The translations under genes were made by a program, and so were the position numbers. A DNA stretch of 64,000 nt from Flavivirga algicola (lineage in GTDB: Bacteria; Bacteroidota; Bacteroidia; Flavobacteriales; Flavobacteriaceae), in contig NZ_JABBHF010000001.1 of assembly GCF_012910715.1 (NCBI RefSeq), forward strand, positions 7,170-71,169, read 5' to 3'. Positions 1 through 64,000 of this stretch are shown here, piece after piece (the first letter of the stretch is position 1; the number at the start of each line of letters is the position of its first letter). The notes below the pieces were generated by a model that was not told the DNA's origin, searched no databases, and saw only the letters and a list, made by a program, of their open reading frames with translations.

Positions 1-408
1 TCTTCTGCCTTGGCCTTGGCTGCTGCTGCTTCGGCTGCTGCCTTGGCTCTGGCCTCTTCTTCTGCCTTGGCCTTGGCTGCTGCTGCTTCGGCTGCTGCCT
101 TGGCTCTGGCTTCTTCTTCTGCCTTGGCCTTGGCTGCTGCTGCTTCGGCTGCCGCTTTGGCTCTGGTCTCTTCTTCTGCCTTGGCCTTGGCTGCTGCTGC
201 TTCGGCTGCCGCTTTGGCTCTGGCCTCTTCTTCTGCCTTGGCCTTGGCTGCTGCTGCTTCGGCTGCTGCCTTGGCTCTGGCCTCTTCTTCTGCCTTGGCC
301 TTGGCTGCTGCTGCTTCGGCTGCCGCTTTGGCTCTGGCCTCTTCTTCTGCCTTGGCCTTGGCTGCTGCTGCTTCGGCTCTGGCCTCTTCTTCTGCCTTGG
401 CCTTGGCC
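1..408 (-). repeat. 57-bp in-frame tandem repeat (19-aa Ala/Lys/Glu/Arg unit)
   Basis: The marker GCCTTGG recurs at 7, 64, 121, 178, 235, 292 and 349, an exact 57-bp period, then at 394 after a shortened 45-bp unit. Copies are nearly identical at the base level; the main variants are gctgcc/gccgct and one g/a change. On the minus strand each unit encodes about AKAEEEARAKAAAEAAAAK, predicted to form a charged alpha-helix or coiled coil. The array continues past base 1, so copy number is unknown. Such homogeneous arrays are prone to expansion, contraction and assembly collapse. Confidence 0.95.
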
Positions 409-1526
409 GCTGTAGCCGCTCTTTCTTTAGCTCTTGCTTCAATTGCTTCTGCTCTTGCCACTGCTTCAGCTTTTCTTTTTGCTGCTATTTCTGCTCTTTC
501 TTTAGCAGATACTTTTGGTGTGGTTGATACTGTACGTCTTACTATCGGTCGTTTTTTCCTTTTTTCTGGGATAATAAGCGAACTTTCTTCATCATCACCA
601 CTATATCTGTATCTATGTCTGTTTTTAAATTTATAAGCTAAGGTAATGTCGTGGGAGTTTCCAAAATCTATTAAATTACCCATAGCTTTTTCATAATTAT
701 ACTCTATAGAAATTTGAGTACTTATATTAATTCCTAAACCTCCCGATAATCCATATAAGGTATTATATCCTACTTGAGCCCAGATTCCCATAGGGATTGT
801 TAACATAGCAATTCCAGAAAGAACCGTTTTCTCTTTTTTGAATTCCGATCTTATCAATCCTGAAAACTTACTTTCATCAAGAAAACCACGGGTATTGGCA
901 TAACCTGTATACATAACATGGGCTTGAATACTTTGTTCTGGGTCATCTTCAACAATTTTGGATGTTTTTATATTGTATAAAACAGCATTATTAATAGATA
1001 ATCCGAAGTCAAGAAAATCTGTACCGTAATTTATTCCAGGATTTACTGTTAATATAGAATTTGAAGGGATATTCTCCAAGGACGGGTCTGCTGAAAAGTT
1101 TGTTACTATTCTACCATCATTTAGACCACTTTTATAGAACCCTAAATTCATCCCAAAAGTTAAATTGCTATCTCTGTTTAAAGTCACATTGTAAGCAAAA
1201 TTTAAAACACCTCCAAAGGTCGTTAATACACCATAGTTTTGTTGAAATAGTCCAACACCAACACCTATATCTTCTCTAAACCTTCCCGAATAACCAAATA
1301 AGAATGTTTGTGGAGCGTCATCAAACTGACTCCATTGCCTTTTATTATTAAAGCTTATATATTTATTTTGCTCCCTTACAAAGCTAAAGGTTGGGTTGAT
1401 AATATATTTATTGAATTTTAAAGAATTCCTAACAGGTAGCACAAACGAAACAACTCCATCTTCTTGAGTATGGAATTGCTGCATAAAACACAAAAATATA
1501 ATGATATGTAATAAATATTTTTTCAC
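1..1526 (-). CDS. PorP/SprF family type IX secretion outer-membrane protein, repeat-bearing C-terminus (3' end off window)
   Basis: The minus-strand reading frame opens with GTG at 1526 (VKKYLLHIIIFLCFM, a signal-peptide-like start) one base after the stop of the upstream T9SS cargo gene. The next roughly 310 residues look like a PorP/SprF beta-barrel: FGYSGRFREDIGVGVGLFQ, then TVNPGINYGTDFLDFGLSI, and finally ISIEYNYEKAMGNLIDFG and ITLAYKFKNR near the barrel end. PorP/SprF proteins usually stop about here. This one continues with a basic linker (EKRKRPIVRR) into an Ala/Lys/Glu/Arg heptad-like repeat that is still open at the window edge. Known biology: PorP/SprF homologues are encoded next to type-B CTD cargo and help its secretion or surface attachment. 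I infer it serves the protein encoded at 1528-2979. The extension would lie in the periplasm or at the surface. In bases 10-636 the opposite strand is also open, but its Ala/Leu/Ser-only product is an artefact of the repeat. Confidence 0.85.
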   Translation of the reverse strand, partial: MKKYLLHIIIFLCFMQQFHTQEDGVVSFVLPVRNSLKFNKYIINPTFSFVREQNKYISFNNKRQWSQFDDAPQTFLFGYSGRFREDIGVGVGLFQQNYGVLTTFGGVLNFAYNVTLNRDSNLTFGMNLGFYKSGLNDGRIVTNFSADPSLENIPSNSILTVNPGINYGTDFLDFGLSINNAVLYNIKTSKIVEDDPEQSIQAHVMYTGYANTRGFLDESKFSGLIRSEFKKEKTVLSGIAMLTIPMGIWAQVGYNTLYGLSGGLGINISTQISIEYNYEKAMGNLIDFGNSHDITLAYKFKNRHRYRYSGDDEESSLIIPEKRKKRPIVRRTVSTTPKVSAKERAEIAAKRKAEAVARAEAIEARAKERAATAAKAKAEEEARAEAAAAKAKAEEEARAKAAAEAAAAKAKAEEEARAKAAAEAAAAKAKAEEEARAKAAAEAAAAKAKAEEETRAKAAAEAAAAKAKAEEEARAKAAAEAAAAKAKAEEEARAKAAAEAAAAKAKAE

Positions 1527-1527
1527 G

Positions 1528-2979
1528 CTATTTTATCACCGTTATTGAACCTTTTTTTGTTTGTTGGTCCTCGGTTTTTATTATATAATAATAAACTGGG
1601 TTTACATCTTTGAAATCCAATCCTTCTGCTGGCCAATTATTTTGATAATCATTTGTTTGGAATACAATTTCTCCTTGCGAACTAATCAACATAATTTCTG
1701 TATTAGTTCCACTCACATATGCTTTGGGAATTACCCAGGTATCATTTATGCCATCGCCATTAGGGCTAATTAAATTGGGTATGTTATCAACATCTGGAAA
1801 TGTTTCCTCTATCTCAAAAAGATATTGCTTTGATGACACGCAGCCAACCGTTTGATTAATAACAACTTTGTAGCTACCAACTTGCGTTGCTTCGTAGCTA
1901 TCACTATTGGCACTAGCTATTAAATTATCGTTTAAATACCACTCATATTCTGGAGTGTCGGCATCATCGGTAACAGTAACGGTCAATGTGCCTTCCGATG
2001 GTAATAAATTGACAGCTGGCGCTTCTTGAACATCAATACTGCTAGAAAATTGATTGGCATCCAAATCAATAGATCCGCTCGTTGAGCAGGTACCTAAGGA
2101 AACATTCACTGAGTATAACCCTGACTCGTTGGTTTCATAGGTTTGATTTGTAGCACCATCAATCTCATTTCCATCTTTAAACCACTGATAGCTAAGACCT
2201 GACGTTACTGTTAATGTTGTTAATCCTTGCCCTGAACAAAATGGATTTCCCAAACTTGAACTTATAGTAGTTGAGGATCCAGAAGTGGCCTGGCTTACAG
2301 TGACTCTGTTTGAAAATGAATTCGAAGTACAGGATCCATAATTTGTTTCGACAAAATAAGTTCCTGGTTCACTGACTTCCAAACTCGGACCTTCCGCAAC
2401 AAAAACCGATGTAGTTTCACTAGTTTCCTTAAACCAATTAAATGTCAATGAAGGGTATTGTAATGGTGAATCGTTATCTCCTACTCCAGGATTATCTATT
2501 GTTAACAAATAACTTCCACCAGCACAATAAACGGCTGTATCATTTAAATTATTAATTGAAAAAGGGGTGTCTTGGAATTTATAATATGCGGGAAAGGCAA
2601 CTGAGCTACCTCCCGTCGAACCTGGCGAGGTACTTTTCACCCTAATTTTATACCCTTCTCCTGCAACTGTCGTGGGTACAGAAAAGGTAATTGTAGCTGG
2701 AGATGCTGTAATGGCACCTGTATTTGAAGTAAAAAGCACTTCTGGGTTAGAGAAACTCCCTGTCTCATCTGAAAGTTCCAGTATAAACTGATTGGTTGCT
2801 AAATTTATCGCACCTGCATTAAATTCAAATGTAGTATTAAAAGTATTGAAAGAAGGACTAGCACAAGTCTGAGTAAATCCAAATGTAGGCGGAAACACAA
2901 CTTGCGCATTCATTATTTGTCCTGTAACAAACAGAAATACAAAAACAACTATATTATTAATAATAGTAAAATTTCTCAT
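1528..2979 (-). CDS. Secreted adhesin-like protein with T9SS type-B (gliding-motility) C-terminal domain
   Basis: 483 residues. The N-terminal signal peptide (MRNFTIINNIVVFVFLFVTG) is followed by Ig-like or PKD-like beta domains rich in Ser/Thr/Gly, each with paired cysteines and a recurring Y-x-W-[FY]-K/L motif (LTFNWFKE, SYQWFKDG, EYEWYLND). The last roughly 85 residues are a classic CHU_C/type-B sorting domain: NLISPNGDGINDTWVIP, then IMLISSQGEIVFQTNDY and YYYIIKTEDQQTKKGSITVIK. Type-B cargo passes through the type IX translocon and needs a PorP/SprF partner, which is encoded one base downstream. The two almost certainly form one transcription unit. The ligand or surface role cannot be read from the sequence. 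Confidence 0.88.
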   Translation of the reverse strand: MRNFTIINNIVVFVFLFVTGQIMNAQVVFPPTFGFTQTCASPSFNTFNTTFEFNAGAINLATNQFILELSDETGSFSNPEVLFTSNTGAITASPATITFSVPTTVAGEGYKIRVKSTSPGSTGGSSVAFPAYYKFQDTPFSINNLNDTAVYCAGGSYLLTIDNPGVGDNDSPLQYPSLTFNWFKETSETTSVFVAEGPSLEVSEPGTYFVETNYGSCTSNSFSNRVTVSQATSGSSTTISSSLGNPFCSGQGLTTLTVTSGLSYQWFKDGNEIDGATNQTYETNESGLYSVNVSLGTCSTSGSIDLDANQFSSSIDVQEAPAVNLLPSEGTLTVTVTDDADTPEYEWYLNDNLIASANSDSYEATQVGSYKVVINQTVGCVSSKQYLFEIEETFPDVDNIPNLISPNGDGINDTWVIPKAYVSGTNTEIMLISSQGEIVFQTNDYQNNWPAEGLDFKDVNPVYYYIIKTEDQQTKKGSITVIK

Positions 2980-3149
2980 ACGATACTTTCTCTTTTAGTA
3001 AATGAAACTTTTAGAAACAATTATCGCTCTAACAATACTGTTATTATTAGAATTGAAACTCACTTTTATAATAATTGTTGGTTGGTTTAATAAAAGAACT
3101 CGTTTTTTCTAAATCAAGGAAAAAATCATATAAAAATCTTTCCTACATT

Positions 3150-4454
3150 TTAATTTTTGCTATTGGCTGCTATTATCTTATTAATACGTAATCTAAAGTC
3201 AGGTCTTCTCTTATTCTTTAAATCAATAAATGTTTCTGAATTTTGACTTTTCGCATATACATTATAAAAAGATCTGTTACCATACCAGTTTTCTAAATCC
3301 TCATTATTAGAATTATACTCTTTAAATATATTTCCATTACAATTGTTGAAATACATATCAACGAACTTAATTTTCTCTAAATTCTCTTGATTAATTGTAA
3401 TTTTATCATCTAATATTACTGCTGGATTAAATCCAGAAATAACACTTTTATTCATATCTAGCGAAGCATTTTCTCCTATGAAGACTGCTTCTTTGATCAA
3501 GCCCATTTTAATATGAGAACTTAAATCCTCACTACTATTGAACATGGTCATGTTTTTAGCTATTACAGATGTTCCTGGTTTGGTAAAATCGACTTCTTCT
3601 TTTTTATCATATGAAGTAATTTCCAAACATCTTGCGCCATTGCTACTAGTTGCATATGGAGATCGAATGGCCAATGAATTATCTAATCTAGATTGTGATC
3701 CTAAATTAAACTTAAAGTCATTACTATTTGATTTATAAGAAACTGCTTTAAGTAAATTAACTTCACCTCCTAATATTTCGAAAGAATCGCCTGCACAATG
3801 GCTCACCATGATATTTTCTAACACGGTTTCGTTTCCTACGCTAGCTAAAAGTAAACCATCAAAGTTTTCTCCGCCTCTTCTTTTCTTCCCTGCATATTCA
3901 ATTCTTACATATTTCAAAATACCAGAATTACTATTAGTGTTTTCGCCACCATAGTTTGTGAATCTATAAGATGCTGGATCAAGATTTGAATACATGGATG
4001 CAACAGAACCATTTCCAAATTTGTTTGTTGGAGCATCACCTAGTATAATTAAGCCTCCCCAGTCGCCTGCTTTTTTAACACTTCTATTAGAAGTAAATAT
4101 AATGGGGTCGGTTTCTAAACCTTCTGCTATTATGGTTGCTCCTTTGGCAATAGTTAATGATCCCTTAGTTTCAAAATCACCAATAATTACCGTTCCAGGC
4201 TCTATGGTTAAGGTTGTACTATCTGTAACAAAAACATTGCCTTGTAATAAATACGTATCTCGTTTAGATAATTTAGTATCTTGAGTGATGTTACCTATTA
4301 ATATCTGGCTAGGTTCACCATAGTCTGCATTTTTAGGATAAAAATCCGTCCAATTATCTAACCAATTCTCTGTACCAATTATACCTTTTTCTTGCTGTGC
4401 TGATGCACTTCCAATCAGTAGAAGCAACATCATGATTTGGGTTATTCTTTTCAT
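3150..4454 (-). CDS. Secreted right-handed beta-helix-like protein
   Basis: I choose the Met at 4454 (MKRITQIMMLLLLIGSASA, a clean signal peptide cut before QQE) over the in-frame Met at 4490, whose extra residues would spoil the signal. The product is about 434 residues. The body shows the ladder of a known Bacteroidota family: LTIEPGTVIIGD, GSLTIAKGATIIAEG, DPIIFTSNRSVKKAGDWGGL, then KYVRIEYAGKKRRGGENFDGL. This pattern suggests a solenoid beta-helix. Related proteins often carry a T9SS sorting tail. This one ends RLRINKIIAANSKN with no recognisable CTD, so it may stay in the periplasm or leave by another route. It lies 170 bp upstream of the type-B cargo gene on the same strand. Function unknown. 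Confidence 0.75.
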   Translation of the reverse strand: MKRITQIMMLLLLIGSASAQQEKGIIGTENWLDNWTDFYPKNADYGEPSQILIGNITQDTKLSKRDTYLLQGNVFVTDSTTLTIEPGTVIIGDFETKGSLTIAKGATIIAEGLETDPIIFTSNRSVKKAGDWGGLIILGDAPTNKFGNGSVASMYSNLDPASYRFTNYGGENTNSNSGILKYVRIEYAGKKRRGGENFDGLLLASVGNETVLENIMVSHCAGDSFEILGGEVNLLKAVSYKSNSNDFKFNLGSQSRLDNSLAIRSPYATSSNGARCLEITSYDKKEEVDFTKPGTSVIAKNMTMFNSSEDLSSHIKMGLIKEAVFIGENASLDMNKSVISGFNPAVILDDKITINQENLEKIKFVDMYFNNCNGNIFKEYNSNNEDLENWYGNRSFYNVYAKSQNSETFIDLKNKRRPDFRLRINKIIAANSKN

Positions 4455-4888
4455 AACAGTTGTATTACACTTGTTTAGTTCTGTATTCAAATTTACGATT
4501 ATTTACAACTAAGTTCCATAAAAAGCTAATAAATTCGATGAAATGCAAAATATTGTAAGTTTTTTCCTTATTATTTATTCGATATAATGCATGTAAGTCT
4601 TTAATAACTCTATATGTATACAGAATCTTAATATTCATGTTCTTGGTTTAATTAAAAAATCTTGACTAAAAATTAATGTAAAAGAAAATCTATAATACTA
4701 TGATGACTAATCCTTACTTTATCATGTACAACAAACAGCATGCCTATTATAAAGAAAATAAGAAATAGGATTGTAAGGTCTAACTAACCTAATTTTTTAA
4801 ACCTTGTTATAATAATTAATGAAAAATTTCCCTCAGATATTATTTATTTAAAATAAATCGAAGCATTGAGATAATAGCAAATCAATTA
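4455..4888. other. AT-rich intergenic region, nothing recognised
   Basis: About 430 bp between two minus-strand genes. It contains only AT-rich sequence and a 22-codon plus-strand open frame near 4700 that I do not consider a gene. I see no hairpin with a T-run and no RNA gene. Confidence 0.4.
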
Positions 4889-5332
4889 TCAATGAAACTC
4901 ACTGTATTGATGCAGTGCTTTCATGGTATCCTCATAAAATATAATAGCAGCTATTAGATTACTTTTATCTGAATAGGGCAACATGGTTCTCTGGAAATTG
5001 AGGGTGGTTTCAAGAAAGGCATCCGAGGCTTCGAATTCGTCTTCTAAAGTTTCTCTATTATCCTTGGTATTTGGAATTCCCAAAGTAGTCATGGTTACAC
5101 CTGGTTTTGTAGCAAATGCTATATAAGGTAATGTTTTTACAAGAAGTTTTATTCGCTCAATATAAAGTTCTAATAATTGACCTTTTTGCATGCGATCCAA
5201 TTCTTCTTTATCATGGTATTTTTTTATACCTACTTTTTCACTGATAATGCTTCTTGCTGCATCCTTTTGAGCAAAAGTTGCTCCAGTAATTAAAAATAAA
5301 CTGAGACTTAAAAAAATAATTTTCATTTTCAT
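4889..5332 (-). CDS. Small secreted protein of unknown function
   Basis: 147 residues starting MKMKIIFLSLSLFLITGATFA, a clear signal peptide with likely cleavage before QKD. The mature part is mostly helical and charged (EELDRMQKGQLLELYIERIKLL, then TLEDEFEASDAFLETTLNFQ) and ends MKALHQYSEFH. It has no cysteine and no membrane segment after the signal. I do not recognise the family. It stands alone, about 440 bp from the divergently transcribed response-regulator gene, so the two could share a regulatory region, but nothing ties their functions together. Confidence 0.65.
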   Translation of the reverse strand: MKMKIIFLSLSLFLITGATFAQKDAARSIISEKVGIKKYHDKEELDRMQKGQLLELYIERIKLLVKTLPYIAFATKPGVTMTTLGIPNTKDNRETLEDEFEASDAFLETTLNFQRTMLPYSDKSNLIAAIIFYEDTMKALHQYSEFH

Positions 5333-5713
5333 ATTACAAAATTTTCTTGATTATGAATAGCAAAACTATGCAATTTATCTTAAAAAACAACATTTTAACC
5401 GATTTTTTTGCATTTTATCCTGAATTTGACAGAAATCTGTGGTATAACAGTGAGTTACAATTGGATAAAAATATCTAAAAAATAAAATTCATTATTCACA
5501 AATGTAAAATGTTACTTACAATAATCGTCTTGTATTTTAAAAAGTTGGGAATTTTTATTAAAAAAACTTCATTTTATAGACTAATTTATTTGTTTTCTTA
5601 CTTTCACTGCTATACATATTATATATATGTTAAAATTTCGTTTAGAATTTAGATTTAAAACTATTTTCGAAGTTTCAAAAAATTATAATATCCTGAAGTT
5701 TATTTTATAGACA

Positions 5714-5748
5714 CTTAAGAGTTTGTTAAGATTTTATAAATATCTTGC
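5714..5748 (+). promoter_or_regulatory. PmrA-box-like direct repeat plus -7 box upstream of response regulator
   Basis: CTTAAG at 5714-5719 and GTTAAG at 5725-5730 are 11 bp apart start to start (N5 spacer). Ten bases later TATCTTGC (5741-5748) resembles the Bacteroidota -7 box TAnnTTTG. An 11-bp direct repeat is the usual target of a dimeric OmpR-family regulator. Enterobacterial PmrA recognises YTTAAK-N5-YTTAAK. The same geometry recurs at 7940-7985. Likely autoregulation of the two-component operon (inference). Confidence 0.6.
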
Positions 5749-5768
5749 CCAATTAATATAAACTGTAT

Positions 5769-6449
5769 ATGAAAATCTTAATTGCTGAAGATGAAATAAT
5801 ATTACAAGAATCTATCGTTAAATTTTTAAAAAGGGATGCGCATGTATGTGAAACTGCTTCAGATTATCATGAAGCGGTCTCTAAAATCTCAATTTATGAA
5901 TACGACCTTATTCTTTTAGACATTAATCTCATAACCGGTAGTGGGTTAGATTTATTAAAACTAATTAAAAGGGAAGGAAAAAAAATTCCAGTTATTATTA
6001 TTTCAGCAAATAATTCAATCGACGACAAGGTTGAAGGTTTAGATCTAGGGGCCGATGATTATCTAACCAAGCCTTTTCATCTTACAGAATTAAATTCTCG
6101 TATTAAAGCTGTTATGCGCAGAGGCAAATATGATGGTGATACCAATATAACTTTTAACGAAATTAAAGTTAACACGGAAGGCATGCAGGCTTATGTAAAT
6201 AATAAATCGATACCATTAACAAAAAAAGAGTACGACTTACTGGTTTACTTCATCACTAATAAAAATAGGGTCCTCTCAAAAGAGGTTATTGCAGAACACC
6301 TATGGGGTGATAATATTGATGCTGTTGATAATTTTGATTTTATATATGTACACATTAATCACTTACGAAAAAAACTAACAAAAGTCGCTGCTAATTATAT
6401 TAGAACAGTTTATAGGATTGGATATAAATTTACGGATGAAGACATGTAA
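5769..6449 (+). CDS. OmpR/PhoB-family response regulator
   Basis: 226 residues. The receiver domain occupies about 1-115, with acidic pocket EDE (7-9), phospho-acceptor D51 in LLLDINL, and K101 in YLTKPF. The winged-helix DNA-binding domain (about 125-226) contains PLTKKEYDLLVYF, the recognition region VDNFDFIYVHINHLRKKL, and the wing IRTVYRIGYKF. It would bind direct repeats as a phosphorylated dimer and regulate transcription. The kinase gene follows after 3 bp, so they are co-transcribed. Phased CTTAAG repeats lie just upstream of its own promoter and upstream of the glycosyltransferase pair, which suggests autoregulation and control of an envelope-glycosylation operon, a logic like PmrAB. 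The orthology to PmrA is not established. Confidence 0.93.
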   Translation: MKILIAEDEIILQESIVKFLKRDAHVCETASDYHEAVSKISIYEYDLILLDINLITGSGLDLLKLIKREGKKIPVIIISANNSIDDKVEGLDLGADDYLTKPFHLTELNSRIKAVMRRGKYDGDTNITFNEIKVNTEGMQAYVNNKSIPLTKKEYDLLVYFITNKNRVLSKEVIAEHLWGDNIDAVDNFDFIYVHINHLRKKLTKVAANYIRTVYRIGYKFTDEDM

Positions 6450-6452
6450 GCA

Positions 6453-7703
6453 ATGAGTCGGAAAAAAAAAGTAAAATTATTAAAAAAAACAACTCGAAGT
6501 TTCTTCACCTATAGTTTGACAGCCATGCTATTAAGTGTCGTAGCTCTCTATTTCATAACACAATATATAATTGATGATGAGACACAAGAATCTTTAAATT
6601 CTGCCGCATTTAGAATTGAGAAACTAATTGAAAAGGACGGAAGCCTTATTAATATTCATCCAATAATCAATACCGAAAAAGTTACAAACTTAAAATCTCA
6701 AAATATAAAAGATACGCTTTTATACGATCCAGCAGAAGAAGAACTAGAGCCTTATATGGAACTCACCAAATACAGAGAGATAAATGGTCACTCTTATAAA
6801 ATTTCGGTTAGAGCAAAAATGGTGGAGCTACATGACGTTTTACAGGCTATTGTTTTATCCTCAATAATTTTCCTGACAGTCTTTTTAAGTCTTTATTATT
6901 TGAATAAAAAAAATATAGAGTCGGTCTGGAAACCTTTTTTCGATAATCTCACAAAAATCAAAGGGTTCTCGATACAGGACAAACAATCCATAGATTTTGA
7001 GGATACAGATATCGAGGAGTTTTCTGAACTAAATACAGAAATCAAGGCTTTGACCAATAAAGTTATTGCAGATTATGAAAATTTAAAACATTTTACTGAA
7101 GATATTTCTCATGAAATCCAAACGCCTTTAGCTATTATTCAAGCCAAGATTGATAATGCATTTGATGAAAATCAAATAAACGAAAAACAATACAGTCTAT
7201 TAATTGATATCTCCAATAATGCACGAAGGTTGGCCACTCTTAATAAAAAATTAATTTTATTAGCCAAAATTGAAAATCAACAATTTAAATCTTCTAATAA
7301 AATTGATTTTACCGCAGTCTTAAAAAAATCTATAGAAAACTTTGATGGGCTAAGTGAGCTACCTATTCTAACTAAAGAAATGACCCCTATTGAAATTTAT
7401 TTTGATGAATATTTAGCAGGGGTTATTGCTGATAATTTAATATCTAACGCCATAAAGTACACTACTTCTGGTGGAGAAATTATAATAAAAGCGACCAACA
7501 ATCAATTCATTATTTCAAATACTGGCAAAACACCGATTAAAAATCCAGAAAAACTATATAATCGATTTTATAAAGAAAATACAACCAAGAAATCTCTTGG
7601 TCTTGGACTTGCTATTGTGAAAAAAATCTGTGATCGTTTTGGACATACTATCTACTATTCCTTTGATGACTATAAACATGTTTTTAAATTAACTTTCAAA
7701 TAA
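6453..7703 (+). CDS. Sensor histidine kinase, partner of the preceding regulator
   Basis: 416 residues. Two membrane segments (about 18-40 and 130-151) flank a short periplasmic domain of roughly 90 residues. HisKA follows with the phospho-acceptor H220 in DISHEIQTPLAI. The ATPase domain has an N-box (VIADNLISNAIKYT, about 324-337) and a G-box (KSLGLGLAIVKKI, about 380-392). The periplasmic loop is acidic and contains AEEELEPYMEL, including an E-x-x-E spacing; the Fe(III)-sensing enterobacterial PmrB also uses ExxE motifs, but in a glutamate-rich loop that may be chance. It starts 3 bp after the regulator stop and is followed after 6 bp by a small cysteine-rich gene, so the three form an operon. 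The signal is unknown. Confidence 0.92.
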   Translation: MSRKKKVKLLKKTTRSFFTYSLTAMLLSVVALYFITQYIIDDETQESLNSAAFRIEKLIEKDGSLINIHPIINTEKVTNLKSQNIKDTLLYDPAEEELEPYMELTKYREINGHSYKISVRAKMVELHDVLQAIVLSSIIFLTVFLSLYYLNKKNIESVWKPFFDNLTKIKGFSIQDKQSIDFEDTDIEEFSELNTEIKALTNKVIADYENLKHFTEDISHEIQTPLAIIQAKIDNAFDENQINEKQYSLLIDISNNARRLATLNKKLILLAKIENQQFKSSNKIDFTAVLKKSIENFDGLSELPILTKEMTPIEIYFDEYLAGVIADNLISNAIKYTTSGGEIIIKATNNQFIISNTGKTPIKNPEKLYNRFYKENTTKKSLGLGLAIVKKICDRFGHTIYYSFDDYKHVFKLTFK

Positions 7704-7709
7704 TAGTGT

Positions 7710-7910
7710 ATGTCATTAAAAACTACTATTTCTTGCCCATATTGCCATCATAAAATGACCACAAAGATGTCGCAAACCAGCATTCATTATCTACATGAAT
7801 GCAATAATTGCTTCAAGGTATTGAGGGTACCGAAAGATAATTGCTGTATTTTTTGTTCCTATGGTACTAGGAAATGTCCCAGTGCTCAAAAAGCATTTCA
7901 GGATAAATAG
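7710..7910 (+). CDS. Small GDCCVxC-type cysteine-rich protein
   Basis: 66 residues with CPYC near the N-terminus, CNNC in the middle, and the block DNCCIFCSYGTRKCP at the end. This pattern matches the small GDCCVxC-domain family, in which a CCxxC-like site next to zinc-ribbon cysteines is suspected to bind metal or do thiol redox chemistry. Some family members carry selenocysteine at this site. Here the core reads D-N-C-C-I-F-C in place of G-D-C-C-V-x-C, with ordinary cysteines. It follows the kinase by 6 bp and belongs to the same operon. A link to metal sensing by the kinase is plausible but unproven. Confidence 0.78.
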   Translation: MSLKTTISCPYCHHKMTTKMSQTSIHYLHECNNCFKVLRVPKDNCCIFCSYGTRKCPSAQKAFQDK

Positions 7911-7939
7911 TTATACCTTGACTTACAACTATAAATTTA

Positions 7940-7985
7940 CTTAAGGTTGTCTTAAGAACTACTTAAGATTCTGCATCTACTTTCG
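7940..7985 (+). promoter_or_regulatory. Triple CTTAAG repeat (11-bp phase) plus -7 box upstream of glycosyltransferase operon
   Basis: CTTAAG occurs three times, at 7940-7945, 7951-7956 and 7962-7967, each exactly 11 bp from the next. Ten bases after the last copy, TACTTTCG (7978-7985) resembles TAnnTTTG. The ten-base gap is identical to that at 5714-5748. The site precedes the GT2/ArnT-like operon with a leader of about 160 nt. It is the strongest regulator-site candidate in the window. Confidence 0.65.
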
Positions 7986-8151
7986 CCTTTTATTAGAAAA
8001 CCAATGCTTTTAGCTTTGAAATATAAATATGCTTTGCTTATACGGGGATTCTATTTATAGGTTATTTCTATTCCTCTCGACAAGATAATACCATAAAAAT
8101 TACTTGATAGAGCTTAAATAGAAATTTTAATAATCGGTGATAAAAAATTTT

Positions 8152-8946
8152 ATGGGTAAACTTAGATTTAATAATTTTTCTTTGGTGCTCGTTATTCCAT
8201 GCTATAACGAGTCTGACAGGTTACAACCTAAACTATTTTATTCTTTTCTACAAAAGCATAAAAATATTGCTATTTTATTTTCCAATGATGGCTCAAGCGA
8301 CAATACGCTTAATGTACTTCAGGAGATAAGAGGAAAAGCCCCTGATCGTGTTTTTATAGATAATATTGAAACTAATAAAGGAAAAGCTGCTGCAGTCCGT
8401 TCAGGATTTTTATATGCAGAAAAACATTTAAATTTTGATAAGATAGCCTATTTGGATGCCGATTTATCTACTTCTCTAGATGAGTGCCTAAAATTAAGCG
8501 AATTCATTGATTCAAAAATTTTCTTTGTATTTGGCTCCAGAATTTCTAAAATTGACAATATTATTAGTAGAAAGTTCTTTAGATTTTTTACTGGCCGATT
8601 TATTGCTACCTTTATTTCAAGACAATTAGGGCTTTCTGTTTATGATACGCAATGTGGTTGCAAAATCTTTAGAGCCGATTTGGCCAAACAATTGTTTAAA
8701 GAAGAATTTATTTCTAAATGGCTATTTGATGTTGAATTATTCCACCGTTTGATTCATCTTATAGGAAAAAGCAGTATTAAAAACACCGTAAGAGAAATTC
8801 CTTTGCAGTCTTGGATAGATGCTAGCAACTCTAAAGTTAAGACATCCTATTTCTTTACCTTATGGTACGACTTTATACTGATTTCAAGAAAATATAAAAA
8901 ACAAGCTATAAGTTCATGGAAAGTTATTCCTCAAAACAACTTTTAA
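8152..8946 (+). CDS. Family 2 glycosyltransferase, polyprenyl/dolichyl-phosphate sugar synthase type
   Basis: I prefer the ATG at 8152 (MGKLRFNNFSLVLVIPCYNE) to the in-frame GTG at 8137; the product is about 264 residues. GT-A motifs are complete: VLVIPCYNESDRL, FSNDGSSDNT, ETNKGKAAAVRSGF, the metal-binding YLDADLSTS, and a later YDTQCGCKIFRADLAKQ block typical of dolichyl-phosphate glucosyltransferase/GtrB/DPMS-like enzymes. It would transfer a sugar from a nucleotide donor to a lipid phosphate at the inner leaflet. The next gene encodes a membrane glycosyltransferase of the class that uses such lipid-linked sugars and overlaps it by 31 bp, so they are translationally coupled. The sugar cannot be read from the sequence. 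Confidence 0.85.
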   Translation: MGKLRFNNFSLVLVIPCYNESDRLQPKLFYSFLQKHKNIAILFSNDGSSDNTLNVLQEIRGKAPDRVFIDNIETNKGKAAAVRSGFLYAEKHLNFDKIAYLDADLSTSLDECLKLSEFIDSKIFFVFGSRISKIDNIISRKFFRFFTGRFIATFISRQLGLSVYDTQCGCKIFRADLAKQLFKEEFISKWLFDVELFHRLIHLIGKSSIKNTVREIPLQSWIDASNSKVKTSYFFTLWYDFILISRKYKKQAISSWKVIPQNNF

Positions 8947-10328
8947 AGAACCCTTTATTTTATACATTAAGTACTCTCTTCCTATTAATTATAAGGACTT
9001 TTATAAATGGGACGCTTCCACTAATGGATAAAACTGAAGCTCGATATGCCGAGATTGCCCGAATCATGTGTGAAACCAATAATTGGATAATACCACAAAT
9101 AGATTATAATCTTCCATTTTGGGCAAAACCACCTTTATCAATCTGGTTATCGGCTTTGAGTATGAATGCTTTTGGAGTTAACGAATTTGCCGCTAGGTTA
9201 CCTGCTTTGGTCTTATCTATTTTAATAATAGCCATGATAGGCAAGTATGCTAAAAGACAAGGATTACCTTTCTTTTTACCCGCTTTTATTTTATTATGTG
9301 TTCCTGAATTTTTACTACATGCGGGAGTTGTATCTACAGATATGACTCTTACATTTTGTGTAGTTCTTACGATGCTTTCGTTTTGGGAAAGTAGCAGAAT
9401 GCATCAAAGAAACGTTTGGAATTACCTTTTTTTTGTTGGAATTGGACTAGGGTTATTAGCAAAAGGTCCTATTATTCTAATTTTAACCATACCTCCATTA
9501 CTTCTTTGGTTGTTCTTTTTTAAAGAACAAATCCGAACAATTAAATCGATGCCCTGGTTAATTGGTATTCTTATTGTAGCTATGCTTAGTTTTCCATGGT
9601 ATTACCTTGCAGAAAAAGCGACTCCTGGTTTTTTAGACTATTTTATTGTAGGCGAACATTTTAAACGTTTTTTTGATTCTAGTTGGAATGGGGATAAATA
9701 TGGTTTCCCTAAGTCTCAACCTATAGGCATGGTATGGGTATTCCTTATTTTATTTACGCTTCCATGGATACTTTTGGTAATTAGAAAGATATGGAATGAG
9801 CGATTAAACTTAAAATCATACAAATGGTTGTTATTTTTGGTTGTGTGGTTATTGTGGACGCCTATTTTCTTTACGCCTTCAAAAAGCCTAATTCATCCTT
9901 ATATTATGCCAGTAATGGTGCCTTTAGCATTGTTAGTTGTTTATGGTTGGAAATCTATAAAATGGAAGCAAATTTATGTAACTGTTGGTATCATACTACC
10001 AATTGCTCTAACTATTATATTTTCTATTTCTCTTTTAAACAAAAGCATAACGTATTATAGTAAAACGGATAAATATTTATTGGAAAACGCTACAAATGAA
10101 AAGGTCCCTGTTTATCATTTATTTAAAGAAAGTTATTCTAGTAGATTCTATTCTAAAGGGAGTATTAAGCAGATTACCCTCAATCAATTAAGTAGTATCA
10201 CACAAAATAAGAATCCGTTTTTAGTCATTATTTCTCATCGTGACTCAATATCTTTAAAAGAAGTCCTCAGGAGTAAACTAAAAAAATTAGAAAGTAATAA
10301 ATATAAAAGCATTTATTCCAATAGATAG
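8916..10328 (+). CDS. ArnT/PMT-family membrane glycosyltransferase
   Basis: 470 residues with many hydrophobic helices. The N-terminal periplasmic loop carries the family signature: MDKTEARYAEIARIM (acidic catalytic site of the PMT/ArnT class), then LPFWAKPPLSIWLSALSM and FGVNEFAARLPA. The C-terminus (about 380-470) is soluble. GT39/GT83 enzymes take a sugar from a polyprenyl-phosphate donor on the outer face of the inner membrane and attach it to lipid A, another glycolipid or a protein. The overlapping upstream GT2 gene would make the donor. With the phased CTTAAG repeats and neighbouring two-component system this recalls PmrAB-controlled ArnT, but whether lipid A is the acceptor here is unknown. 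Confidence 0.85.
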   Translation: MESYSSKQLLKNPLFYTLSTLFLLIIRTFINGTLPLMDKTEARYAEIARIMCETNNWIIPQIDYNLPFWAKPPLSIWLSALSMNAFGVNEFAARLPALVLSILIIAMIGKYAKRQGLPFFLPAFILLCVPEFLLHAGVVSTDMTLTFCVVLTMLSFWESSRMHQRNVWNYLFFVGIGLGLLAKGPIILILTIPPLLLWLFFFKEQIRTIKSMPWLIGILIVAMLSFPWYYLAEKATPGFLDYFIVGEHFKRFFDSSWNGDKYGFPKSQPIGMVWVFLILFTLPWILLVIRKIWNERLNLKSYKWLLFLVVWLLWTPIFFTPSKSLIHPYIMPVMVPLALLVVYGWKSIKWKQIYVTVGIILPIALTIIFSISLLNKSITYYSKTDKYLLENATNEKVPVYHLFKESYSSRFYSKGSIKQITLNQLSSITQNKNPFLVIISHRDSISLKEVLRSKLKKLESNKYKSIYSNR

Positions 10329-10631
10329 GTTTTATTTTTTAAAATCGTTTTATTTCAGCCTAACATAAACCTCAATTTTCAACTTTTTGTTCATGCTATT
10401 TTTTAGCCTGTTTACTTGTCATATTTAATACTAAAAAGACGATATAATAACTGAACAAAAACTGAATTTTCAATTTACATCTCATTTTTCAACTTTAAAA
10501 ACAGTAAAGTTTTGTAATATTACAGTACCATTAATGTGCGATCAAGATGAAATAATTTAATATCTGTTTTGATTCATTGCGAATGTTATATTAAATGGAG
10601 TCAATATTCAGTTAAATAAATTAGTAATAAC
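10329..10631. other. Intergenic region, no gene seen
   Basis: About 300 AT-rich bases between the glycosyltransferase operon and the DUF1080 gene. I see no convincing terminator hairpin or small gene; it presumably carries the DUF1080 promoter. Confidence 0.4.
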
Positions 10632-11531
10632 ATGAGGTTAAAAAATATTCCCTTTTACTTTCTTTTTCTTGTAATTTCCTGTTCTCAGGTAAAAAACGAA
10701 AAACATTCAAATGAACATAAAAAACATCATTGGGATGAACTAATTGATGCTGATTTATCAAAATGGGATACTTATTTAAGCTACCAAATACAACCTGGAT
10801 ACGATGGAACACAACCAAAAAATGAACAAGGTGAACTAATTCCCCCAATAGGACTAAATAAAGCTGGATATAACGTTTTCACCACGAAGCAAGAAGGTGA
10901 TGACATCATTATTATAAATAGTGGTGAATACTATGGCTGCTTAATCACCAAAGATGTTTATGAAAATTATCATTTTCAATTGAAATATAAATGGGGAGAT
11001 AAAAAATGGGCTTATAGGAAAAATCTACTTAAAGATTCTGGTATTTTATATCATTCAATTGGCCCAATGGGAGCTGAATATTGGAGATCTTGGATGCTTT
11101 CTCAAGAATTTCAAATTATGGAAGGCCATACAGGTGACTTTTGGAGCCAGGCCAATTCTGCTATTGATATAAAAGCTTATAAGCCTGAGTCAAACTTAGA
11201 TCCTTTGGCTCATGAATCCCAAGATTATTTACCCATAACCATGCATGGCCCATATGGAAACTATTGTTTACGAAGCAGCAATTATGAAAAACCCCATGAT
11301 GAATGGAATACACTTGATCTGTTTTGTTTTGAAGGTAAAAGTTTGCATATGGTAAATGGCAAAGTGGTAATGATTTTAAAAAATTCAAGATATATAGACG
11401 AAAACGATAAAAGTATTCCATTAACAAAAGGAAAGATTCAATTACAAAGTGAAGCTGCTGAAATATTTTTTAAGGACATTAAAATAAGAAAAATAGATTC
11501 ACTAACTCAAAAGCAAAATGCTCTTTTCTAA
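10632..11531 (+). CDS. DUF1080 (3-keto-disaccharide hydrolase-like) lipoprotein
   Basis: 299 residues. The N-terminus MRLKNIPFYFLFLVISCSQ is a lipoprotein signal with lipidated C17. The body is a concanavalin-like beta-sandwich of the DUF1080 type: LSKWDTYLSY, NSGEYYGCLITKDVYENYHFQLKYKW, DSGILYHSIG, EFQIMEGHTGDFW, PHDEWNTLDLFC, and terminal GKIQLQSEAAEIFFKDIKIR. Members are called 3-keto-disaccharide hydrolases and are usually periplasmic or outer-membrane-bound carbohydrate-active proteins. It is not inside a SusC/SusD polysaccharide locus; both sides have several hundred bases without a gene, so it appears to be a single-gene unit. Confidence 0.82.
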   Translation: MRLKNIPFYFLFLVISCSQVKNEKHSNEHKKHHWDELIDADLSKWDTYLSYQIQPGYDGTQPKNEQGELIPPIGLNKAGYNVFTTKQEGDDIIIINSGEYYGCLITKDVYENYHFQLKYKWGDKKWAYRKNLLKDSGILYHSIGPMGAEYWRSWMLSQEFQIMEGHTGDFWSQANSAIDIKAYKPESNLDPLAHESQDYLPITMHGPYGNYCLRSSNYEKPHDEWNTLDLFCFEGKSLHMVNGKVVMILKNSRYIDENDKSIPLTKGKIQLQSEAAEIFFKDIKIRKIDSLTQKQNALF

Positions 11532-12250
11532 TTTTTGAAAAAATAACATATATATAAATAATTTTAAGGAATTCACTCGTTAAAAGTCCTTTTCAAGATC
11601 CTAATAATAATCAAACATAAGGATACCTTCCACAGAGAGAATCTTTAGTAAGAGTTGGAACTACAAGAACCAAACTATAACAGGAATATCTTTGAATAGA
11701 TTCCAGAGTTTAATCAAACTTCTACTCTTACAAAAATATTGGCAAATGCTTTAATTTTTCTAAAAATAACCAGAGATTTCAACACGATCATTTCAATAAT
11801 TTGCATTAAACTATTGCAAAAACTCTAATAGTGTTTTCTTTTGAATTAATACAAAGTGTCTAGTTAGATGTTCAACATTTATAGTTGTTAATAATAAACT
11901 CAACCACCTATTTCAGCATGAAAACATCGTTTTTTTAGTATTGTTACCCAATAATAGTCTAGTTTATATTTAATGATTGTCTAGTAAAATTTTATTTGTA
12001 TCATTATATTTATGTAATTTTGTGGAATCACATATATTAATAAATATTCAATTTTTCAACTAGGCTGATTTAATATATTAGCAAAGAATAAACCTATAAG
12101 TTTTTTATTCATTACTAGAAGTTAAAACTATTGCTACAGATTTTAATGAAAATTTCAATTTTAAAGCTTCGCGTTCAAATATTTTAGTAGTCTCTTATGA
12201 ATATCTTTCTTAAATTGAAATTTCGCTATGTCTTTTTTGATACACAAATA
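11532..12250 (+). promoter_or_regulatory. Long intergenic region with a -7 box and three phased GTCTAGT repeats
   Basis: About 720 bp with no gene. TAATTTTG at 12015-12022 fits TAnnTTTG exactly, and TTTG at 11995-11998 is a possible -33 element 16 bp upstream. GTCTAGT occurs at 11858, 11957 and 11979; the intervals are 99 and 22 bp, both multiples of 11, so the copies lie on one face of the helix. This may be an operator for the TPR-LuxR gene. A leader of more than 200 nt would precede the start codon. Confidence 0.4.
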
Positions 12251-13870
12251 ATGAAATATTATGGGTTTAAGCTGGTCATGATAGTTTCTAGCCTTAGTGG
12301 TTTTGCAAATACTACTATGCAAGATTCTATTCATAATAATTCTAATCAAGTTTTTCATGAGGCTAAAAAAATAAGGTATAAAAACCCAGATAGTGCCTTA
12401 GTTTTATTAAAACAAGCCTATAATAAGTCTATAATTTCAGGAAATACAACTCAAGCTGTAGAGTCTTTAATAGAAGCCGCAATTATTCATGCTAATCAAG
12501 CTCGTTATGCCAAAGCCTACGATGACTCCTGGAAGGCTCTTTTTTTAACTGAAGATATAAAAAATGACTCCCTAAAAGGGACTGTTTACAACAATTTAGG
12601 AAGACTCTATAGTTTTTACAAAAGAGAAGATCAAGCTCTCAAATATCTACAAGCTTCTTTAGAAATAGGTAAATCTTTAGTCGAAAAAAAGAAAAGAAAA
12701 CCTGCTTCTCTTGTTAATAACTATCATGCGTTTTGTTCAACATATAGGGAGTTTGATAATGTTGAAATGGCTGAAAAATATTTAGACAGTTGCTTTTTGT
12801 ATTATGATGAATCATTATTAGAGAAAAATAAAAAATACCTTCAATTTGAAAAAGCTTATGTGTTGGCACAAAAAAAGGATCAGCAGGAAGCTTTAAAGAT
12901 CATGCGCACTATTGAGCCTTGGTTTTTAAATAACCAACCGTCTTATCTGGTTCTAGTATATACATATTGGGGAGATATTCATCAAGCTCTAAATAATTAT
13001 AAACTTTGCGAGAAATTCTATAGCAAAGCCCTTGATTTTTCTAAAACCTATAATAGTCATATAGATTTCACACCACTCATTTATGGGAAGCTTTCAAACC
13101 TCTATTCTTCCAAGGGAGATATGGATAAAGCATTTAATTATTTTACCATAGCCAAATCTTTGGATGATCAGTTTTTTGATAGTAGAAGTGAAAATAATAG
13201 GCCATTATTAGAAATTAAAGGTGTGTATCTTTTAGAAAAAGAACGTCAGGAAAGGCTTATTCAAAAACAGCGATTAGAAAAGTTAGAGCAGGAAGATAAA
13301 ATATATTTCCTGCAACGCGTGATATTAATAGGCGCCATTGTATTTATAATTGTTGTTGGGCTTATATATTTAAAAAACTTAAGAGCAAAGCATCAAGTAG
13401 AAAAACAACTTATTAGAAAAAATAAAGAGCTAGAAGTGCGAAAAGCAAAAGAGCTCTTAGAACTTAAAAATAAAGAATTGGCAACTTCTGCATTGCAACT
13501 CATAGAGAAAGATGAGTTTTTAAGAGATTTAAAAAATAAATTAAAAAGTGAGGACGGATTAAATTCCTTTGAAATTAACAAAATTCTTAAATCCATATCT
13601 GTTAGCAATAATGTAAGTTGGGAAGAGTTTAGGTTAAGGTTTACTGCAATCAATGAAACGTTTTATAAAAAGATTACAGAAAAATATCCAAATTTAAGTC
13701 AAACCGATTTAAAAATTTGTGCATTGGTAAAATTAAATTTTTCAAGTAAGGATATGGCTAGACTATTAAGTATTTCAGTGGAATCTGTTCATACAACCCG
13801 ATACAGATTAAGAAAAAAAATGGGAATAGCCCGAGGTGAAAATTTAGAAAAATTTATTTCTTCACTTTGA
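12251..13870 (+). CDS. TPR sensor protein with membrane segment and C-terminal LuxR-type HTH
   Basis: I start at the ATG at 12251 (MKYYGFKLVMIVSSLSGFA, a signal-like N-terminus); an in-frame ATG exists at 12197. About 539 residues: a periplasmic array of TPR-like helices (for example GTVYNNLGRLYSFYKREDQALKYLQASLEIG and YGKLSNLYSSKGDMDKAFNYF), one membrane helix (VILIGAIVFIIVVGLIYL), a long charged cytoplasmic coiled coil, then a LuxR/GerE-type helix-turn-helix: LSQTDLKICALVKLNFSSKD, ARLLSISVESVHTTRYRLRKKMGI. This architecture is common in Bacteroidota as a one-protein membrane-bound regulator. No target gene is adjacent; it appears monocistronic with a long upstream control region. Confidence 0.82.
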   Translation: MKYYGFKLVMIVSSLSGFANTTMQDSIHNNSNQVFHEAKKIRYKNPDSALVLLKQAYNKSIISGNTTQAVESLIEAAIIHANQARYAKAYDDSWKALFLTEDIKNDSLKGTVYNNLGRLYSFYKREDQALKYLQASLEIGKSLVEKKKRKPASLVNNYHAFCSTYREFDNVEMAEKYLDSCFLYYDESLLEKNKKYLQFEKAYVLAQKKDQQEALKIMRTIEPWFLNNQPSYLVLVYTYWGDIHQALNNYKLCEKFYSKALDFSKTYNSHIDFTPLIYGKLSNLYSSKGDMDKAFNYFTIAKSLDDQFFDSRSENNRPLLEIKGVYLLEKERQERLIQKQRLEKLEQEDKIYFLQRVILIGAIVFIIVVGLIYLKNLRAKHQVEKQLIRKNKELEVRKAKELLELKNKELATSALQLIEKDEFLRDLKNKLKSEDGLNSFEINKILKSISVSNNVSWEEFRLRFTAINETFYKKITEKYPNLSQTDLKICALVKLNFSSKDMARLLSISVESVHTTRYRLRKKMGIARGENLEKFISSL

Positions 13871-14187
13871 CCCGCCCTGAGCAAGAGCTTCATAATTTAA
13901 TACAATTATATATAAAAGTAATATTTAAGCAAAATTTGACCACTTGATTTTAATTTCTAAATATAATTTTACTCTCGATACAATATTTCAATTCTTTATT
14001 AAAATTATATAAATCTATTTATACAACTAATTTTTCGGATACGATTCAAGCCCTTTAAATCTTTTCTTTTAAAAAATAGATTTGGTAAATTCTTATCAAT
14101 ATTTATTCACCTTTAACTAAAAATTAATATAATCGATAAGAATAATGTTCTTTAAAAGTGTTCCCATTAATTGTCAATATCATATAA
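13871..14187. other. Intergenic region between convergent genes, nothing recognised
   Basis: About 320 bp of AT-rich DNA between the convergent ends of the TPR-LuxR and ankyrin genes. No clear bidirectional terminator or gene was found. Confidence 0.35.
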
Positions 14188-15330
14188 TCATCTAGCTCCT
14201 TTACTAATTAAAAACTCAGAGACTTTGGATAAATCATTTTCTTTGGCCAACTGAAGTGGCGTTTCGTTATCATTATTCAGTTGATTAATTTGCAGTCCCT
14301 TACTAAGCAAATACCCCATAATATCTATAATAATTGTTTCATCAAGTGTCCATGATTGTGCGGCAATATGTAAAAGCGAAAAACCTTTTCTCTTACTTCT
14401 TTGATTAGGGTTAATATGTAAGTCTTCTACAATCTTTTTAATAACCAATTGATCACCAACACTAACTGCTTCTTGAAGTGTAAAAAGTTGATCTTCTTCT
14501 GACTCAAATTCACATAAATAAAAGGCGACTTGTGATGCATCATTTTCCCTAAGAGCGATCCGAGATAAGCTCAAACCATGTCGTTTTTGATGAATAGGAG
14601 CACCTTGTTCTTTTAGTTCTTTAATAGCATCAAGATCATCTCTCTTTGCAGCTAAATATAAACTATTAAGAATAATTCGTTCTGCTATCAGTTCCAGGTT
14701 TGGTTCCTTTGGCAAAAGAGAGTCAAACACAAAGGTATCAGCTGTGATTTTTAGTGTTTCAGTTTTCTTACTGTAATTACCTAACTCACAAAAATGCTCC
14801 TGTTGTGCATTATTAAAACGAATCCAAAATTCAAAATCTTTATTGAGACTCTTTAATTCAGACCAATCAGAAAACTGTTGTAGAAAAACAAAAAGGCGTT
14901 GAACCACTAGAGTCGCTTTCAGGTAATTACCAGATAAATACTTTACTCTGTCCATAGTGAAATTTTCATCACTTACAAACTGGTAGTATTTACTTTTGGA
15001 CTCACTATCATTGTCTTCGGAATAGATGTAACAATTGAACTTACTCTCATCAATAGAAACGATTACCTCCTCCTCTTCCTCTTTCACATCAAGGCCAAAA
15101 GCACGAACAACCATAGACTCTCCTGCTTCTATCCAAAAAAGAACCCCATCAGAGTCTTTCAGGTCGTTATACAATACAGGAAAGGCATCATCTGGGTTGA
15201 TAGGAACAATGGACTTTTTTACGAATTCAATAAAATTAGGGTCTTCCTTTTCTTGAAGATAATTCCAACACCTGGCAAATTCGCTATTTTCAAAATATTG
15301 ATAAAGTTGCTTTAGTTCTTCTTCTGTCAT
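14188..15330 (-). CDS. Ankyrin-repeat protein with uncharacterised N-terminal domain
   Basis: 380 residues, with no signal peptide or membrane segment, so cytoplasmic. The N-terminal ~220 residues are acidic (run EEEEE near 80) and unfamiliar. From about 225 onward the ankyrin pattern appears: YLAAKRDDLDAIKELKEQGAPIHQKRHGLSLSRIALRENDAS, and near the end GFSLLHIAAQSW, GYLLSKGLQINQLNNDNETPLQLAKEND, KVSEFLISKGAR. Ankyrin arrays mediate protein-protein contacts. The gene stands alone between two intergenic stretches of over 300 bp. Partner and role unknown. Confidence 0.75.
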   Translation of the reverse strand: MTEEELKQLYQYFENSEFARCWNYLQEKEDPNFIEFVKKSIVPINPDDAFPVLYNDLKDSDGVLFWIEAGESMVVRAFGLDVKEEEEEVIVSIDESKFNCYIYSEDNDSESKSKYYQFVSDENFTMDRVKYLSGNYLKATLVVQRLFVFLQQFSDWSELKSLNKDFEFWIRFNNAQQEHFCELGNYSKKTETLKITADTFVFDSLLPKEPNLELIAERIILNSLYLAAKRDDLDAIKELKEQGAPIHQKRHGLSLSRIALRENDASQVAFYLCEFESEEDQLFTLQEAVSVGDQLVIKKIVEDLHINPNQRSKRKGFSLLHIAAQSWTLDETIIIDIMGYLLSKGLQINQLNNDNETPLQLAKENDLSKVSEFLISKGAR

Positions 15331-15700
15331 GCGAGTGATTAATACTATTTTAAATGTATCAAATCTTTAAAACAAGAACAAATAATCTTGATAATTTCAC
15401 TACCTAAACGCACAAAATGATAAGGGATTTTCAATAACTTACCATTGTTTTGCAGAACTTATCCGTTTATAAACTTAAACTATTCGATTATAAATTTGCT
15501 AAAGTCCAACACTTAAAATTTAAAGATCATTGGTTTTAAACATATATGAATTATGAAAATTGGAGGTACAAAAAAATGTATCCCTATTAGTCTATTTAAT
15601 ACGCGTAAAAATTAATATTGGTCGTAAAAATGAGTTATTTTAGGTCTGGGCAAGATTAGATTAACTCTCATTGAATTTTATTGTATCTAATTAAAACAAG
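15331..15700. other. Intergenic region, nothing recognised
   Basis: About 370 AT-rich bases between the mnmE stop and the ankyrin gene start. No hairpin, RNA gene or coding frame is convincing. Confidence 0.35.
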
Positions 15701-17098
15701 CTATTTCCCGATACAGAAATTAGCAAAAATATTACCTAATAAATCATCATTGGTAACCTCCCCTGTAATCTGGCCAAAATGAAACAGTGCCTGACGTATA
15801 TCAATGGCTAGAAGGTCTCCTGATAAACCAGTTTCAAGACCATCTTTCACCTTTGAAACCTCTTCCAAAGCTTTTAGTAAAGAGTCGTAGTGCCTTGTAT
15901 TAGTAACTATGGTTTCATCATTACGCAAAGCGCCTGTATTTACAAAATTAGATAAAGTTATTTTTAAATCCTCAACCCCCTTCTTTGTTTTAGCAGAAAT
16001 CAATTTAATATCAGGAATGTTAGATATTAGCTCATTAAGCTCCTTTTCAGAAATGGTATCAATCTTATTAGCAATAACCACTAAAGGTTTTTGAGGGTAT
16101 TTATTCTTTATTTTTTCAATTTCAACAGCAATGGCTTCCACTGATGTCTTGTGCGAAAAAATAGATTCGGCATCAAATAAATAAACTACGACTTGAGCCT
16201 GGTCTATTTTTTCAAAGGTCTTTTTAATACCAATGCTCTCAACCACATCTTTGGTTTCACGTATACCAGCCGTATCAATAAACCGAAACCCTACGCCTCC
16301 TATTGAAATTTCATCTTCAATAGTATCTCTAGTAGTACCGGCAATATCGGAAACAATGGCTCTTTCTTCATTCAATAAGGCATTCAACAAGGTAGATTTC
16401 CCTACATTGGGTTCTCCCACTATAGCTACAGGAATACCATTTTTTATAACGTTACCAACCGCAAAGGAATCAATCAATCGTTTTAAAACCGTCATGATTC
16501 TTTCTATTAATTCTTTAAACTGTGTTCTATCCGCAAACTCTACATCTTCCTCAGCAAAATCAAGTTCTAATTCTATCAAAGAGGCAAAATTTAAAAGTTC
16601 CTCCCTTAATTTAGCTATTTCGGAAGAAAACCCACCACGCATTTGTTTCATTGCTATTTGGTGCGATGCTTCATTATCACTAGCTATTAAATCTGCTACA
16701 GCTTCCGCCTGACTTAAATCTAATTTACCATTCAAAAAAGCTCGTAATGTAAATTCACCTGCAGTTGCCATTCTACATCCTTGACGTAAAAACAACTGAA
16801 TAATTTCTTGCTGAATATAATTAGAACCATGACAAGAAATCTCAACAACATTTTCTCCTGTATAAGAATTAGGGTCTTTAAATATAGATACCAGTACTTC
16901 ATCCAAAGTTTTATCTCTATCAACTATATGTCCTAAATGAATAGTATGCGTAGATTGCTTAGAAAGTAACTTGCCAGAAACAGATTTAAATTGCTTCTCT
17001 GCTATTGATATGGCCTCTTTTCCAGACAATCTTATAACGGCAATAGCTCCTGCTCCAGATGGTGTTGCCAAAGCCACTATGGTATCTTGATTAATCAT
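15701..17098 (-). CDS. mnmE: tRNA modification GTPase MnmE (TrmE)
   Basis: 465 residues, the usual length. The N-terminal folate-binding domain contains TIVALATPSGAGAIAVIRLSG and GEFTLRAFLNGKLDLSQAEAV. The GTPase domain has P-loop GEPNVGKSTLLNALL (from about 229), switch region SDIAGTTRDTIED, G3 DTAGIRETKDVVE, G4 NKID and G5 SAKTKKG. The C-terminus ends CIGK, the conserved C-[IVL]-G-K cysteine. With MnmG it installs the 5-carboxymethylaminomethyl (or related) group on wobble uridine 34 of certain tRNAs. It stands alone here, as is common. The start at MINQDTIVALA matches the family. Confidence 0.98.
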   Translation of the reverse strand: MINQDTIVALATPSGAGAIAVIRLSGKEAISIAEKQFKSVSGKLLSKQSTHTIHLGHIVDRDKTLDEVLVSIFKDPNSYTGENVVEISCHGSNYIQQEIIQLFLRQGCRMATAGEFTLRAFLNGKLDLSQAEAVADLIASDNEASHQIAMKQMRGGFSSEIAKLREELLNFASLIELELDFAEEDVEFADRTQFKELIERIMTVLKRLIDSFAVGNVIKNGIPVAIVGEPNVGKSTLLNALLNEERAIVSDIAGTTRDTIEDEISIGGVGFRFIDTAGIRETKDVVESIGIKKTFEKIDQAQVVVYLFDAESIFSHKTSVEAIAVEIEKIKNKYPQKPLVVIANKIDTISEKELNELISNIPDIKLISAKTKKGVEDLKITLSNFVNTGALRNDETIVTNTRHYDSLLKALEEVSKVKDGLETGLSGDLLAIDIRQALFHFGQITGEVTNDDLLGNIFANFCIGK

Positions 17099-17383
17099 CT
17101 GGTAAAAATACTAAATTTGAAATGCTAATACCTACAAATTATGTCACAAAAGAACTGTATTAAAACATGAAATACGCTCCTTGGAAGCAGGTTTCATCAA
17201 AAATTAATATATAATCTATTTTTCGGCCATGAATATAAAATAACAAATTCGCAAAAATATTAACTATTTAATACTATTAAAGTGAAAATCCTGAAAGCCT
17301 CCTAAATTTCCTACTATTTTTTAAAATATTTGATAAAAATTTGATTTACAGGTATTTAACTTTATTATATTATGCATACATAG

Positions 17384-17391
17384 TATATTTG
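17384..17391 (+). promoter_or_regulatory. -7 box TATATTTG of the first 142-aa gene
   Basis: TATATTTG is an exact TAnnTTTG match, 93 bases before the start codon. A near-palindrome TATGCATACATA (17371-17382) ends one base before it. The second copy of the gene has the same box at the same distance (18127-18134). Confidence 0.55.
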
Positions 17392-17484
17392 CAAGCTGTT
17401 TTTTTAATTTGAAACCAAAAATAGAACGGTTATTATAACTTCTAACTGACTAAAATTTAAAGAGGTATATAATTTAGTATAAAT

Positions 17485-17913
17485 ATGAAAATAATTGAAT
17501 CTGATTTTTCAAGTCATATCCTAAAATCTGTAGAAAAAAAATTAGGAAACATATTTTTTTTTCACCACATAGCGGTTGTGGAATTTAACGAAGGTGTGCA
17601 TATAGATATTAATAATTCATCTGAAATCTTCGAAGAACTGAAATCTTATTTTGGAGAATCTAGACCATTTGGAGTCATTGCAAACCGAATTAACTCATAT
17701 TCTGTTAAACTTTTAGACGCAGACCTATTCAGACAACAGGTAAAAAATTTATGTGCTTATGCAGTGGTAGGACACAATCCTGCTAGCAAAATGAATGCTG
17801 AGATAGAAAATGGTTTTTGTATTTCTGAAAATATCAATTATGATACCATACATGAAGCTTTAAACAATGTCTATAGCAAAGTAAAAAGTGATATTTTATT
17901 TTCTTTAAATTAG
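17485..17913 (+). CDS. Unknown 142-aa protein, tandem copy 1
   Basis: 142 residues, soluble, no signal peptide. Pattern: MKIIESDFSSHILKSVEKKL, GNIFFFHHIAVVEFNEGVHI, DINNSSEIFEEL, then SRPFGVIANRINSYSVKLLD and a helical C-terminus with two conserved cysteines (VKNLCAYAVVGHN; NGFCIS). The beta-hairpin/helix order and the FGVIANR..SVK segment recall SpoIIAA/STAS-like small domains in Bacteroidota, but I cannot assign the family with confidence. The paralogue at 18229 is about 75% identical, and both have their own promoter, so the whole transcription unit was duplicated. Function unknown. Confidence 0.7.
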   Translation: MKIIESDFSSHILKSVEKKLGNIFFFHHIAVVEFNEGVHIDINNSSEIFEELKSYFGESRPFGVIANRINSYSVKLLDADLFRQQVKNLCAYAVVGHNPASKMNAEIENGFCISENINYDTIHEALNNVYSKVKSDILFSLN

Positions 17914-18126
17914 AATAGGCTTGCAGTCTTTGTTTTCTTAATTGCTATCTATCTGTATAGCTAACTACAAAACCTATTTAAAAACAACAAATACAAAAAT
18001 CATAAATATTTAATAACATTTAACAAAAAAGCTTAACAAAAAAACAAGATTCAATAAAAAATAAAGATTTTTTCATAATAATATGACTAAATATTATTTA
18101 CTCTTGAATATTTTATACACACATGT

Positions 18127-18134
18127 TATATTTG
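18127..18134 (+). promoter_or_regulatory. -7 box TATATTTG of the second 142-aa gene
   Basis: TATATTTG, 94 bases before the start codon, mirrors the box of the first copy. The leader sequences share AT-rich blocks such as TTATAACTTC and GTATATAAT, showing the duplicated unit included the promoter. Confidence 0.55.
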
Positions 18135-18228
18135 TAAATTGTTATTTATATGACCAGTCAATTATAAGTTGACAGAAATTATAACTTCCATTCTCTCATT
18201 TTTAATAAAAAGAAGTATATAATAGTAT

Positions 18229-18657
18229 ATGAAAATTGCTGAATCTGATTTTGCAAGCCATATTGTAAAATCTGTACATAATAAATTAGGAAACATATTC
18301 TTTTTTAATCACATTGCCGTTATAGAATTTAGCGAAGGTGTGCATATAGACATAAACAATTCATCTGAAATCTTTGAAGAACTAACAAATTTCTTTGGTA
18401 ATTCCAGACCATTTGGAGTTGTTGCTAACAGAATAAATTCATATTCTGTGAAACTACTGGATGCAGAATTATTTAGAGAGAAGGTAAAAAATTTATGCTA
18501 TTATGCTGTAGTAGGACATAATACTGCCAGTAAGATGAATGCCGAAATTGAGAATAGGTTCTGTAAATCGCAAAAAATTAGCTATGACAGTATTCATGAA
18601 GCTATGAATATAATTTATGGTAAAGTAAAAAAAGACATCTTACATTCTTTACACTAA
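18229..18657 (+). CDS. Unknown 142-aa protein, tandem copy 2
   Basis: Same length and layout as the gene at 17485: MKIAESDFASHIVKSVHNKL, GNIFFFNHIAVIEFSEGVHI, SRPFGVVANRINSYSVKLLD, VKNLCYYAVVGHNTASKMNA. Substitutions are scattered and mostly conservative, and the frame is intact, so both copies look functional. The offset is 744 bp. Its stop overlaps the 3' end of the convergent cvfB gene by 9 bp, with no room for a separate terminator. Function unknown; see copy 1 for the tentative fold. Confidence 0.7.
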   Translation: MKIAESDFASHIVKSVHNKLGNIFFFNHIAVIEFSEGVHIDINNSSEIFEELTNFFGNSRPFGVVANRINSYSVKLLDAELFREKVKNLCYYAVVGHNTASKMNAEIENRFCKSQKISYDSIHEAMNIIYGKVKKDILHSLH

Positions 18658-19479
18658 ATAAATTCCATCAGATTTTATTTCAATTTGGCGTTGTTTATAT
18701 AATGTTCCAATCGCTTTCTTGAAACTTTTTTTACTCATTTGAAGCGTATCTTTTATAGTCTCAGGGCTTGATTTATCTGTAAGATTTAAATAACCACTGT
18801 TATCATGAAGCTCATTCATAATATGTTGGGCATTAGGCTCTATATTTCTATAACCTATTTTTCCTAAGGTAATGTCTAATTTATTTCCTGGTCGGATTTT
18901 TTTAACAATACCTTTCAACTTATCACCAACACTTAGATCTGAAAAAATAGCATCTTTATAGATAAGTCCTGAGTGTATTTTATTTACAATAACATTCATC
19001 CCAATATCTGAAGGGTGTGACACAATTAAATCGACCTCATCAAACTCACGCACCGTAAGATCTCTGTTATCCAAAAATTGGTTTGTTTTACTTGAAGCCA
19101 CTAACCTATTGGTTTTTTCATCTAAATAGCAATATACCAAATACCAGCCACCAGGTTTCATTTTAAAAGCCTGCTCTTTAAACGGGCAAAATAATTCTTT
19201 AACCAATCCCCAATCCAAAAATGCACCATAATCAGTTACTTGGTTGCAACGCAACAAAGCAAAATCATCACGTTTAACATAAGGGATATCCGTTGTAGCT
19301 ACAGGACGTTCTTCATTATCCAAATACACAAATACTTCTAGCTTATCCCAAATTTTAAAAGTCTCTGGTACATACCTATTGGGTAATAATACTTCATTAT
19401 CTTCTTCATCAATTAAATACACGCCATGATCTGTTTCACGAAGTATTTCTAATGTATTGGTCTGTCCTAAATGTATCAT
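18649..19479 (-). CDS. cvfB: CvfB-like S1 RNA-binding protein
   Basis: 276 residues. It starts MIHLGQTNTLEILRETDHGVYL and contains successive S1-type beta-barrels: VLLPNRYVPETFKIWDKLEVFVYLD, then LLRCNQVTDYGAFLDWGL and a third near GLIYKDAIFSDLSVGDKLKG. The C-terminal winged-helix reads SPETIKDTLQMSKKSFKKAIGTLYKQRQIEI. This tandem S1 plus winged-helix layout is the CvfB family (YitL in Bacillus, virulence factor B in Staphylococcus), which binds RNA and affects gene expression. No operon partner. It converges on, and overlaps by 9 bp, the second 142-aa gene. Confidence 0.9.
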   Translation of the reverse strand: MIHLGQTNTLEILRETDHGVYLIDEEDNEVLLPNRYVPETFKIWDKLEVFVYLDNEERPVATTDIPYVKRDDFALLRCNQVTDYGAFLDWGLVKELFCPFKEQAFKMKPGGWYLVYCYLDEKTNRLVASSKTNQFLDNRDLTVREFDEVDLIVSHPSDIGMNVIVNKIHSGLIYKDAIFSDLSVGDKLKGIVKKIRPGNKLDITLGKIGYRNIEPNAQHIMNELHDNSGYLNLTDKSSPETIKDTLQMSKKSFKKAIGTLYKQRQIEIKSDGIYLV

Positions 19480-19600
19480 GCAACAAAGGTAATGATATTC
19501 GATTGAGTTTTATTGGAGTTAAAACAATTTATAAATCAAAATGGTAATAAAAAAGCACCACAAAATTAGTAGTGCTAATAATTTCTATGCAGAAAATCGA

Positions 19601-19939
19601 TTAAAAAACTGATTCCTTTTTAAAATGCTTAGTTAATAAATAATATACAACAACTCTATACTTATTACGATTAGATTTACCATACTTATCCATAACTGTA
19701 GATATACCTTCGTCTAAATCAGTACTATCCTTTAATCCTAATTTTTTAATCAGGAAATTGTTTTTTACTGTAGCAAGTTCAGATTCGTCCGAACTAGAAA
19801 CTGTTGATGAATCTGGGTTATAAATGGAAGGGCCACAACCAATAGCTACTTTGGTTAATAAGTCCATATCTGCAATAACACCAAATTTATCCTTTAAATC
19901 TAAAGCATACTTAGCAATAAGCTCATCTCTTTTATTCAT
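19601..19939 (-). CDS. DUF2853 family protein
   Basis: 112 residues, cytoplasmic. The sequence MNKRDELIAKYALDLKDKFG, LTKVAIGCGPSIYNPDSSTVS and NKYRVVVYYLLTKHFKK matches the small DUF2853 family. Its hallmark CGPSIYN sits after a helical N-terminus; the protein is small, helical and of unknown function. It is a single-gene unit between cvfB and menD, on the same strand as both, with gaps of about 100 bp on either side. Confidence 0.85.
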   Translation of the reverse strand: MNKRDELIAKYALDLKDKFGVIADMDLLTKVAIGCGPSIYNPDSSTVSSSDESELATVKNNFLIKKLGLKDSTDLDEGISTVMDKYGKSNRNKYRVVVYYLLTKHFKKESVF

Positions 19940-20037
19940 AATAATATGTTTATAATATGTGTTAGTAAAATATTAATAATTGTTTTAAATATAGCTGCTT
20001 TTTAGACGCAAAAAATAGAAACCTGTTACATTTTATT

Positions 20038-21792
20038 TTACCCAATAAACTTAAAATAATTTAGAAGCACTTCATCATTAAGGTCTTTTGGGGTAAAAAC
20101 CTCTAATAACTTGGGCAGGTTATCTTCTGAATAAAATGAATTTAATGACGCTTTTAACGCAGCCTCATCTGAAACAGCTTCATATTTAAAACCGTACATC
20201 TTACACAAGTGCTCTGCTGTTAATTGATGGTATGTTTCAAAATAGGTATCAAAGTTTTCTGTGTTCTTATGCCCTGGAAGAATTCTAAAAATGCCTCCTC
20301 CTTGATTGTTGATGACTATAATTCTAAAATTATTAGGGATGTAATTATTCCAAAGCGCATTACTATCATATAAAAAACTTAAATCGCCCGAAATTAATGT
20401 TGTTTGTTTGTTGTTTCCAACCGCACAACCAATAGCAGTAGCTGTACATCCATCTATACCACTAGTCCCTCTATTACAAAAAACTTCTAATGTTTTATTT
20501 AAGTCAAATAATTGTGCGTATCGCACAGTAGAGCTGTTTCCCAATTGTAAGATTGTATCATTAGGAATGGATTTCAATATACTATCAAACGCTTTTAAAT
20601 CACTAAAACCTATACTATTTAAGTAATCATCATGTTTAACAAGCCTCGATTCTTGTGTATATTTCCAATAAGGATAATAATCACTTTTTATTGGAGCTGT
20701 TTTAGGTAACAATTTAGAAAAGAAATAATTGGGCGTTGTTTTTATAAAATTATTTAAACTAAAAAACGTATCGTTTGCTTTGTTTTGGTCGATATGCCAA
20801 TGCTGTTCTGGTTTATATTTTCTCAAAAAGGCTTTAATTTTTTTTGAAACTATCAAGCCTCCAAATGTGAGTAAAATATCTGGCTGAAGTTTTTCAAACC
20901 CTTCATCGTTTAAAGGAGCTATTAGTTTATCTATACTTGGAAAAAAGGCTTTATGATGTAAATTTGATGTAGTTTCTGTAAACACGATAATACTATCATC
21001 TGCGGCTAAGGTCTCCAACCATTGCTGCTCTATCTGGTTAGGTTGGTTAACTCCAACAAGTACCATCTTTTTTGAAGCAGCATTCCAATCTTTAACACAA
21101 TCTTCTAAAAGAGAATCATCAACCTGCAATAATTTTTTTTCAGCTATGGTCACTTTTGGTTTCACAGACAGCTCATTGACCACTTCATATAATGGTTCGT
21201 CAAACGGCACATTAATATGTACAGGTCCTTTTTTAACAAGTGCTATATTTATGGCCGCATCGACTGCTTCTTCATTATATTCTTGAATTCCTTTCTTTAA
21301 CCCAAGTAAAGTCTCAACCTTATTTTCTAAATTTTGAAAAATAGGAACCTCTTCTACTCCATTTACATCGTCTTCTTTTAAATCGAGTTTTAAATTTGAT
21401 GTATACAAAACATGATTTTCAAAGACATTTTTCTGGTTGATGGTTTGGCCATCCCCAATGCCAATTAAATGCTTTGGTCTATCGGCTGATAGAACAATTA
21501 AAGGAATATCACTATAAAATGCTTCTGCAACAGCAGGATAATAATTTAATAATGCGCTACCAGATGTACAAACAACGGCTGTTGGTTCTTTTAATTGCTG
21601 AGCAATTCCTAAGGCAAAAAAAGCTGCACAACGCTCATCTACAATACTATAACATTTAAAATAATCATCATTAGAAAAACCAATGGTTAATGGTGCACTT
21701 CTGCTACCTGGAGAAATAACAATATGCTTAACACCTTTTGCTTTACATAACTGTACAACGGTTTGTGCTAGTGGGATTTTTGGATAAATCAT
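20038..21792 (-). CDS. menD: 2-succinyl-5-enolpyruvyl-6-hydroxy-3-cyclohexene-1-carboxylate synthase (MenD)
   Basis: I start at the Met at 21792 (MIYPKIPLAQTVVQLCKAKG); the in-frame Met at 21813 adds seven non-conserved residues. About 584 residues. N-terminal signature HIVISPGSRSAPLTIGF, then VDERCAAFFALGIAQ and CTSGSALLNYYPAVAEAFY; C-terminal ThDP/Mg site GDLSFLYDSNALW with NNQGGGIFRILPG. MenD condenses isochorismate with 2-oxoglutarate in the thiamine-diphosphate-dependent second step of menaquinone synthesis. The isochorismate synthase gene follows 450 bp upstream on the same strand, separated by a gap with a possible plus-strand small gene, so the two may be transcribed separately. Confidence 0.97.
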   Translation of the reverse strand: MIYPKIPLAQTVVQLCKAKGVKHIVISPGSRSAPLTIGFSNDDYFKCYSIVDERCAAFFALGIAQQLKEPTAVVCTSGSALLNYYPAVAEAFYSDIPLIVLSADRPKHLIGIGDGQTINQKNVFENHVLYTSNLKLDLKEDDVNGVEEVPIFQNLENKVETLLGLKKGIQEYNEEAVDAAINIALVKKGPVHINVPFDEPLYEVVNELSVKPKVTIAEKKLLQVDDSLLEDCVKDWNAASKKMVLVGVNQPNQIEQQWLETLAADDSIIVFTETTSNLHHKAFFPSIDKLIAPLNDEGFEKLQPDILLTFGGLIVSKKIKAFLRKYKPEQHWHIDQNKANDTFFSLNNFIKTTPNYFFSKLLPKTAPIKSDYYPYWKYTQESRLVKHDDYLNSIGFSDLKAFDSILKSIPNDTILQLGNSSTVRYAQLFDLNKTLEVFCNRGTSGIDGCTATAIGCAVGNNKQTTLISGDLSFLYDSNALWNNYIPNNFRIIVINNQGGGIFRILPGHKNTENFDTYFETYHQLTAEHLCKMYGFKYEAVSDEAALKASLNSFYSEDNLPKLLEVFTPKDLNDEVLLNYFKFIG

Positions 21793-21929
21793 GTGGTAGT
21801 AATCTAATCGCAAAAATAAGAAATAGGTAGAAATACTTAGCTACAAAACGCTTTTAATTACTATTACGAAACTTAGTTAGAAATATGCAATATGTTTTTT
21901 TACAATTAAGAACCCTCAGTAAATGTATT

Positions 21930-21974
21930 CAGCAAGATTGGAAAAGCTAACAATTAATACATGAGATACATTTG
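21930..21974 (+). promoter_or_regulatory. Putative promoter with CAGCAAGATTGGAAAAG element
   Basis: CAGCAAGATTGGAAAAG (21930-21946) is followed, 37 bp from its first base, by TACATTTG (21967-21974), an exact TAnnTTTG box. The element matches 16 of 17 bases at 29266-29282, where a -7-like box also lies 37 bp downstream. A 9-bp inverted repeat (TCTAAAAGA 21987-21995, TCTTTTAGA 22010-22018) follows just after the expected transcription start. Confidence 0.4.
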
Positions 21975-22033
21975 TGATATCTAATATCTAAAAGATGAAA
22001 TAAAGTGAGTCTTTTAGACAAAAACGACATATC

Positions 22034-22222
22034 ATGGAAAGTCTGCTCTATATCGAACACAATAAAGCTTCGAGTATTAAAAAGTTAGAAATCATAGATT
22101 TTTATAACAAAAAACAAGCCTATATCCGTACACAAAGAACTTATAAGTTTCCCCCTCATTATATTCCTGGATGGCTTTCTTTAATCCAGATCTGGCTTCA
22201 TTTTTGTTTTCCCGATTTTTAA
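22034..22222 (+). CDS. Possible small gene of unknown function
   Basis: A 62-codon frame (MESLLYIEHNKASSIKKLEI at its start, a hydrophobic aromatic tail near GWLSLIQIWLHFCFPDF). No family is recognised and no coding bias is decisive. In its favour: it lies alone on the plus strand between menD and the isochorismate synthase gene, and a promoter-like array at 21930-21974 points toward it with a leader of about 50 nt. Against: it is short, and the DNA around it is otherwise intergenic. It could equally be a decayed remnant of a larger gene. Confidence 0.3.
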   Translation: MESLLYIEHNKASSIKKLEIIDFYNKKQAYIRTQRTYKFPPHYIPGWLSLIQIWLHFCFPDF

Positions 22223-22240
22223 ATAGACAAGAGCATCCAA

Positions 22241-23374
22241 CTACAAAATATTTTTAATGACTAAAGATTTGGATACCGTTTCCTCCCACTCTTTTTCTGG
22301 ATCGGAATGCTTTGTAATACCCCCACCAACATAAATAATCGCTTCGGTATTCTTTAATTGCATGCACCTTAAGTTTACATACAATCGTGTACTTTTTCTA
22401 TTGATGGTATAAGCCCTATTTTCAATATTACGTTTTGCAGATCTTGATTCTAATTTGGTTTCCATATTAATTTCTCCTAAAAAACCTGTATAAAATGTTC
22501 TGTCATAGGGTTCATTCTCTAAAATAAACTGTTTAGTATCCTGCTTTGGCAAGCCACAAACTGCAGGTGTTGGGTGTAACACAGATACAATCTCTTTTAA
22601 ATTTGATCCTGATTTTAATCGAGCAGAAATCATTGTTTTTAGATGCAGTAAATTTCCAGCTTTTACAGTTTCTGTATCTGATACTTTAAAGCTCGCAACC
22701 ACAGGTTTTAAATTATCTATTATAAAATCGGTAACAAATTGTTGTTCTTGTTTTTCTTTATCCTGCCAAACAATATCTAAAGTTCCTTTATAGTCCTGTG
22801 TACCTGCTAGTGCCATAATTGAGAATTGATTGCCTTCAATCTTTATTAACGTTTCTGGTGTTGCTCCCAACCATAGTCCTACTTTAGGGTGATACCAACA
22901 ATACACAAATGCAGAAACATATGTACTTAGAAGATCCTTTAAAATAGATAATGGGTCGGGATCTGTTATGGTTAGAACTTCCTGCCTGGACAGCACCACC
23001 TTTTTAAATTGATTATTAGTTATAGCTTCTACACCTTTTTTAATCAAACTAATGTGTTGTTGCTTTTCTTCTGTACGATCTCTTATTTGGTAGCTCTCTT
23101 TTTTCTCTTTTTGGTATGCTGTAAAATCAGCAGTGGTAATGGTGTTTACATATAAGCTTTCGGAACTTTCTAAAGGTATTAAAACTGTTTTATTAGCATT
23201 ATCAAAAGGAGAAAACACAAATCCTTTTTCTAAAAAATCACTTGTAAAATGTAGATCGTTACTTTGTTGCAATAAAGCATTTATCCGATTTTTATTTGGT
23301 TTTCTATATACAACAAAAGGTAATTCATTCTGGTATTGCGTTTCAATACGTTTAAAAAAAAAATCCAACGTCAT
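22241..23374 (-). CDS. menF: Isochorismate synthase (MenF/EntC type)
   Basis: 377 residues, a short single-domain form. Chorismate-enzyme motifs run in order: FKKVVLSRQEVLTI, YCWYHPKVGLWLGATPETLI, FSIMALAGTQ, LHPTPAVCGLPKQ, ENEPYDRTFYTGFLGEIN, and terminal NLRCMQLKNTEAIIYVGGGI with SDPEKEWEET. The enzyme converts chorismate to isochorismate, the first committed step toward menaquinone. Sequence alone does not separate MenF from siderophore EntC, but menD and a thioesterase next door favour menaquinone. The thioesterase gene ends 3 bp upstream, so the pair is an operon. Confidence 0.92.
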   Translation of the reverse strand: MTLDFFFKRIETQYQNELPFVVYRKPNKNRINALLQQSNDLHFTSDFLEKGFVFSPFDNANKTVLIPLESSESLYVNTITTADFTAYQKEKKESYQIRDRTEEKQQHISLIKKGVEAITNNQFKKVVLSRQEVLTITDPDPLSILKDLLSTYVSAFVYCWYHPKVGLWLGATPETLIKIEGNQFSIMALAGTQDYKGTLDIVWQDKEKQEQQFVTDFIIDNLKPVVASFKVSDTETVKAGNLLHLKTMISARLKSGSNLKEIVSVLHPTPAVCGLPKQDTKQFILENEPYDRTFYTGFLGEINMETKLESRSAKRNIENRAYTINRKSTRLYVNLRCMQLKNTEAIIYVGGGITKHSDPEKEWEETVSKSLVIKNIL

Positions 23375-23377
23375 TAA

Positions 23378-23803
23378 CTATTTCTTTTTAGGTAAGGCAA
23401 TCGTAGATAATTTGCAAATTGAAATCAAATTATTTGCTTCATCAGTAACTCGTATATCTAATAATTGCGTCGTTCTGCCTTTATGTAAAAAAGTAGCCCT
23501 GGCATAAACAAACCCTTCCTTAATACTCTTTATATGATTTGCTGTAATTTCTATTCCCCGTACGAAGAATTTTTCTGTATCTATAAAAACATGCGATGCA
23601 AAACTACCCACGCTTTCTGCTAAAGCAGCAGTGGCACCACCATGCAATACACCATCTGGTTGATGTACTCTGGGGGTTACAGGCATTCTAGCTATTAAAA
23701 AATTATCCCCATAATCTATAACTTCAATACTCAAGGTTTCCATTAAAGTATTTTTACAAGCGGCATTTGCTTGGGCTAAGACTTTTTCCTTAGATAATTG
23801 CAT
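23378..23803 (-). CDS. PaaI-type hotdog thioesterase
   Basis: I start at the Met at 23803 (MQLSKEKVLAQANAACKN); an in-frame Met at 23833 adds ten unconserved residues. About 141 residues forming one hotdog domain, with RMPVTPRVHQPDGVLHGGATAALAESVGSFAS (helix with the catalytic acidic residue E in LAES) and AITANHIKSIKEGFV-like strands after it. PaaI-type enzymes hydrolyse acyl- or aryl-CoA thioesters. It sits 3 bp before the isochorismate synthase gene, so a role as the 1,4-dihydroxy-2-naphthoyl-CoA thioesterase of menaquinone synthesis is a reasonable inference. Confidence 0.82.
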   Translation of the reverse strand: MQLSKEKVLAQANAACKNTLMETLSIEVIDYGDNFLIARMPVTPRVHQPDGVLHGGATAALAESVGSFASHVFIDTEKFFVRGIEITANHIKSIKEGFVYARATFLHKGRTTQLLDIRVTDEANNLISICKLSTIALPKKK

Positions 23804-23855
23804 AGAATAATTTACTTTTAATGTGCGAAACAAAAGTACAAAACCAGTTTAACAA

Positions 23856-24491
23856 ATGAATTCTAGTGAAAAAGAAATATCTTATCAAATAACAAATACC
23901 TATTCCACGTTAAATTCATTAACTAGTAAAACAAAACATGTCTGGTTGGTTTGCCATGGTATGGGGTATTTGAGCCGATATTTTTTAAAATATTTTAAGC
24001 AGCTAGATGCTGAAGAAAACTATATTATCGCACCACAGGCAAGTAGCAAGTATTATTTACATGCTAATTTTAAACATGTAGGTGCCAGTTGGTTGACCAA
24101 AGAAAATACATTGGCAGAAACCGAAAACGTGATGTCTTATTTAGATGCTGTTTTAAAAGCTGAAAACATTCCAAATAGTAAAAAATTAATCGTTTTTGGA
24201 TATTCACAAGGTGTCAGCATAGCAGTTCGCTACGTGGTTAGAAGAAAATTACAATGCAATCAACTCGTCCTGCATTCAGGAGGCATCCCAAAAGAATTGA
24301 TTGCTAAAGACTTAGGGTTCTTAAAAGCTAAAGTATCTCTGATTTATGGAAAAAATGATGCTTATTTAAATAAAGAACGTATGGCTATTGAAACAAAAAG
24401 AGCCTATGAGTTATTTGGGAATGGTATAAATATAATACCATTTGATGGTATCCATGAGGTTAACGTAGCATTGGTCAAAAATTTAGTTTAA
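23856..24491 (+). CDS. Alpha/beta-hydrolase (phospholipase/carboxylesterase type)
   Basis: 211 residues, no signal peptide. The oxyanion-region HVWLVCHGMGYLSRYFLKYF is followed by the nucleophile elbow VFGYSQGVSIAVRY (Ser in G-Y-S-Q-G), the acid in IYGKNDAYL and a terminal His in FDGIHEVN, which is a full catalytic triad. G-x-S-x-G esterases of this size belong to the acyl-protein thioesterase/carboxylesterase group. It is divergent from the thioesterase-menF operon with about 50 bp between starts, hinting at shared control. It does not carry convincing MenH signatures, so I do not assign it to menaquinone synthesis. Confidence 0.75.
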   Translation: MNSSEKEISYQITNTYSTLNSLTSKTKHVWLVCHGMGYLSRYFLKYFKQLDAEENYIIAPQASSKYYLHANFKHVGASWLTKENTLAETENVMSYLDAVLKAENIPNSKKLIVFGYSQGVSIAVRYVVRRKLQCNQLVLHSGGIPKELIAKDLGFLKAKVSLIYGKNDAYLNKERMAIETKRAYELFGNGINIIPFDGIHEVNVALVKNLV

Positions 24492-24601
24492 GAATTGTTA
24501 GTTGTAGGATTTCCATATTTTGTCCTTGGATAATGAAACATTCGTACATTTTATGCGTCTTGCAAGTCATAGAGGTATTCAATAATTTCAGTATAAGTCA
24601 C

Positions 24602-24925
24602 TTATTTTTTTGAGTTTATTACTATGGCCTGTTTTATATAATATTCAATGGCCTTTTTATCCAATTCTTTTAGAGGCAAAACCCTTATAGCTTTTCCTTT
24701 GCCTGTGAGCAACCCTAAATCATCTTTCATTTTTGTTCCTTTTAAAAAACCTAAATCAATGCCATAAGGCATGGTTCTCATATGACAAATTCCTCCTTTT
24801 GCGTTAAAATAAGTTGTGATTCTTTCTTTTTTCGCTTCTATGATACCTTCAAAAGATAATAAAAATTCTCTTGCTTGAATAAATAAATCTTTGTGTTCTG
24901 ACTTTAAGTCTTTGTCGTATTGCAT
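24602..24925 (-). CDS. DUF1801 domain protein
   Basis: 107 residues. The core KEDLFIQAREFLLSFEGI-like helix, then IEAKKERITTYFNAKGGICHMRTMPYGIDLGFLKG and ALRVLPLKELDKKAIEYYIKQA-like tail, matches the YdhG/YjbR-related DUF1801 fold (a small alpha/beta protein with frataxin-like topology). Function unknown. It converges with the alpha/beta-hydrolase gene and is transcribed alone. Confidence 0.72.
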   Translation of the reverse strand: MQYDKDLKSEHKDLFIQAREFLLSFEGIIEAKKERITTYFNAKGGICHMRTMPYGIDLGFLKGTKMKDDLGLLTGKGKAIRVLPLKELDKKAIEYYIKQAIVINSKK

Positions 24926-25110
24926 ACATTTTTAATAGGGAGTGATGCTACAAAACTAGGTATTGATATTTTCAATTAATATGCCATTCTTGCTGTTTTA
25001 CATATTGATATTAGCTATTAAGAACATAATGAATAGCATAAAATATTTTTCATAAAATAAGTACCTACTAAGTTCGTTTGTAGTATTTTTAGCTACTAAA
25101 AAAATTATAA

Positions 25111-25844
25111 ATGGATCATCTTACAGTCTCCAAATTACCTTTACAGCTATTCGGTTTATATAATAACTCTCTTAATATCCAGATAAAAGAACATCATTTG
25201 ATCTTTAGTGAAAACGGGCAGAAAGAAGTATCCATTAAGTATAAAAACATGGAGGAGGCATATAACGCTTGGTGGGATAAAATATATAAACACCTGCAAA
25301 GAGATTTTTTTGATACTGGTTCTGATTATATGAGAACATGCCACGCATCTATGGAAGATAATATTTGTGATGTTAATTATTACTTGATGAACTGGGGAAG
25401 TTGGAACGTTGAAAGTGAAAAGATAGCAACGTCCAGAATTTTAAAAGGTTTAGATAAAGGAAGTATACCTCATGGTATTTGGGGGATCCTGCCATCTTTA
25501 TGGCGAGTAGATTTCAACTTGAAGAGATTTCACAGAAACTTGTTGAAAAAGGAGCAGATATAAATACCATAAATACTGTAAACACCGTTAGCAAGCTTTT
25601 TCAAACTCCAGCAAGTTATCTAGTTTCACATAGTACGCCCAATGATAAGAACCTTAAATGGCTTGATAAGTTACTTAACTGGGGAGCTTCTCCAGGTCTT
25701 ACAGCTGAAATCGCTCTAGATTTTGCTTTTTCGATGCCTGACAATTCTGAAAAAAATAAACTATCTCCTTTTTTGAATATTTTAGAAAGTCATTCAGGTT
25801 TTGTAGAAGGAGACAATTTCAAAAAATGGAAAAAGGCTTTTTAG
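25111..25844 (+). pseudogene. Frameshifted ankyrin-like gene (two overlapping frames)
   Basis: Frame 1 (25111-25563) encodes 150 residues from MDHLTVSKLPLQLFG, with an unfamiliar N-terminal domain (AYNAWWDKIYKHLQRDFF, YLMNWGSWNVESEK). At residues ~125-150 it turns into unlikely sequence. The other frame, open to 25844, gives GDPAIFMASRFQLEEISQKL and VEKGADIN, a good ankyrin helix pair with its loop. The join falls on the run GGGGG at 25481-25485: one extra G restores a single product of about 244 residues. Either the gene is broken, the base call is short by one G, or a -1 event occurs in translation. I see no canonical slippery heptamer, so a frameshift mutation or sequencing error is most likely. 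Confidence 0.7.
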
Positions 25845-25863
25845 TGCATATGGAACATATTCA

Positions 25864-27087
25864 TTACAAATCTTCTGGAGCACTATCATCAACTTCAAAA
25901 ACTTCATAATAGTCCATAACCTCTTCCGAACGTAGTTTTGCTCTATGCAAAAATTCGTTATCCGATTCATCACCCAAGGCAATTTCTACACGTGGTAAAA
26001 ACCCGAATAACCATACCATTCGATTTTCATTTAATGGCCTACCAATTTGATTTTGTAACCTAGTAATAGCCTCTTTAAAAACTTCATAGGTTACATCATT
26101 CTTTATTTCGAGCAGGTATTTTTGTAATGTCTTTAAGCCACTTTTATAATCTAGGTCTGCTAGAGCTGAAGCAACTAATCCTAGATTTTTTGTATGGGAC
26201 TTCTCTTCTAAATATTCCAGGGCTTTTTCTCCATCATTGGCAAGCACCCAAAGCGCATATTGAACACGTACAACAAAGCTATCGCCCTTATAGTTTTTTT
26301 CAAATTCCTTAATGAAATTGTGTAAAGCATCAATTGGTCCAGTATAATCCAATGCTACAAGATTAAGAGCTAAGTATGAGGCTGCTACATTCATTTCATA
26401 ATGTTGATCTTTATCTGAGGCAAAAATAAAAGCATTGTAAATTTCAGAAACCGTAGTTTTCTCTTCTATCATGGCCAAAGAACGACCTATACAAATAAAT
26501 ACTCGGTCATTAACCAGGTCGTCATCTTCAGTATTGGAAATAACTGTAAAAAAACCATTCCTAAGAAGCTCTATAACTCTTGATCTATGTTTAGGTATGT
26601 TTGATAGATATACCAATCCATAGAAAGCGGAAAGGTCTATATCTTCTTCAACTCCCATATTATAAGTTTCGAGCACTTGATTAAATACCATCTCTGTAGA
26701 TGCTTCATCTTCCAATCGGGCAATCAGATCATACCGAGTCCTTAACCCACTATATGGATTATCGGGTCTTTTATATGGGCTCATAAAGAAATTGAAAAGT
26801 TTGTCTCTAAGCTGCGGATCATGACGCCATTTCTCGGCAGCAGTTTTATAGGCTTCTTCCGTGTGCGCTTCAATAAGGTTATGGATTGTTTCTTGATATT
26901 TCCAAAAGTCATCACCAAAGGCCGCTCTTGATTTTTCTCTTGTACTGCCCAACATATGATCTAAGTCATGGAAAAGGTCAATATAATTGGATGTACTTTC
27001 AACCAATTCGTTTATCTGTTGCAAAGCCTCCTTATAGAGTTTTTTTGCCTGGGCTCTATAATGAATATTTTTTTCCTCGTCTTGCAT
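25864..27087 (-). CDS. Helical-repeat protein of unknown function
   Basis: 407 residues, soluble, without signal or membrane segment. It is rich in acidic helices that look like HEAT/ARM-type repeats (FYGLVYLSNIPKHRSRVIEL, NVAASYLALNLVALDYTGP, FVVRVQYALWVLANDGEKAL). The C-terminus ends acidic (EVFEVDDSAPEDL). I do not recognise a family. It converges with the frameshifted ankyrin-like gene, whose end lies 20 bp away. A scaffold or binding role is possible for such helical arrays, but nothing defines it. Confidence 0.6.
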   Translation of the reverse strand: MQDEEKNIHYRAQAKKLYKEALQQINELVESTSNYIDLFHDLDHMLGSTREKSRAAFGDDFWKYQETIHNLIEAHTEEAYKTAAEKWRHDPQLRDKLFNFFMSPYKRPDNPYSGLRTRYDLIARLEDEASTEMVFNQVLETYNMGVEEDIDLSAFYGLVYLSNIPKHRSRVIELLRNGFFTVISNTEDDDLVNDRVFICIGRSLAMIEEKTTVSEIYNAFIFASDKDQHYEMNVAASYLALNLVALDYTGPIDALHNFIKEFEKNYKGDSFVVRVQYALWVLANDGEKALEYLEEKSHTKNLGLVASALADLDYKSGLKTLQKYLLEIKNDVTYEVFKEAITRLQNQIGRPLNENRMVWLFGFLPRVEIALGDESDNEFLHRAKLRSEEVMDYYEVFEVDDSAPEDL

Positions 27088-27110
27088 GAATTTTTAGTTA
27101 TATATTATTG

Positions 27111-27268
27111 AACTCATCTTGACTTCTTCTATTTCCTAAAAAATGGCCGAAATTCACCCATATTTCGTTACTTTTTTTGTCCGTAGCACTGCTATGAGCT
27201 TCAAAAAATGCCTCTTCTGGTTAAATTTCAACTCATTTTCGGTTAAAAACAAAAAATCAAAATGAGTT
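27111..27268. repeat. Perfect 10-bp inverted repeat with a third copy of its arm
   Basis: AACTCATTTT (27230-27239) and AAAATGAGTT (27259-27268) are perfect 10-bp arms around a 19-bp A-rich loop. A third AACTCAT lies at 27111-27117, so a long-range hairpin with 27262-27268 is also possible. The stretch has no gene. It could be a terminator-like structure or the remnant of a small repeat element. Confidence 0.4.
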
Positions 27269-27342
27269 CATTGTTTTATATTTTTCAGATACAAAAACAA
27301 TATGTACTTAATCTTAGTTTCAAATATACCAACACTTTGTAA

Positions 27343-27374
27343 ATAAAAAACACTCTCTAAAATTAGAAAGTGTT
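27343..27374 (-). terminator. Rho-independent terminator of the serine-hydrolase gene
   Basis: On the plus strand AACACTCTCTAA (27349-27360) pairs with TTAGAAAGTGTT (27363-27374) with one internal mismatch and a tiny loop. Read on the minus strand, the stem is followed by a T-run (TTTTTTATTT). It lies about 30 bp after the stop of the serine-hydrolase gene. Confidence 0.8.
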
Positions 27375-27402
27375 CATAAATATTCCATTTAATAGTTTTA
27401 AA

Positions 27403-29166
27403 TCATTCCTCTAATCGCTTACCTGTAATCTCCCTCCCGCCTTGCAAAAGTGTTACACTATCTACGACTTCAGCTTCATTCTTATTAAAGGTGAGTTGCG
27501 CCTCAACAACTTTAAAATAAAACACATGATTAGATTTAGGAAAAACATCAAATACTGGCTGCCCTGTAGCTTGCGCTTTTAATTGACGCCCCTCTCTTGT
27601 TATGGTAATAATAAAACCTGGCATGAGTTCAAACTTTCCTAAATAGGTCTCTAAAATATCTTCAGGTACAATAACTTCTTTTACCAAATCACTAATATCA
27701 GCTCCTAACTTTTTTAAATGTTCTATAGCACTTTGGTTGTTAGGGTTTAGTTCAACAGACTTTCTATAATTCTCAATAGCCAGATCGTTCTTTCCTAAGT
27801 TCATCAGGGCTTCTGCATAACTATCATAAACATTGGATGATTTTGGAAATGCATCAATATTAAGCTTAAATACTTTTGCTGCTTCATCTACTTTACCAGC
27901 CCCCATTAATTGGTAACCAATTTCATTCATTTCCCTTTCGTTTAAATCATAAGCTTCAGAATCCTTAATGACATTATAATGTGCTATTCCTGCATTAATA
28001 CCTTTATTTTCTATAACACCTAAAAGCTCTTTTGCTACTGGTTTTTTAGGCAAATTATAGTCCTTGTCATATAAAATACCTCGAATAGCATTGGTTATTT
28101 GATTAAGTGGCGCACCTCCTGTATTGTTTAAAAGGACTACTAATGACTTATCTGAAGGTGTCCTGGAAATATTGGTATTAAATCCATTAATCCCTCCTCC
28201 ATGACCTATGGTATAAATACTATCTGTAGACTTTCCAATTTTGCTATACCCCACTCCCCAACCATAAGCATAATGATTATTACCAAAAGCAGATATATAA
28301 GGTTTAAAATACAGGTCCATGTAGGCTTTTGGCAATATGGTATTGGTATATAAAGCCTGATCCCATTTATATAAATCTTCAACGGTTGAGTACATAGACC
28401 CTGCCGCATAAGGGATTGACATATCTAAATAATTTGAATTAATAAGTTTATTGCCACTTTTTTGATAACCTGTAGCTCTATTTTTTAAAATATCTCTATG
28501 ATTATCATAACCAGATTCATTCATTTTTAGTGGTATAAAAATTTTGTCGTGAAGCATCTGCTCGTAAGTTTTCCCAGATAATTTTTCAATAATAACGCCT
28601 AGAAGAAAATACCCAGAATTGCTATAGTTAAACTTTTCTCCTGGTGAAAAATCTAATGGTTTATCTTGAAACTTTTTTACAAACTCATCGGGCGTGTAAG
28701 GGTTACGGCTTTCTTCTTGAAAAAACTTTGGAAATGCTGTGTAGTTAGGTATTCCAGAAGTATGTGTTAATAAATGATGTGTTGTTATTTTATCGCCGCT
28801 CTCTTTTGGGTAATCCGGAAGGTATTTTGTAATAGGTTCCTGTAAATCTAATTTTCCTTCGGCTGCCAATTGCAAAATAAGCATTGCTGTAAATTGCTTG
28901 GTAATAGACCCTAACCGATGTTTTGTGTTTGGTTGGTTGGCAATGTCCCATTCCATATTGGCCATCCCAAAGCCTTTTTTATAAATAACCTTACCTTGAT
29001 TTGATACCAAAACAGAACCATTAAATTTCCCATAGGCCTTATACATACTTATAAGTTTGTCGATTTGTTCTACTTTAGTTTGAGCAAAACATATGCTGCA
29101 CACAAATAATAAAGAAAGTGGTAAAATACGCTTTCTAAATAATAGATAATTTGAATTTGATTTCAT
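27403..29166 (-). CDS. Secreted class-C beta-lactamase-like serine hydrolase with C-terminal TPR
   Basis: 587 residues. The signal-peptide region ends near FVCSICFA. The catalytic domain has S-x-x-K in LGSITKQFTAML, the Tyr motif in FNYSNSGYFLLG, and the HGG triad element in TIGHGGGINGF. From about 395 a TPR-like stretch follows (AAKVFKLNIDAFPKSSNVYDSYAEALMNLGKNDLAIENYRKSVEL is one repeat) and then a small beta-rich C-terminal domain. Members hydrolyse peptides or esters rather than confer drug resistance in most cases. Its start is 165 bp from the divergent GyrI-like gene, and an operator-like element lies in between. Confidence 0.85.
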   Translation of the reverse strand: MKSNSNYLLFRKRILPLSLLFVCSICFAQTKVEQIDKLISMYKAYGKFNGSVLVSNQGKVIYKKGFGMANMEWDIANQPNTKHRLGSITKQFTAMLILQLAAEGKLDLQEPITKYLPDYPKESGDKITTHHLLTHTSGIPNYTAFPKFFQEESRNPYTPDEFVKKFQDKPLDFSPGEKFNYSNSGYFLLGVIIEKLSGKTYEQMLHDKIFIPLKMNESGYDNHRDILKNRATGYQKSGNKLINSNYLDMSIPYAAGSMYSTVEDLYKWDQALYTNTILPKAYMDLYFKPYISAFGNNHYAYGWGVGYSKIGKSTDSIYTIGHGGGINGFNTNISRTPSDKSLVVLLNNTGGAPLNQITNAIRGILYDKDYNLPKKPVAKELLGVIENKGINAGIAHYNVIKDSEAYDLNEREMNEIGYQLMGAGKVDEAAKVFKLNIDAFPKSSNVYDSYAEALMNLGKNDLAIENYRKSVELNPNNQSAIEHLKKLGADISDLVKEVIVPEDILETYLGKFELMPGFIITITREGRQLKAQATGQPVFDVFPKSNHVFYFKVVEAQLTFNKNEAEVVDSVTLLQGGREITGKRLEE

Positions 29167-29265
29167 GGTTTAAGTCTTTAATTAATTTGCCTTATACTTT
29201 TTTAATTAAAAGTAAGACGCACAATAACCATAAAAAGTTACACACAATCCTTAATAATTACCATT

Positions 29266-29310
29266 CAGCAAGTTTGGAAAAGTTTTCCTCCCTTCTTGTA
29301 AATATATTTA
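29266..29310 (+). promoter_or_regulatory. Operator-like CAGCAAGTTTGGAAAAG element and -7-like box before the GyrI gene
   Basis: CAGCAAGTTTGGAAAAG (29266-29282) is followed, 37 bp from its first base, by TATATTTA (29303-29310), a one-mismatch -7 box. The same element and same spacing occur at 21930. A looser version (TGGCAACTTTAGGAAAGTT, 30007-30025) lies 64 bp before the AraC-GyrI gene. The AraC-GyrI protein is the obvious candidate binder (inference). Confidence 0.45.
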
Positions 29311-29331
29311 TGGTTTAAAAATTTAACATTT

Positions 29332-29967
29332 ATGAAATACGAATGGAGAAAAAAGGAAAAAGCGACTTATCTACCAAAAGAAACTCCAGAATTAGTAGAT
29401 ATTCCAGAATATAGTTTTATAACCCTTAGTGGTGAAGGCAATCCTAACAGTCTATTTTTTGCAGAATGTATAGGCGTTTTGTATAGTGTATCTTATGCGA
29501 TAAAAATGACACTAAAAACAGTAGATAAAAAACCTTCAAAATATCAAGATTGGACTGTTTACCCTTTAGAGGGCGTTTGGGATATTTCTGAAAAAGCCAA
29601 GAAAAACTTTAATGGACAAATAAATAAAGACGATCTTGTTTTTGATTTGATGATTAGGCAACCTGGTTTTATAGACTACGATTTCTTTAATGACATGCTG
29701 GAACTTACCAAAAAGAAAAAACCGCATAAACTTTTAAACAGTTTAGAGTTTAAAAAAATAACCGAAGGAAAATGCATCCAAGCACTACATATAGGCAGTT
29801 ATGATAATGAAGCTGCAACTTTTAAAAAGATGGAAGCATTCGCCAATGACCAAGGATTAAATCGCCAATCTAAAATTCATCGAGAGATTTATCTTTCCGA
29901 TTTTAGAAAAGTATCCGAAGAAAGGCTAAAAACTGTATTGCGTTTTCAACTTGATATCAAAAAATGA
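29332..29967 (+). CDS. Standalone GyrI-like small-molecule-binding protein
   Basis: 211 residues, no DNA-binding domain. The GyrI-like (SOUL/heme-binding-related) core is visible in YSFITLSGEGNPNSLFFAECIGVLYSVSYA, then QDWTVYPLEGVWDIS and EGKCIQALHIGSYDNEAATFKKME, with RKVSEERLKTVLRFQL near the end. GyrI folds bind hydrophobic ligands, often as effector sensors. The next gene is an AraC regulator that carries its own GyrI domain; the two are 100 bp apart, same strand, each with its own operator-like element, so co-regulation is likely. Confidence 0.85.
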   Translation: MKYEWRKKEKATYLPKETPELVDIPEYSFITLSGEGNPNSLFFAECIGVLYSVSYAIKMTLKTVDKKPSKYQDWTVYPLEGVWDISEKAKKNFNGQINKDDLVFDLMIRQPGFIDYDFFNDMLELTKKKKPHKLLNSLEFKKITEGKCIQALHIGSYDNEAATFKKMEAFANDQGLNRQSKIHREIYLSDFRKVSEERLKTVLRFQLDIKK

Positions 29968-30070
29968 GGTATAAACATTAACAAAATATTCCTATTTTAA
30001 CCACATTGGCAACTTTAGGAAAGTTAATACATTTATTCACAAATACATTATCAACATCAATACTTTAAAA

Positions 30071-30955
30071 ATGACAAAGAAACCAACCAACAGGGCTTTT
30101 TATGAACAAAAACTAAATGTTATTATAGAATATATACATAATAATTTAGACAATATAATAGACATAAAAACGCTGGCTGAGATCTCACATTTTTCTCCGT
30201 TTCATTTTCATCGTATTAGTAGAGCGCTTTTAGGAGAACCCATTGGAACCTATATTTCCAGAACGCGTGTAGAAACAGCTGCTAAAATGATTCGTTATAC
30301 GTCTTTAGATATTGAAAGTATTGCTTATAATGTTGGTTATGAAACACCATCGTCATTCTCTAAAAAGTTTAAAAATCATTTTGGAGTATCTCCAACTGCG
30401 TATCGTAAAAACAAATTATTTACAATTAAAAAATCGTACACCATGGAAGCAATTTCCAGTACAGAACACAATCAAAATTTAAATATAAAAAAGCCAAAAA
30501 TTATAGATCTAGAAGATAAAAAATGTATCTACATCCGTATGCAGGGCGCCTACCAATCATTGGATTATATAGGTACTTGGAAAAAACTCTGGAAACAAGT
30601 AAAAGAACAAAAACTATTTACCGCTGGTATAGAACATATAGGTTTGCCTTATGATGATCCAAAAGTAACCGACGAGGATAAAATTAGATATGATTCTTGT
30701 TTAATCATACATAAAAATGCCAAAGCCACTGGCAACATTGGTGTTAAAACACTTAAAGGTGGCAAGTTTGCGGTATTTTTATACCAAGGAAGCTATGAAT
30801 ATTTTGCCAATGTTTATGATTATATTTTTAATGATTGGCTGTTAAATAATGATTTCGAGTTGCGCGATGACGTTGTTAGAGAAAAATACATTAGCAACCC
30901 TGAGCGTGTAGAACCTCATAAATTAAAAACAGAATTTTATTTGCCAATAAAATAG
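30071..30955 (+). CDS. AraC-family regulator with C-terminal GyrI-like ligand domain
   Basis: 294 residues. The AraC double helix-turn-helix is at the N-terminus (about 10-110): DIKTLAEISHFSPFHFHRISRAL, VETAAKMIRYTSLDIESIAYNVGYETPSSFSKKFKNHFGVSPTAYRK is the classic second HTH. The GyrI-like effector domain follows (about 130-294): CIYIRMQGAYQSLDYIGTW and GGKFAVFLYQGSYEYFANVYDYIF. This MarA/Rob-plus-GyrI layout senses hydrophobic compounds in known relatives. The neighbouring standalone GyrI protein and the serine hydrolase are the likely targets. The stop lies 3 bp from the convergent PAS gene end. Confidence 0.9.
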   Translation: MTKKPTNRAFYEQKLNVIIEYIHNNLDNIIDIKTLAEISHFSPFHFHRISRALLGEPIGTYISRTRVETAAKMIRYTSLDIESIAYNVGYETPSSFSKKFKNHFGVSPTAYRKNKLFTIKKSYTMEAISSTEHNQNLNIKKPKIIDLEDKKCIYIRMQGAYQSLDYIGTWKKLWKQVKEQKLFTAGIEHIGLPYDDPKVTDEDKIRYDSCLIIHKNAKATGNIGVKTLKGGKFAVFLYQGSYEYFANVYDYIFNDWLLNNDFELRDDVVREKYISNPERVEPHKLKTEFYLPIK

Positions 30956-30958
30956 GTT

Positions 30959-31453
30959 CTAGTAAAGTCTAATCTCATTTTCTAAAGCTAGAAGATGTGT
31001 CGTAATATCATTATTATCTTTTAAAGGGTAGACTTCAATACTACAATGATACATCTCTCCATTCTTTCTATAATTAATAATACTTTCTTTAAAATGAACC
31101 TCTCTTTTTAAATAGTTACGTATATTGTTTAAAGTCCTGAGAGAAGTATTTTCACCTTGTAAAAAATTAGGTTTTCTTCCTAATGCATCTTTAAAGGAAT
31201 ATCCTGTCATTTTTGTAAACCCTTTGTTTACCCACTTAATTTCTTGTTTAAAATCGGTAAGCACCAGAGCTTCAAATTCATTGTTGTTAAGTATCTCTTC
31301 AACATCAAAAAACCAATCAAACTTGGTTTTATACGTTTTTAAAACTTCTAAATCATTTTGCTTTTCAAAATTAGCAGCTTGCTCCGCTAAATACATAGCA
31401 TAAATATCCCAACATTTTAATGGTCCCTGTAAGGTTTTTGATTTTACTTTCAT
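30959..31453 (-). CDS. Single-domain PAS protein (LOV-like, lacking the photoactive cysteine)
   Basis: I start at the Met at 31453 (MKVKSKTLQGPLKCWDIYAM); an in-frame Met at 31489 adds a hydrophobic stretch not expected in this family. About 164 residues: an N-terminal helix pair, then one PAS domain (FEALVLTDFKQEIKWVNKGFTKMTGYSFKDALGRKP, NFLQGENT, and terminal INYRKNGEMYHCSIEVYPLKD). The GRKPNFLQG segment aligns with the flavin-binding GxNCRFLQG of LOV photosensors, but the cysteine position is Pro, so no cysteinyl-flavin photocycle is expected. No kinase or output domain is fused. Likely a cytoplasmic sensor or partner protein. Confidence 0.75.
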   Translation of the reverse strand: MKVKSKTLQGPLKCWDIYAMYLAEQAANFEKQNDLEVLKTYKTKFDWFFDVEEILNNNEFEALVLTDFKQEIKWVNKGFTKMTGYSFKDALGRKPNFLQGENTSLRTLNNIRNYLKREVHFKESIINYRKNGEMYHCSIEVYPLKDNNDITTHLLALENEIRLY

Positions 31454-31715
31454 TGCTTCTATATTTTGTGCAGAGATAAAAAGAAGCAAGACACCAACAA
31501 TATCCTTAACAAATTAAGCTTGTCTGTAATTTTATTCGTCTTGACTTGGCTTTAAATCGCGAAAGCACATTTGTCATTTTTAAAGGGAAGTATCTGGCTT
31601 TTAATAATTTATAATATTACTTACAGTTGCGCGACAGCTTGTGATTTTAACACAATTCCTTATTATCTACTTTAATTAAACCTTTAAATAATACTCAAAT
31701 ATATCATTTTTATAA

Positions 31716-32702
31716 TTAATACACACCTCTAATATACTGATGAACATCTTCCGTATACAATTTTGATAGTGCTTGATGTATTTCGGCAGACAAAGGTTCT
31801 AAACTAGAGGCTTCTACATTAGATAAAACCTGTTTTACAGAGCTAGCTCCTGGAATAACACAGCTAACGGCCTCATGGTCTAAAATCCAACGCAATGCTA
31901 ATTCGACCATCGATAAACCTTCTGGTAAAATCGTATTGGAAATGGTATCCACAAACTCTAAACCTTTCTCAAAAGGCAACCCCGCAAATGTCTCTCCAAC
32001 ATTAAACATATCTCCGTTTCTGTTATAATTCCTATGATCGTCTTCAGGAAATGTTGTGTCCTTATTAAATTTTCCTGTCAGTAGACCACTAGCCAATGGT
32101 AACCTTACAATAATACCAACGCCCTTTTCTTGAGCCTGAGGTAATAATTCTTTAACTAATTTTTGTCTAAAAACGTTAAATATAACTTGTAACGAAAGGA
32201 TGTCATCATGCTTCAAACACATCAAGCCTTGCTCAACAGTTTCTACACTCGCTCCAAAATTTTTAATAAGTCCTTCGTTTTTTAAATCACGAAGCCAATG
32301 GAATATATCTCCTTCTAGCAGCAATGATTCGGGCACACAATGCAGCTGAAGTAAATCGATAGTATTAACATCCAAACGTTTTAAAGAACCTTCAACTGTT
32401 TTACGTAAAACATCTTTGGAATATTTATCTGGATAAGCATCAGCAGCCCTACCAAACTTAGTGGCTATTTGTATGCTTTTAGCTGTATTTTTTAAAAATT
32501 CACCTATAAGCGTTTCACTTTTTCCATCACCATAAACATCTGCTGTGTCGAAAAAAGTAATGTCATTGTTAGCCGCAGTTTCTAATATAGCCAAACCTTT
32601 TTCCTCGGTTATTGAGTTTCCCCAATCTGCCCCCAATTGCCAGCACCCTAAAGCGACTTCGCTTACATCAAATCCTTTGCTCCCTAATTTCCTTGTTTTC
32701 AT
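31716..32702 (-). CDS. Aldo/keto reductase
   Basis: 328 residues, TIM-barrel AKR. Visible elements: MKTRKLGSKGFDVSEVALGCWQLGADWG, the catalytic-site ITFFDTADVYGDGKSETLIGEFL (Asp and Tyr), the active-site His region IDLLQLHCVPE with the Lys in IQIATKFGRA, and the C-terminal NADP-binding ALRWILDHEAVSCVIPGASSVKQVLSNV. It reduces carbonyl compounds using NADPH; the substrate is not readable. A flavin-binding PPOX-fold gene lies 9 bp upstream on the same strand, so the pair forms an operon. Confidence 0.92.
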   Translation of the reverse strand: MKTRKLGSKGFDVSEVALGCWQLGADWGNSITEEKGLAILETAANNDITFFDTADVYGDGKSETLIGEFLKNTAKSIQIATKFGRAADAYPDKYSKDVLRKTVEGSLKRLDVNTIDLLQLHCVPESLLLEGDIFHWLRDLKNEGLIKNFGASVETVEQGLMCLKHDDILSLQVIFNVFRQKLVKELLPQAQEKGVGIIVRLPLASGLLTGKFNKDTTFPEDDHRNYNRNGDMFNVGETFAGLPFEKGLEFVDTISNTILPEGLSMVELALRWILDHEAVSCVIPGASSVKQVLSNVEASSLEPLSAEIHQALSKLYTEDVHQYIRGVY

Positions 32703-32711
32703 AAATAAATC

Positions 32712-33317
32712 TTATAAATCTTTTTTGTAACGTTTAATCATAGCTTCACTAGATTCTGGAGTTTCACTCCCCCCCAACTGATCTTTTAACATCTGCCCCA
32801 TTGTTGGAAATGAACCCCTATCAATTTTAGCTTTTTCATCCCACAACCTAGAACGCATAAAAGCCTTGGCACAATGTAAAAATAATTCTTCAATTGTAAC
32901 AACAATACATGTTTTTGGCGGATTATTTTCTGAGGCAAATAAATTTAGGTATTCAGCATCAGTTCTTATAGAAGCTTGGCCATTAATTCTTAAAGTTTCA
33001 TCGACTCCTGGAATCAAAAATAATAAGCCAACCTTTCCTGTTTCTACAATATTGATAAGACTATCCAGTCTATTGTTTCCCTTGGCATCAGGAATCACTA
33101 TTTCTGTTTTACCAATCACCTTTACAAAACCGGGGATGCCTCCTCTTGGAGACGCATCTAATTCACCTGCTTTATTTGATGTAGACATTACTAAAAATGG
33201 AGATCTTTCAATAAAATGCATCGTATGCTTTTCTAAGCTAGAAAGTCCTTTGTTCTTAGCTCTTCCACTGGGAAAACCATATAACTCGCGAAGTTGTGAT
33301 TCGGTTTTAATTTGCAT
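32712..33317 (-). CDS. PPOX-fold flavin-binding protein (MSMEG_1061-like)
   Basis: 201 residues. The split-barrel FMN-binding fold is indicated by HFIERSPFLVMSTSNKAGELDASPRGGIPGFVKV, VIPDAKGNNRLDSLINIVETGKVGLLFLIPGVDETLRINGQASI and the terminal CAKAFMRSRLWDE. This matches the MSMEG_1061-type branch of pyridoxamine 5'-phosphate-oxidase-like proteins, generally FMN- or F420-dependent reductases of unknown substrate rather than true PdxH. It is co-transcribed with the aldo/keto reductase 9 bp downstream, which suggests a shared redox role. Confidence 0.85.
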   Translation of the reverse strand: MQIKTESQLRELYGFPSGRAKNKGLSSLEKHTMHFIERSPFLVMSTSNKAGELDASPRGGIPGFVKVIGKTEIVIPDAKGNNRLDSLINIVETGKVGLLFLIPGVDETLRINGQASIRTDAEYLNLFASENNPPKTCIVVTIEELFLHCAKAFMRSRLWDEKAKIDRGSFPTMGQMLKDQLGGSETPESSEAMIKRYKKDL

Positions 33318-33469
33318 AATAATAATTATAAAATACTCCTCAAATGTAGCTATTATGTTAAAGATATTAGCTTATAATCAAATAAAACAGTATTTCATCA
33401 GGTATTTATGAATCTTATTGTAAATATTATATAAAATTACACTCAAGAAACTAAAAACCAATCATTTAA

Positions 33470-33826
33470 ATGAAAACAATTATTACAATTATATTACTGT
33501 CTTTCACAGGGTTATGTAGTTCTCAGTCTATCACATCCGACCATAAATTACATTTTGGAGTTGGAGCTCTCATATCTGCAACCACATATACCGTAGTATA
33601 CTCTGCTACAAAAAACAAGAAAAAGGCTTTTTGGTATAGCTTGGGCTCCTCAACATTAGCTGGTTTGACTAAAGAGGTTTTAGATAGCAGTAAAGAAAAT
33701 AATCGTTTTGATACTGGTGAGTTAGCTGCAACCTCTTTAGGTGGTTTAACAGCGAGTGCGACCATTAGCTTGTTTGTTGGAAAAAACAAAAATAAAAAAC
33801 TTGCTAAAATTGCCCTCGTTAATTAA
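33470..33826 (+). CDS. Small YfiM-like membrane-associated protein
   Basis: 118 residues. The signal-like start MKTIITIILLSFTGLCSS precedes a conserved pattern DHKLHFGVGALISATTYTVVY, then FWYSLGSSTLAGLTKEVLDSS and FDTGELAATSLGGLTASATISLF. The spacing of D-K-x-x-H-F, G-x-x-K-E and D/E-x-x-A-T/G resembles the YfiM/DUF2279-like family of small periplasmic or membrane proteins. Hydrophobic segments alternate with short charged loops. Function unknown. It converges on, and overlaps by 8 bp, the nitronate-monooxygenase gene. Confidence 0.65.
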   Translation: MKTIITIILLSFTGLCSSQSITSDHKLHFGVGALISATTYTVVYSATKNKKKAFWYSLGSSTLAGLTKEVLDSSKENNRFDTGELAATSLGGLTASATISLFVGKNKNKKLAKIALVN

Positions 33827-34766
33827 CCAAGCGGTTTATAATGTCTTTTGTTGGTAGGATTTCTTTAGTATGTTCTATACTAGGGCCTGCAACCCATACC
33901 GTTTTATAAGTGGCTTTGGTCGCCGCATTTTTTGTTGCATTCATACCTATGGAAAACCGAATCATCTTCACCCACTTTTTTAGTTTTCTATTTTTATTTA
34001 GTATGGACTCTAACCAAGTTTGTTTAGTCCCTATTTTTTGAACGTATGGCGTATTAATAACGGTACAAGGTGTACCTGAAATACGCTCGGTCATGACAAT
34101 ATCCTTGGCCCCATAATCAACACAAGCTTGCTTATATTCATTCGTAACATTAGCCTCTATAGATGCAATAAAGGGGCTTCCAACCGATACGCCAGCTGCT
34201 CCATAACCCAGCATGTTATCTATATCTGACTTCGTTCCAACACCTCCCGCAGAAATTATGGGAATGTTGCAGTTTGTACTTAATTCTTTAATTAAATCTT
34301 CTGGCGATATATCACCTCGATGTCCACCTGCCTGATTATTTACAGCTATAATAGCATCTGCTCCAAGTTGCTCAACCTTTTTTGCAAACTTTAAATCAAC
34401 CACATCACAAAAAACTTTTATACCAACTTTATGTGCTTGATTAATTGTTTGCTCTGGGCTTCCTAAAGATGTAATAATAAAATCACAACCTTCTTCACAA
34501 AGCACCTCTAATTGTCCTTTATATTTAACATTCGATTTATTAACAATTAAGTTAAATCCAAAAGATCCGCCTTCTACTTTATTGGACTTCAATTCTTTTA
34601 TTGCTGCTCGTAATTCTTCAAGGGTTCTGTAGTTCAATGCAGGAATACAGCCTGCGATGCCTCCTTTCATAGCCTCTGTCACCATAGCAACATTAGACAC
34701 CAAAAACATGGGAGCTTGTATCACAGGGTGTTTTATACTTAGTAATTTGGTAAGTTTAGTAGCCAT
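33819..34766 (-). CDS. Nitronate monooxygenase (2-nitropropane dioxygenase family)
   Basis: I start at the Met at 34766 (MATKLTKLLSIKHPVIQAPM); an in-frame Met at 34793 only adds a hydrophobic tract. About 315 residues. FMN-barrel motifs: HPVIQAPMFLVSNVAMVTEA, GGIAGCIPALNYRTLEEL, ADAIIAVNNQAGGHRGDIS (with the catalytic-site His), IPIISAGGVGTKSDI and GAAGVSVGSPFIAS. These enzymes oxidise alkyl nitronates, a detoxification role. A -7 box CAAATATA (34782-34789 plus strand; TATATTTG on the minus strand) gives a very short leader, and the palindrome TATGCATGCATA (34798-34809) lies just upstream. Confidence 0.9.
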   Translation of the reverse strand: MATKLTKLLSIKHPVIQAPMFLVSNVAMVTEAMKGGIAGCIPALNYRTLEELRAAIKELKSNKVEGGSFGFNLIVNKSNVKYKGQLEVLCEEGCDFIITSLGSPEQTINQAHKVGIKVFCDVVDLKFAKKVEQLGADAIIAVNNQAGGHRGDISPEDLIKELSTNCNIPIISAGGVGTKSDIDNMLGYGAAGVSVGSPFIASIEANVTNEYKQACVDYGAKDIVMTERISGTPCTVINTPYVQKIGTKQTWLESILNKNRKLKKWVKMIRFSIGMNATKNAATKATYKTVWVAGPSIEHTKEILPTKDIINRLVN

Positions 34767-34781
34767 TAATAAAAGTTTGAA

Positions 34782-34914
34782 CAAATATAGCAAATATTAT
34801 GCATGCATAGTAACTGAGATTCAATTAGTTGGACAAACGACATAAAATTTACTTATAAATATCTGGTATTATGACTTTTATCATTGTTTTATTATGCGTG
34901 CATAGTTAATTTTA
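34782..34914. promoter_or_regulatory. Divergent promoter with paired TATGCATGCATA palindromes
   Basis: TATGCATGCATA (34798-34809, a perfect 12-bp palindrome) and TATGCGTGCATA (34893-34904, one mismatch) sit 95 bp apart between the divergent nitronate-monooxygenase and PepSY-like genes. Each is adjacent to a -7-like box: TATATTTG on the minus strand (34782-34789) and TAATTTTA on the plus strand (34907-34914). A third near-copy (TATGCATACATA, 17371-17382) abuts the -7 box of the first 142-aa gene. Confidence 0.45.
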
Positions 34915-34943
34915 GCTACCAATAACTCAATTTATAGTTCGTC

Positions 34944-35444
34944 ATGAAAAAAATACTTCTTGGTTTATTTATTTTTGGACTTACCATCCAAGCCTACTCG
35001 CAAACAATTGAATTATCAAACACAGTCATTTCTTTAAATTACAAATATTTAGATGCTACAGGTTTTGACAATATGCCTGAACGTGTTAAAAGGTTAGAAG
35101 ATGAAATTCTAAACTACGAGCATAAGGAACTCTCTAAGCTTTACGATGATATAAATGAGGTTTACGAAGTATCTTTTAACGTTCCTCAAGGTAAAATAGT
35201 TGCTGCATATGATAAACATGGAAAAATAATAAGAACTAAAGAAAAGTATAACAATGTGAGATTACCATTGGAGGTTATGCAAGCTATATCGAAACGTTTT
35301 CCAAATTGGGGAATTGTTGAAGATGCATATCTTATTAGATATCATTACAACAAGGATACTTTACAGCAAGAATATAAAGTCAAAATAAAAAATAATGATA
35401 AATCTATTCTGGTAATCACCGACGAAAAAGGCACATTCTTGTGA
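34944..35444 (+). CDS. Secreted PepSY-like protein
   Basis: 166 residues. Signal peptide MKKILLGLFIFGLTIQAYS with cleavage before QTI. The mature part has two beta-alpha-beta units, including YDKHGKIIRTKEKYNNVRLPLEVMQAISKRFPNWGIVED and YLIRYHYNKDTLQQEYKVKIKN, typical of the PepSY/BLIP-like proteins of Bacteroidota (some database entries mislabel these as nicotinate-nucleotide adenylyltransferase). It would act in the periplasm, probably binding or inhibiting another protein. It is divergent from nitronate monooxygenase and shares its palindromic promoter region. Confidence 0.7.
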   Translation: MKKILLGLFIFGLTIQAYSQTIELSNTVISLNYKYLDATGFDNMPERVKRLEDEILNYEHKELSKLYDDINEVYEVSFNVPQGKIVAAYDKHGKIIRTKEKYNNVRLPLEVMQAISKRFPNWGIVEDAYLIRYHYNKDTLQQEYKVKIKNNDKSILVITDEKGTFL

Positions 35445-35466
35445 AACCTTTCTGTTTTTAAACAAA

Positions 35467-36696
35467 CTAATTACCGAATCTATAATATCCGCATTTTAAA
35501 TAAGCACCTTCAGGGAAACTAATAGGGTGATCTATATCATGATATGTATTTAAAATATTTTCAAATGGTCGTGATTGATTATTTAATACGAATAGATTAA
35601 TATCAAAGAATGATTGTGCCTGGACCCTTGATGAGCAAGATGCTAAGACCAAAAGTCCTTTGCTAGCAGTTAGCTTGATTCCTAGTTCGGCTAATTGGGC
35701 ATACTTCTTCTTAGCCAATTCTATCTCGGAAGCTTGTTTTGCAAAGCTTGGAGGATCTATAACAACTACATCAAAAGTGATCTTGTTTTTTATGAGTTCT
35801 TTAAGCGATTTAAAAGCATCACCTGCAATAGTTTTATGTTTACCAATATAGTCGTTTAGTTTTCCATTTTGTAAGGCAATTTCTAGTGCTTGTTTACTTA
35901 TGTCTAAACTGGTTACCTCTTTCGCTCCATTGTATAATGCATGAACCGAAAATCCTCCCGCATAGGAAAAAACATCCAGAACTGTTTTACCTTTACTCCA
36001 AGCACCCACTTGCTTTCTATTAGCTCGATGGTCTAAAAAATAGCCTGTTTTATGACCTTTAATCACATTCGCTGAAAATTTCACATGATGTTCGATAAAC
36101 TGAACCACTTCGTTTTCCAGCACACCGTAAACCACATCGCCGTCTTTTAATTGATGGTTTTTAGGTTGTTGTAGCCCCCTACTTAAACGAATAACTATGG
36201 TGTAAGCGTTAGAAACTACTTGTAAACTTTTTAAAATAGATTCTAAATACGGTAGCCAAATTTCAGAATATAATTTTACTACTAAAACAGTGTCATAAAC
36301 ATCTGCAATTAAACCAGGAAACCCATCGTTTTCTCCAAATAATAAACGATAACTTGTCGTGTTTGTCTGTAATAGCTCAAATCGTTTTTTATAGGCCTCT
36401 TCTATTTTTTTATGAAAAAAATCAGCATTTATTTCTGCTTTTGAGGTACTACTATGAATTATTTTAATACGAATGGGTGAATCGGCATCATACAGGCCCA
36501 AGCCTATAACCTTGTTTTTATTTTTACTAAAGACAATTGCTAAATCTCCTGTTCTTGCTCCATCATTAATTTTAACGATACTATTTGAAAAAACCCAAGG
36601 GTGCTTTTTAATAACAAACTGTTCTCCTTTAGCATTAAGTTTTACAGCTAAACGTTTAGGTTGATAAGTGGATTTTATTTGTGATGAAAATGACAT
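35467..36696 (-). CDS. RlmI-type 23S rRNA (cytosine-C5) methyltransferase family
   Basis: 409 residues. The N-terminal PUA-like RNA-binding domain contains AVKLNAKGEQFVIKKHPWVFSNSI and DLAIVFSKNKNKVIGLGLYD. A central linker YRLLFGENDGFPGLIADVY precedes the Rossmann methyltransferase core: FLDHRANRKQVG, KTVLDVFSYAGGFSVHALYNGAKEV, SLDISKQAL and the catalytic VVIDPPSFAKQASE. This order matches RlmI/YccW and related SAM-dependent enzymes that modify 23S rRNA. The exact target base is not certain. It converges with the PepSY-like gene and is otherwise alone. Confidence 0.9.
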   Translation of the reverse strand: MSFSSQIKSTYQPKRLAVKLNAKGEQFVIKKHPWVFSNSIVKINDGARTGDLAIVFSKNKNKVIGLGLYDADSPIRIKIIHSSTSKAEINADFFHKKIEEAYKKRFELLQTNTTSYRLLFGENDGFPGLIADVYDTVLVVKLYSEIWLPYLESILKSLQVVSNAYTIVIRLSRGLQQPKNHQLKDGDVVYGVLENEVVQFIEHHVKFSANVIKGHKTGYFLDHRANRKQVGAWSKGKTVLDVFSYAGGFSVHALYNGAKEVTSLDISKQALEIALQNGKLNDYIGKHKTIAGDAFKSLKELIKNKITFDVVVIDPPSFAKQASEIELAKKKYAQLAELGIKLTASKGLLVLASCSSRVQAQSFFDINLFVLNNQSRPFENILNTYHDIDHPISFPEGAYLKCGYYRFGN

Positions 36697-36763
36697 GCCC
36701 TTACTATATTTCCATCAAAAGTATCAGTTTTATTGCGATTAAAAAATTATCACCTCACACTAA

Positions 36764-36807
36764 TAAAAAAACGCAACCAAGTGATAGATTATCAATTAGT
36801 TGCGTTT
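36764..36807 (-). terminator. Terminator of the T9SS type-A gene
   Basis: AAACGCAACCAA (36769-36780) and TTAGTTGCGTTT (36796-36807) form a 12-bp stem with one mismatch. On the minus strand it is followed by TTTTTTATTA. It lies 23 bp after the stop at 36830. The stem shares AAACGCAAC with the terminator at 38239. Confidence 0.8.
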
Positions 36808-36829
36808 GGATCAAAATAATTATTAACAG

Positions 36830-38026
36830 CTAGCTCTTTAAAATCTTTTTAACGACCTGATTTCCATCTATATTTATTTTCAAGAAATACAATCCATCTG
36901 GTAGATTTGAAATATCAACCCTGTTATGAGTCATTTCTGGGCTTATATTTATTTTTATGCCTTTTACATCAAACAAATCTACACTGTAATCTGAATGATT
37001 GCTTATAATATCCACAAAGTTTTTTGCTGGATTTGGAACTACCGATATGTTATTGGTTTGAGAATCGTTGGAGATAACATGTAGCACATTATTAGCAAAA
37101 ACGCGACTACTTCCTCCACTATAATTAAAGGCCAATAATTCATTCCAAATAAAATCTATAGTACTCTGAAAATTATCTTGTACTAAGGAATTTACTGTAT
37201 TGGGAATTGTATATGTAGACGGAGCTTTTTCTTCATAGACAGCCATATAAGTTATTAAACCAGCTAAAAAATAAAGGGTTGGTCTGCCGTGTGAAGCAGA
37301 ATCTTCGTATAAATCTAAAGCAGGTATTTGATCCAGGTTTGTTTCCGTTAACAATTTAGATATTATTGGGCCAACAGGAATCATTCTAATATTTTCATTT
37401 GGACGTGCGGCATGAACAAAATCCTGATATTCAATCCACCAATCATGAAAGGATCCCAATGTGCGTTCGTGATAATTTTCAAGATCCTCTGATGTTGGTG
37501 GAAATCCTTGATTATGATCTGTAAAAATGGCTAATTCTGGCCAATTCTCATAAATATAAGTAACAGCCCCTGGTTCCTGATTATCAATCCAATCTAAAAT
37601 AGTTAAAGTTGCAGACAAAGGTGATACATTACTATTATAATAATTAACGTTAGCGGGCTGACCTTGAATATGAGATCCTGCGGTTAACAAAAAAGTATCA
37701 AAATTTGCGTCAGTAAAGTTTTCTGTATCCGATTCCCAAGCTGGCGCTACATGATCAAACCCCCATTGAGAAATAGGAGGTAGATCATCATGCTGTTCTA
37801 AAAAACCATATTGCCCACTTACAGCAATAGAGTTTCCTGCTTCACCAGCTAAAAAGTGTAACCAATGCGGAACGGTCGTTTCATTACTCGGGGTCGATAT
37901 CGCTGGTGGATCATGTACAATAAGACTGTGGCCAAAAATATACATCGTTTTGTTTTGTTGTGCCATTGCTTTAGAACTAATAACAATGCATAAAAGTAGT
38001 AAGGGTAATTGTAGTAGGTGTTTCAT
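36830..38026 (-). CDS. Secreted SGNH-hydrolase-like protein with T9SS type-A sorting tail
   Basis: 398 residues. Signal peptide MKHLLQLPLLLLCIVISSKAMA. The catalytic-like N-terminal part has MYIFGHSLIVHDPP, which places a Ser in a G-H-S-L context, and a C-terminal D-x-x-H-like ASHGRPTLYFLAG, consistent with an SGNH/GDSL-type esterase on carbohydrate or lipid. After residue ~320 comes a type-A sorting domain: SVVPNPAKNFVDIISNHSDYSVDLFDVKG, RVDISNLPDGLYFLKINIDGNQVVKKILKS, the standard Por_Secre_tail. The protein should be exported by the type IX system and perhaps anchored. It is monocistronic with its own terminator. Confidence 0.8.
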   Translation of the reverse strand: MKHLLQLPLLLLCIVISSKAMAQQNKTMYIFGHSLIVHDPPAISTPSNETTVPHWLHFLAGEAGNSIAVSGQYGFLEQHDDLPPISQWGFDHVAPAWESDTENFTDANFDTFLLTAGSHIQGQPANVNYYNSNVSPLSATLTILDWIDNQEPGAVTYIYENWPELAIFTDHNQGFPPTSEDLENYHERTLGSFHDWWIEYQDFVHAARPNENIRMIPVGPIISKLLTETNLDQIPALDLYEDSASHGRPTLYFLAGLITYMAVYEEKAPSTYTIPNTVNSLVQDNFQSTIDFIWNELLAFNYSGGSSRVFANNVLHVISNDSQTNNISVVPNPAKNFVDIISNHSDYSVDLFDVKGIKINISPEMTHNRVDISNLPDGLYFLKINIDGNQVVKKILKS

Positions 38027-38231
38027 TTGGTTTTTATTTAATGATTTGGTTTTTTCAATATAACAGCCTCATTGCATAAACTCCTACCCCCTTTTTTAGT
38101 AAATCCCTATCACTAGAAATAGTGATTTTTATTACATTCTATTGAATAGATATAACAAACCAAATGGCTATGACAGATTTTTATGGAAATTTTTTCATCT
38201 CAATTGAATAACCATTCACCCCATTATTGAT

Positions 38232-38266
38232 AATAAAAAAACGCAACCTATAATGGTTGCGTTTTA
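38232..38266 (-). terminator. Terminator downstream of dnaK
   Basis: AAACGCAACC (38239-38248) and GGTTGCGTTT (38255-38264) form a perfect 10-bp stem with a 6-base loop. On the minus strand a T-run follows (TTTTTTTATTA). It is the first terminator after dnaK, about 140 bp past its stop, beyond the inserted repeats. Confidence 0.8.
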
Positions 38267-38324
38267 CTCCTTGCTTCAGTCTTTCGACTTCATAGTTTTT
38301 TATATTAAGATCCTTCTACTTATT

Positions 38325-38413
38325 TCGACTTCACTCAATACAAGTCGTTCAGGACAGGCTTATTTCACTTCTTCAAAGTCTACCCTTCGACTTCGCTCAG
38401 GACAAGCTACTTG
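38325..38413. repeat. REP-like repeats inserted at the 3' end of dnaK with a 17-bp duplication
   Basis: ACTTCTTCAAAGTCTAC occurs at 38367-38383 and again at 38414-38430, the latter coding for the DnaK tail. Between them is a 30-bp REP-like block (CCTTCGACTTCGCTCAGG followed by ACAAGC). Read on the minus strand, both copies encode VDFEEVK followed by a stop (TAG for the used copy, TAA for the downstream copy). A second block of the same kind (TTTCGACTTCACTC ... TCAGGACAGGC) lies at about 38328-38359. Related sequence is at 62811. Confidence 0.75.
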
Positions 38414-40317
38414 ACTTCTTCAAAGTCTACGTCTTCCACATCACTTCCTTCTTCTCCCTGTCCATTTTGACTAGCATCAGGTCCCGGAGCACCACCACCT
38501 TGTTGTGCTTCTGCAGCTTGCGCTTTATAGATCTCTTCACTTGCAGCTTTCCAAATCTCATTAATATTATCTAAAGCTGGCTGGATGGTTGCTAGATCTT
38601 TTGTTTCATAAGCTTTCTTCAATTCTTCTAACGCACCTTCAATCTTAGACTTATTATCTTCAGATAATTTATCACCAGACTCTTCCAATAATTTTTCTGT
38701 TTGGAAAATCATAGAATCGGCTTCATTTAATTTTTGAGCACTTTCTGCTGCTGCTTTATCTGCTTCTGCATTCGCTTCAGCATCCGCTTTCATTTTTTCA
38801 ATTTCTTCTTCCGTTAAACCAGAAGAGGCTTCAATTCTAATATCTTGTTTCTTACCAGTTGCTTTGTCTTCAGCACTTACTTTGATGATACCATTAGCAT
38901 CAATATCAAAAGTTACTTCAATTTGTGGTGTTCCTCTCCTTGCTGGTGGAATACCATCTAAATGGAAACGTCCAATAGTTTTATTATCCGCTGCCATAGC
39001 TCTTTCTCCTTGCAATACATGAATCTCAACTGATGGTTGATTATCTGCAGCCGTAGAGAATACTTGCGATTTTTTGGTAGGAATGGTTGTATTGGCTTCA
39101 ATAAGCTTTGTAAATACATTACCCATTGTTTCAATACCAAGTGATAGCGGCGTTACATCTAAAAGCAATACATCTTTTACATCTCCTGTTAAAACACCTC
39201 CTTGTATACCTGCTCCTAATGATACAACCTCATCTGGATTTACACCTTTACTAGGGGCTTTACCAAAGAACTTTTCAACAGCATCTTGCACAGCAGGAAT
39301 ACGTGTAGAACCACCTACTAAAATAACTTCATCAATATCACTTTTTGACAAACCTGCAGCTTTTAAAGCTGATTGACAAGGCTCTATTGTACGTTTTACT
39401 AAATCGTCTATTAATTGTTCAAATTTAGAACGTGTTAATGTACGCACTAAGTGTTTTGGCCCACTTGCTGTTGCCGTAATATATGGTAAGTTAATTTCTG
39501 TTTGTGCTGACGATGATAACTCAATCTTAGCCTTCTCTGCAGCTTCTTTTAAACGTTGTAAAGACATGGGATCTTCTCTTAAATCCATAGACTCCTCAGC
39601 TTTAAATTCGTCTGCTAACCAGTTAATGATTTTTTCATCAACATCATCACCACCTAAATGCGTATCTCCATCGGTAGATAATACTTCAAATACACCATCT
39701 CCTAATTCCAGGATAGATACATCATGGGTTCCACCACCAAAATCAAAAACAACTATTTTTTGATCTTGTCCTTTTTTATCTAGACCATAAGCTAAAGCTG
39801 CAGCCGTAGGTTCGTTTATAATTCTGCGAACTTTTAAACCAGCAATCTCACCAGCTTCTTTTGTTGCCTGACGCTGCGAATCGTTAAAATAAGCAGGAAC
39901 TGTAATCACAGCCTCATTAACATCTGCACCTAAATAATCTTCAGCTGTTTTCTTCATCTTTTGAAGAATCATAGCTGATAATTCTTGTGGTGTATATAAA
40001 CGACCATCAATATCTACGCGAGGTGTATCGTTATCTCCTTTTACTACTGTATATGGTACACGTTCTGCTTCTTTTTTAGATTCAGAGTATTTATTACCCA
40101 TAAAACGTTTGATAGAATAAACCGTTTTGGTTGGGTTTGTTACTGCTTGACGTTTAGCTGGATCACCAACCTTAATTTCTCCTCCTTCTACAAAAGCAAT
40201 CACAGATGGAGTTGTACGCTTACCTTCTGCGTTTGGGATTACAACAGGTTCGTTACCTTCCATTACAGAAACGCAAGAGTTGGTTGTTCCTAAATCAATT
40301 CCAATAATTTTACTCAT
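38407..40317 (-). CDS. dnaK: Molecular chaperone DnaK (Hsp70)
   Basis: 636 residues, full length. ATPase signatures: [17 protein letters not shown] at the N-terminus, [17 protein letters not shown] and [14 protein letters not shown]. The substrate-binding domain carries [17 protein letters not shown], and the C-terminal lid ends in a Gly/Gln/Asp-rich tail finishing EDVDFEEVK. DnaK, with DnaJ and GrpE, folds and protects proteins in an ATP cycle. dnaJ and grpE are not adjacent. It is divergent from sdaA across 183 bp. A repeat inserted exactly at its 3' end has duplicated the last codons, so the reading frame still ends in the family's usual acidic tail. Confidence 0.98.
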
Positions 40318-40466
40318 AATATTTTATACTTTATTTGTGTTCAATGTTCTTGTTAAACTCGGTTTGTAATAGTCAATCATTATGCCATTTGAAAAATACT
40401 GACAAGCTGTCATTTATTGAATCGCATCTAAATAGAAAAAGGGACTTCTTTTGATTTGAAACCATT

Positions 40467-40474
40467 TATATTTG
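40467..40474 (+). promoter_or_regulatory. -7 box TATATTTG of sdaA
   Basis: Exact match to TAnnTTTG, 26 bases before the sdaA start codon. No well-spaced -33 TTTG was found, so only the -7 element is claimed. Confidence 0.4.
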
Positions 40475-40500
40475 CTTTACTATAACGATTTAACAATTTT

Positions 40501-41922
40501 ATGGAGTGTATTTCTGTTTTTGACATGCTAAAAATTGGTATTGGACCTTCTAGTTCCCATACTTTAGGCCCTTGGAGAGCCGCAGAGCGTTGGATTACGG
40601 AGTTAAAAGATACAGGTGAATTTGATAAAGTTGAATCTATTTCAGTTGATTTATATGGTTCTTTATCATTAACAGGTAAAGGGCATGCAACAGATTATGC
40701 CGTTATGCTTGGATTAAGTGGTTTTGACCCTGAAACGATTCCCACAGAAACCATTACTTCTATTATTTCTGAAATAAAAAAGACCAAAACATTAAACTTT
40801 AACAATGAAAAAACTATAGCTTTTAATATAGAAACAGATGTTGTGTTCCATAAAACCTTTTTACCGTTTCATTCAAACGGATTAACTTTTACTGCTTCCA
40901 TAAACGGGAAGCACATAAAATCGACTTTTTATTCTATTGGAGGGGGTTTTGTAGTTAAAGAAACCCTTGAAAACTCTAAGAAAAACTTTGAAATTAAGTG
41001 CTCTTTTCCCTACCCTATCGAAAAAGGCACGGAACTCTTACAATTTTGCGAGACCTTGAACAAACCCATCTCTGAAGTTGTTTTGGAAAACGAAAAATCG
41101 ATTCGTTCCAAAAAAGACATAAATAAAGAATTAAAGCGTATTTGGAATACCATGCTTGAATGCATGTACATAGGCTGCCACACAGAAGGAAGTCTTCCTG
41201 GTGGGTTAAATGTGAGACGTCGTGCTTTCGATATGCATCAGAGCTTAAAAGGTAGTACTACATATACAACCCCTGTTGAGTGGATTTATGCCATAAGAGA
41301 TACTGAAGTTAAGTTTCGACAAATCTTAAAATGGGTAAGTTGTTTTGCGCTTGCCGTAAACGAAGTTAATGCATCCCTGGGAAGAGTTGTTACTGCACCT
41401 ACAAATGGAAGTGCAGGAGTTATCCCAGCAGTTTTAATGTATTATTTGGTGATCGAAAATCATGATGCCAATTTTGAAGATATCAAGCGTTTTTTATTAG
41501 TCGCAGGAGAAATAGGGAGCATCTTTAAAAAGGGGGCTACAATTAGTGCTGCCATGGGGGGATGTCAAGCAGAAATAGGGGTATCATCGGCCATGGCTTC
41601 TGGAGCACTTTGCGAGCTTTTGGGAGGCACTCCAGAACAAGTGCTTGTTGCAGCAGAAATAGCTATGGAGCACCATTTAGGATTAACATGCGACCCTATT
41701 GGCGGATTGGTACAAATACCATGTATTGAACGTAATGCCATGGGGGCTATTAAAGCTATAAACGCTGCCGAAATGGCTTTGGATACGGATCCTAAAAATG
41801 CAAAAGTCCCATTAGATAAAGTCGTTTCAACCATGTGGGAAACTGCCAAAGATATGAATACCAAATACAAAGAAACCAGTGAAGGTGGTTTGGCGGTTGG
41901 AGTACATTTGAGTGATTGTTAA
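40501..41922 (+). CDS. sdaA: L-serine ammonia-lyase (iron-sulfur, single chain)
   Basis: 473 residues, alpha and beta domains fused as in SdaA. The N-terminal part has SVFDMLKIGIGPSSSHTLGPWRAA (Ser/His-rich active-site start) and SLTGKGHATDYAVMLGL. The C-terminal part carries RVVTAPTNGSAGVIPAVL, and candidate [4Fe-4S] cysteines in AAMGGCQAEIG, LGLTCDPIGGLVQIPC. The enzyme deaminates L-serine to pyruvate and ammonium through an oxygen-sensitive cluster. It is transcribed alone, divergent from dnaK. Confidence 0.96.
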   Translation: MECISVFDMLKIGIGPSSSHTLGPWRAAERWITELKDTGEFDKVESISVDLYGSLSLTGKGHATDYAVMLGLSGFDPETIPTETITSIISEIKKTKTLNFNNEKTIAFNIETDVVFHKTFLPFHSNGLTFTASINGKHIKSTFYSIGGGFVVKETLENSKKNFEIKCSFPYPIEKGTELLQFCETLNKPISEVVLENEKSIRSKKDINKELKRIWNTMLECMYIGCHTEGSLPGGLNVRRRAFDMHQSLKGSTTYTTPVEWIYAIRDTEVKFRQILKWVSCFALAVNEVNASLGRVVTAPTNGSAGVIPAVLMYYLVIENHDANFEDIKRFLLVAGEIGSIFKKGATISAAMGGCQAEIGVSSAMASGALCELLGGTPEQVLVAAEIAMEHHLGLTCDPIGGLVQIPCIERNAMGAIKAINAAEMALDTDPKNAKVPLDKVVSTMWETAKDMNTKYKETSEGGLAVGVHLSDC

Positions 41923-41949
41923 ACAAAATAACAAACTTTTCTTTAGAAA

Positions 41950-42240
41950 ATGCAAAAGATACTAACCATAGAAAAAATTATAAATATGGGTAATAAAAGA
42001 GGTTTAATATTTCTCCCTATGATACCTATTTCGTTCTTTAATAGCCATGAAATTCCAGAATATGCTGAATTGCGTCTACCTAATGGTTCTTTTGAAAAGA
42101 GAAAAATTATATTTACAATTCCTAGATTAAAATCAAAAGAAGAAGAAATTCAATATTTAATTATGTTGAAATCTGGAAGACAAGAAGACTTTTCACCTGG
42201 AACAGAAATTTGGTGTGAATTAACTAAAACGGCTAATTAG
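41950..42240 (+). CDS. Small protein of unknown function
   Basis: 96 residues starting MQKILTIEKIINMGNKRGLI. It has no signal peptide; the middle (FLPMIPISFFNSHEIPEYAELRL) is aromatic-rich, and the C-terminus reads LKSGRQEDFSPGTEIWCELTKTAN. A compact beta-rich fold is plausible. No family recognised. It starts 27 bp after sdaA and could be co-transcribed with it, but nothing else supports a functional link. Confidence 0.55.
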   Translation: MQKILTIEKIINMGNKRGLIFLPMIPISFFNSHEIPEYAELRLPNGSFEKRKIIFTIPRLKSKEEEIQYLIMLKSGRQEDFSPGTEIWCELTKTAN

Positions 42241-42278
42241 TTTTGACAAAGGACTAGTTCTAGATTACATTTACAAAC

Positions 42279-42845
42279 ATGTCAGTACATTCATCATTCC
42301 TAAAAATCCTAAGTTCAATAGGTTCTTTTTCCAAAGAAGAACAGCAACTACTAAAACAAGAGCTTCAACTTAAAGAATTGAAGAAAGATGACATTCTACT
42401 TAACGAAGGTGACATCTGCTCTTCTGCTTGTTTTGTGGTTTCTGGAAGTTTTTATCAATATTATACTGATACAGATCTTAATATCCACATTATTGACCTT
42501 AGTGTAGAAAATGATTGGGCCCTCAATCATAAAAGCTTTTCGTCTAGACAACCTTCAAAACATATCATTCAAGCTTTTGAAGACAGTATTATCTATAAAC
42601 TATCCATAGAATCTGCACATAAACTTATTGGCAAATCTCAGACGTTTTTACAATTAATGAGAATTCTAGAAGAATCTACTACCAGAGTGAGCTTTTTTGA
42701 TAATAACTACACTCCAGATGAAAAGTATGCTTACATACTGGAAAACAAACCTGAATTGCTTCAAACATTTCCTCAGAAGCTAATAGCATCTTACCTCAAA
42801 ATAACCCCTGAAACCTTAAGTAGAGTTAGAAAAAGACTTGGTTAA
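42279..42845 (+). CDS. Crp/Fnr-family transcription regulator
   Basis: 188 residues. A cyclic-nucleotide-binding-like beta-barrel (about 30-115): LKKDDILLNEGDICSSACFVVSGSFYQYY, then SVENDWALNHKSFSSRQPSKHIIQAFEDSIIYKLS. It ends in a shortened winged-helix: PELLQTFPQKLIASYLKITPETLSRVRKRLG, with the recognition helix TPETLSRVRKRL. It lacks Fnr cysteines. This short Crp type is very common in Bacteroidota as a stress or metabolic regulator. A small integral membrane protein gene follows after about 80 bp on the same strand and may be its target or partner. Confidence 0.88.
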   Translation: MSVHSSFLKILSSIGSFSKEEQQLLKQELQLKELKKDDILLNEGDICSSACFVVSGSFYQYYTDTDLNIHIIDLSVENDWALNHKSFSSRQPSKHIIQAFEDSIIYKLSIESAHKLIGKSQTFLQLMRILEESTTRVSFFDNNYTPDEKYAYILENKPELLQTFPQKLIASYLKITPETLSRVRKRLG

Positions 42846-42923
42846 ACGTATTTCTTGATTTGAATCAAGTGTTGATTCTACAACATCCATTGATATTTGC
42901 TTTTCACTAAAATATTATATTCA

Positions 42924-43559
42924 ATGGAAACAAATTTTCACAAAAGTACTGGAGTTTCGCTCCTCGTAGGATCTACCTTAGCCATAATTACAATGATACT
43001 TCACCCCTCTGGAGGAAGTATTGAATATCTTATTAAAATAGTTACTCCCATGAAATTTGCTCATGCATTAGCTATTTTATGCATACCATTTATTCTTTTT
43101 GGTTTTTATGGGGTATCTCTAAAATTATTAGGCAAATGGAAACTATCAATGTTGGCATTCTTAATTATTTCTTTAGCATTTATAGCTGCCATGTTAGCTG
43201 CCATTTTTAATGGTTTAGTGCTACCATCTTTTCTAGGTGAATTTTCTGAAAGTTTTGAGCAAAACTTAGACACTTTAGAGCTTATAACCCATTATAGTTT
43301 TGCTACTAATAAAGCTTTAGATTATGTGTTTATTGCTGGTATGTGCACTGCTATTGCTATCTATTCATTTATCATAATTCTGTTAGAACAATTATCAAAA
43401 TGGATTGGTTATTTAGGTATAATCATTTTAATTTCAACTATTATTGGAGCTATTACTGGGTTCGCATTTACTAATCTTGTAGGGTTTAGAGTTTTTGTTT
43501 TTAGTATTGTTGGTTGGATTTTATGCACAGGAGCGTCATTAATAAGGTCAAAAAATTAA
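42924..43559 (+). CDS. Small integral membrane protein, unknown function
   Basis: I choose the ATG at 42924 (METNFHKSTGVSLLVGSTLA) over an in-frame ATG at 42897. About 211 residues with about six hydrophobic helices (GSTLAIITMILHPSGGS, FAHALAILCIPFILFGFYGV, MLAFLIISLAFIAAMLAAIF, LGIIILISTIIGAITGFAFT and others). Charged residues are confined to loops; no catalytic motif is visible. Following a Crp gene on the same strand, it may be a regulated membrane protein. Function unknown. Confidence 0.65.
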   Translation: METNFHKSTGVSLLVGSTLAIITMILHPSGGSIEYLIKIVTPMKFAHALAILCIPFILFGFYGVSLKLLGKWKLSMLAFLIISLAFIAAMLAAIFNGLVLPSFLGEFSESFEQNLDTLELITHYSFATNKALDYVFIAGMCTAIAIYSFIIILLEQLSKWIGYLGIIILISTIIGAITGFAFTNLVGFRVFVFSIVGWILCTGASLIRSKN

Positions 43560-43635
43560 AAACTTTTAAGACAAAAAAATAAGCTTCTCAGACAAATTAT
43601 ATAAAACATATTTTATTTATCTTAACCTCTAAAAA

Positions 43636-44484
43636 ATGAATATTAAATCTATTGATTTATATGGGAAGCCTGTTTTTATTTTGATAACATTTGATAATCT
43701 GGTATCAATGCCAACACCAATGCCCGAAAATGAAGCGGCATTTGTATATACTTTAAAAGGTGCTTGTGTAAGTTATTCTGAAATAGAAGAAATTAAACTA
43801 AAAAAAGGCGATGCTATACTTGCTAAATGTGGCAATAGCTCGTTGAAAACATTTGCAGTTGATAAAAACCCAAAATATAGTGCCATTTCAATACGCTTTT
43901 ATAAAGATACTCTAGAAAACATTTATAAAGATACACCTGCCCCCTTTTATAAAATTAAAAGTGAAAATAATGTAGCAAATAGTGTTAAGTTAAATGTAAA
44001 TATGCTACTCAAACAATACCTTGAAAATCTCATTACTTATTTTAATAATACCGAACTTTTAACCGATGATCTTATAATATTAAAACTTAAAGAAGTTATT
44101 TTATTACTTTTAGAAACAGAGGACACATCCAAAGTTCAAAGTATAATGACCAATCTCTTTGAGAAAAAAACTTTTGAATTTAAAGAAATAGTAAAAGCCC
44201 ACATCTGTTCTTCTGTTAGCTTAGAAGAATTAGCCAGTTTAAACAACATGAGTCTTTCTACTTTTAAGAAAAAATTCAAGCGAATTTATAATGACACACC
44301 TAACAACTATATTATAAACAAACGAGTAGAAAAAGTTGCTGAATTATTACCCAAGTCAGAAGAACCAATTACCAATATCGCCTACGATTGTGAATTCAAA
44401 ACACTAGCACACATGTCCAGAGTTTTTAAAACTAAATATGGGGTATCTCCTTCTGAGTACCGATTAAACTTTTCAGACAAGTAA
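43636..44484 (+). CDS. AraC-family transcription regulator
   Basis: 282 residues. The N-terminal ~170 residues form a cupin-like sensor (GACVSYSEIEEIKLKKGDAILAKCGNSS). The C-terminal AraC HTH reads SVSLEELASLNNMSLSTFKKKFKRIYNDTPNNYIINKRVEKVAELL, ITNIAYDCEFKTLAHMSRVFKTKYGVSPSEYR. This is a typical ligand-sensing AraC regulator. A secreted SRPBCC protein and a serine hydrolase follow on the same strand, separated by about 65 and 165 bp, so a regulon of the three is plausible but unproven. Confidence 0.88.
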   Translation: MNIKSIDLYGKPVFILITFDNLVSMPTPMPENEAAFVYTLKGACVSYSEIEEIKLKKGDAILAKCGNSSLKTFAVDKNPKYSAISIRFYKDTLENIYKDTPAPFYKIKSENNVANSVKLNVNMLLKQYLENLITYFNNTELLTDDLIILKLKEVILLLLETEDTSKVQSIMTNLFEKKTFEFKEIVKAHICSSVSLEELASLNNMSLSTFKKKFKRIYNDTPNNYIINKRVEKVAELLPKSEEPITNIAYDCEFKTLAHMSRVFKTKYGVSPSEYRLNFSDK

Positions 44485-44548
44485 TAAAACTTCTCAGTTA
44501 AATCCCATTTTCATAACGCTATTATTTTTGAGTATCAAATTAAACGAT

Positions 44549-45160
44549 ATGAAAAATAACAGATTAAGCATCTTAACTCTAATAGGTGCATTATTTCTAT
44601 TTAATTTAACAGTTATGGCACAAAAGAAAAAAAAGTACAAGGAAATTAACATCATTAAAGCAAGTGACACTATAAATGTATCTGCAGACTCTCTATGGAA
44701 TATCGTTAAAAAGTTCGATAATGTGGGCGTATATTTTAGCGGTATTGACCATGCAGTTGGTAAAGGTGAACCTGAATTTGAAGGTGCTACCTGTAGTGAA
44801 CGCACCTGTTATGTAAATTTAAAAGGCTACAGTGAAATACATGAAAAGCTCACCCTATTTGATGAAGAAAAAAGAGAACTTGCTTATGAGCTTACTTCTG
44901 GTGCCCCAAGTTTTATGATATTTGCTGGTAACCATTGGACAATCAAAGAAATTAGCCCGAACCAATGTACGCTAAAGATGCATGCCTCCATACGTATGAA
45001 ACGGTTTATGGGTTTTCTGTTTGGGGGCAAATTGAAAAGAACCATTGAAAAGCAGCTACCGGAAGCGCTACAAGAGCTAAAAGTATATGCAGAAACAGGT
45101 GATGTATCTCAAGCTAAAAAAGAAAGGATGGTTAAATTGAAAAAGAAAAATATTTTTTAA
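44549..45160 (+). CDS. Secreted SRPBCC/START-fold protein
   Basis: I start at the ATG at 44549 (MKNNRLSILTLIGALFLFNL, signal peptide cut after VMA); an in-frame upstream start at 44528 only lengthens the N-terminus. About 203 residues. The lipid-binding helix-grip fold is suggested by NIIKASDTINVSADSLWNIVKKFDNVGVYFSGIDHAVG, CSERTCYVNLKGYSEIHEKLTLFDEEKRELAYEL and FAGNHWTIKEISPNQCTLKMH. SRPBCC proteins bind hydrophobic ligands. A basic C-terminal tail (KKERMVKLKKKNIF) follows. It lies after an AraC regulator gene on the same strand. Confidence 0.78.
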   Translation: MKNNRLSILTLIGALFLFNLTVMAQKKKKYKEINIIKASDTINVSADSLWNIVKKFDNVGVYFSGIDHAVGKGEPEFEGATCSERTCYVNLKGYSEIHEKLTLFDEEKRELAYELTSGAPSFMIFAGNHWTIKEISPNQCTLKMHASIRMKRFMGFLFGGKLKRTIEKQLPEALQELKVYAETGDVSQAKKERMVKLKKKNIF

Positions 45161-45323
45161 TTCAAAACATATCATTATTAAGTATATACTGTATAAATAA
45201 AGTATAGACTTTAGTTTCATAAACCATCAATTATATAATTGTATTTGTTTGATTAGAATTGGGTTTGTAATAAATTTAAAATAATTTAGCTCAATGCTCT
45301 TTTTCAATTTTCAAATTCATAAA

Positions 45324-46421
45324 ATGAAACAATTTAAAATATTATTCAAATCTGGAATTCTATTAAGTTTACTTACACTATTAATTGCTTTCAATATTTC
45401 ATTTAAAACAGAAAGAAATCACTGTAATGAAATAACAAACCTTTCTAAAAAGTATTTTGATAGTACCAGTGTAAAAGGCATATCTGTTGGTATATATAAC
45501 TATAAAAACAACACTTTTATTCAATGCGTTAATGGTGTTTCTCATGACAATCAAAGCGTAACTAAAGACATGCTCTGGGGTATTGGAAGTAATACTAAGA
45601 CATTTGTTGCTGTCTTAACTTTAAAATTAGCAGAAGAAGGACTTCTAAATATTAATGATAAAATAGGGAAATATATCCCAAAGTATAAGAACATTGATTC
45701 CAATATTACCATTAGACAAATTTTACAACACCATAGCGGATTAGTAAATATTTATGAGTCTCAAGATTTCACAGAACAACTTTCCAGTTTTCCTTTAAAA
45801 AAATGGGAACCAAAGGAAGCTTTAAACTACATTCCAAAACCTATTGGAAAACCAGACACTGTAGATTATTATGCAGATGCTAACTTTATAATTGCAGGAA
45901 TAATTATTGAAAAAGTTACAGGAATGCAACTCCATGTTGCTATGCGCAAATATATCACAGAACCACTGGAGCTTACTGATACCTATTTTAAAGTTTATGA
46001 GTCCAATCCAAAAACACTTACACATCCCTGGGTAGGTGATAAAGATCTAAACAATGTCCCTCGCACAGCACTATACACTTCTACTTGGGCAGCTGGAGCT
46101 ATGATCTCATCACCTAAAAATATGATGAAATGGTATCAGGCTTTATTTAACCATAAGTTTCTTTCTGAAACTTACTTCAATGAATTTATTTCATTTAAAC
46201 CTTGGGATGCAGACCAATTTTATCAATATGTCGGGCTTGGTATTTACAAAATAGAGCACAACGGTAAAATTTACTACGGACATGGCGGAGGTGTTGCTGG
46301 TTACTTTTCATTCACGCTCTATGATTTAAAAACAAAAAACTCAATTATTGCAATGACTACAGGAGACTTTTTTGTTGCCGAAAAACTTTCTTATGAAATA
46401 GCAGAATTGTTTCAAAATTAA
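45324..46421 (+). CDS. Secreted serine hydrolase (beta-lactamase-related)
   Basis: I start at the ATG at 45324 (MKQFKILFKSGILLSLLTLL, a signal-like start); an in-frame ATG at 45294 adds ten residues. About 365 residues. Catalytic Ser in GIGSNTKTFVAVL (S-x-x-K), a Tyr-region VDYYADANFIIAGI, and the HGG element YYGHGGGVAGYFSF. The cell-wall or peptide substrate is unknown; such enzymes are usually periplasmic D-aminopeptidase or esterase relatives, not true beta-lactamases. It may belong to the AraC regulon with the SRPBCC gene upstream. Confidence 0.82.
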   Translation: MKQFKILFKSGILLSLLTLLIAFNISFKTERNHCNEITNLSKKYFDSTSVKGISVGIYNYKNNTFIQCVNGVSHDNQSVTKDMLWGIGSNTKTFVAVLTLKLAEEGLLNINDKIGKYIPKYKNIDSNITIRQILQHHSGLVNIYESQDFTEQLSSFPLKKWEPKEALNYIPKPIGKPDTVDYYADANFIIAGIIIEKVTGMQLHVAMRKYITEPLELTDTYFKVYESNPKTLTHPWVGDKDLNNVPRTALYTSTWAAGAMISSPKNMMKWYQALFNHKFLSETYFNEFISFKPWDADQFYQYVGLGIYKIEHNGKIYYGHGGGVAGYFSFTLYDLKTKNSIIAMTTGDFFVAEKLSYEIAELFQN

Positions 46422-46523
46422 ATCAACCAAACAACTAACTTTATAAGATTAAATTCAGTTTTAGTGTTTCATACTAGTGAAACATGAGTAGCATATGATA
46501 TTATTTCGGAATAAGATTGAAGC

Positions 46524-46985
46524 TTAATTAATATCGCAAGTAGACCTACGTCTTGTATCAATTAGATAAATAATTTTCCAAGTATCCCCATCTTTAAACA
46601 ATTGAAAGGAATTGACCCCACAATGGCTAAATTTGTCATTAAACCAAAACTCATAGGGTGTCCAAACGTTGGCCATATTCCCATCAATTTGGATACTATA
46701 ATCCAATAAACGCTCATCCCATTTTTGATCTTCTGGCCTGTTCGCTATGGTATTTATAAGTTTTTCGGGTTCATCAGTAACCAAAACATCCTTTCCTTCC
46801 TTATTTCTATAAGCTGTTTGCATGATTATTTTATCCATCATAACAGATTTCATGAGTGCGGTATCACCTTTATGAAATCCTTCAAAAAATGTATCTACTG
46901 CCTTTTTTGCTTTTGTTTGCTCATCTTTTTGAGCATAAATCGTAGATGTAATTAAGACAAATAAATAGAATATTGTTCTAGCCAT
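46524..46985 (-). CDS. Secreted SnoaL/NTF2-like protein
   Basis: 153 residues. Signal peptide MARTIFYLFVLITSTIYA cut before QKD. The cone-shaped SnoaL fold is suggested by KKAVDTFFEGFHKGDTALMKSVMMDKIIM, QTAYRNKEGKDVL and NVWTPYEFWFNDKFSHCGVNSFQLFKDGDTWKIIYLIDTRR. Members bind small hydrophobic molecules or are catalytic; no assignment is possible. It stands alone and is convergent with the serine-hydrolase gene. Confidence 0.78.
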   Translation of the reverse strand: MARTIFYLFVLITSTIYAQKDEQTKAKKAVDTFFEGFHKGDTALMKSVMMDKIIMQTAYRNKEGKDVLVTDEPEKLINTIANRPEDQKWDERLLDYSIQIDGNMANVWTPYEFWFNDKFSHCGVNSFQLFKDGDTWKIIYLIDTRRRSTCDIN

Positions 46986-47105
46986 GATATATAAATTTTA
47001 ACTAAAATAGAATAACATACTTAATGACGACACAACTTAAAGAAAAGTTTAACATATATACTTAATTCATTACTTTTACGTACTATTTAAAAAATCAGAA
47101 AAATT

Positions 47106-47924
47106 ATGTCTGTAGCTAAAAAAGAATACAAGCGCGTCACTGTTAAAACATTGGTTGATATGAAAGCCAATGGAGAAAAAATATCCATGTTAACAGCATA
47201 CGATTATACCATGGCAAAAATTGTTGACGAAGCAGGTATTGACGTTATCCTTGTTGGAGATTCTGCAAGTAATGTTATGGCTGGGCATGAAACTACATTG
47301 CCAATTACTTTAGACCAGATGATATACCATGCCTCTTCTGTAATTCGTGCTATAGATCGTGCCCTAGTGGTTGTAGACCTCCCTTTTGGAAGCTATCAAA
47401 GCGATCCCAAAGAAGCCTTGCGATCTGCTATCAGAATTATGAAAGAAAGTGGTGCGCATTCGGTTAAATTAGAAGGGGGTAAAGAAATAAAAGATTCAAT
47501 AAAACGCATATTAAATGCTGGTATTCCCGTCATGGGACATTTAGGTTTAACGCCGCAATCCATATATAAATTTGGAACCTATACCGTAAGAGCTAAGGAA
47601 GAACAAGAAGCCAAGCGACTTATAGAGGATGCCAAAATGTTAGAACGCATAGGTTGTTTTGCAATCGTACTTGAAAAAATACCTGCTAAGTTGGCCAAAG
47701 AAGTCGCAGAAAGTGTAAGCATTCCTATTATAGGTATAGGAGCTGGAAATGGTGTAGATGGCCAAGTATTAGTCTTGCATGATATGTTAGGAATGACCCA
47801 CGAATTTAATCCGCGTTTTTTACGCCGTTATATGAATTTATATGAGGATATGACCAATGCCATCTCTAAGTATGCTGATGATGTAAAAAACCTTGATTTT
47901 CCAAATGATAGTGAACAGTACTAA
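47106..47924 (+). CDS. panB: 3-methyl-2-oxobutanoate hydroxymethyltransferase (PanB)
   Basis: 272 residues, normal length. Motifs: [105 protein letters not shown] and [13 protein letters not shown], the complete PanB series including the Mg-binding Asp residues. It adds a hydroxymethyl group from methylene-THF to 2-oxoisovalerate, the first step to pantothenate. An RluA-type gene follows after 60 bp and may be co-transcribed. Confidence 0.97.
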
Positions 47925-47984
47925 TCATAGTAGGTAAAATTATTCGTGTATTAGTGGTTAAAAATTCTATTTAACAAATCAAAA

Positions 47985-48683
47985 ATGTCCAAGGTTGTCT
48001 CCAAGAAATCTAATTTGCAGGTTCTTTACGAAGACAACCACATTATTATTATCAATAAACGTGCTGGAGATATTGTTCAGGGTGATAAAACAGGCGATAA
48101 ACCATTAAGTGATATTGTAAAAGAATATATTAAAGATAAATACAACAAGCCTGGAAATGTATATTTAGGCGTTGTACACCGCTTAGACAGACCTACTACA
48201 GGGCTTGTTATTTTTGCAAAAACAAGTAAAGCCCTACCTAGGCTTAATAAATTGTTTCTTTCAAAGGATATAAAAAAAACATATTGGGCCGTAGTTAAAA
48301 ATACACCTCAAAAAGCTGAAGACACCTTAACAAATTGGCTCAAAAAAAATCCGAAAAACAATAAATCCACGGCTTACACAAAAGAGGTTAAAGACAGTAA
48401 AAAAGCCATACTTCATTATAAATTATTAAAGAAGTTGGATAACTATTATTTACTTGAAGTTAACTTAGAAACTGGTAGACATCACCAAATACGGTCCCAA
48501 TTATCAAATATTGGATGCCCCATTAAAGGCGATCTAAAATATGGCTTCAACAGAAGCAACAAAGATGCCAGTATCCATTTACATGCAAGACACATAGCGT
48601 TTATCCATCCCGTTAAAAAAGAACCGATAATTATTTCGGCACCACTACCAAAAGATGCTATTTGGGATGCTTGTTTCCTATAA
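47985..48683 (+). CDS. RluA-family RNA pseudouridine synthase
   Basis: 232 residues. Core motifs: LQVLYEDNHIIIINKRAGDIVQGD, the catalytic Asp in VHRLDRPTTGLVIFAKTSKA, KTYWAVVKN, and LLEVNLETGRHHQIRSQLSNIGCPIKGDLKYG. It converts uridine to pseudouridine in rRNA or tRNA. It has no N-terminal S4 domain, which marks the RluA/C-like rather than RsuA class; the specific site is not readable. It follows panB by 60 bp and precedes an aldehyde dehydrogenase by 26 bp, so the three could be one operon. Confidence 0.9.
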   Translation: MSKVVSKKSNLQVLYEDNHIIIINKRAGDIVQGDKTGDKPLSDIVKEYIKDKYNKPGNVYLGVVHRLDRPTTGLVIFAKTSKALPRLNKLFLSKDIKKTYWAVVKNTPQKAEDTLTNWLKKNPKNNKSTAYTKEVKDSKKAILHYKLLKKLDNYYLLEVNLETGRHHQIRSQLSNIGCPIKGDLKYGFNRSNKDASIHLHARHIAFIHPVKKEPIIISAPLPKDAIWDACFL

Positions 48684-48709
48684 TTTAAATATCTTTATAA
48701 AAAACACTT

Positions 48710-50089
48710 TTGAATACCATACCTGAAATACTTTTAAAACAAAAGGAATTTTTTAAGTCTCAAAAAACGAAGGAGGTCCCGTATAGGCTATCTCTTTTAA
48801 AGACATTAAAACAGGAAATACTTTCTAATGAGCAAGCCATTTATGACGCCCTAAAAAAAGATTTCAAAAAGCCAGAATTCGAAACCTATATCAGTGAATT
48901 TGGACTCGTTATTTCTGAGTTGAATTTAGTTATTAAACATCTTAAAAAGTGGGCAGCTCCTAAACGAATAAAATCGTCAATGTTAACATTTCCATCTCGA
49001 GATTATATTTACAAACAACCTTACGGAAATATATTAATTATTGCTCCTTGGAATTATCCATTTTTATTAGCCATGGAGCCTTTAATCATGGCTATTGCAG
49101 CAGGAAATACAGTTGTTTTAAAACCTAGTGAACTCACTAAGCACACCTCACAGCTTATCACGGATATAGTGCAAAAAACATTTCCAGAAACCATAGCTAA
49201 ATCAATACAAGGTGGTGTTGAAACGGCAACAGCGTTACTGGCTCAAAAATGGGATTATATATTTTTTACAGGCAGCGTTTCTGTTGGAAAAATTGTGGCA
49301 CGTGCAGCTGCAAACTACCTAACACCTGTTACTTTAGAATTGGGTGGAAAATCACCATGCATTATTGATGATACAGTCAATTTAAAACTAGTCGCCCGGC
49401 GCATTTCCTGGGGAAAATTTTTAAACGCTGGACAAACATGTATTTCTGCGGACTACATCATAGTAAAATCAAATATCAAGGATGCATTTATTGAAGCCTT
49501 AAAAACCGAAATTATAAAAAGATACGGCGATAATCCAAAAGAATCTCCAGACTTACCAAGAATTATTAATAAAAGAAACGTTTCTAGAATTGCAGATATG
49601 TTGGAAGGATCTCAAATAATTTATGGTGGTCATATAGATATAGAAGATTGCTATATATCGCCTACATTAATTGATTCTCCAGATTTGGATAGTAAAATAA
49701 TGAGCGATGAGATTTTTGGACCAGTCTTACCAATTTTAACTTACGATACTGAACAGGATATAGAAAATATTATTTGGCATTACGACAAGCCTTTAGCACT
49801 TTATGTGTTTTCTAATGATAAGACCTTTATTGAACAAACCATTAAAAAGTATAGTTTTGGGGGTGGCGTGATAAATGATCTGTTAATCCATTTTGGAAAT
49901 CATAGATTACCTTTTGGAGGTATTGGTGCCAGTGGTATGGGAGCGTATCATGGAAAAACTGGTTTCGATACATTTTCACACCATAAAGCCATATCCAAGC
50001 GAGGAAACTGGTCTGACCCAGGCGTAAGATATGCGCCATATAAAGGAAAATTGGGGCTTTTAAAAAAAATGTTTAAGTATTTTTCCTAA
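48710..50089 (+). CDS. Aldehyde dehydrogenase (NAD(P)-dependent)
   Basis: 459 residues, initiated by TTG at 48710 because no upstream ATG fits. Motifs: NILIIAPWNYPFLLAMEPLIMAIAAGNTVVLKPSELT, the GSVSVG coenzyme site in FFTGSVSVGKIVA, Glu in VTLELGGKSPC, the nucleophile Cys in LNAGQTCISADYI, and EIFGPVLPIL. The layout is typical of the class 3 ALDH group (short, membrane-tail-free C-terminus). It oxidises aldehydes, possibly fatty aldehydes, to acids. It probably forms an operon with panB and the pseudouridine synthase. Confidence 0.92.
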   Translation: MNTIPEILLKQKEFFKSQKTKEVPYRLSLLKTLKQEILSNEQAIYDALKKDFKKPEFETYISEFGLVISELNLVIKHLKKWAAPKRIKSSMLTFPSRDYIYKQPYGNILIIAPWNYPFLLAMEPLIMAIAAGNTVVLKPSELTKHTSQLITDIVQKTFPETIAKSIQGGVETATALLAQKWDYIFFTGSVSVGKIVARAAANYLTPVTLELGGKSPCIIDDTVNLKLVARRISWGKFLNAGQTCISADYIIVKSNIKDAFIEALKTEIIKRYGDNPKESPDLPRIINKRNVSRIADMLEGSQIIYGGHIDIEDCYISPTLIDSPDLDSKIMSDEIFGPVLPILTYDTEQDIENIIWHYDKPLALYVFSNDKTFIEQTIKKYSFGGGVINDLLIHFGNHRLPFGGIGASGMGAYHGKTGFDTFSHHKAISKRGNWSDPGVRYAPYKGKLGLLKKMFKYFS

Positions 50090-50115
50090 TTATATTGCTT
50101 ATTTAAATTTATTTT

Positions 50116-50143
50116 GTCATTCCTGTGAAAGCAGGAATCCACT
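50116..50143. repeat. 28-bp palindromic repeat (minihairpin) 1, degenerate
   Basis: GTCATTCCTG then TGAAAG then CAGGAATCCACT; arms ATTCCTG and CAGGAAT. It is the 3' flank of GIY-YIG copy 1. One substitution changes the GCGAAAGC core to GTGAAAGC. Confidence 0.75.
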
Positions 50144-50159
50144 CGTAAATCAAATAATC

Positions 50160-50469
50160 CTATTCAAGTAAATAAGACCAATCTTTAGATAAGTCTTTCC
50201 AATTGGGATTATCTTTTTCTATGAGGTCTATTTTCCATTGGCGTTTCCACTTTTTCATATTCTTCTCCCTCCTAATGGCATCGTTAACATACTGATAAGT
50301 TTCAAAATACAGTAACTTATACAATCCATATTTCTTGGTAAAGCCCTCAACTAATTTTTTTTTATGTTCGAACATGCGTCTTTCTAAATCGTTTGTTACG
50401 CCAATGTATAGGGTTCCGCAGGTTTTATTGGTTAATGCATAAGTAATATTGGCGGTGGGTTTTATACAT
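50160..50469 (-). pseudogene. GIY-YIG nuclease gene, copy 1, broken by a 2-bp deletion
   Basis: Reads MYKTHRQYYLCIN from the ATG at 50469 and then hits a stop. Relative to the intact copy 2, a 2-bp deletion near 50436 in the alignment ends the frame at once. From about 50375 the old frame resumes as MFEHKKKLVEGFTKKYGLYKLL. Total length is 310 bp against 312 for copy 2. Sequence identity to copy 2 is above 90%, so the loss is recent. The right-hand palindrome (50488-50515) has also mutated. It lies 70 bp beyond the end of the convergent aldehyde dehydrogenase gene. Confidence 0.85.
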
Positions 50470-50487
50470 GAGCGTTATACTTTTATA

Positions 50488-50515
50488 GGTGGATCCCTGC
50501 CTTCTCAGGAATGAC
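50488..50515. repeat. 28-bp palindromic repeat (minihairpin) 2, degenerate
   Basis: Reverse-orientation copy flanking the start side of GIY-YIG copy 1: GTGGATCCCTGCC then TTCTCAGGAATGAC. Two mismatches break the ideal arms seen at 51047 and 51190. Confidence 0.75.
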
Positions 50516-50670
50516 AAACGACATTCAGGCAATAGAAAACAATAATCGATTAAGACATATTTTTAGTCATCTAATCTTTTCCTCATTACTCGAAATTCTA
50601 AGCGCTGATAATGGTTACAAACATATTAAAAAACCAATGATCAATCACTTATATGCTTTTAAAAAACCAT

Positions 50671-50698
50671 GTCATTCCTGCGAAAGCAGGAATCCACT
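50671..50698. repeat. 28-bp palindromic repeat (minihairpin) 3, intact
   Basis: GTCATTCCTGCG then AAAGCAGGAATCCACT. Arms ATTCCTGC and GCAGGAAT close on a GAAA loop; the core GCGAAAGC is a known unusually stable single-stranded DNA hairpin. Left flank of GIY-YIG copy 2. Confidence 0.85.
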
Positions 50699-50714
50699 CG
50701 TAAATCAAATAATC

Positions 50715-51026
50715 CTATTCAAGTACGTAAGACCAATCTTTAGATAAGTCTTTCCAATTAGGGTTATCTTTTTCTATGAGGTCTATTTTCCATTGGCGTT
50801 TCCACTTTTTCATATTTTTCTCCCTCCTAATGGCATCGTTAACATACTGATAAGTTTCAAAATACAGTAACTTATACAATCCATATTTCTTGGTAAAACC
50901 CTCAACTAATTTGTTTTTGTGTTCGAACATGCGTCTTTCTAAATCGTTTGTTACGCCAATGTATAGGGTTCCGCAGGTTTTATTGGTTAAGATGTATAGG
51001 TAATATTGGTGGTGGGTTTTATACAT
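50715..51026 (-). CDS. GIY-YIG endonuclease, intact copy
   Basis: 103 residues: YYLYILTNKTCGTLYIGVTNDLERRMFEH holds the GIY and YIG elements and the catalytic Arg (LERRM); AIRREKNMKKW holds the catalytic Glu region. The C-terminus is NPNWKDLSKDWSYVLE. Standalone GIY-YIG proteins of this size are frequent in Bacteroidota. Intact 28-bp palindromes lie on both sides (50671-50698 and 51047-51074) in opposite orientation, and a very similar broken copy and a truncated copy lie next to it. I infer it is the enzyme that mobilises or maintains the palindromes. Confidence 0.85.
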   Translation of the reverse strand: MYKTHHQYYLYILTNKTCGTLYIGVTNDLERRMFEHKNKLVEGFTKKYGLYKLLYFETYQYVNDAIRREKNMKKWKRQWKIDLIEKDNPNWKDLSKDWSYVLE

Positions 51027-51046
51027 TGAAGCATTATATTATTTTA

Positions 51047-51074
51047 AGTGGATTCCTGCCTTCGCAGGAATGAC
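51047..51074. repeat. 28-bp palindromic repeat (minihairpin) 4, intact
   Basis: AGTGGATTCCTGCC then TTCGCAGGAATGAC: perfect 8-bp arms closing on a TTCG loop, the reverse complement of minihairpin 3. Start-side flank of GIY-YIG copy 2. Confidence 0.85.
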
Positions 51075-51110
51075 AAACGACATTCAGGCAATAGAAAACA
51101 ATAATTAATA

Positions 51111-51171
51111 GGATGCTACAAGTTTTGTTGGTTAAGATGTATAAGTAATATTGGAGGTAGGTTTTATACAT
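51111..51171 (-). pseudogene. GIY-YIG nuclease gene, copy 3, 5'-end remnant
   Basis: Only the first ~19 codons survive: ATG at 51171, MYKTYLQYYLYILTNKTCSI. The reading then passes into the flank of the neighbouring copy (AATAATTAATAGG region). The interior and left palindrome are lost, so a recombination joined this remnant to the flank shared by copies 1 and 2. The start-side palindrome (51190-51217) is intact. Confidence 0.8.
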
Positions 51172-51189
51172 GAGCATTATACTTTTATA

Positions 51190-51217
51190 AGTGGATTCCT
51201 GCCTTCGCAGGAATGAC
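51190..51217. repeat. 28-bp palindromic repeat (minihairpin) 5, intact
   Basis: Identical to minihairpin 4 (AGTGGATTCCTGCC plus TTCGCAGGAATGAC). It flanks the truncated third copy. Confidence 0.85.
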
Positions 51218-51366
51218 AAACGATGTTTATTCAAAAAAACGATAATCAATTAAGACTTCGTTTTAGTTACCTAATTTTCACATATCACTCAAAAACACGA
51301 AACATTGATATCATGATTACACACATATTAAAAACTAAAACCAATTATTTATGGGTTTTGAAAATT

Positions 51367-52179
51367 CTAGGTATTGCTATAGGAAATAGGGTAATCTATT
51401 ATCAATTGAACCCCCTCATTTGGTTTAGACGATAATTCAAATTCTGCATTAATTAACGACGCTCTACTTTTCATGTTTATCAACCCAGACCCCTTCTCTA
51501 TATCATTCATATCAAACCCTTTACCATCATCTTTGGCAGTAATTTTTAAACTTTTTATTTGATATTCAATGGTAATGGCTAGGTTTTCAGCCTCAGAATA
51601 TTTCACCGAATTAGACATAAACTCTTGTAGTATTCTAAAAATAATGATTTCATGTTTTCTATTCGAAAAATCGATTTTCGCTCCTATAGTTTTAAGTTCG
51701 GCAGAAGCAAATTTCATCTTTTTAAGTCGATCTAACTCATTAGTAATAGATTTTTCAAAACCTATATTTAAAACAACTTCATTATTTAATGTTTTTGAAA
51801 GTGCCCGTACTTCAGATAAACTATTTTTAAGTGCCTCACTAGTATCCTTAAACTTTTCTTTAACATCATCTGCTACCTGCATTTTTAAAATACTTAGTTG
51901 CATACTGGCAAACGACAACAATTGTCCCACATTATCATGTAATTCCCATCCAATGTTTTTAAGTGTTTGTTCTTGTATTTCGGTTTGCGCCTGTGCTATT
52001 TCTTCTTCAAAAGCCTGTTGCTGCTTAATTCGATCTAACAACAATTTATTTTTTCGTTTTTGAAATACTATAAAAAAGATAATGACCAACGATGTGATAA
52101 TCGCTAAAACAGCAATCATATATATTAATAAATAACGTTCGGAAGCTGTACTGGCTAATCGTTCTCCGGTTTGCACCAT
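51367..52179 (-). CDS. Sensor histidine kinase of the NarX/HisKA_3 type
   Basis: 270 residues. One membrane segment (about 19-42, LIYMIAVLAIITSLVIIFFI), then a long Gln/Glu-rich coiled coil (LKQQQAFEEEIAQAQTEIQEQ), the phospho-acceptor His in IGWELHDNVGQLLSFA, and an HATPase domain (FRILQEFMSNSVKYSEA N-box; DDGKGFDMNDIEKGSGLINMKSRA). It lacks a separate periplasmic sensor domain; the multi-pass protein that overlaps its 5' end by 25 bp may supply sensing. No NarL-type regulator gene is next to it: the downstream side is occupied by the GIY-YIG repeats. Confidence 0.85.
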   Translation of the reverse strand: MVQTGERLASTASERYLLIYMIAVLAIITSLVIIFFIVFQKRKNKLLLDRIKQQQAFEEEIAQAQTEIQEQTLKNIGWELHDNVGQLLSFASMQLSILKMQVADDVKEKFKDTSEALKNSLSEVRALSKTLNNEVVLNIGFEKSITNELDRLKKMKFASAELKTIGAKIDFSNRKHEIIIFRILQEFMSNSVKYSEAENLAITIEYQIKSLKITAKDDGKGFDMNDIEKGSGLINMKSRASLINAEFELSSKPNEGVQLIIDYPISYSNT

Positions 52180-52913
52180 ATTAAAGCAAAGGTATAAGTT
52201 AAATACATAAATACATTAGCAAATAAATAAATTTGCCGTCTTAATATTACAAAATCCCAATCTCTATATACTTCCCGCTTTAACATCACAGAATCTAAGC
52301 TAGTAGAACTCTTGATATCATATGTGTAATATATATCATAGAATACTATGGGTGTGATAATAAGCCACCAAATAAATATAGCCAGACTTATATAAAAATT
52401 TATTGATTTATAAAAAGTTAAGATTTTATCACTTTGCAATATTTCAATAAAATAAAATACCGCACATAATAATATAACAATAGCTCCTAGTATACTTATT
52501 ACAGGAAAAAAACGAACAAAAAAGTCGTCCCAATTTAGAGCTATATATATTATTGAAAAAACAAAGAAAATATAGGCAGCGAATTTTACAACATTTCTGA
52601 AGAGTCCTATTTTGAGGATTTTATAATAATAAAAAGCAAAAAATAAAATAGCTCCTACATTCCAATACAATGTAGCCCACCAATAATTTTTTTCAAAAAT
52701 GGTCCCTATGAGAAAATTTAAAAACCTATCGGGTCTTACTGCTCTAGCATACATGCTAATAAAATCACAAAGAGTTAGATAGACTAAAAAATAAATGAAA
52801 TATTTAGCAGCCGTAGATTTATACTTTCTAAAAACTAATAAACCTATTACGGCTGCTAATAATTCTACACTATGAGTTATAAAACTATAGTTTTGCCTTA
52901 TAAACTCATCCAT
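52155..52913 (-). CDS. Multi-pass membrane protein, probable sensor partner of the kinase
   Basis: 252 residues with about seven hydrophobic helices (SVELLAAVIGLLVF, YFIYFLVYLTLCDFI, LYWNVGAILFFAFYYYKI, VISILGAIVILLCAVFYFI, YISLAIFIWWLIITPIVFY and others). No catalytic motif is visible. The gene overlaps the kinase start by 25 bp, so they are translationally coupled, and a small GEGGSGGY-tailed protein gene precedes it by 9 bp. I infer a membrane sensor of a three-gene signalling unit. A decayed duplicate of its 5' end lies at 53705-53825. Confidence 0.75.
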   Translation of the reverse strand: MDEFIRQNYSFITHSVELLAAVIGLLVFRKYKSTAAKYFIYFLVYLTLCDFISMYARAVRPDRFLNFLIGTIFEKNYWWATLYWNVGAILFFAFYYYKILKIGLFRNVVKFAAYIFFVFSIIYIALNWDDFFVRFFPVISILGAIVILLCAVFYFIEILQSDKILTFYKSINFYISLAIFIWWLIITPIVFYDIYYTYDIKSSTSLDSVMLKREVYRDWDFVILRRQIYLFANVFMYLTYTFALIWCKPEND

Positions 52914-52922
52914 ATCATCTTA

Positions 52923-53429
52923 TTAATAACCTCCAGAACCTCCTTCTCCATTATTTAAAGGAGGCACAGGAATATCTTCATCATTGCCTCTTAAACTAAA
53001 TGGTACCATACTAGCTTTATCGTGTAATTTTTTACCCGTAGGTACCATAAACATCGTTGTTAAATTCTTTTTCTTTCGCCCTGCATTGTCTCCATAAACA
53101 CCTAAATAAACGCGAATACCTGTCATCTCGTAGCCTAATTTATAAGATTGATACTGTGAGTAAGCCAAATATTTCTCTACTTCATTTAATGACCAAAGAG
53201 TCCAACGGTTGTCTTTTTTTCTCCCTTGCTGCTGTGCTGCAGAATCTACTGCTGCTTCTCTATATTCTGTCCAGTTATTATTCAATTCTTGCGCCTTGCT
53301 CATCTCTATAGCATTATCTGGTCTTTCTGCCATTGGAGGTTTAGTGTCACCAATATCTCTCGGACAAAAATAATAGGTTAATACAGCTCCAATAATAAAT
53401 CCCAAAATAATGTAACTTAATTTTTTCAT
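52923..53429 (-). CDS. GEGGSGGY-tail protein, copy 1 (membrane-anchored)
   Basis: 168 residues. An uncleaved N-terminal anchor (MKKLSYIILGFIIGAVLTYY) followed by a soluble domain: WTLWSLNEVEKYLAYSQYQ, GYEMTGIRVYLGVYGDN, MVPTGKKLHDKA, ending DIPVPPLNNGEGGSGGY. The block W-S-L-x-[DE]-[VL]-x-x-Y-L and GYxMTGxRVY are shared with copy 2 at 54056. Family unrecognised. It directly precedes the membrane protein and kinase genes, so it may be a ligand-sensing or modulating subunit. Confidence 0.7.
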   Translation of the reverse strand: MKKLSYIILGFIIGAVLTYYFCPRDIGDTKPPMAERPDNAIEMSKAQELNNNWTEYREAAVDSAAQQQGRKKDNRWTLWSLNEVEKYLAYSQYQSYKLGYEMTGIRVYLGVYGDNAGRKKKNLTTMFMVPTGKKLHDKASMVPFSLRGNDEDIPVPPLNNGEGGSGGY

Positions 53430-53538
53430 GTTGTTAATTGGTTAATGGTTAATAAATAGCTGACCAAAAATAAGAAAAAGATTTAATAACGTAGTCTTTT
53501 ACCAAAACCCAAAGTACTATAACACATCAGCAGACAAA

Positions 53539-53681
53539 TCAAGTAGGAAAACCTAACACAGTCCCTATACCTACAGCAAACAACCAACTACCATAAATAG
53601 CATGCTCCATAGATATCAGTAAGGTAGATTATGTTTTCTCTTAAGTTCTTGCGAATAATAATTCCTAAAAATAAGAACTCA
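53539..53681 (-). pseudogene. Remnant of a duplicated CPBP protease gene
   Basis: Base-for-base similar to 55031-55175, the 3' end of the intact CPBP gene: its translation contains SMEHAIYGSWLFAVGI and VLGFPT before a stop, matching SIEHAIYGSWLFTVGMGAMLGFPT of the intact copy. Only about 140 bp survive. Confidence 0.8.
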
Positions 53682-53704
53682 GCTTTTAACTGCTTTTAAA
53701 AACC

Positions 53705-53825
53705 ATAAAATCAAGCAGCTTATAAATTTGCACTTTTTGTAAAGAAGTAAACTTATAAGCTGCTAATAATTATACACCACAGAATTAAAAACTATCGTTT
53801 TGTCTTATAACTCATCCATATATCA
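53705..53825 (-). pseudogene. Remnant of a duplicated membrane-protein gene
   Basis: Aligns with the 5' end of the intact gene (52806-52915). The start ATGGATGAGTT persists but the next codon is a stop (TAA) because of a small deletion, and the rest has drifted. This dates the tandem duplication of the locus. Confidence 0.75.
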
Positions 53826-53829
53826 ACTT

Positions 53830-54055
53830 AATAAAGTAATTTCTTGAAACGAACTATCCTCGAGGCAGAGTCATTGAGGTATTTCGCTTGTTTCATTTTG
53901 CCTTTTCAGGCAAAAATCGAAATTATGTTATTTAGATTCCCGTTTTATTCATTGCCTTATATTTTTATAATAATGAATTCATGAATCTTACGATTTCACG
54001 GGAATGACAATTTCAACGGAAACCCCGACACAGAGCGTCGAGGAATTCTTTTCGA
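53830..54055. other. Intergenic region with degenerate repeat debris
   Basis: Contains short inverted pieces (GCCTTTTCAGGC at 53910-53921) and phrases recurrent in Flavobacteriaceae intergenic DNA, such as ACGGGAATGAC (53999-54009), which shares GGAATGAC with the minihairpins. No gene. Confidence 0.35.
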
Positions 54056-54475
54056 TTAATAACCTCCAGAACCTCCTTCACCATTATTAAAAGGAGGGAT
54101 AGGGATATTTTCTTCATCTTTACTTCTTAAACTAGCTGAAATCTTACGCGTATTGGAAACCAATTTACGCCCTTCTGGTGCAAAAAACAGGGTATTCTGC
54201 CCTCTTTTTTCTGGATAAGCAGCAAAATAAACCCGCACACCTGTCATGTCATACCCCTTTTTATTTGCTTCGTGTTCGGCGTAATCTAGATAGTTACGTA
54301 AATCTTCTAGCGACCATCTTAAATATTTTATTTCACCTTCACCCGCTTTTTTTCCAGATTTACTAAATAATGCCGAATTTTTTGAAGACCATGCGTTACT
54401 TAATTCTTTACCGCGATCTTCTGTAATAACGCCTTTTGGAGCGCGAAAATTAGAGTCTTTGTTATTTTTTTTCAT
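54056..54475 (-). CDS. GEGGSGGY-tail protein, copy 2 (likely soluble)
   Basis: I start at the Met at 54475 (MKKNNKDSNFRAPKGVITED); the in-frame Met at 54526 adds a short hydrophobic-mixed stretch (VSTHVCVYLFSVV) of uncertain reality. About 139 residues: YLRWSLEDLRNYLDYAEHEA, GYDMTGVRVYFAAYPEKRGQNTLFFAPEGRKL, IPIPPFNNGEGGSGGY. It shares the two blocks and the tail with copy 1 but lacks its clear anchor. It has lost its linked membrane-protein copy (now a remnant). Confidence 0.65.
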   Translation of the reverse strand: MKKNNKDSNFRAPKGVITEDRGKELSNAWSSKNSALFSKSGKKAGEGEIKYLRWSLEDLRNYLDYAEHEANKKGYDMTGVRVYFAAYPEKRGQNTLFFAPEGRKLVSNTRKISASLRSKDEENIPIPPFNNGEGGSGGY

Positions 54476-54526
54476 CTTTAGAACAACTGAAAATAGATAT
54501 ACACATACATGAGTAGATACATGCAT

Positions 54527-55030
54527 TTTTGAAATGCAATCTATTTTTCATAAAATTAGATTTTTAAAATTTATCAAAAATAGATTTTAAATTAGTTATG
54601 TAAAATTTTTAAAGCAATTAAAATCATTTTTTTATATAAATAAAAAGTGTCTTAAAGCTATCCATCCCTACTGGCAGCTACTTTTTCATGGTATCTTATA
54701 CTTGTGCTGTTTAAGAATAATGGACATTTATACTCCGCTACAGACCTGCCCAATAGATTCATTTCGATAGACCGAAAGTCTAATTCGTGGCATCTTAAAA
54801 TATAAAATACTGCAAAACTAAATTTGTGTTAAAAAAATAATCGAATGTCTGTTTTGTGTCAGAATGATACTTTTAGTGTCATTCCGAATTTATTTCGGAA
54901 TCACATTAAGCTGATTGTAAAACCATTATAATGAGAACCTGAAATACTGAAACAAGTTCAGCACAGGCAAGTTCAGGTTGACGTAGCTCCTTATGATTGA
55001 TACGGATATTCAAAAAAAATATCATAAAAA
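54527..55030. repeat. Gene-free region with a REP-like palindrome
   Basis: About 500 bp. GTCATTCCGAATTTATTTCG then GAATCAC (54878-54904) has 8-bp arms ATTCCGAA/TTCGGAAT and the same outer ends (GTCATTCC...GGAATC) as the GIY-YIG minihairpins. A second recurrent phrase, CAAGTTCAGCACAGGCAAG with TTCAGGTTGACG, lies at about 54953-54980. No coding frame was found. Confidence 0.5.
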
Positions 55031-55657
55031 TCAAGTAGGAAAACCAAGCATCGCTCCCATGCCCACGGTAAACAGCCAACTACCATAAATAGCATGCTCA
55101 ATAGATACCAATATGGTAGATTGAGTTTTAACATAAGTTGTTGCAAATAGCAATCCGCCTAAAAATGTGAGTATAATCACTAAACTGTTTCTAAAAAAGA
55201 TATGTCCTAAAGAAAATATAATAGCATTTAGAAAAATAAATAACGTTTCATTTTTAAATAACTCTTTATAACGTTCAAAATAAAAAGTTCTGTAAATTAT
55301 TTCTTGAGGGTATACAGAAAAGAAACTATAAACAAACAATATAAAGAGCCATAATTTAGGCTTATTCAACAGTACATTAAAAAGTGATTTATTATCTGTT
55401 AGCCAAACAAATAAAAAGGTAAGGATCCCAATAATTACTAACTTTAAAATAGTTTGTTTCCAGAATATCTGGCATTTTAAATCTGGAGCTATTTTAATTT
55501 TTTTCTTTTCAACCTTTAACAATACGTAAATAACATATAAAAAACCAATGAGTCCAATACCCATTTTCAGTTTTATGGAATAGTCTATAGCAAAACTAAT
55601 TGGTAATAAAATAAAAATGATTAAAAATTCAATCCCTTTATAAGTTGTTGTGCTCAT
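55031..55657 (-). CDS. CPBP-family intramembrane metalloprotease (CAAX protease-like)
   Basis: 208 residues, mostly hydrophobic. Motif 1 is degenerate: YPQEIIYRTFYF (QE-x-x-x-R where EE-x-x-x-R is usual). Motif 2 AIIFSLGHIFFRN and motif 3 LVSIEHAIYGSW supply the metal-binding His residues. CPBP proteins cleave within membranes and in bacteria often work with peptide-secretion or stress systems. Its decayed duplicate at 53539 lies downstream of the GEGGSGGY copy-2 gene, so protease and GEGGSGGY genes were duplicated as one block. Confidence 0.8.
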   Translation of the reverse strand: MSTTTYKGIEFLIIFILLPISFAIDYSIKLKMGIGLIGFLYVIYVLLKVEKKKIKIAPDLKCQIFWKQTILKLVIIGILTFLFVWLTDNKSLFNVLLNKPKLWLFILFVYSFFSVYPQEIIYRTFYFERYKELFKNETLFIFLNAIIFSLGHIFFRNSLVIILTFLGGLLFATTYVKTQSTILVSIEHAIYGSWLFTVGMGAMLGFPT

Positions 55658-55667
55658 ATTATACCAA

Positions 55668-56129
55668 TTAAATTTTAATTGCTGTGGTATGTTTTACTTC
55701 GTTTATTACAAACATGCTATGTGTACTCCCTATATGGTTGATTGTTGTTAATTTTTCAACCATAAATCCACGAAACGCTTTCATATCTTTTACTAAAACT
55801 TTTAACAAGTAGTCGTAATCACCACTAATATGATAACATTCTAACACCTCTTTTATATTAGCGACCTCTTTTTCAAATTTTATAACATACTCCTGACTGT
55901 GCTGTATAAGCTTAATATGGCAAAATGCCACAAAAGCCTTATCTACCTGTTCCTTATTTACCAGGGCCACATATCCTTTTATATACCCTTCCCTTTCTAG
56001 TTTTTTTATACGTTCGTAAACTGCTGTTACAGAGATATTTAATTTATTTGAAAGTTCTTTATTGGTCTGTTTACTATCTGTTTGTAAATAATACAGGAGT
56101 TTCCTGTCGGTATCATCAAATATCATCAT
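55668..56129 (-). CDS. Lrp/AsnC-family transcription regulator
   Basis: 153 residues. N-terminal HTH: TDRKLLYYLQTDSKQTNKELSNKLNISVTAVYERIKKLEREGYI. C-terminal RAM ligand domain: AFCHIKLIQHSQEYVIKFEKEVANIKEVLECYHISGDYDYLLKVLVKDMKAFRGFM. It probably senses an amino acid. It is divergent from a methionine gamma-lyase-like gene across 160 bp, the standard arrangement for an Lrp protein controlling an amino-acid catabolic gene, so methionine or a similar thiol amino acid is a likely effector. Confidence 0.92.
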   Translation of the reverse strand: MMIFDDTDRKLLYYLQTDSKQTNKELSNKLNISVTAVYERIKKLEREGYIKGYVALVNKEQVDKAFVAFCHIKLIQHSQEYVIKFEKEVANIKEVLECYHISGDYDYLLKVLVKDMKAFRGFMVEKLTTINHIGSTHSMFVINEVKHTTAIKI

Positions 56130-56290
56130 TGAAAATTTTTCATTAAGGTATACAAAAACATCTTAATTACCATATAAAAATCTACAAAAACCAAATAAAC
56201 AAGTTTTATTTTCTAAATAACTCAATATTCATTGTTTTATAATCTTATAATGATGAATTTTGTTATAGAATTAATCAAAACTTAAACAAG

Positions 56291-57520
56291 ATGGCTTTTA
56301 AACCTGCAAACAGTATACAAGACTTACAATATTTTGGAGAATTTGGAGGTGTAAACCCTTCTATTTCGGATTCTTCAACCTATACCTTTTTATCTGCAAA
56401 AACGATGTTTGATACTTTTGAAGGCAATGCAGATGGTTGCTATTTATATTCGCGTCACTCATCGCCTTCAAATTTATATTTAGGGGAAGCCTTAGCTGCT
56501 ATGGAAGGCACGGAAACTGCCAATGTTTCTGCATCTGGAATGGGAGCCATTACCCCCGTACTGTTACAATTATGTAATACAGGAGACCATATCATTTCCA
56601 GTAGGACTATTTATGGGGGTACCTATGCGTTTTTAAAAAATTTCATGCCTCGATTTAATATTAAAACTTCTTTTGTAGATATCACCAACTTAGACATTGT
56701 TGAAAATGCCATCACAAAAAACACAAAAGTATTGTATTGCGAATCTGTGAGTAATCCGCTTTTAGAGGTTGCGAATATAAAAGGTTTAGCAAATATAGCC
56801 AAGAGACATAACTTGACATTAGTGGTTGACAATACCTTTTCTCCATTATCGATATCTCCAGCCATGCTAGGTGCCGATGTCGTTATACACAGTTTAACTA
56901 AATTCATTAATGGGTCTAGTGATACTGTTGGTGGTGTTGTGTGCGGAACTCAAGAATTTATAAATGAATTACGTAACGTGAATGATGGCGCTTCTATGTT
57001 ATTGGGTTCTACAATGGACAGCTTGAGGGCGGCATCCATTTTAAAAAACCTAAGAACATTACATATTAGAATGCAACAACACAGCCATAATGCAACTTAT
57101 TTGGCTAGAAAATTTGAAGCGGACGGTTTAAAAACGGTATACCCCGGATTAAAATCACATCCATCTCATGAATTATTTAAAAGCATGATGAATGAAAAAT
57201 ATGGTTTTGGAGGCATGCTAACCATTGATGTTGGTTCCTTAGATAAGGCGAACGAACTTATGGAAATGATGCAAGATGAAAATTTAGGGTATTTAGCCGT
57301 AAGTCTCGGGTTTTACAAAACGCTTTTTAGTGCTCCTGGCAGTTCTACCTCTTCTGAAATTCCAGAGGAAGCACAAAAAGAAATGGGACTGAGCGATGGT
57401 TTAATCCGTTTTTCCATAGGCTTGGATGCAGATATTGAACGCACTTATCAAATGATGCGAGCCTGTATGGAAACCCTAAACATTCTAAATGCAAAAACAG
57501 CAACTGTTAAATCCCTTTAA
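56291..57520 (+). CDS. PLP-dependent methionine gamma-lyase/trans-sulfuration enzyme
   Basis: 409 residues of the Cys/Met-metabolism PLP class. Motifs: GCYLYSRHSSPSNLYLGEAL, EGTETANVSASGMGAI, SSRTIYGGTYAFLKNF, VLYCESVSNPLLEVA, LTLVVDNTFSPLSI and the Schiff-base Lys in VIHSLTKFINGSSDTVGG. Close relatives include methionine gamma-lyase, cystathionine gamma-synthase and O-acetylhomoserine sulfhydrylase; methionine gamma-lyase is a fair guess with an Lrp regulator divergent. Its end overlaps the convergent YdjM-like gene by 14 bp. Confidence 0.88.
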   Translation: MAFKPANSIQDLQYFGEFGGVNPSISDSSTYTFLSAKTMFDTFEGNADGCYLYSRHSSPSNLYLGEALAAMEGTETANVSASGMGAITPVLLQLCNTGDHIISSRTIYGGTYAFLKNFMPRFNIKTSFVDITNLDIVENAITKNTKVLYCESVSNPLLEVANIKGLANIAKRHNLTLVVDNTFSPLSISPAMLGADVVIHSLTKFINGSSDTVGGVVCGTQEFINELRNVNDGASMLLGSTMDSLRAASILKNLRTLHIRMQQHSHNATYLARKFEADGLKTVYPGLKSHPSHELFKSMMNEKYGFGGMLTIDVGSLDKANELMEMMQDENLGYLAVSLGFYKTLFSAPGSSTSSEIPEEAQKEMGLSDGLIRFSIGLDADIERTYQMMRACMETLNILNAKTATVKSL

Positions 57521-58529
57521 TACGTTCCCATAAATTGGACATAGCTGTTTCAAAATCATCAAATTTTGGTTCGAAAGGTTTTATATTTAACCGATCATTG
57601 TCTTTATAAAGTGTCAAACTAAAAACAGAAGAATTCGGATTGTTTTCATCTAAAATCGGGTACCTCAAATCATTGTAATGGTATTCGTTGTCTTTCATTT
57701 TGTAAATGCTATAATAGCCATTACTAAACTGGGCTAAGTTTTTAATATCATAAAAATCAGTAGGTTTTAAATCGCGTTGCTTAGGTAATTCTCTAAAATT
57801 CAAAAACCTGTTTTCTCTATCCAGCAAGGAATAGTTAGCCACAAAATATAAAGAATCTGTTTCAACAATCCCGTACCATAACACATTGTTAAATATAGCT
57901 GGCTGGGTACTGTACCGTTTAAAATCGATCTTGTTTTCTACCATGGATTTTCGAAATAAAGCATCTATGTATAGCTTGTTTCCCATCGTTAATAACATAT
58001 ACACAGAACTTATTCCCAAACCAAGCTTGAGCCATAACTTTCTTCTGTTCGATTTTCTATTAAAAAACATTAAAGCAATCATACAGATAAGAAATGGTAA
58101 TGTGTATACAGGGTCTACAACGGCAATATTGTTAAAAGCGACACGATAATTACTAAATGGCGTGAACAATTGGGTACCGTAAGGTGTGAAACAATCTAAT
58201 ATAGGATGTGTAAATAGCGACCAAAAGAACAGCCAAATCCAATTATTTTTAGTTGTAGTATGCAAACGCTTACCTGAGTTATATAGCTTGTAAGTGAACC
58301 ACCCAAAAAGAAATGCTGCAAGAACAGAAAACAAAATAGAATGCATAAAGCCTCTATGAAATAGCATCACATCTATTTCATTATTAAATAACAAAATGCC
58401 AATGTAAACATCTAAATCTGGAATGGTACCACCTATAGCACCAAATAGCAAAGCTTTATTTCCAATTTTTCTCCCGAGGACAGCTTCGCCACAAGCAGCT
58501 CCTAAAACAATTTGAGTTAACGAATCCAT
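57507..58529 (-). CDS. YdjM-like membrane-bound metal-dependent hydrolase
   Basis: 340 residues. The N-terminal signature MDSLTQIVLGAACGEAVLG, GAIGGTIPDLDVYIG, MLFHRGFMHSILFSVL and THPILDCFTPYGTQLF provides the His/Asp metal ligands of the YdjM family. Four or more hydrophobic helices follow, then a soluble C-terminal half (about 190-340). Biochemical function is not established for the family. It overlaps the convergent lyase gene by 14 bp. Confidence 0.85.
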   Translation of the reverse strand: MDSLTQIVLGAACGEAVLGRKIGNKALLFGAIGGTIPDLDVYIGILLFNNEIDVMLFHRGFMHSILFSVLAAFLFGWFTYKLYNSGKRLHTTTKNNWIWLFFWSLFTHPILDCFTPYGTQLFTPFSNYRVAFNNIAVVDPVYTLPFLICMIALMFFNRKSNRRKLWLKLGLGISSVYMLLTMGNKLYIDALFRKSMVENKIDFKRYSTQPAIFNNVLWYGIVETDSLYFVANYSLLDRENRFLNFRELPKQRDLKPTDFYDIKNLAQFSNGYYSIYKMKDNEYHYNDLRYPILDENNPNSSVFSLTLYKDNDRLNIKPFEPKFDDFETAMSNLWERIKGI

Positions 58530-58576
58530 GTATGCCGATAAAAATACAATTTAAACGGGAATACGCATGATCTACA

Positions 58577-58843
58577 TTAATATTTTAACTCCTTTTGCAA
58601 AGACTTATAATAATTTATTTTTTTTGTCGTCCTTATAACATGTTTTTGAATATTGGTTTTAAACTTTAAAAGCTCTTCAAAATGGCTTTTTTTACGCCTT
58701 TTCTCGTAATTGATTTCTATCATATAAACATACTCCAGCGTTTTTAAACTCCTAGATAATTGCTGATTATGCTTTTCCAATTTTAGCTTTATATCTTTTA
58801 CTTCTGGGGATACGTTTTTGCTTGATACTACAGTTCGTTTCAT
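58577..58843 (-). CDS. Small coiled-coil protein, unknown function
   Basis: I start at the Met at 58843 (MKRTVVSSKNVSPEVKDIKL); an in-frame Met at 58858 adds five residues. About 88 residues, very Lys-rich and helical (LKLEKHNQQLSRSLKTLEYVYMIEINYEKRRKKSHFEELL). No membrane segment. No family recognised. It precedes the YdjM-like gene on the same strand by about 50 bp. Confidence 0.5.
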   Translation of the reverse strand: MKRTVVSSKNVSPEVKDIKLKLEKHNQQLSRSLKTLEYVYMIEINYEKRRKKSHFEELLKFKTNIQKHVIRTTKKINYYKSLQKELKY

Positions 58844-58858
58844 TATTATTAACTCCAA

Positions 58859-59165
58859 ATTTTATTTAACTTAAGTAAAGGAGAGCGTGTTTATTAACAA
58901 GTTAGGTAGCAAATCTAACTTAAGAGAAAATAGTTTTAAATTATAAATCTGTTGTATTAAAAACAATAGGGTTGTTGCAAAAAAAATCAAAATCATAAAT
59001 TGCGTCATTTTGTTATAAATAAAAGATTAATAATCTGTAGTTTATAAGACACAAGCCTTACAGAAAAGTCACATGATCTTCAACTCATTTTTTACTAATT
59101 TTAATAAATACTTGAAAATCGAAAGCCAGCGATTTGCTAAAAAATAAGGATTATCGTAACATTAC
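58859..59165. other. Intergenic region, presumed divergent promoters
   Basis: About 300 AT-rich bases between divergent genes. CTTAAG occurs at 58870 and 58919 but 49 bp apart, not in the 11-bp phase seen near 5.7 and 7.9 kb. Nothing else stands out. Confidence 0.35.
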
Positions 59166-60674
59166 ATGACTAAAATTTCCCATATGCAAGACGAAAACAA
59201 TCTTTCGGAACTAAAAATAGAAGATCAAAAAATAATAGAGAATAAAGAACTTAACATTTGGGAAGCGCTCATTCCAGTAATAGCCTTAGTTGGTATGTTA
59301 GCATATAACATATACGTTTATGGAGATGATGCTTTAAGCGGTAGCAATCAATTTGTTTTATTATTAGGAGCTGCTGTGGCTGCGATAGTTGGCTTTAAAA
59401 ATAAAGTATCTTATAAAAGAATGCTTGAAGAAGTTTCTGAAAATGTAAAATCTACCACAGGTGCTTTACTTATATTATTAATGGTTGGTTCGTTGGCTGG
59501 TACCTGGTTAATTAGTGGTATTATACCAACCATGATTTATTATGGGTTGCAAATATTAAACCCAACCATATTTTTAGCGGCTTGCGTCATTATTTGTTCT
59601 ATTATTTCGATAGCTACCGGAAGTTCATGGACTACCTCTGCTACCGTAGGTATTGCTCTTGTTGGTATTGGTGAAACATTAGGCATATCTATAGGAATGA
59701 CCGCAGGTGCTGTGCTATCTGGTGCTTACTTTGGGGATAAAATGTCTCCACTTAGCGACACTACCAATCTTGCACCAGCCATGGCTGGCGGAGAATTGTT
59801 TAGCCATATTAAATATATGGCATTAACTACTGTACCTACCATAATGGTAACGCTTATTATTTTTATAATAATAGGATTGAATCTTGATATCACTGGTACA
59901 CCCCAAATAGACAATAAGCTCTCGGCCATTAGAGGCGCTTTTAATATAAGTCCTTGGTTATTTGTTGTACCTGTTATAGTGATTATTATGATTGTAAAGA
60001 AAACAGCTCCTTTAATCGCTTTACTAATAGGTTCTTTGCTTGGAGGCGTAGCTGCACTAATTGCACAACCAGATATCGTAATAAAAATTGCTGGAGCTGA
60101 CTCCTTAACGTTTCAATCTGCTTATCAAGGTGTGATGAATGCTTTAACGGTAGATACAGCTGTTGAAACTACAAGCCCAGAATTAAACGATTTGTTTACA
60201 GCAGGTGGTATGAAAGGTATGCTTGGAACCATTTGGTTAATTGTTTGCGCTATGGTCTTTGGAGGTGTTATGGATGCTATTGGGGCATTATCTAGAATTA
60301 CAAAGTCTTTGCTAAACTTAGCAACCACAACATTTGGGCTATTTGCAAGTACCGTAGCGAGTTGTTTAGCTCTAAACCTTACGGCATCCGATCAATATCT
60401 AGCTTTAGTTGTTCCAGGCAAAATGTTTAAACAAGCTTATAAAGACAGAGGTTTGGCACCTGAAAATTTAAGTAGAACACTGGAGGACTCTGGTACAGTT
60501 ACCTCTGTTCTAATTCCCTGGAATACCTGTGGCGCCTACCACTCAAAAGTTTTATTTGGATATGCTGGAGCGACCGCATATATACCATATGTGTTTTTTA
60601 GTATTCTAAGTCCGTTCATGACATTATTATTTGCTGCTTTTTCAATTAAAATAAAACAACTGGCAACAAAATAA
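59166..60674 (+). CDS. NhaC-family Na+/H+ antiporter
   Basis: 502 residues, about twelve membrane helices. NhaC-type motifs: WEALIPVIALVGMLAYNIYVYG, AALYIGFKNK-like loop VAAIVGFKNKVSYKRMLEE, ITGSSWTTSATVGIALVGIG (as ATGSSWTTSATVGIAL), LSGAYFGDKMSPLSDTTNLAPA, and the late ENLSRTLEDSGTVTSVLIPWNTCGAYHS. These are characteristic of NhaC antiporters, which exchange Na+ for H+ and in some cases malate for lactate. It stands alone. Confidence 0.92.
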   Translation: MTKISHMQDENNLSELKIEDQKIIENKELNIWEALIPVIALVGMLAYNIYVYGDDALSGSNQFVLLLGAAVAAIVGFKNKVSYKRMLEEVSENVKSTTGALLILLMVGSLAGTWLISGIIPTMIYYGLQILNPTIFLAACVIICSIISIATGSSWTTSATVGIALVGIGETLGISIGMTAGAVLSGAYFGDKMSPLSDTTNLAPAMAGGELFSHIKYMALTTVPTIMVTLIIFIIIGLNLDITGTPQIDNKLSAIRGAFNISPWLFVVPVIVIIMIVKKTAPLIALLIGSLLGGVAALIAQPDIVIKIAGADSLTFQSAYQGVMNALTVDTAVETTSPELNDLFTAGGMKGMLGTIWLIVCAMVFGGVMDAIGALSRITKSLLNLATTTFGLFASTVASCLALNLTASDQYLALVVPGKMFKQAYKDRGLAPENLSRTLEDSGTVTSVLIPWNTCGAYHSKVLFGYAGATAYIPYVFFSILSPFMTLLFAAFSIKIKQLATK

Positions 60675-60771
60675 AACCATAACACATTCATTATCAGCAA
60701 TTATAAACAAATACTATAAGTATATAGTAATTTAAAATTTTATTCCTATTTCATTTTCTCATGTTATAGTC

Positions 60772-60794
60772 TATTTTTGCTCACTTAAAAGTGA
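60772..60794 (+). promoter_or_regulatory. -7 box and overlapping palindrome upstream of peroxiredoxin
   Basis: TATTTTTG (60772-60779) matches TAnnTTTG. Immediately after it TCACTTAAAAGTGA (60781-60794) is a perfect 14-bp palindrome covering the expected transcription start, a likely operator. The start codon is 28 bp further on. Confidence 0.45.
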
Positions 60795-60821
60795 ATTATT
60801 AATTATAAAATTTAAATACAA

Positions 60822-61466
60822 ATGGCATTAGTAGGAAAACAATTTCCAGATTTAAACGTTGACGCAATGAACGAGATGGGCGATACTTTTAAAGTAAACG
60901 TTCTTGAAGAGGCAAAAAACAATAACAAAAAAGTATTATTATTCTGGTACCCTAAAGATTTTACTTTTGTTTGCCCAACAGAATTACACGCATTTCAAGC
61001 TGCATTAGGAGAATTTGAAAAACGTAATACTATTGTTATAGGAGCTTCTTGTGATACTCCAGAAGTACATTTTGCGTGGTTAAACACTGCAAAAGACAAT
61101 GGTGGTATTGAAGGTATTACCTACCCGCTTTTAGCAGATTCTAACAGAAATTTAGCATCTACTTTAGGGATTTTGGATATCACGAACGAGCAATACAATG
61201 AAGAAACTGGTGTCGTAACTGTAGAAGGTGATAATGTCACTTACAGAGCAACATATGTTATAGACGAAGATGGTATAGTACAACATGAAGGCGTAAACAA
61301 CATGCCTATTGGTAGAAATGTCAATGAGTTTTTACGTATTATAGACGCTTTAACACACGTACAGGAAAAAGGAGAAGTTTGTCCTGCAAACTGGGAAGAA
61401 GGAAAAGAAGCTATGAATGCTAACAGAAATGCCACTGCTGAGTATTTAGCTGCTCACGTAAATTAA
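60822..61466 (+). CDS. 2-Cys peroxiredoxin (AhpC/Prx1 type)
   Basis: 214 residues. Peroxidatic Cys in KDFTFVCPTELHAFQ and resolving Cys in KGEVCPANWEEGKEAM near the C-terminus; the helix DTPEVHFAWLNTAKDNGGIEGITYPLLAD is typical. It reduces hydrogen peroxide and organic peroxides using thioredoxin. A thioredoxin-family gene lies 86 bp downstream and DUF6952 10 bp after that, on the same strand, so the enzyme and its electron donor probably form an operon. Confidence 0.95.
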   Translation: MALVGKQFPDLNVDAMNEMGDTFKVNVLEEAKNNNKKVLLFWYPKDFTFVCPTELHAFQAALGEFEKRNTIVIGASCDTPEVHFAWLNTAKDNGGIEGITYPLLADSNRNLASTLGILDITNEQYNEETGVVTVEGDNVTYRATYVIDEDGIVQHEGVNNMPIGRNVNEFLRIIDALTHVQEKGEVCPANWEEGKEAMNANRNATAEYLAAHVN

Positions 61467-61552
61467 GAAATTCTAATAGTCAACAGACCAAATTCCAAAC
61501 ATGAATGTTTGGAATTTGGTACTTGATTTATTGAAAATTCAAAAAACATATT

Positions 61553-61861
61553 ATGGTACAAGAATTAAGTCAAGATAATTTAAGTGAATTAATTGCCAAT
61601 AACGAGACTGTTGTTGTACAATATTCTGCTACATGGTGCGGAAATTGCCGCATTATGAAGCCAAAAGTTAAAAAATTAGCTTCCGAATTGGCAAACATAA
61701 CTTTTATCATCGCTGATGCAGAAAAGTTTCCTGAATCGAGAAAGTTAGCAACCGTTGACAATTTGCCTACATTTGCAGCTTTTAAAGATGGAAAATTTGT
61801 GAATCAGACGCAAACTAACAAGTTTGATGTTTTAAAAGAATTAGTAAACGAAGTTATATAA
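61553..61861 (+). CDS. Thioredoxin-family protein
   Basis: 102 residues, no signal peptide. The active site is WCGNC (ATWCGNCRIMKPKVKKLA) instead of the usual WCGPC, and the cis-proline is in NLPTFAAFKDGKFV. It would act as a cytoplasmic thiol-disulfide reductant, most likely for the peroxiredoxin encoded 86 bp upstream. Confidence 0.92.
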   Translation: MVQELSQDNLSELIANNETVVVQYSATWCGNCRIMKPKVKKLASELANITFIIADAEKFPESRKLATVDNLPTFAAFKDGKFVNQTQTNKFDVLKELVNEVI

Positions 61862-61871
61862 AAAAATTTCC

Positions 61872-62129
61872 ATGAAATTACCTATCATAAAACATTTAAC
61901 ACAATTTATTGAGGACAATGATGAAGACTATATTGTTGAAACTATTGAAACTCTTGAAGCTTTAACTGAAGTTTCGTCTCTTAAAGATGAAGAATTAGAT
62001 GTTATAGGTGAACTTATTTCCAACATGTACGGTGCTATTGAAGTGAATAAAATGATAAAAGCTGGCACCTCACAAAAAGAGGCTCTAAATAGTTTTATGA
62101 GTCGGGTACTGGGAGCTATCGACAAATAA
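61872..62129 (+). CDS. DUF6952 small protein
   Basis: 85 residues, acidic and helical: MKLPIIKHLTQFIEDNDEDY, LDVIGELISNMYGAIEVNKM, GTSQKEALNSFMSRVLGAID. It matches the small DUF6952 family known almost only from Flavobacteriia, encoded after thioredoxin and peroxiredoxin genes. Function unknown. It follows the thioredoxin gene by 10 bp and ends just before a terminator, so it is the last gene of the operon. Confidence 0.82.
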   Translation: MKLPIIKHLTQFIEDNDEDYIVETIETLEALTEVSSLKDEELDVIGELISNMYGAIEVNKMIKAGTSQKEALNSFMSRVLGAIDK

Positions 62130-62152
62130 TTGAAAAAGAAAAATTGAGGATC

Positions 62153-62187
62153 AAAACCACTTTGCGAAAGCAAGGTGGTTTTTCTTT
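62153..62187 (+). terminator. Terminator of the peroxiredoxin operon
   Basis: AACCACTTTGC (62155-62165), loop GAAA, GCAAGGTGGTT (62170-62180), then TTTCTTT. The stem has one G-T pair. It lies about 25 bp after the DUF6952 stop. Confidence 0.85.
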
Positions 62188-62276
62188 GAGTTAAACTTAA
62201 GAATGGTCAATTTAAAATTTCTTTATAAAAACATTTAAAGATCTAAATATCAGCCCATAAAACCATTATCAATATA

Positions 62277-62747
62277 CTATTTCAAAAGCTCAACGATAGT
62301 TTCAAATTTCTTTTCCTTTGCATGGTCCAGAGCAACTTTTCCTTCATTATCTTTAATCGTCTTATTTACATTATAGCTTAATAACAATTCTACTATTTTG
62401 GATTGATTATACATGGAAGCATATATTAAAGACGTAGTACCATTTGAATTTTTAGCATTAACATCCGCCCCACTTTGTATTAAATATTCTGCTAAAGCGA
62501 CATTACCCTTAAACGATACGCCTATCAAAGCCGTATTTCCAGAAGCATCTGTAGCATTAATATCTGCATTATTTTCTATGAGCAGCTTTACAATAGCTTC
62601 TTTATCAAAATAAGCAGCAAAAATTAGAGGTGTAAAGCCTTTAGAATCTTTAGTGTTTATCAAATTAGGATGAAATTTCATAAGTGTCTCTACCCGTTCT
62701 TTATCTCCAGATTGAATAGCACTTTGAAAAAAATTTATGTCGTTCAT
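62277..62747 (-). CDS. Ankyrin-repeat protein linked to catalase-peroxidase
   Basis: I start at the Met at 62747 (MNDINFFQSAIQSGDKERVE); an in-frame Met at 62768 adds seven residues. About 156 residues with four ankyrin repeats: GFTPLIFAAYFDKEAIVKLLIENNADINA, GNTALIGVSFKGNVALAEYLIQSGADVNA, GTTSLIYASMYNQSKIVELLL, and DNEGKVALDHAKEKK. No signal peptide is evident. In Pseudomonas the ankB gene next to catalase katB is needed for full catalase activity. Here the gene follows katG on the same strand, so an analogous stabilising role is plausible. Confidence 0.82.
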   Translation of the reverse strand: MNDINFFQSAIQSGDKERVETLMKFHPNLINTKDSKGFTPLIFAAYFDKEAIVKLLIENNADINATDASGNTALIGVSFKGNVALAEYLIQSGADVNAKNSNGTTSLIYASMYNQSKIVELLLSYNVNKTIKDNEGKVALDHAKEKKFETIVELLK

Positions 62748-62800
62748 GTTATATGATATGAGTTTCAAAATAAATGAGGCGCTAAGAAAGTATACTCAAT

Positions 62801-62896
62801 GTCATATTGAGCCCTTCGACTGGGCTCAGGACAGGCTTTGTCGAAATATTTTTTATTTACGGATAACCAATGTTGGTTTCGACAAGCTCAACCTAA
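62801..62896. repeat. REP-like intergenic element
   Basis: CCCTTCGACTGGGCTCAGG then ACAGGC and TTTGTCGAAA, followed by TTTCGACAAGCTCAACC. The first part matches the block inserted at dnaK (CCTTCGACTTCGCTCAGG), and GCTTTGTCGAAA forms an inverted partner to TTTCGACAAGC. It separates katG from the ankyrin gene. Confidence 0.65.
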
Positions 62897-62965
62897 CAAA
62901 TCAAATAACAAAGACTTTTTAGCCCCTCGGGAGTGATTAAACTTATTATAAATGTTTTATAAGAA

Positions 62966-64000
<1,035 letters not shown>

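Follow-up and report, generated by a model that had tools for sequence, protein, structure and literature searches.

Positions 50116-51217 of the window, as we call the whole stretch of 64,000 nucleotides analysed here from Flavivirga algicola, hold an intact GIY-YIG nuclease gene, a decayed copy of it, a short 5' remnant of a third copy and five copies, on both strands, of the 28-nt form GTC-ATTCCTGC-NNNN-GCAGGAAT-CCACT (Table 1). Each of these forms a hairpin, or the relic of one, bordered by a GTC tag and, at the opposite end, by a CCAC tail; around the intact gene both tags point outward. An earlier note on this DNA had listed the same five palindromes, intact gene, decayed copy and remnant, and had described the hairpins on the two flanks of the intact gene as inverted; both observations were confirmed at the same positions. 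The literal core sequences that it gave for the palindromes stood only in part: GCGAAGGC is present in two of the five, and GCGAAAGC in just one.

Table 1. Hairpins, gene copies and spacer at the GIY-YIG locus of the window
Feature	Position	Strand	State and basis
Tagged hairpin, 3' (outer) flank of decayed copy	50116..50143	+	One stem pair weakened; pattern search and DNA folding
Decayed second GIY-YIG gene copy	50160..50469	-	Frame broken near the 5' end
Tagged hairpin upstream of decayed copy	50488..50515	-	Fold lost
Spacer between units	50516..50670	.	Repeat families D1, D2, D6
Intact tagged hairpin, downstream (3') flank of intact gene	50671..50698	+	Tag outward
Intact GIY-YIG nuclease gene, 103 aa	50715..51026	-	PF01541, E 4e-15; conserved family residues kept
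Intact tagged hairpin, upstream (5') flank of intact gene	51047..51074	-	Tag outward
Third gene copy, 5' remnant	51111..51171	-	76% over residues 1-25
Intact tagged hairpin upstream of 5' remnant	51190..51217	-	Pattern search and DNA folding

A search of the window with a 23-letter hairpin pattern, allowing up to three mismatches, matched exactly these five palindromes (in eight rows, three of them being matched on both strands), with a chance expectation of 0.01. When folded as single-stranded DNA, the hairpins at 50671, 51047 and 51190 had 8-bp arms, a 4-nt loop and energies of -7.7 to -7.8 kcal/mol (z -4.7 to -5.4); the hairpin at 50116 was weakened (-5.7 kcal/mol), and that at 50488 had no fold left (z 0.35). 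The decayed gene copy is 97% identical to the intact one across a 300-nt stretch, after which it is seen by eye to be 2 bp short, which bears out the 2-bp deletion previously reported for it. Since the left end of the spacer recurs after the next unit, the most fitting description of the region is a tandem duplication, about 555 bp long, of element plus spacer, with a truncated third unit.

The protein encoded by the intact gene has a single domain, GIY-YIG. Residues Y11, Y22, G24, R32, E69 and N88 are invariant in two alignments, and H36 is invariant in one of them and nearly so in the other; the conserved Tyr, Arg, Glu and Asn of the GIY-YIG nuclease family are thus present, and we take these to be the catalytic residues. 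The predicted structure is a compact single GIY-YIG domain (pLDDT 89.7). By both sequence and fold, the nearest solved structure is the UPF0213 protein BH0048 (sequence E 7e-8, Foldseek E 1.6e-3), and the next by fold is Slx1, which cleaves branched DNA (best Foldseek E 0.03, sequence E 0.86); both similarities are weak, and Foldseek gave zero matches to the model at E <= 0.001. Profile matches to GIY-YIG intron and homing endonucleases were also weak, the NCBIfam intron-endonuclease match falling below the cut-off. Only GIY-YIG was matched by Pfam in the unit, where no HUH/Y1 transposase was found. There was no Rfam match to an intron in 49000-52500, no PADLOC match to a defence system and no match of the protein in the phage collection at E <= 1e-8. 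The protein is under strong purifying selection, with dN/dS of 0.016-0.022 in the three of seven pairs for which dS was computable; over 36 pairs, codon positions 1, 2 and 3 differ 423, 66 and 1392 times, respectively.

Genes at least 86% identical to the window copy were found in 8 of the 12 genomes of its genus. At the window's own place (locus A), between ORFs that are presumably an aldehyde dehydrogenase-like and a sensor-kinase-like gene, the element occurs in 3 of the 12 genomes (the window's own, G002 and G006, in the last of which the gene is turned round) and is absent in nine, where 4 to 333 bases separate the two flank matches. Locus B carries the gene in four of the 12 (G005, G007, G011 and, with three copies, G010); in a base-level reading that covered all genomes except G001, G006 and G008, G000 and G009 were seen to have one palindrome each, tagged at either end, G004 to have another of this form with an extended loop, and G002 and G003 to have no palindrome. 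Locus C has the gene in G004 alone (1 of 12), and a reading of all genomes except G002 and G008 gave a single hairpin in G010 and none in eight genomes. Element-free sites were without a palindrome in all nine genomes read at locus A and in eight of nine at locus C. The element lies between convergent ORFs at all three loci. In Azospirillum lipoferum 4B, the gene is found between sufB and sufC, flanked by two outward-tagged dimers; in the four congeners read, which are 90.6-96.8% identical in the matched pieces, sufB and sufC are only 55-129 bp apart and there is no element. Presence and absence at orthologous sites, together with several genomic locations, as expected of a transposable element, were thus observed at three loci of the genus and in the Azospirillum suf operon, and the empty-site polymorphism among relatives that the earlier note's reading had predicted does exist. 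Neither a target-site duplication nor an exact insertion junction could be made out at the occupied and empty sites compared, the flanks of which are too diverged.

Hairpins of this kind are also found away from the gene. The whole genome contains 44 matches to the hairpin pattern at up to three mismatches, including those of the window, and none to the reversed pattern; with further copies in the genus, the palindromes at other loci do match those that flank the gene, as had been anticipated. On contig 10, decayed GIY-YIG pieces are bounded by such hairpins, as is a weak 28-residue GIY-YIG match on contig 23. In the same genome, five hairpin pairs without a gene have the same polarity as the gene flanks, the starts of the two hairpins being separated by 52-54 bp in four of these pairs and by 187 bp in the other. 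Among the matches listed in the genus, the tags point outward in all 18 neighbouring pairs within 300 bp that lie away from gene loci, 13 of them with a spacing of 49-57 bp; the count uses 147 hand-typed positions, which are part of these matches, hairpins alone on a contig being mostly left out. Six pairs at gene loci were counted apart: four have facing tags, as is the case between neighbouring elements, one has tags in the same direction and one has tags outward. A tblastn search of the 18 gene-less pair stretches found no gene piece at E <= 1, a search that also missed the known weak relic used as a control. The gene-less pairs look like non-autonomous dimers. Hairpins per genome numbered 12-32 in the four genomes without a close gene vs 10-38 in the eight with one, which means that copies persist without the gene or are served by paralogues.

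Two further observations were considered as traces of enzymatic activity and set aside. Single hairpins joined tag to tag occur at four places in the 12 genus genomes and tail to tail at none (each with at most one mismatch). As proof of enzymatic excision they are ambiguous: each palindrome is a direct repeat of the other, so loss of the segment between two of them can be explained by simple recombination, which yields the same product. Loop insertions were also rejected as a sign of cutting in the loop because 18 of the 24 extended hairpins (8 of the 12 genomes) are, by eye, of two repeated types and do not represent independent events.

Much of this could in principle be produced by a homing-endonuclease-like selfish gene, which would cut palindromes elsewhere and be copied to these places by double-strand-break repair between the hairpin arms, the hairpins being recognition sites and homology arms and not transposon ends. 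GIY-YIG is a homing-endonuclease fold, and enzymes of the I-TevI type belong to the same catalytic domain family, to which the weak profile matches also point; tandem arrays and the turned-round gene in G006 fit repair or recombination, and single tag-to-tag palindromes are occasionally found where relatives carry the element. However, gene-less dimers of constant polarity and mostly constant spacing are unexpected from gene homing alone, and nearly all element-free sites read at loci A and C lack the palindrome that such an enzyme would have cut. The present case also differs from I-TevI-type enzymes in that there is no Rfam intron, the protein is a single domain of 103 aa and the bounding hairpins are multi-copy. 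The elements lie between ORFs (in Azospirillum, between sufB and sufC) and not in an intron, an intein or a conserved host gene, though free-standing homing endonucleases can also be intergenic. We regard homing as possible but rather unlikely, and prefer to read the unit as a mobile element that has the hairpins as its ends.

The association of gene and hairpins was surveyed across bacteria with an alignment of 20 relatives as the search profile. At E <= 1e-8, 243 of the 395 genomes of the phylum contained kin, and a named genome collection contained at least 515 relatives, the best 80 of which carry names from many phyla and are in many cases metagenome-assembled. Within 258 sequences, 185 distinct genes were found, of which 162 were used as being near full-length with flanks of at least 200 nt; six plasmid loci were added to give 168 genes, a set chosen by similarity to the window protein, whose members are not independent, some being paralogues or copies in tandem and one the decayed copy of the window. 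Hairpins within 200 bp were detected de novo regardless of sequence, and an adjacent GTC was then sought with two bases of slack. In this comparison of related genes and their flanks, which the earlier note had suggested, an outward GTC-tagged hairpin was present on both sides of 68 of the 168 genes vs 1 of 825 random places (chosen anywhere in the same loci, intergenic or not), and inward-tagged hairpins were present on both sides of 10 of 168. The nearest hairpin on the 336 flanks was tagged outward only in 151 cases, inward only in 21 and both ways in 2; it was untagged in 43, and there was no hairpin in 119. Averaged over protein clusters at 60-80% identity, the both-sides rate was 0.34-0.40. 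When a looser motif was admitted as well, 83 of 168 genes had a match on both sides, and 126 of 168 had one on at least a single side; the looser motif alone occurred on both sides of 2 of the 825 control places, and the same test with inward orientation gave 10 of 168 genes. Neither an outward-tagged hairpin nor an outward looser motif was found within 200 bp on either side of 42 of the 168 genes.

A cruder test, in which the inverted-repeat score had to be at least 20, was passed by 55 of 162 genes, as against 7.0% of 3,219 mispaired flanks and 1 of 477 random places. As candidate ends, direct repeats were also tried and rejected: a score of at least 24 was reached in 58 of 162 genes vs 43 of 162 for inverted repeats, and the rows concerned show tandem copies and extra hairpins. 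Since a palindrome matches itself both ways, and tandem copies and extra hairpins add to the matches, the test of tag orientation was used in place of repeat scores.

Matched, lineage-specific hairpins surround the gene in Rhizobium sp. CIAT894, Novosphingobium aromaticivorans pNL2, Sinorhizobium meliloti Ak57 and Shinella sp. HZN7. In S. meliloti Ak57, an internally deleted element lies next to the element, and at the place of this deleted element a single palindrome is found in the relative K101, with tags at its two ends, one of which has a one-base change. Other arrangements were also seen. In a Neisseria gonorrhoeae record, the gene sits amid clustered hairpins of mixed orientation. Near the Planktothrix gene there are other repeats and no hairpin at the threshold, Rhizobium tumorigenes has no hairpin upstream of the gene, and Sinorhizobium C101 has hairpins with another tag; no hairpin was seen in the stretch read from Shinella H4-D48, the flanks of which are too diverged for comparison.

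The hairpins of the 68 genes flanked on both sides have a common layout. GTC itself was required by the detector; the base before it is T in 56 and C in 9 of the 68 hairpins upstream of the gene, the corresponding numbers downstream being 57 and 10 of 68. Of the same 68 each, 64 upstream hairpins and 65 downstream ones are 20 or 21 nt long; the stem starts with AT in 54 and 61 of 68, respectively; and the tail is CCA in 44 and 42 of 68, most of the others starting with CT. An AT stem base and a CC or CT tail are thus mostly kept beside the GTC tag, while loop and stem vary. The stems include ATTCCTGC (27 genes) and ATTCCCGC (10), and also ATCCTGAA, ATTCTGCG, AAGCCGTC, ATCCCAGG and GCCCCGTG. 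The earlier note had drawn attention to d(GCGAAAGC) as a known, exceptionally stable minihairpin, an emphasis that does not hold as a general rule, loop and stem differing between lineages. The upstream hairpin lies at a median of 30.5 nt before the aligned gene start, and the downstream hairpin, in inverted orientation, at a median distance of 29 nt. A hairpin at the former place could control expression, which, together with the strong purifying selection, would suit a host-domesticated nuclease that is kept vertically and controls or clears REP hairpins, the surrounding hairpins being its cis-regulatory sites. We consider such a role improbable in view of the patchy presence and changing loci within one genus, the tandem and decayed copies, and the inverted downstream hairpin at a similar distance.

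That gene and hairpins form one evolutionary unit is, in our judgement, very probable, and is suggested by the way in which they vary together. Within the 8-nt arms, hairpins upstream and downstream of one gene agree at 7.13 of 8 positions vs 5.09 after permutation (maximum 5.88 of 2,000), and for the 27 genes with rare stems the agreement is 6.74 vs 4.28 (maximum 5.41 of 5,000). The arms are identical on both flanks in 38 of the 68 genes, and some genes have clearly different stems on the two sides (for example, L173, L169 and L176). On a gene tree of 67 proteins, which was built from few columns, has 30 of 64 inner branches unresolved and leaves out one of the 68 (L200, with a mis-registered hairpin), the loop class changes 8 times vs 20.6 after shuffling, the tail 10 vs 22.4 times and the stem 23 vs 36.7 times; none of 300 label shuffles reached the observed numbers of changes, and the same was true within the 41 rows listed as Flavobacteriia. 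One clade (support 88) unites genes of the window's genus, of Seonamhaeicola and of Winogradskyella with loops of at least five bases, whereas four-base loops occur at other genes of the window's genus and of Winogradskyella. As loop length splits by clade inside the same genera, the hairpin follows the gene rather than the host. Gene and hairpins are thus linked, co-diversify, and are present at some orthologous sites and absent at others. Although CGTC repeats occur in many genomes, 42 of the 168 genes have no outward ones nearby and the number of hairpins in the genus fails to track gene presence, it is hardly credible that a small gene merely sits in REP-rich DNA among ordinary intergenic REPs moved by something else, given the excess of both-sided hairpins over random places (which were not limited to intergenic DNA) and stem types that match within a gene and follow its lineage.

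The hairpins of this unit resemble the CGTC-tagged REPs, a group that has been described in five phyla, Bacteroidetes among them, and to which Neisseria dRS3 as well as RPE-4/RPE-6 of Rickettsia belong (Di Nocera, De Gregorio and Rocco 2013, PMC3733652). According to that description, they have a CGTC/TGTC tag (with a CCTC variant), a stem of 8-9 bp almost always starting with AT, a loop of 4-5 nt and a tail that is mostly CCA, and they mostly form HH dimers with spacers of usually 20-100 bp (PMC3733652). The hairpins reported here agree with this definition of tag, stem, loop and tail in most cases, not in every one. The predominance of opposite-orientation dimers is also found here, in all 18 pairs, which we assume to be the same as the HH dimers of that paper. 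Among the carriers it names, A. lipoferum, N. aromaticivorans, S. meliloti and Neisseria were found here to have the gene with CGTC-type hairpins nearby, those of N. aromaticivorans deviating by a stem base of GC and a tail of TTGG. In the main text of the paper, from which the term GIY is absent, the authors' verdict is that the repeats seemingly have no dedicated transposase and no association with transposase genes; their mover is left open, one suggestion being a mobilising element that has since vanished (PMC3733652). That text names no enzyme, whereas a dedicated GIY-YIG gene is proposed here. In the open-access literature (without bioRxiv preprints), we found no paper linking GIY-YIG genes, UPF0213 or Slx1 with palindromic repeats.

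A second comparison is with REPtrons, in which RAYT tyrosine transposase genes are flanked by GTAG REPs, with single and dimeric hairpins genome-wide (PMC3733652). The present unit is like a REPtron in that the gene of a DNA-cleaving enzyme lies between inverted tagged REPs and in that hairpins occur both singly and as dimers throughout the genome; in contrast, its enzyme is GIY-YIG (PF01541) and not HUH/Y1, and its tag is of the GTC type and not GTAG. IS200/IS605 elements are likewise minimal and hairpin-bounded. The unit shares with them these hairpin bounds and perhaps a single-strand mechanism, but differs in that no HUH/Y1 transposase was found in it.

On this basis, we propose that the GIY-YIG gene is the missing partner of the CGTC REPs, in a REPtron-like element in which a nuclease replaces the tyrosine transposase. 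The unit, consisting of tag-hairpin-tail, GIY-YIG gene and tail-hairpin-tag, is probably a minimal mobile element and the autonomous form of CGTC-tagged REPs. This is in keeping with the earlier suggestion of a selfish element or REP-maintaining nuclease with a logic like that of REP/RAYT; that the enzyme cuts the hairpins and moves the element is what we infer. We think it somewhat likely that the nuclease acts directly on the hairpins. The single-domain enzyme would recognise tag and hairpin, either single-stranded at the replication fork or extruded as a cruciform, and cleave at the tagged hairpin, after which host repair and replication would move or copy the hairpin-bounded segment. The segment might leave as single-stranded DNA, as in IS200/IS605, or be copied by break repair, as in homing. 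Dimers would be non-autonomous passengers, analogous to MITEs or REPINs, and single tag-to-tag hairpins may be scars after loss of the segment between two palindromes. GIY-YIG enzymes hydrolyse DNA without a covalent intermediate and we know of no strand-transfer chemistry in them; strand transfer would therefore need host functions. The simplest reading is that the enzyme makes a structure-specific cut at a hairpin or cruciform, which the host then repairs.

More generally, we lean, with modest confidence, towards a class of prokaryotic mobile elements in which a lone hydrolytic GIY-YIG nuclease, and not a transposase, recombinase or reverse transcriptase, recognises tagged hairpins and propagates both itself and non-autonomous dimers, nuclease and hairpin co-diversifying across many phyla. 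The CGTC REPs, among them Neisseria dRS3 and probably also RPE-4/RPE-6 of Rickettsia, would be explained by such a class. Should the enzyme indeed act on the hairpins, transposition-like spread can be driven by a protein that is not known for strand-transfer chemistry, and REPtron logic would have had a second origin, from an unrelated fold. A function would then also be at hand for part of the genes that are annotated only as 'GIY-YIG nuclease family protein'. As the gene is dedicated, widespread and conserved, the mover of CGTC REPs becomes directly testable with one small protein and short oligonucleotides.

The GIY-YIG element was flanked by convergent ORFs at all three of its places in the genus, that is, locus A, which is the window's own place, and loci B (L079) and C (L052). 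Elsewhere in the window, two related ORFs had the C-terminal tail PP(L/F)NNGEGGSGGY in common (see table). A more distant GIY-YIG gene of the genus (L012, 46% identity) was found without 8-bp hairpins and bore direct copies of TGTCATTCAGAGCGAAGCGAAGAATC on both sides, which perhaps represent a related class of short-stemmed repeats.

Features with coordinates
Feature	Record	Position	Strand
Element at locus A, between convergent ORFs	window	50090-51367	
First ORF with shared tail	window	52923-53429	-
Second ORF with shared tail	window	54056-54526	-
Distant GIY-YIG gene L012	G000:C2	211082-211366	

Extra sequence inside the hairpin loop, mostly 21-25 nt, was present at 24 places in eight genus genomes. 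When sorted by eye, 18 of these 24 hairpins fell into two repeated types that recur across several genomes, and thus loop-extended hairpins seem to spread as well.

Three records filed as plasmids (NZ_CP119140.1, NZ_CP119142.1 and CP090106.1) were chromosome-like (2.2 and 3.7 Mb). Among the Sinorhizobium loci, L326 (Sinorhizobium sp. C101) carried a CCTC-type tag on the hairpins close to its GIY-YIG gene; this tag is also mentioned as a variant of CGTC REPs in their published description (PMC3733652). At L324 (CP090106.1), an intact element was adjoined by an internally deleted one that keeps both hairpins, and the latter likely represents a step from the autonomous to the non-autonomous form.
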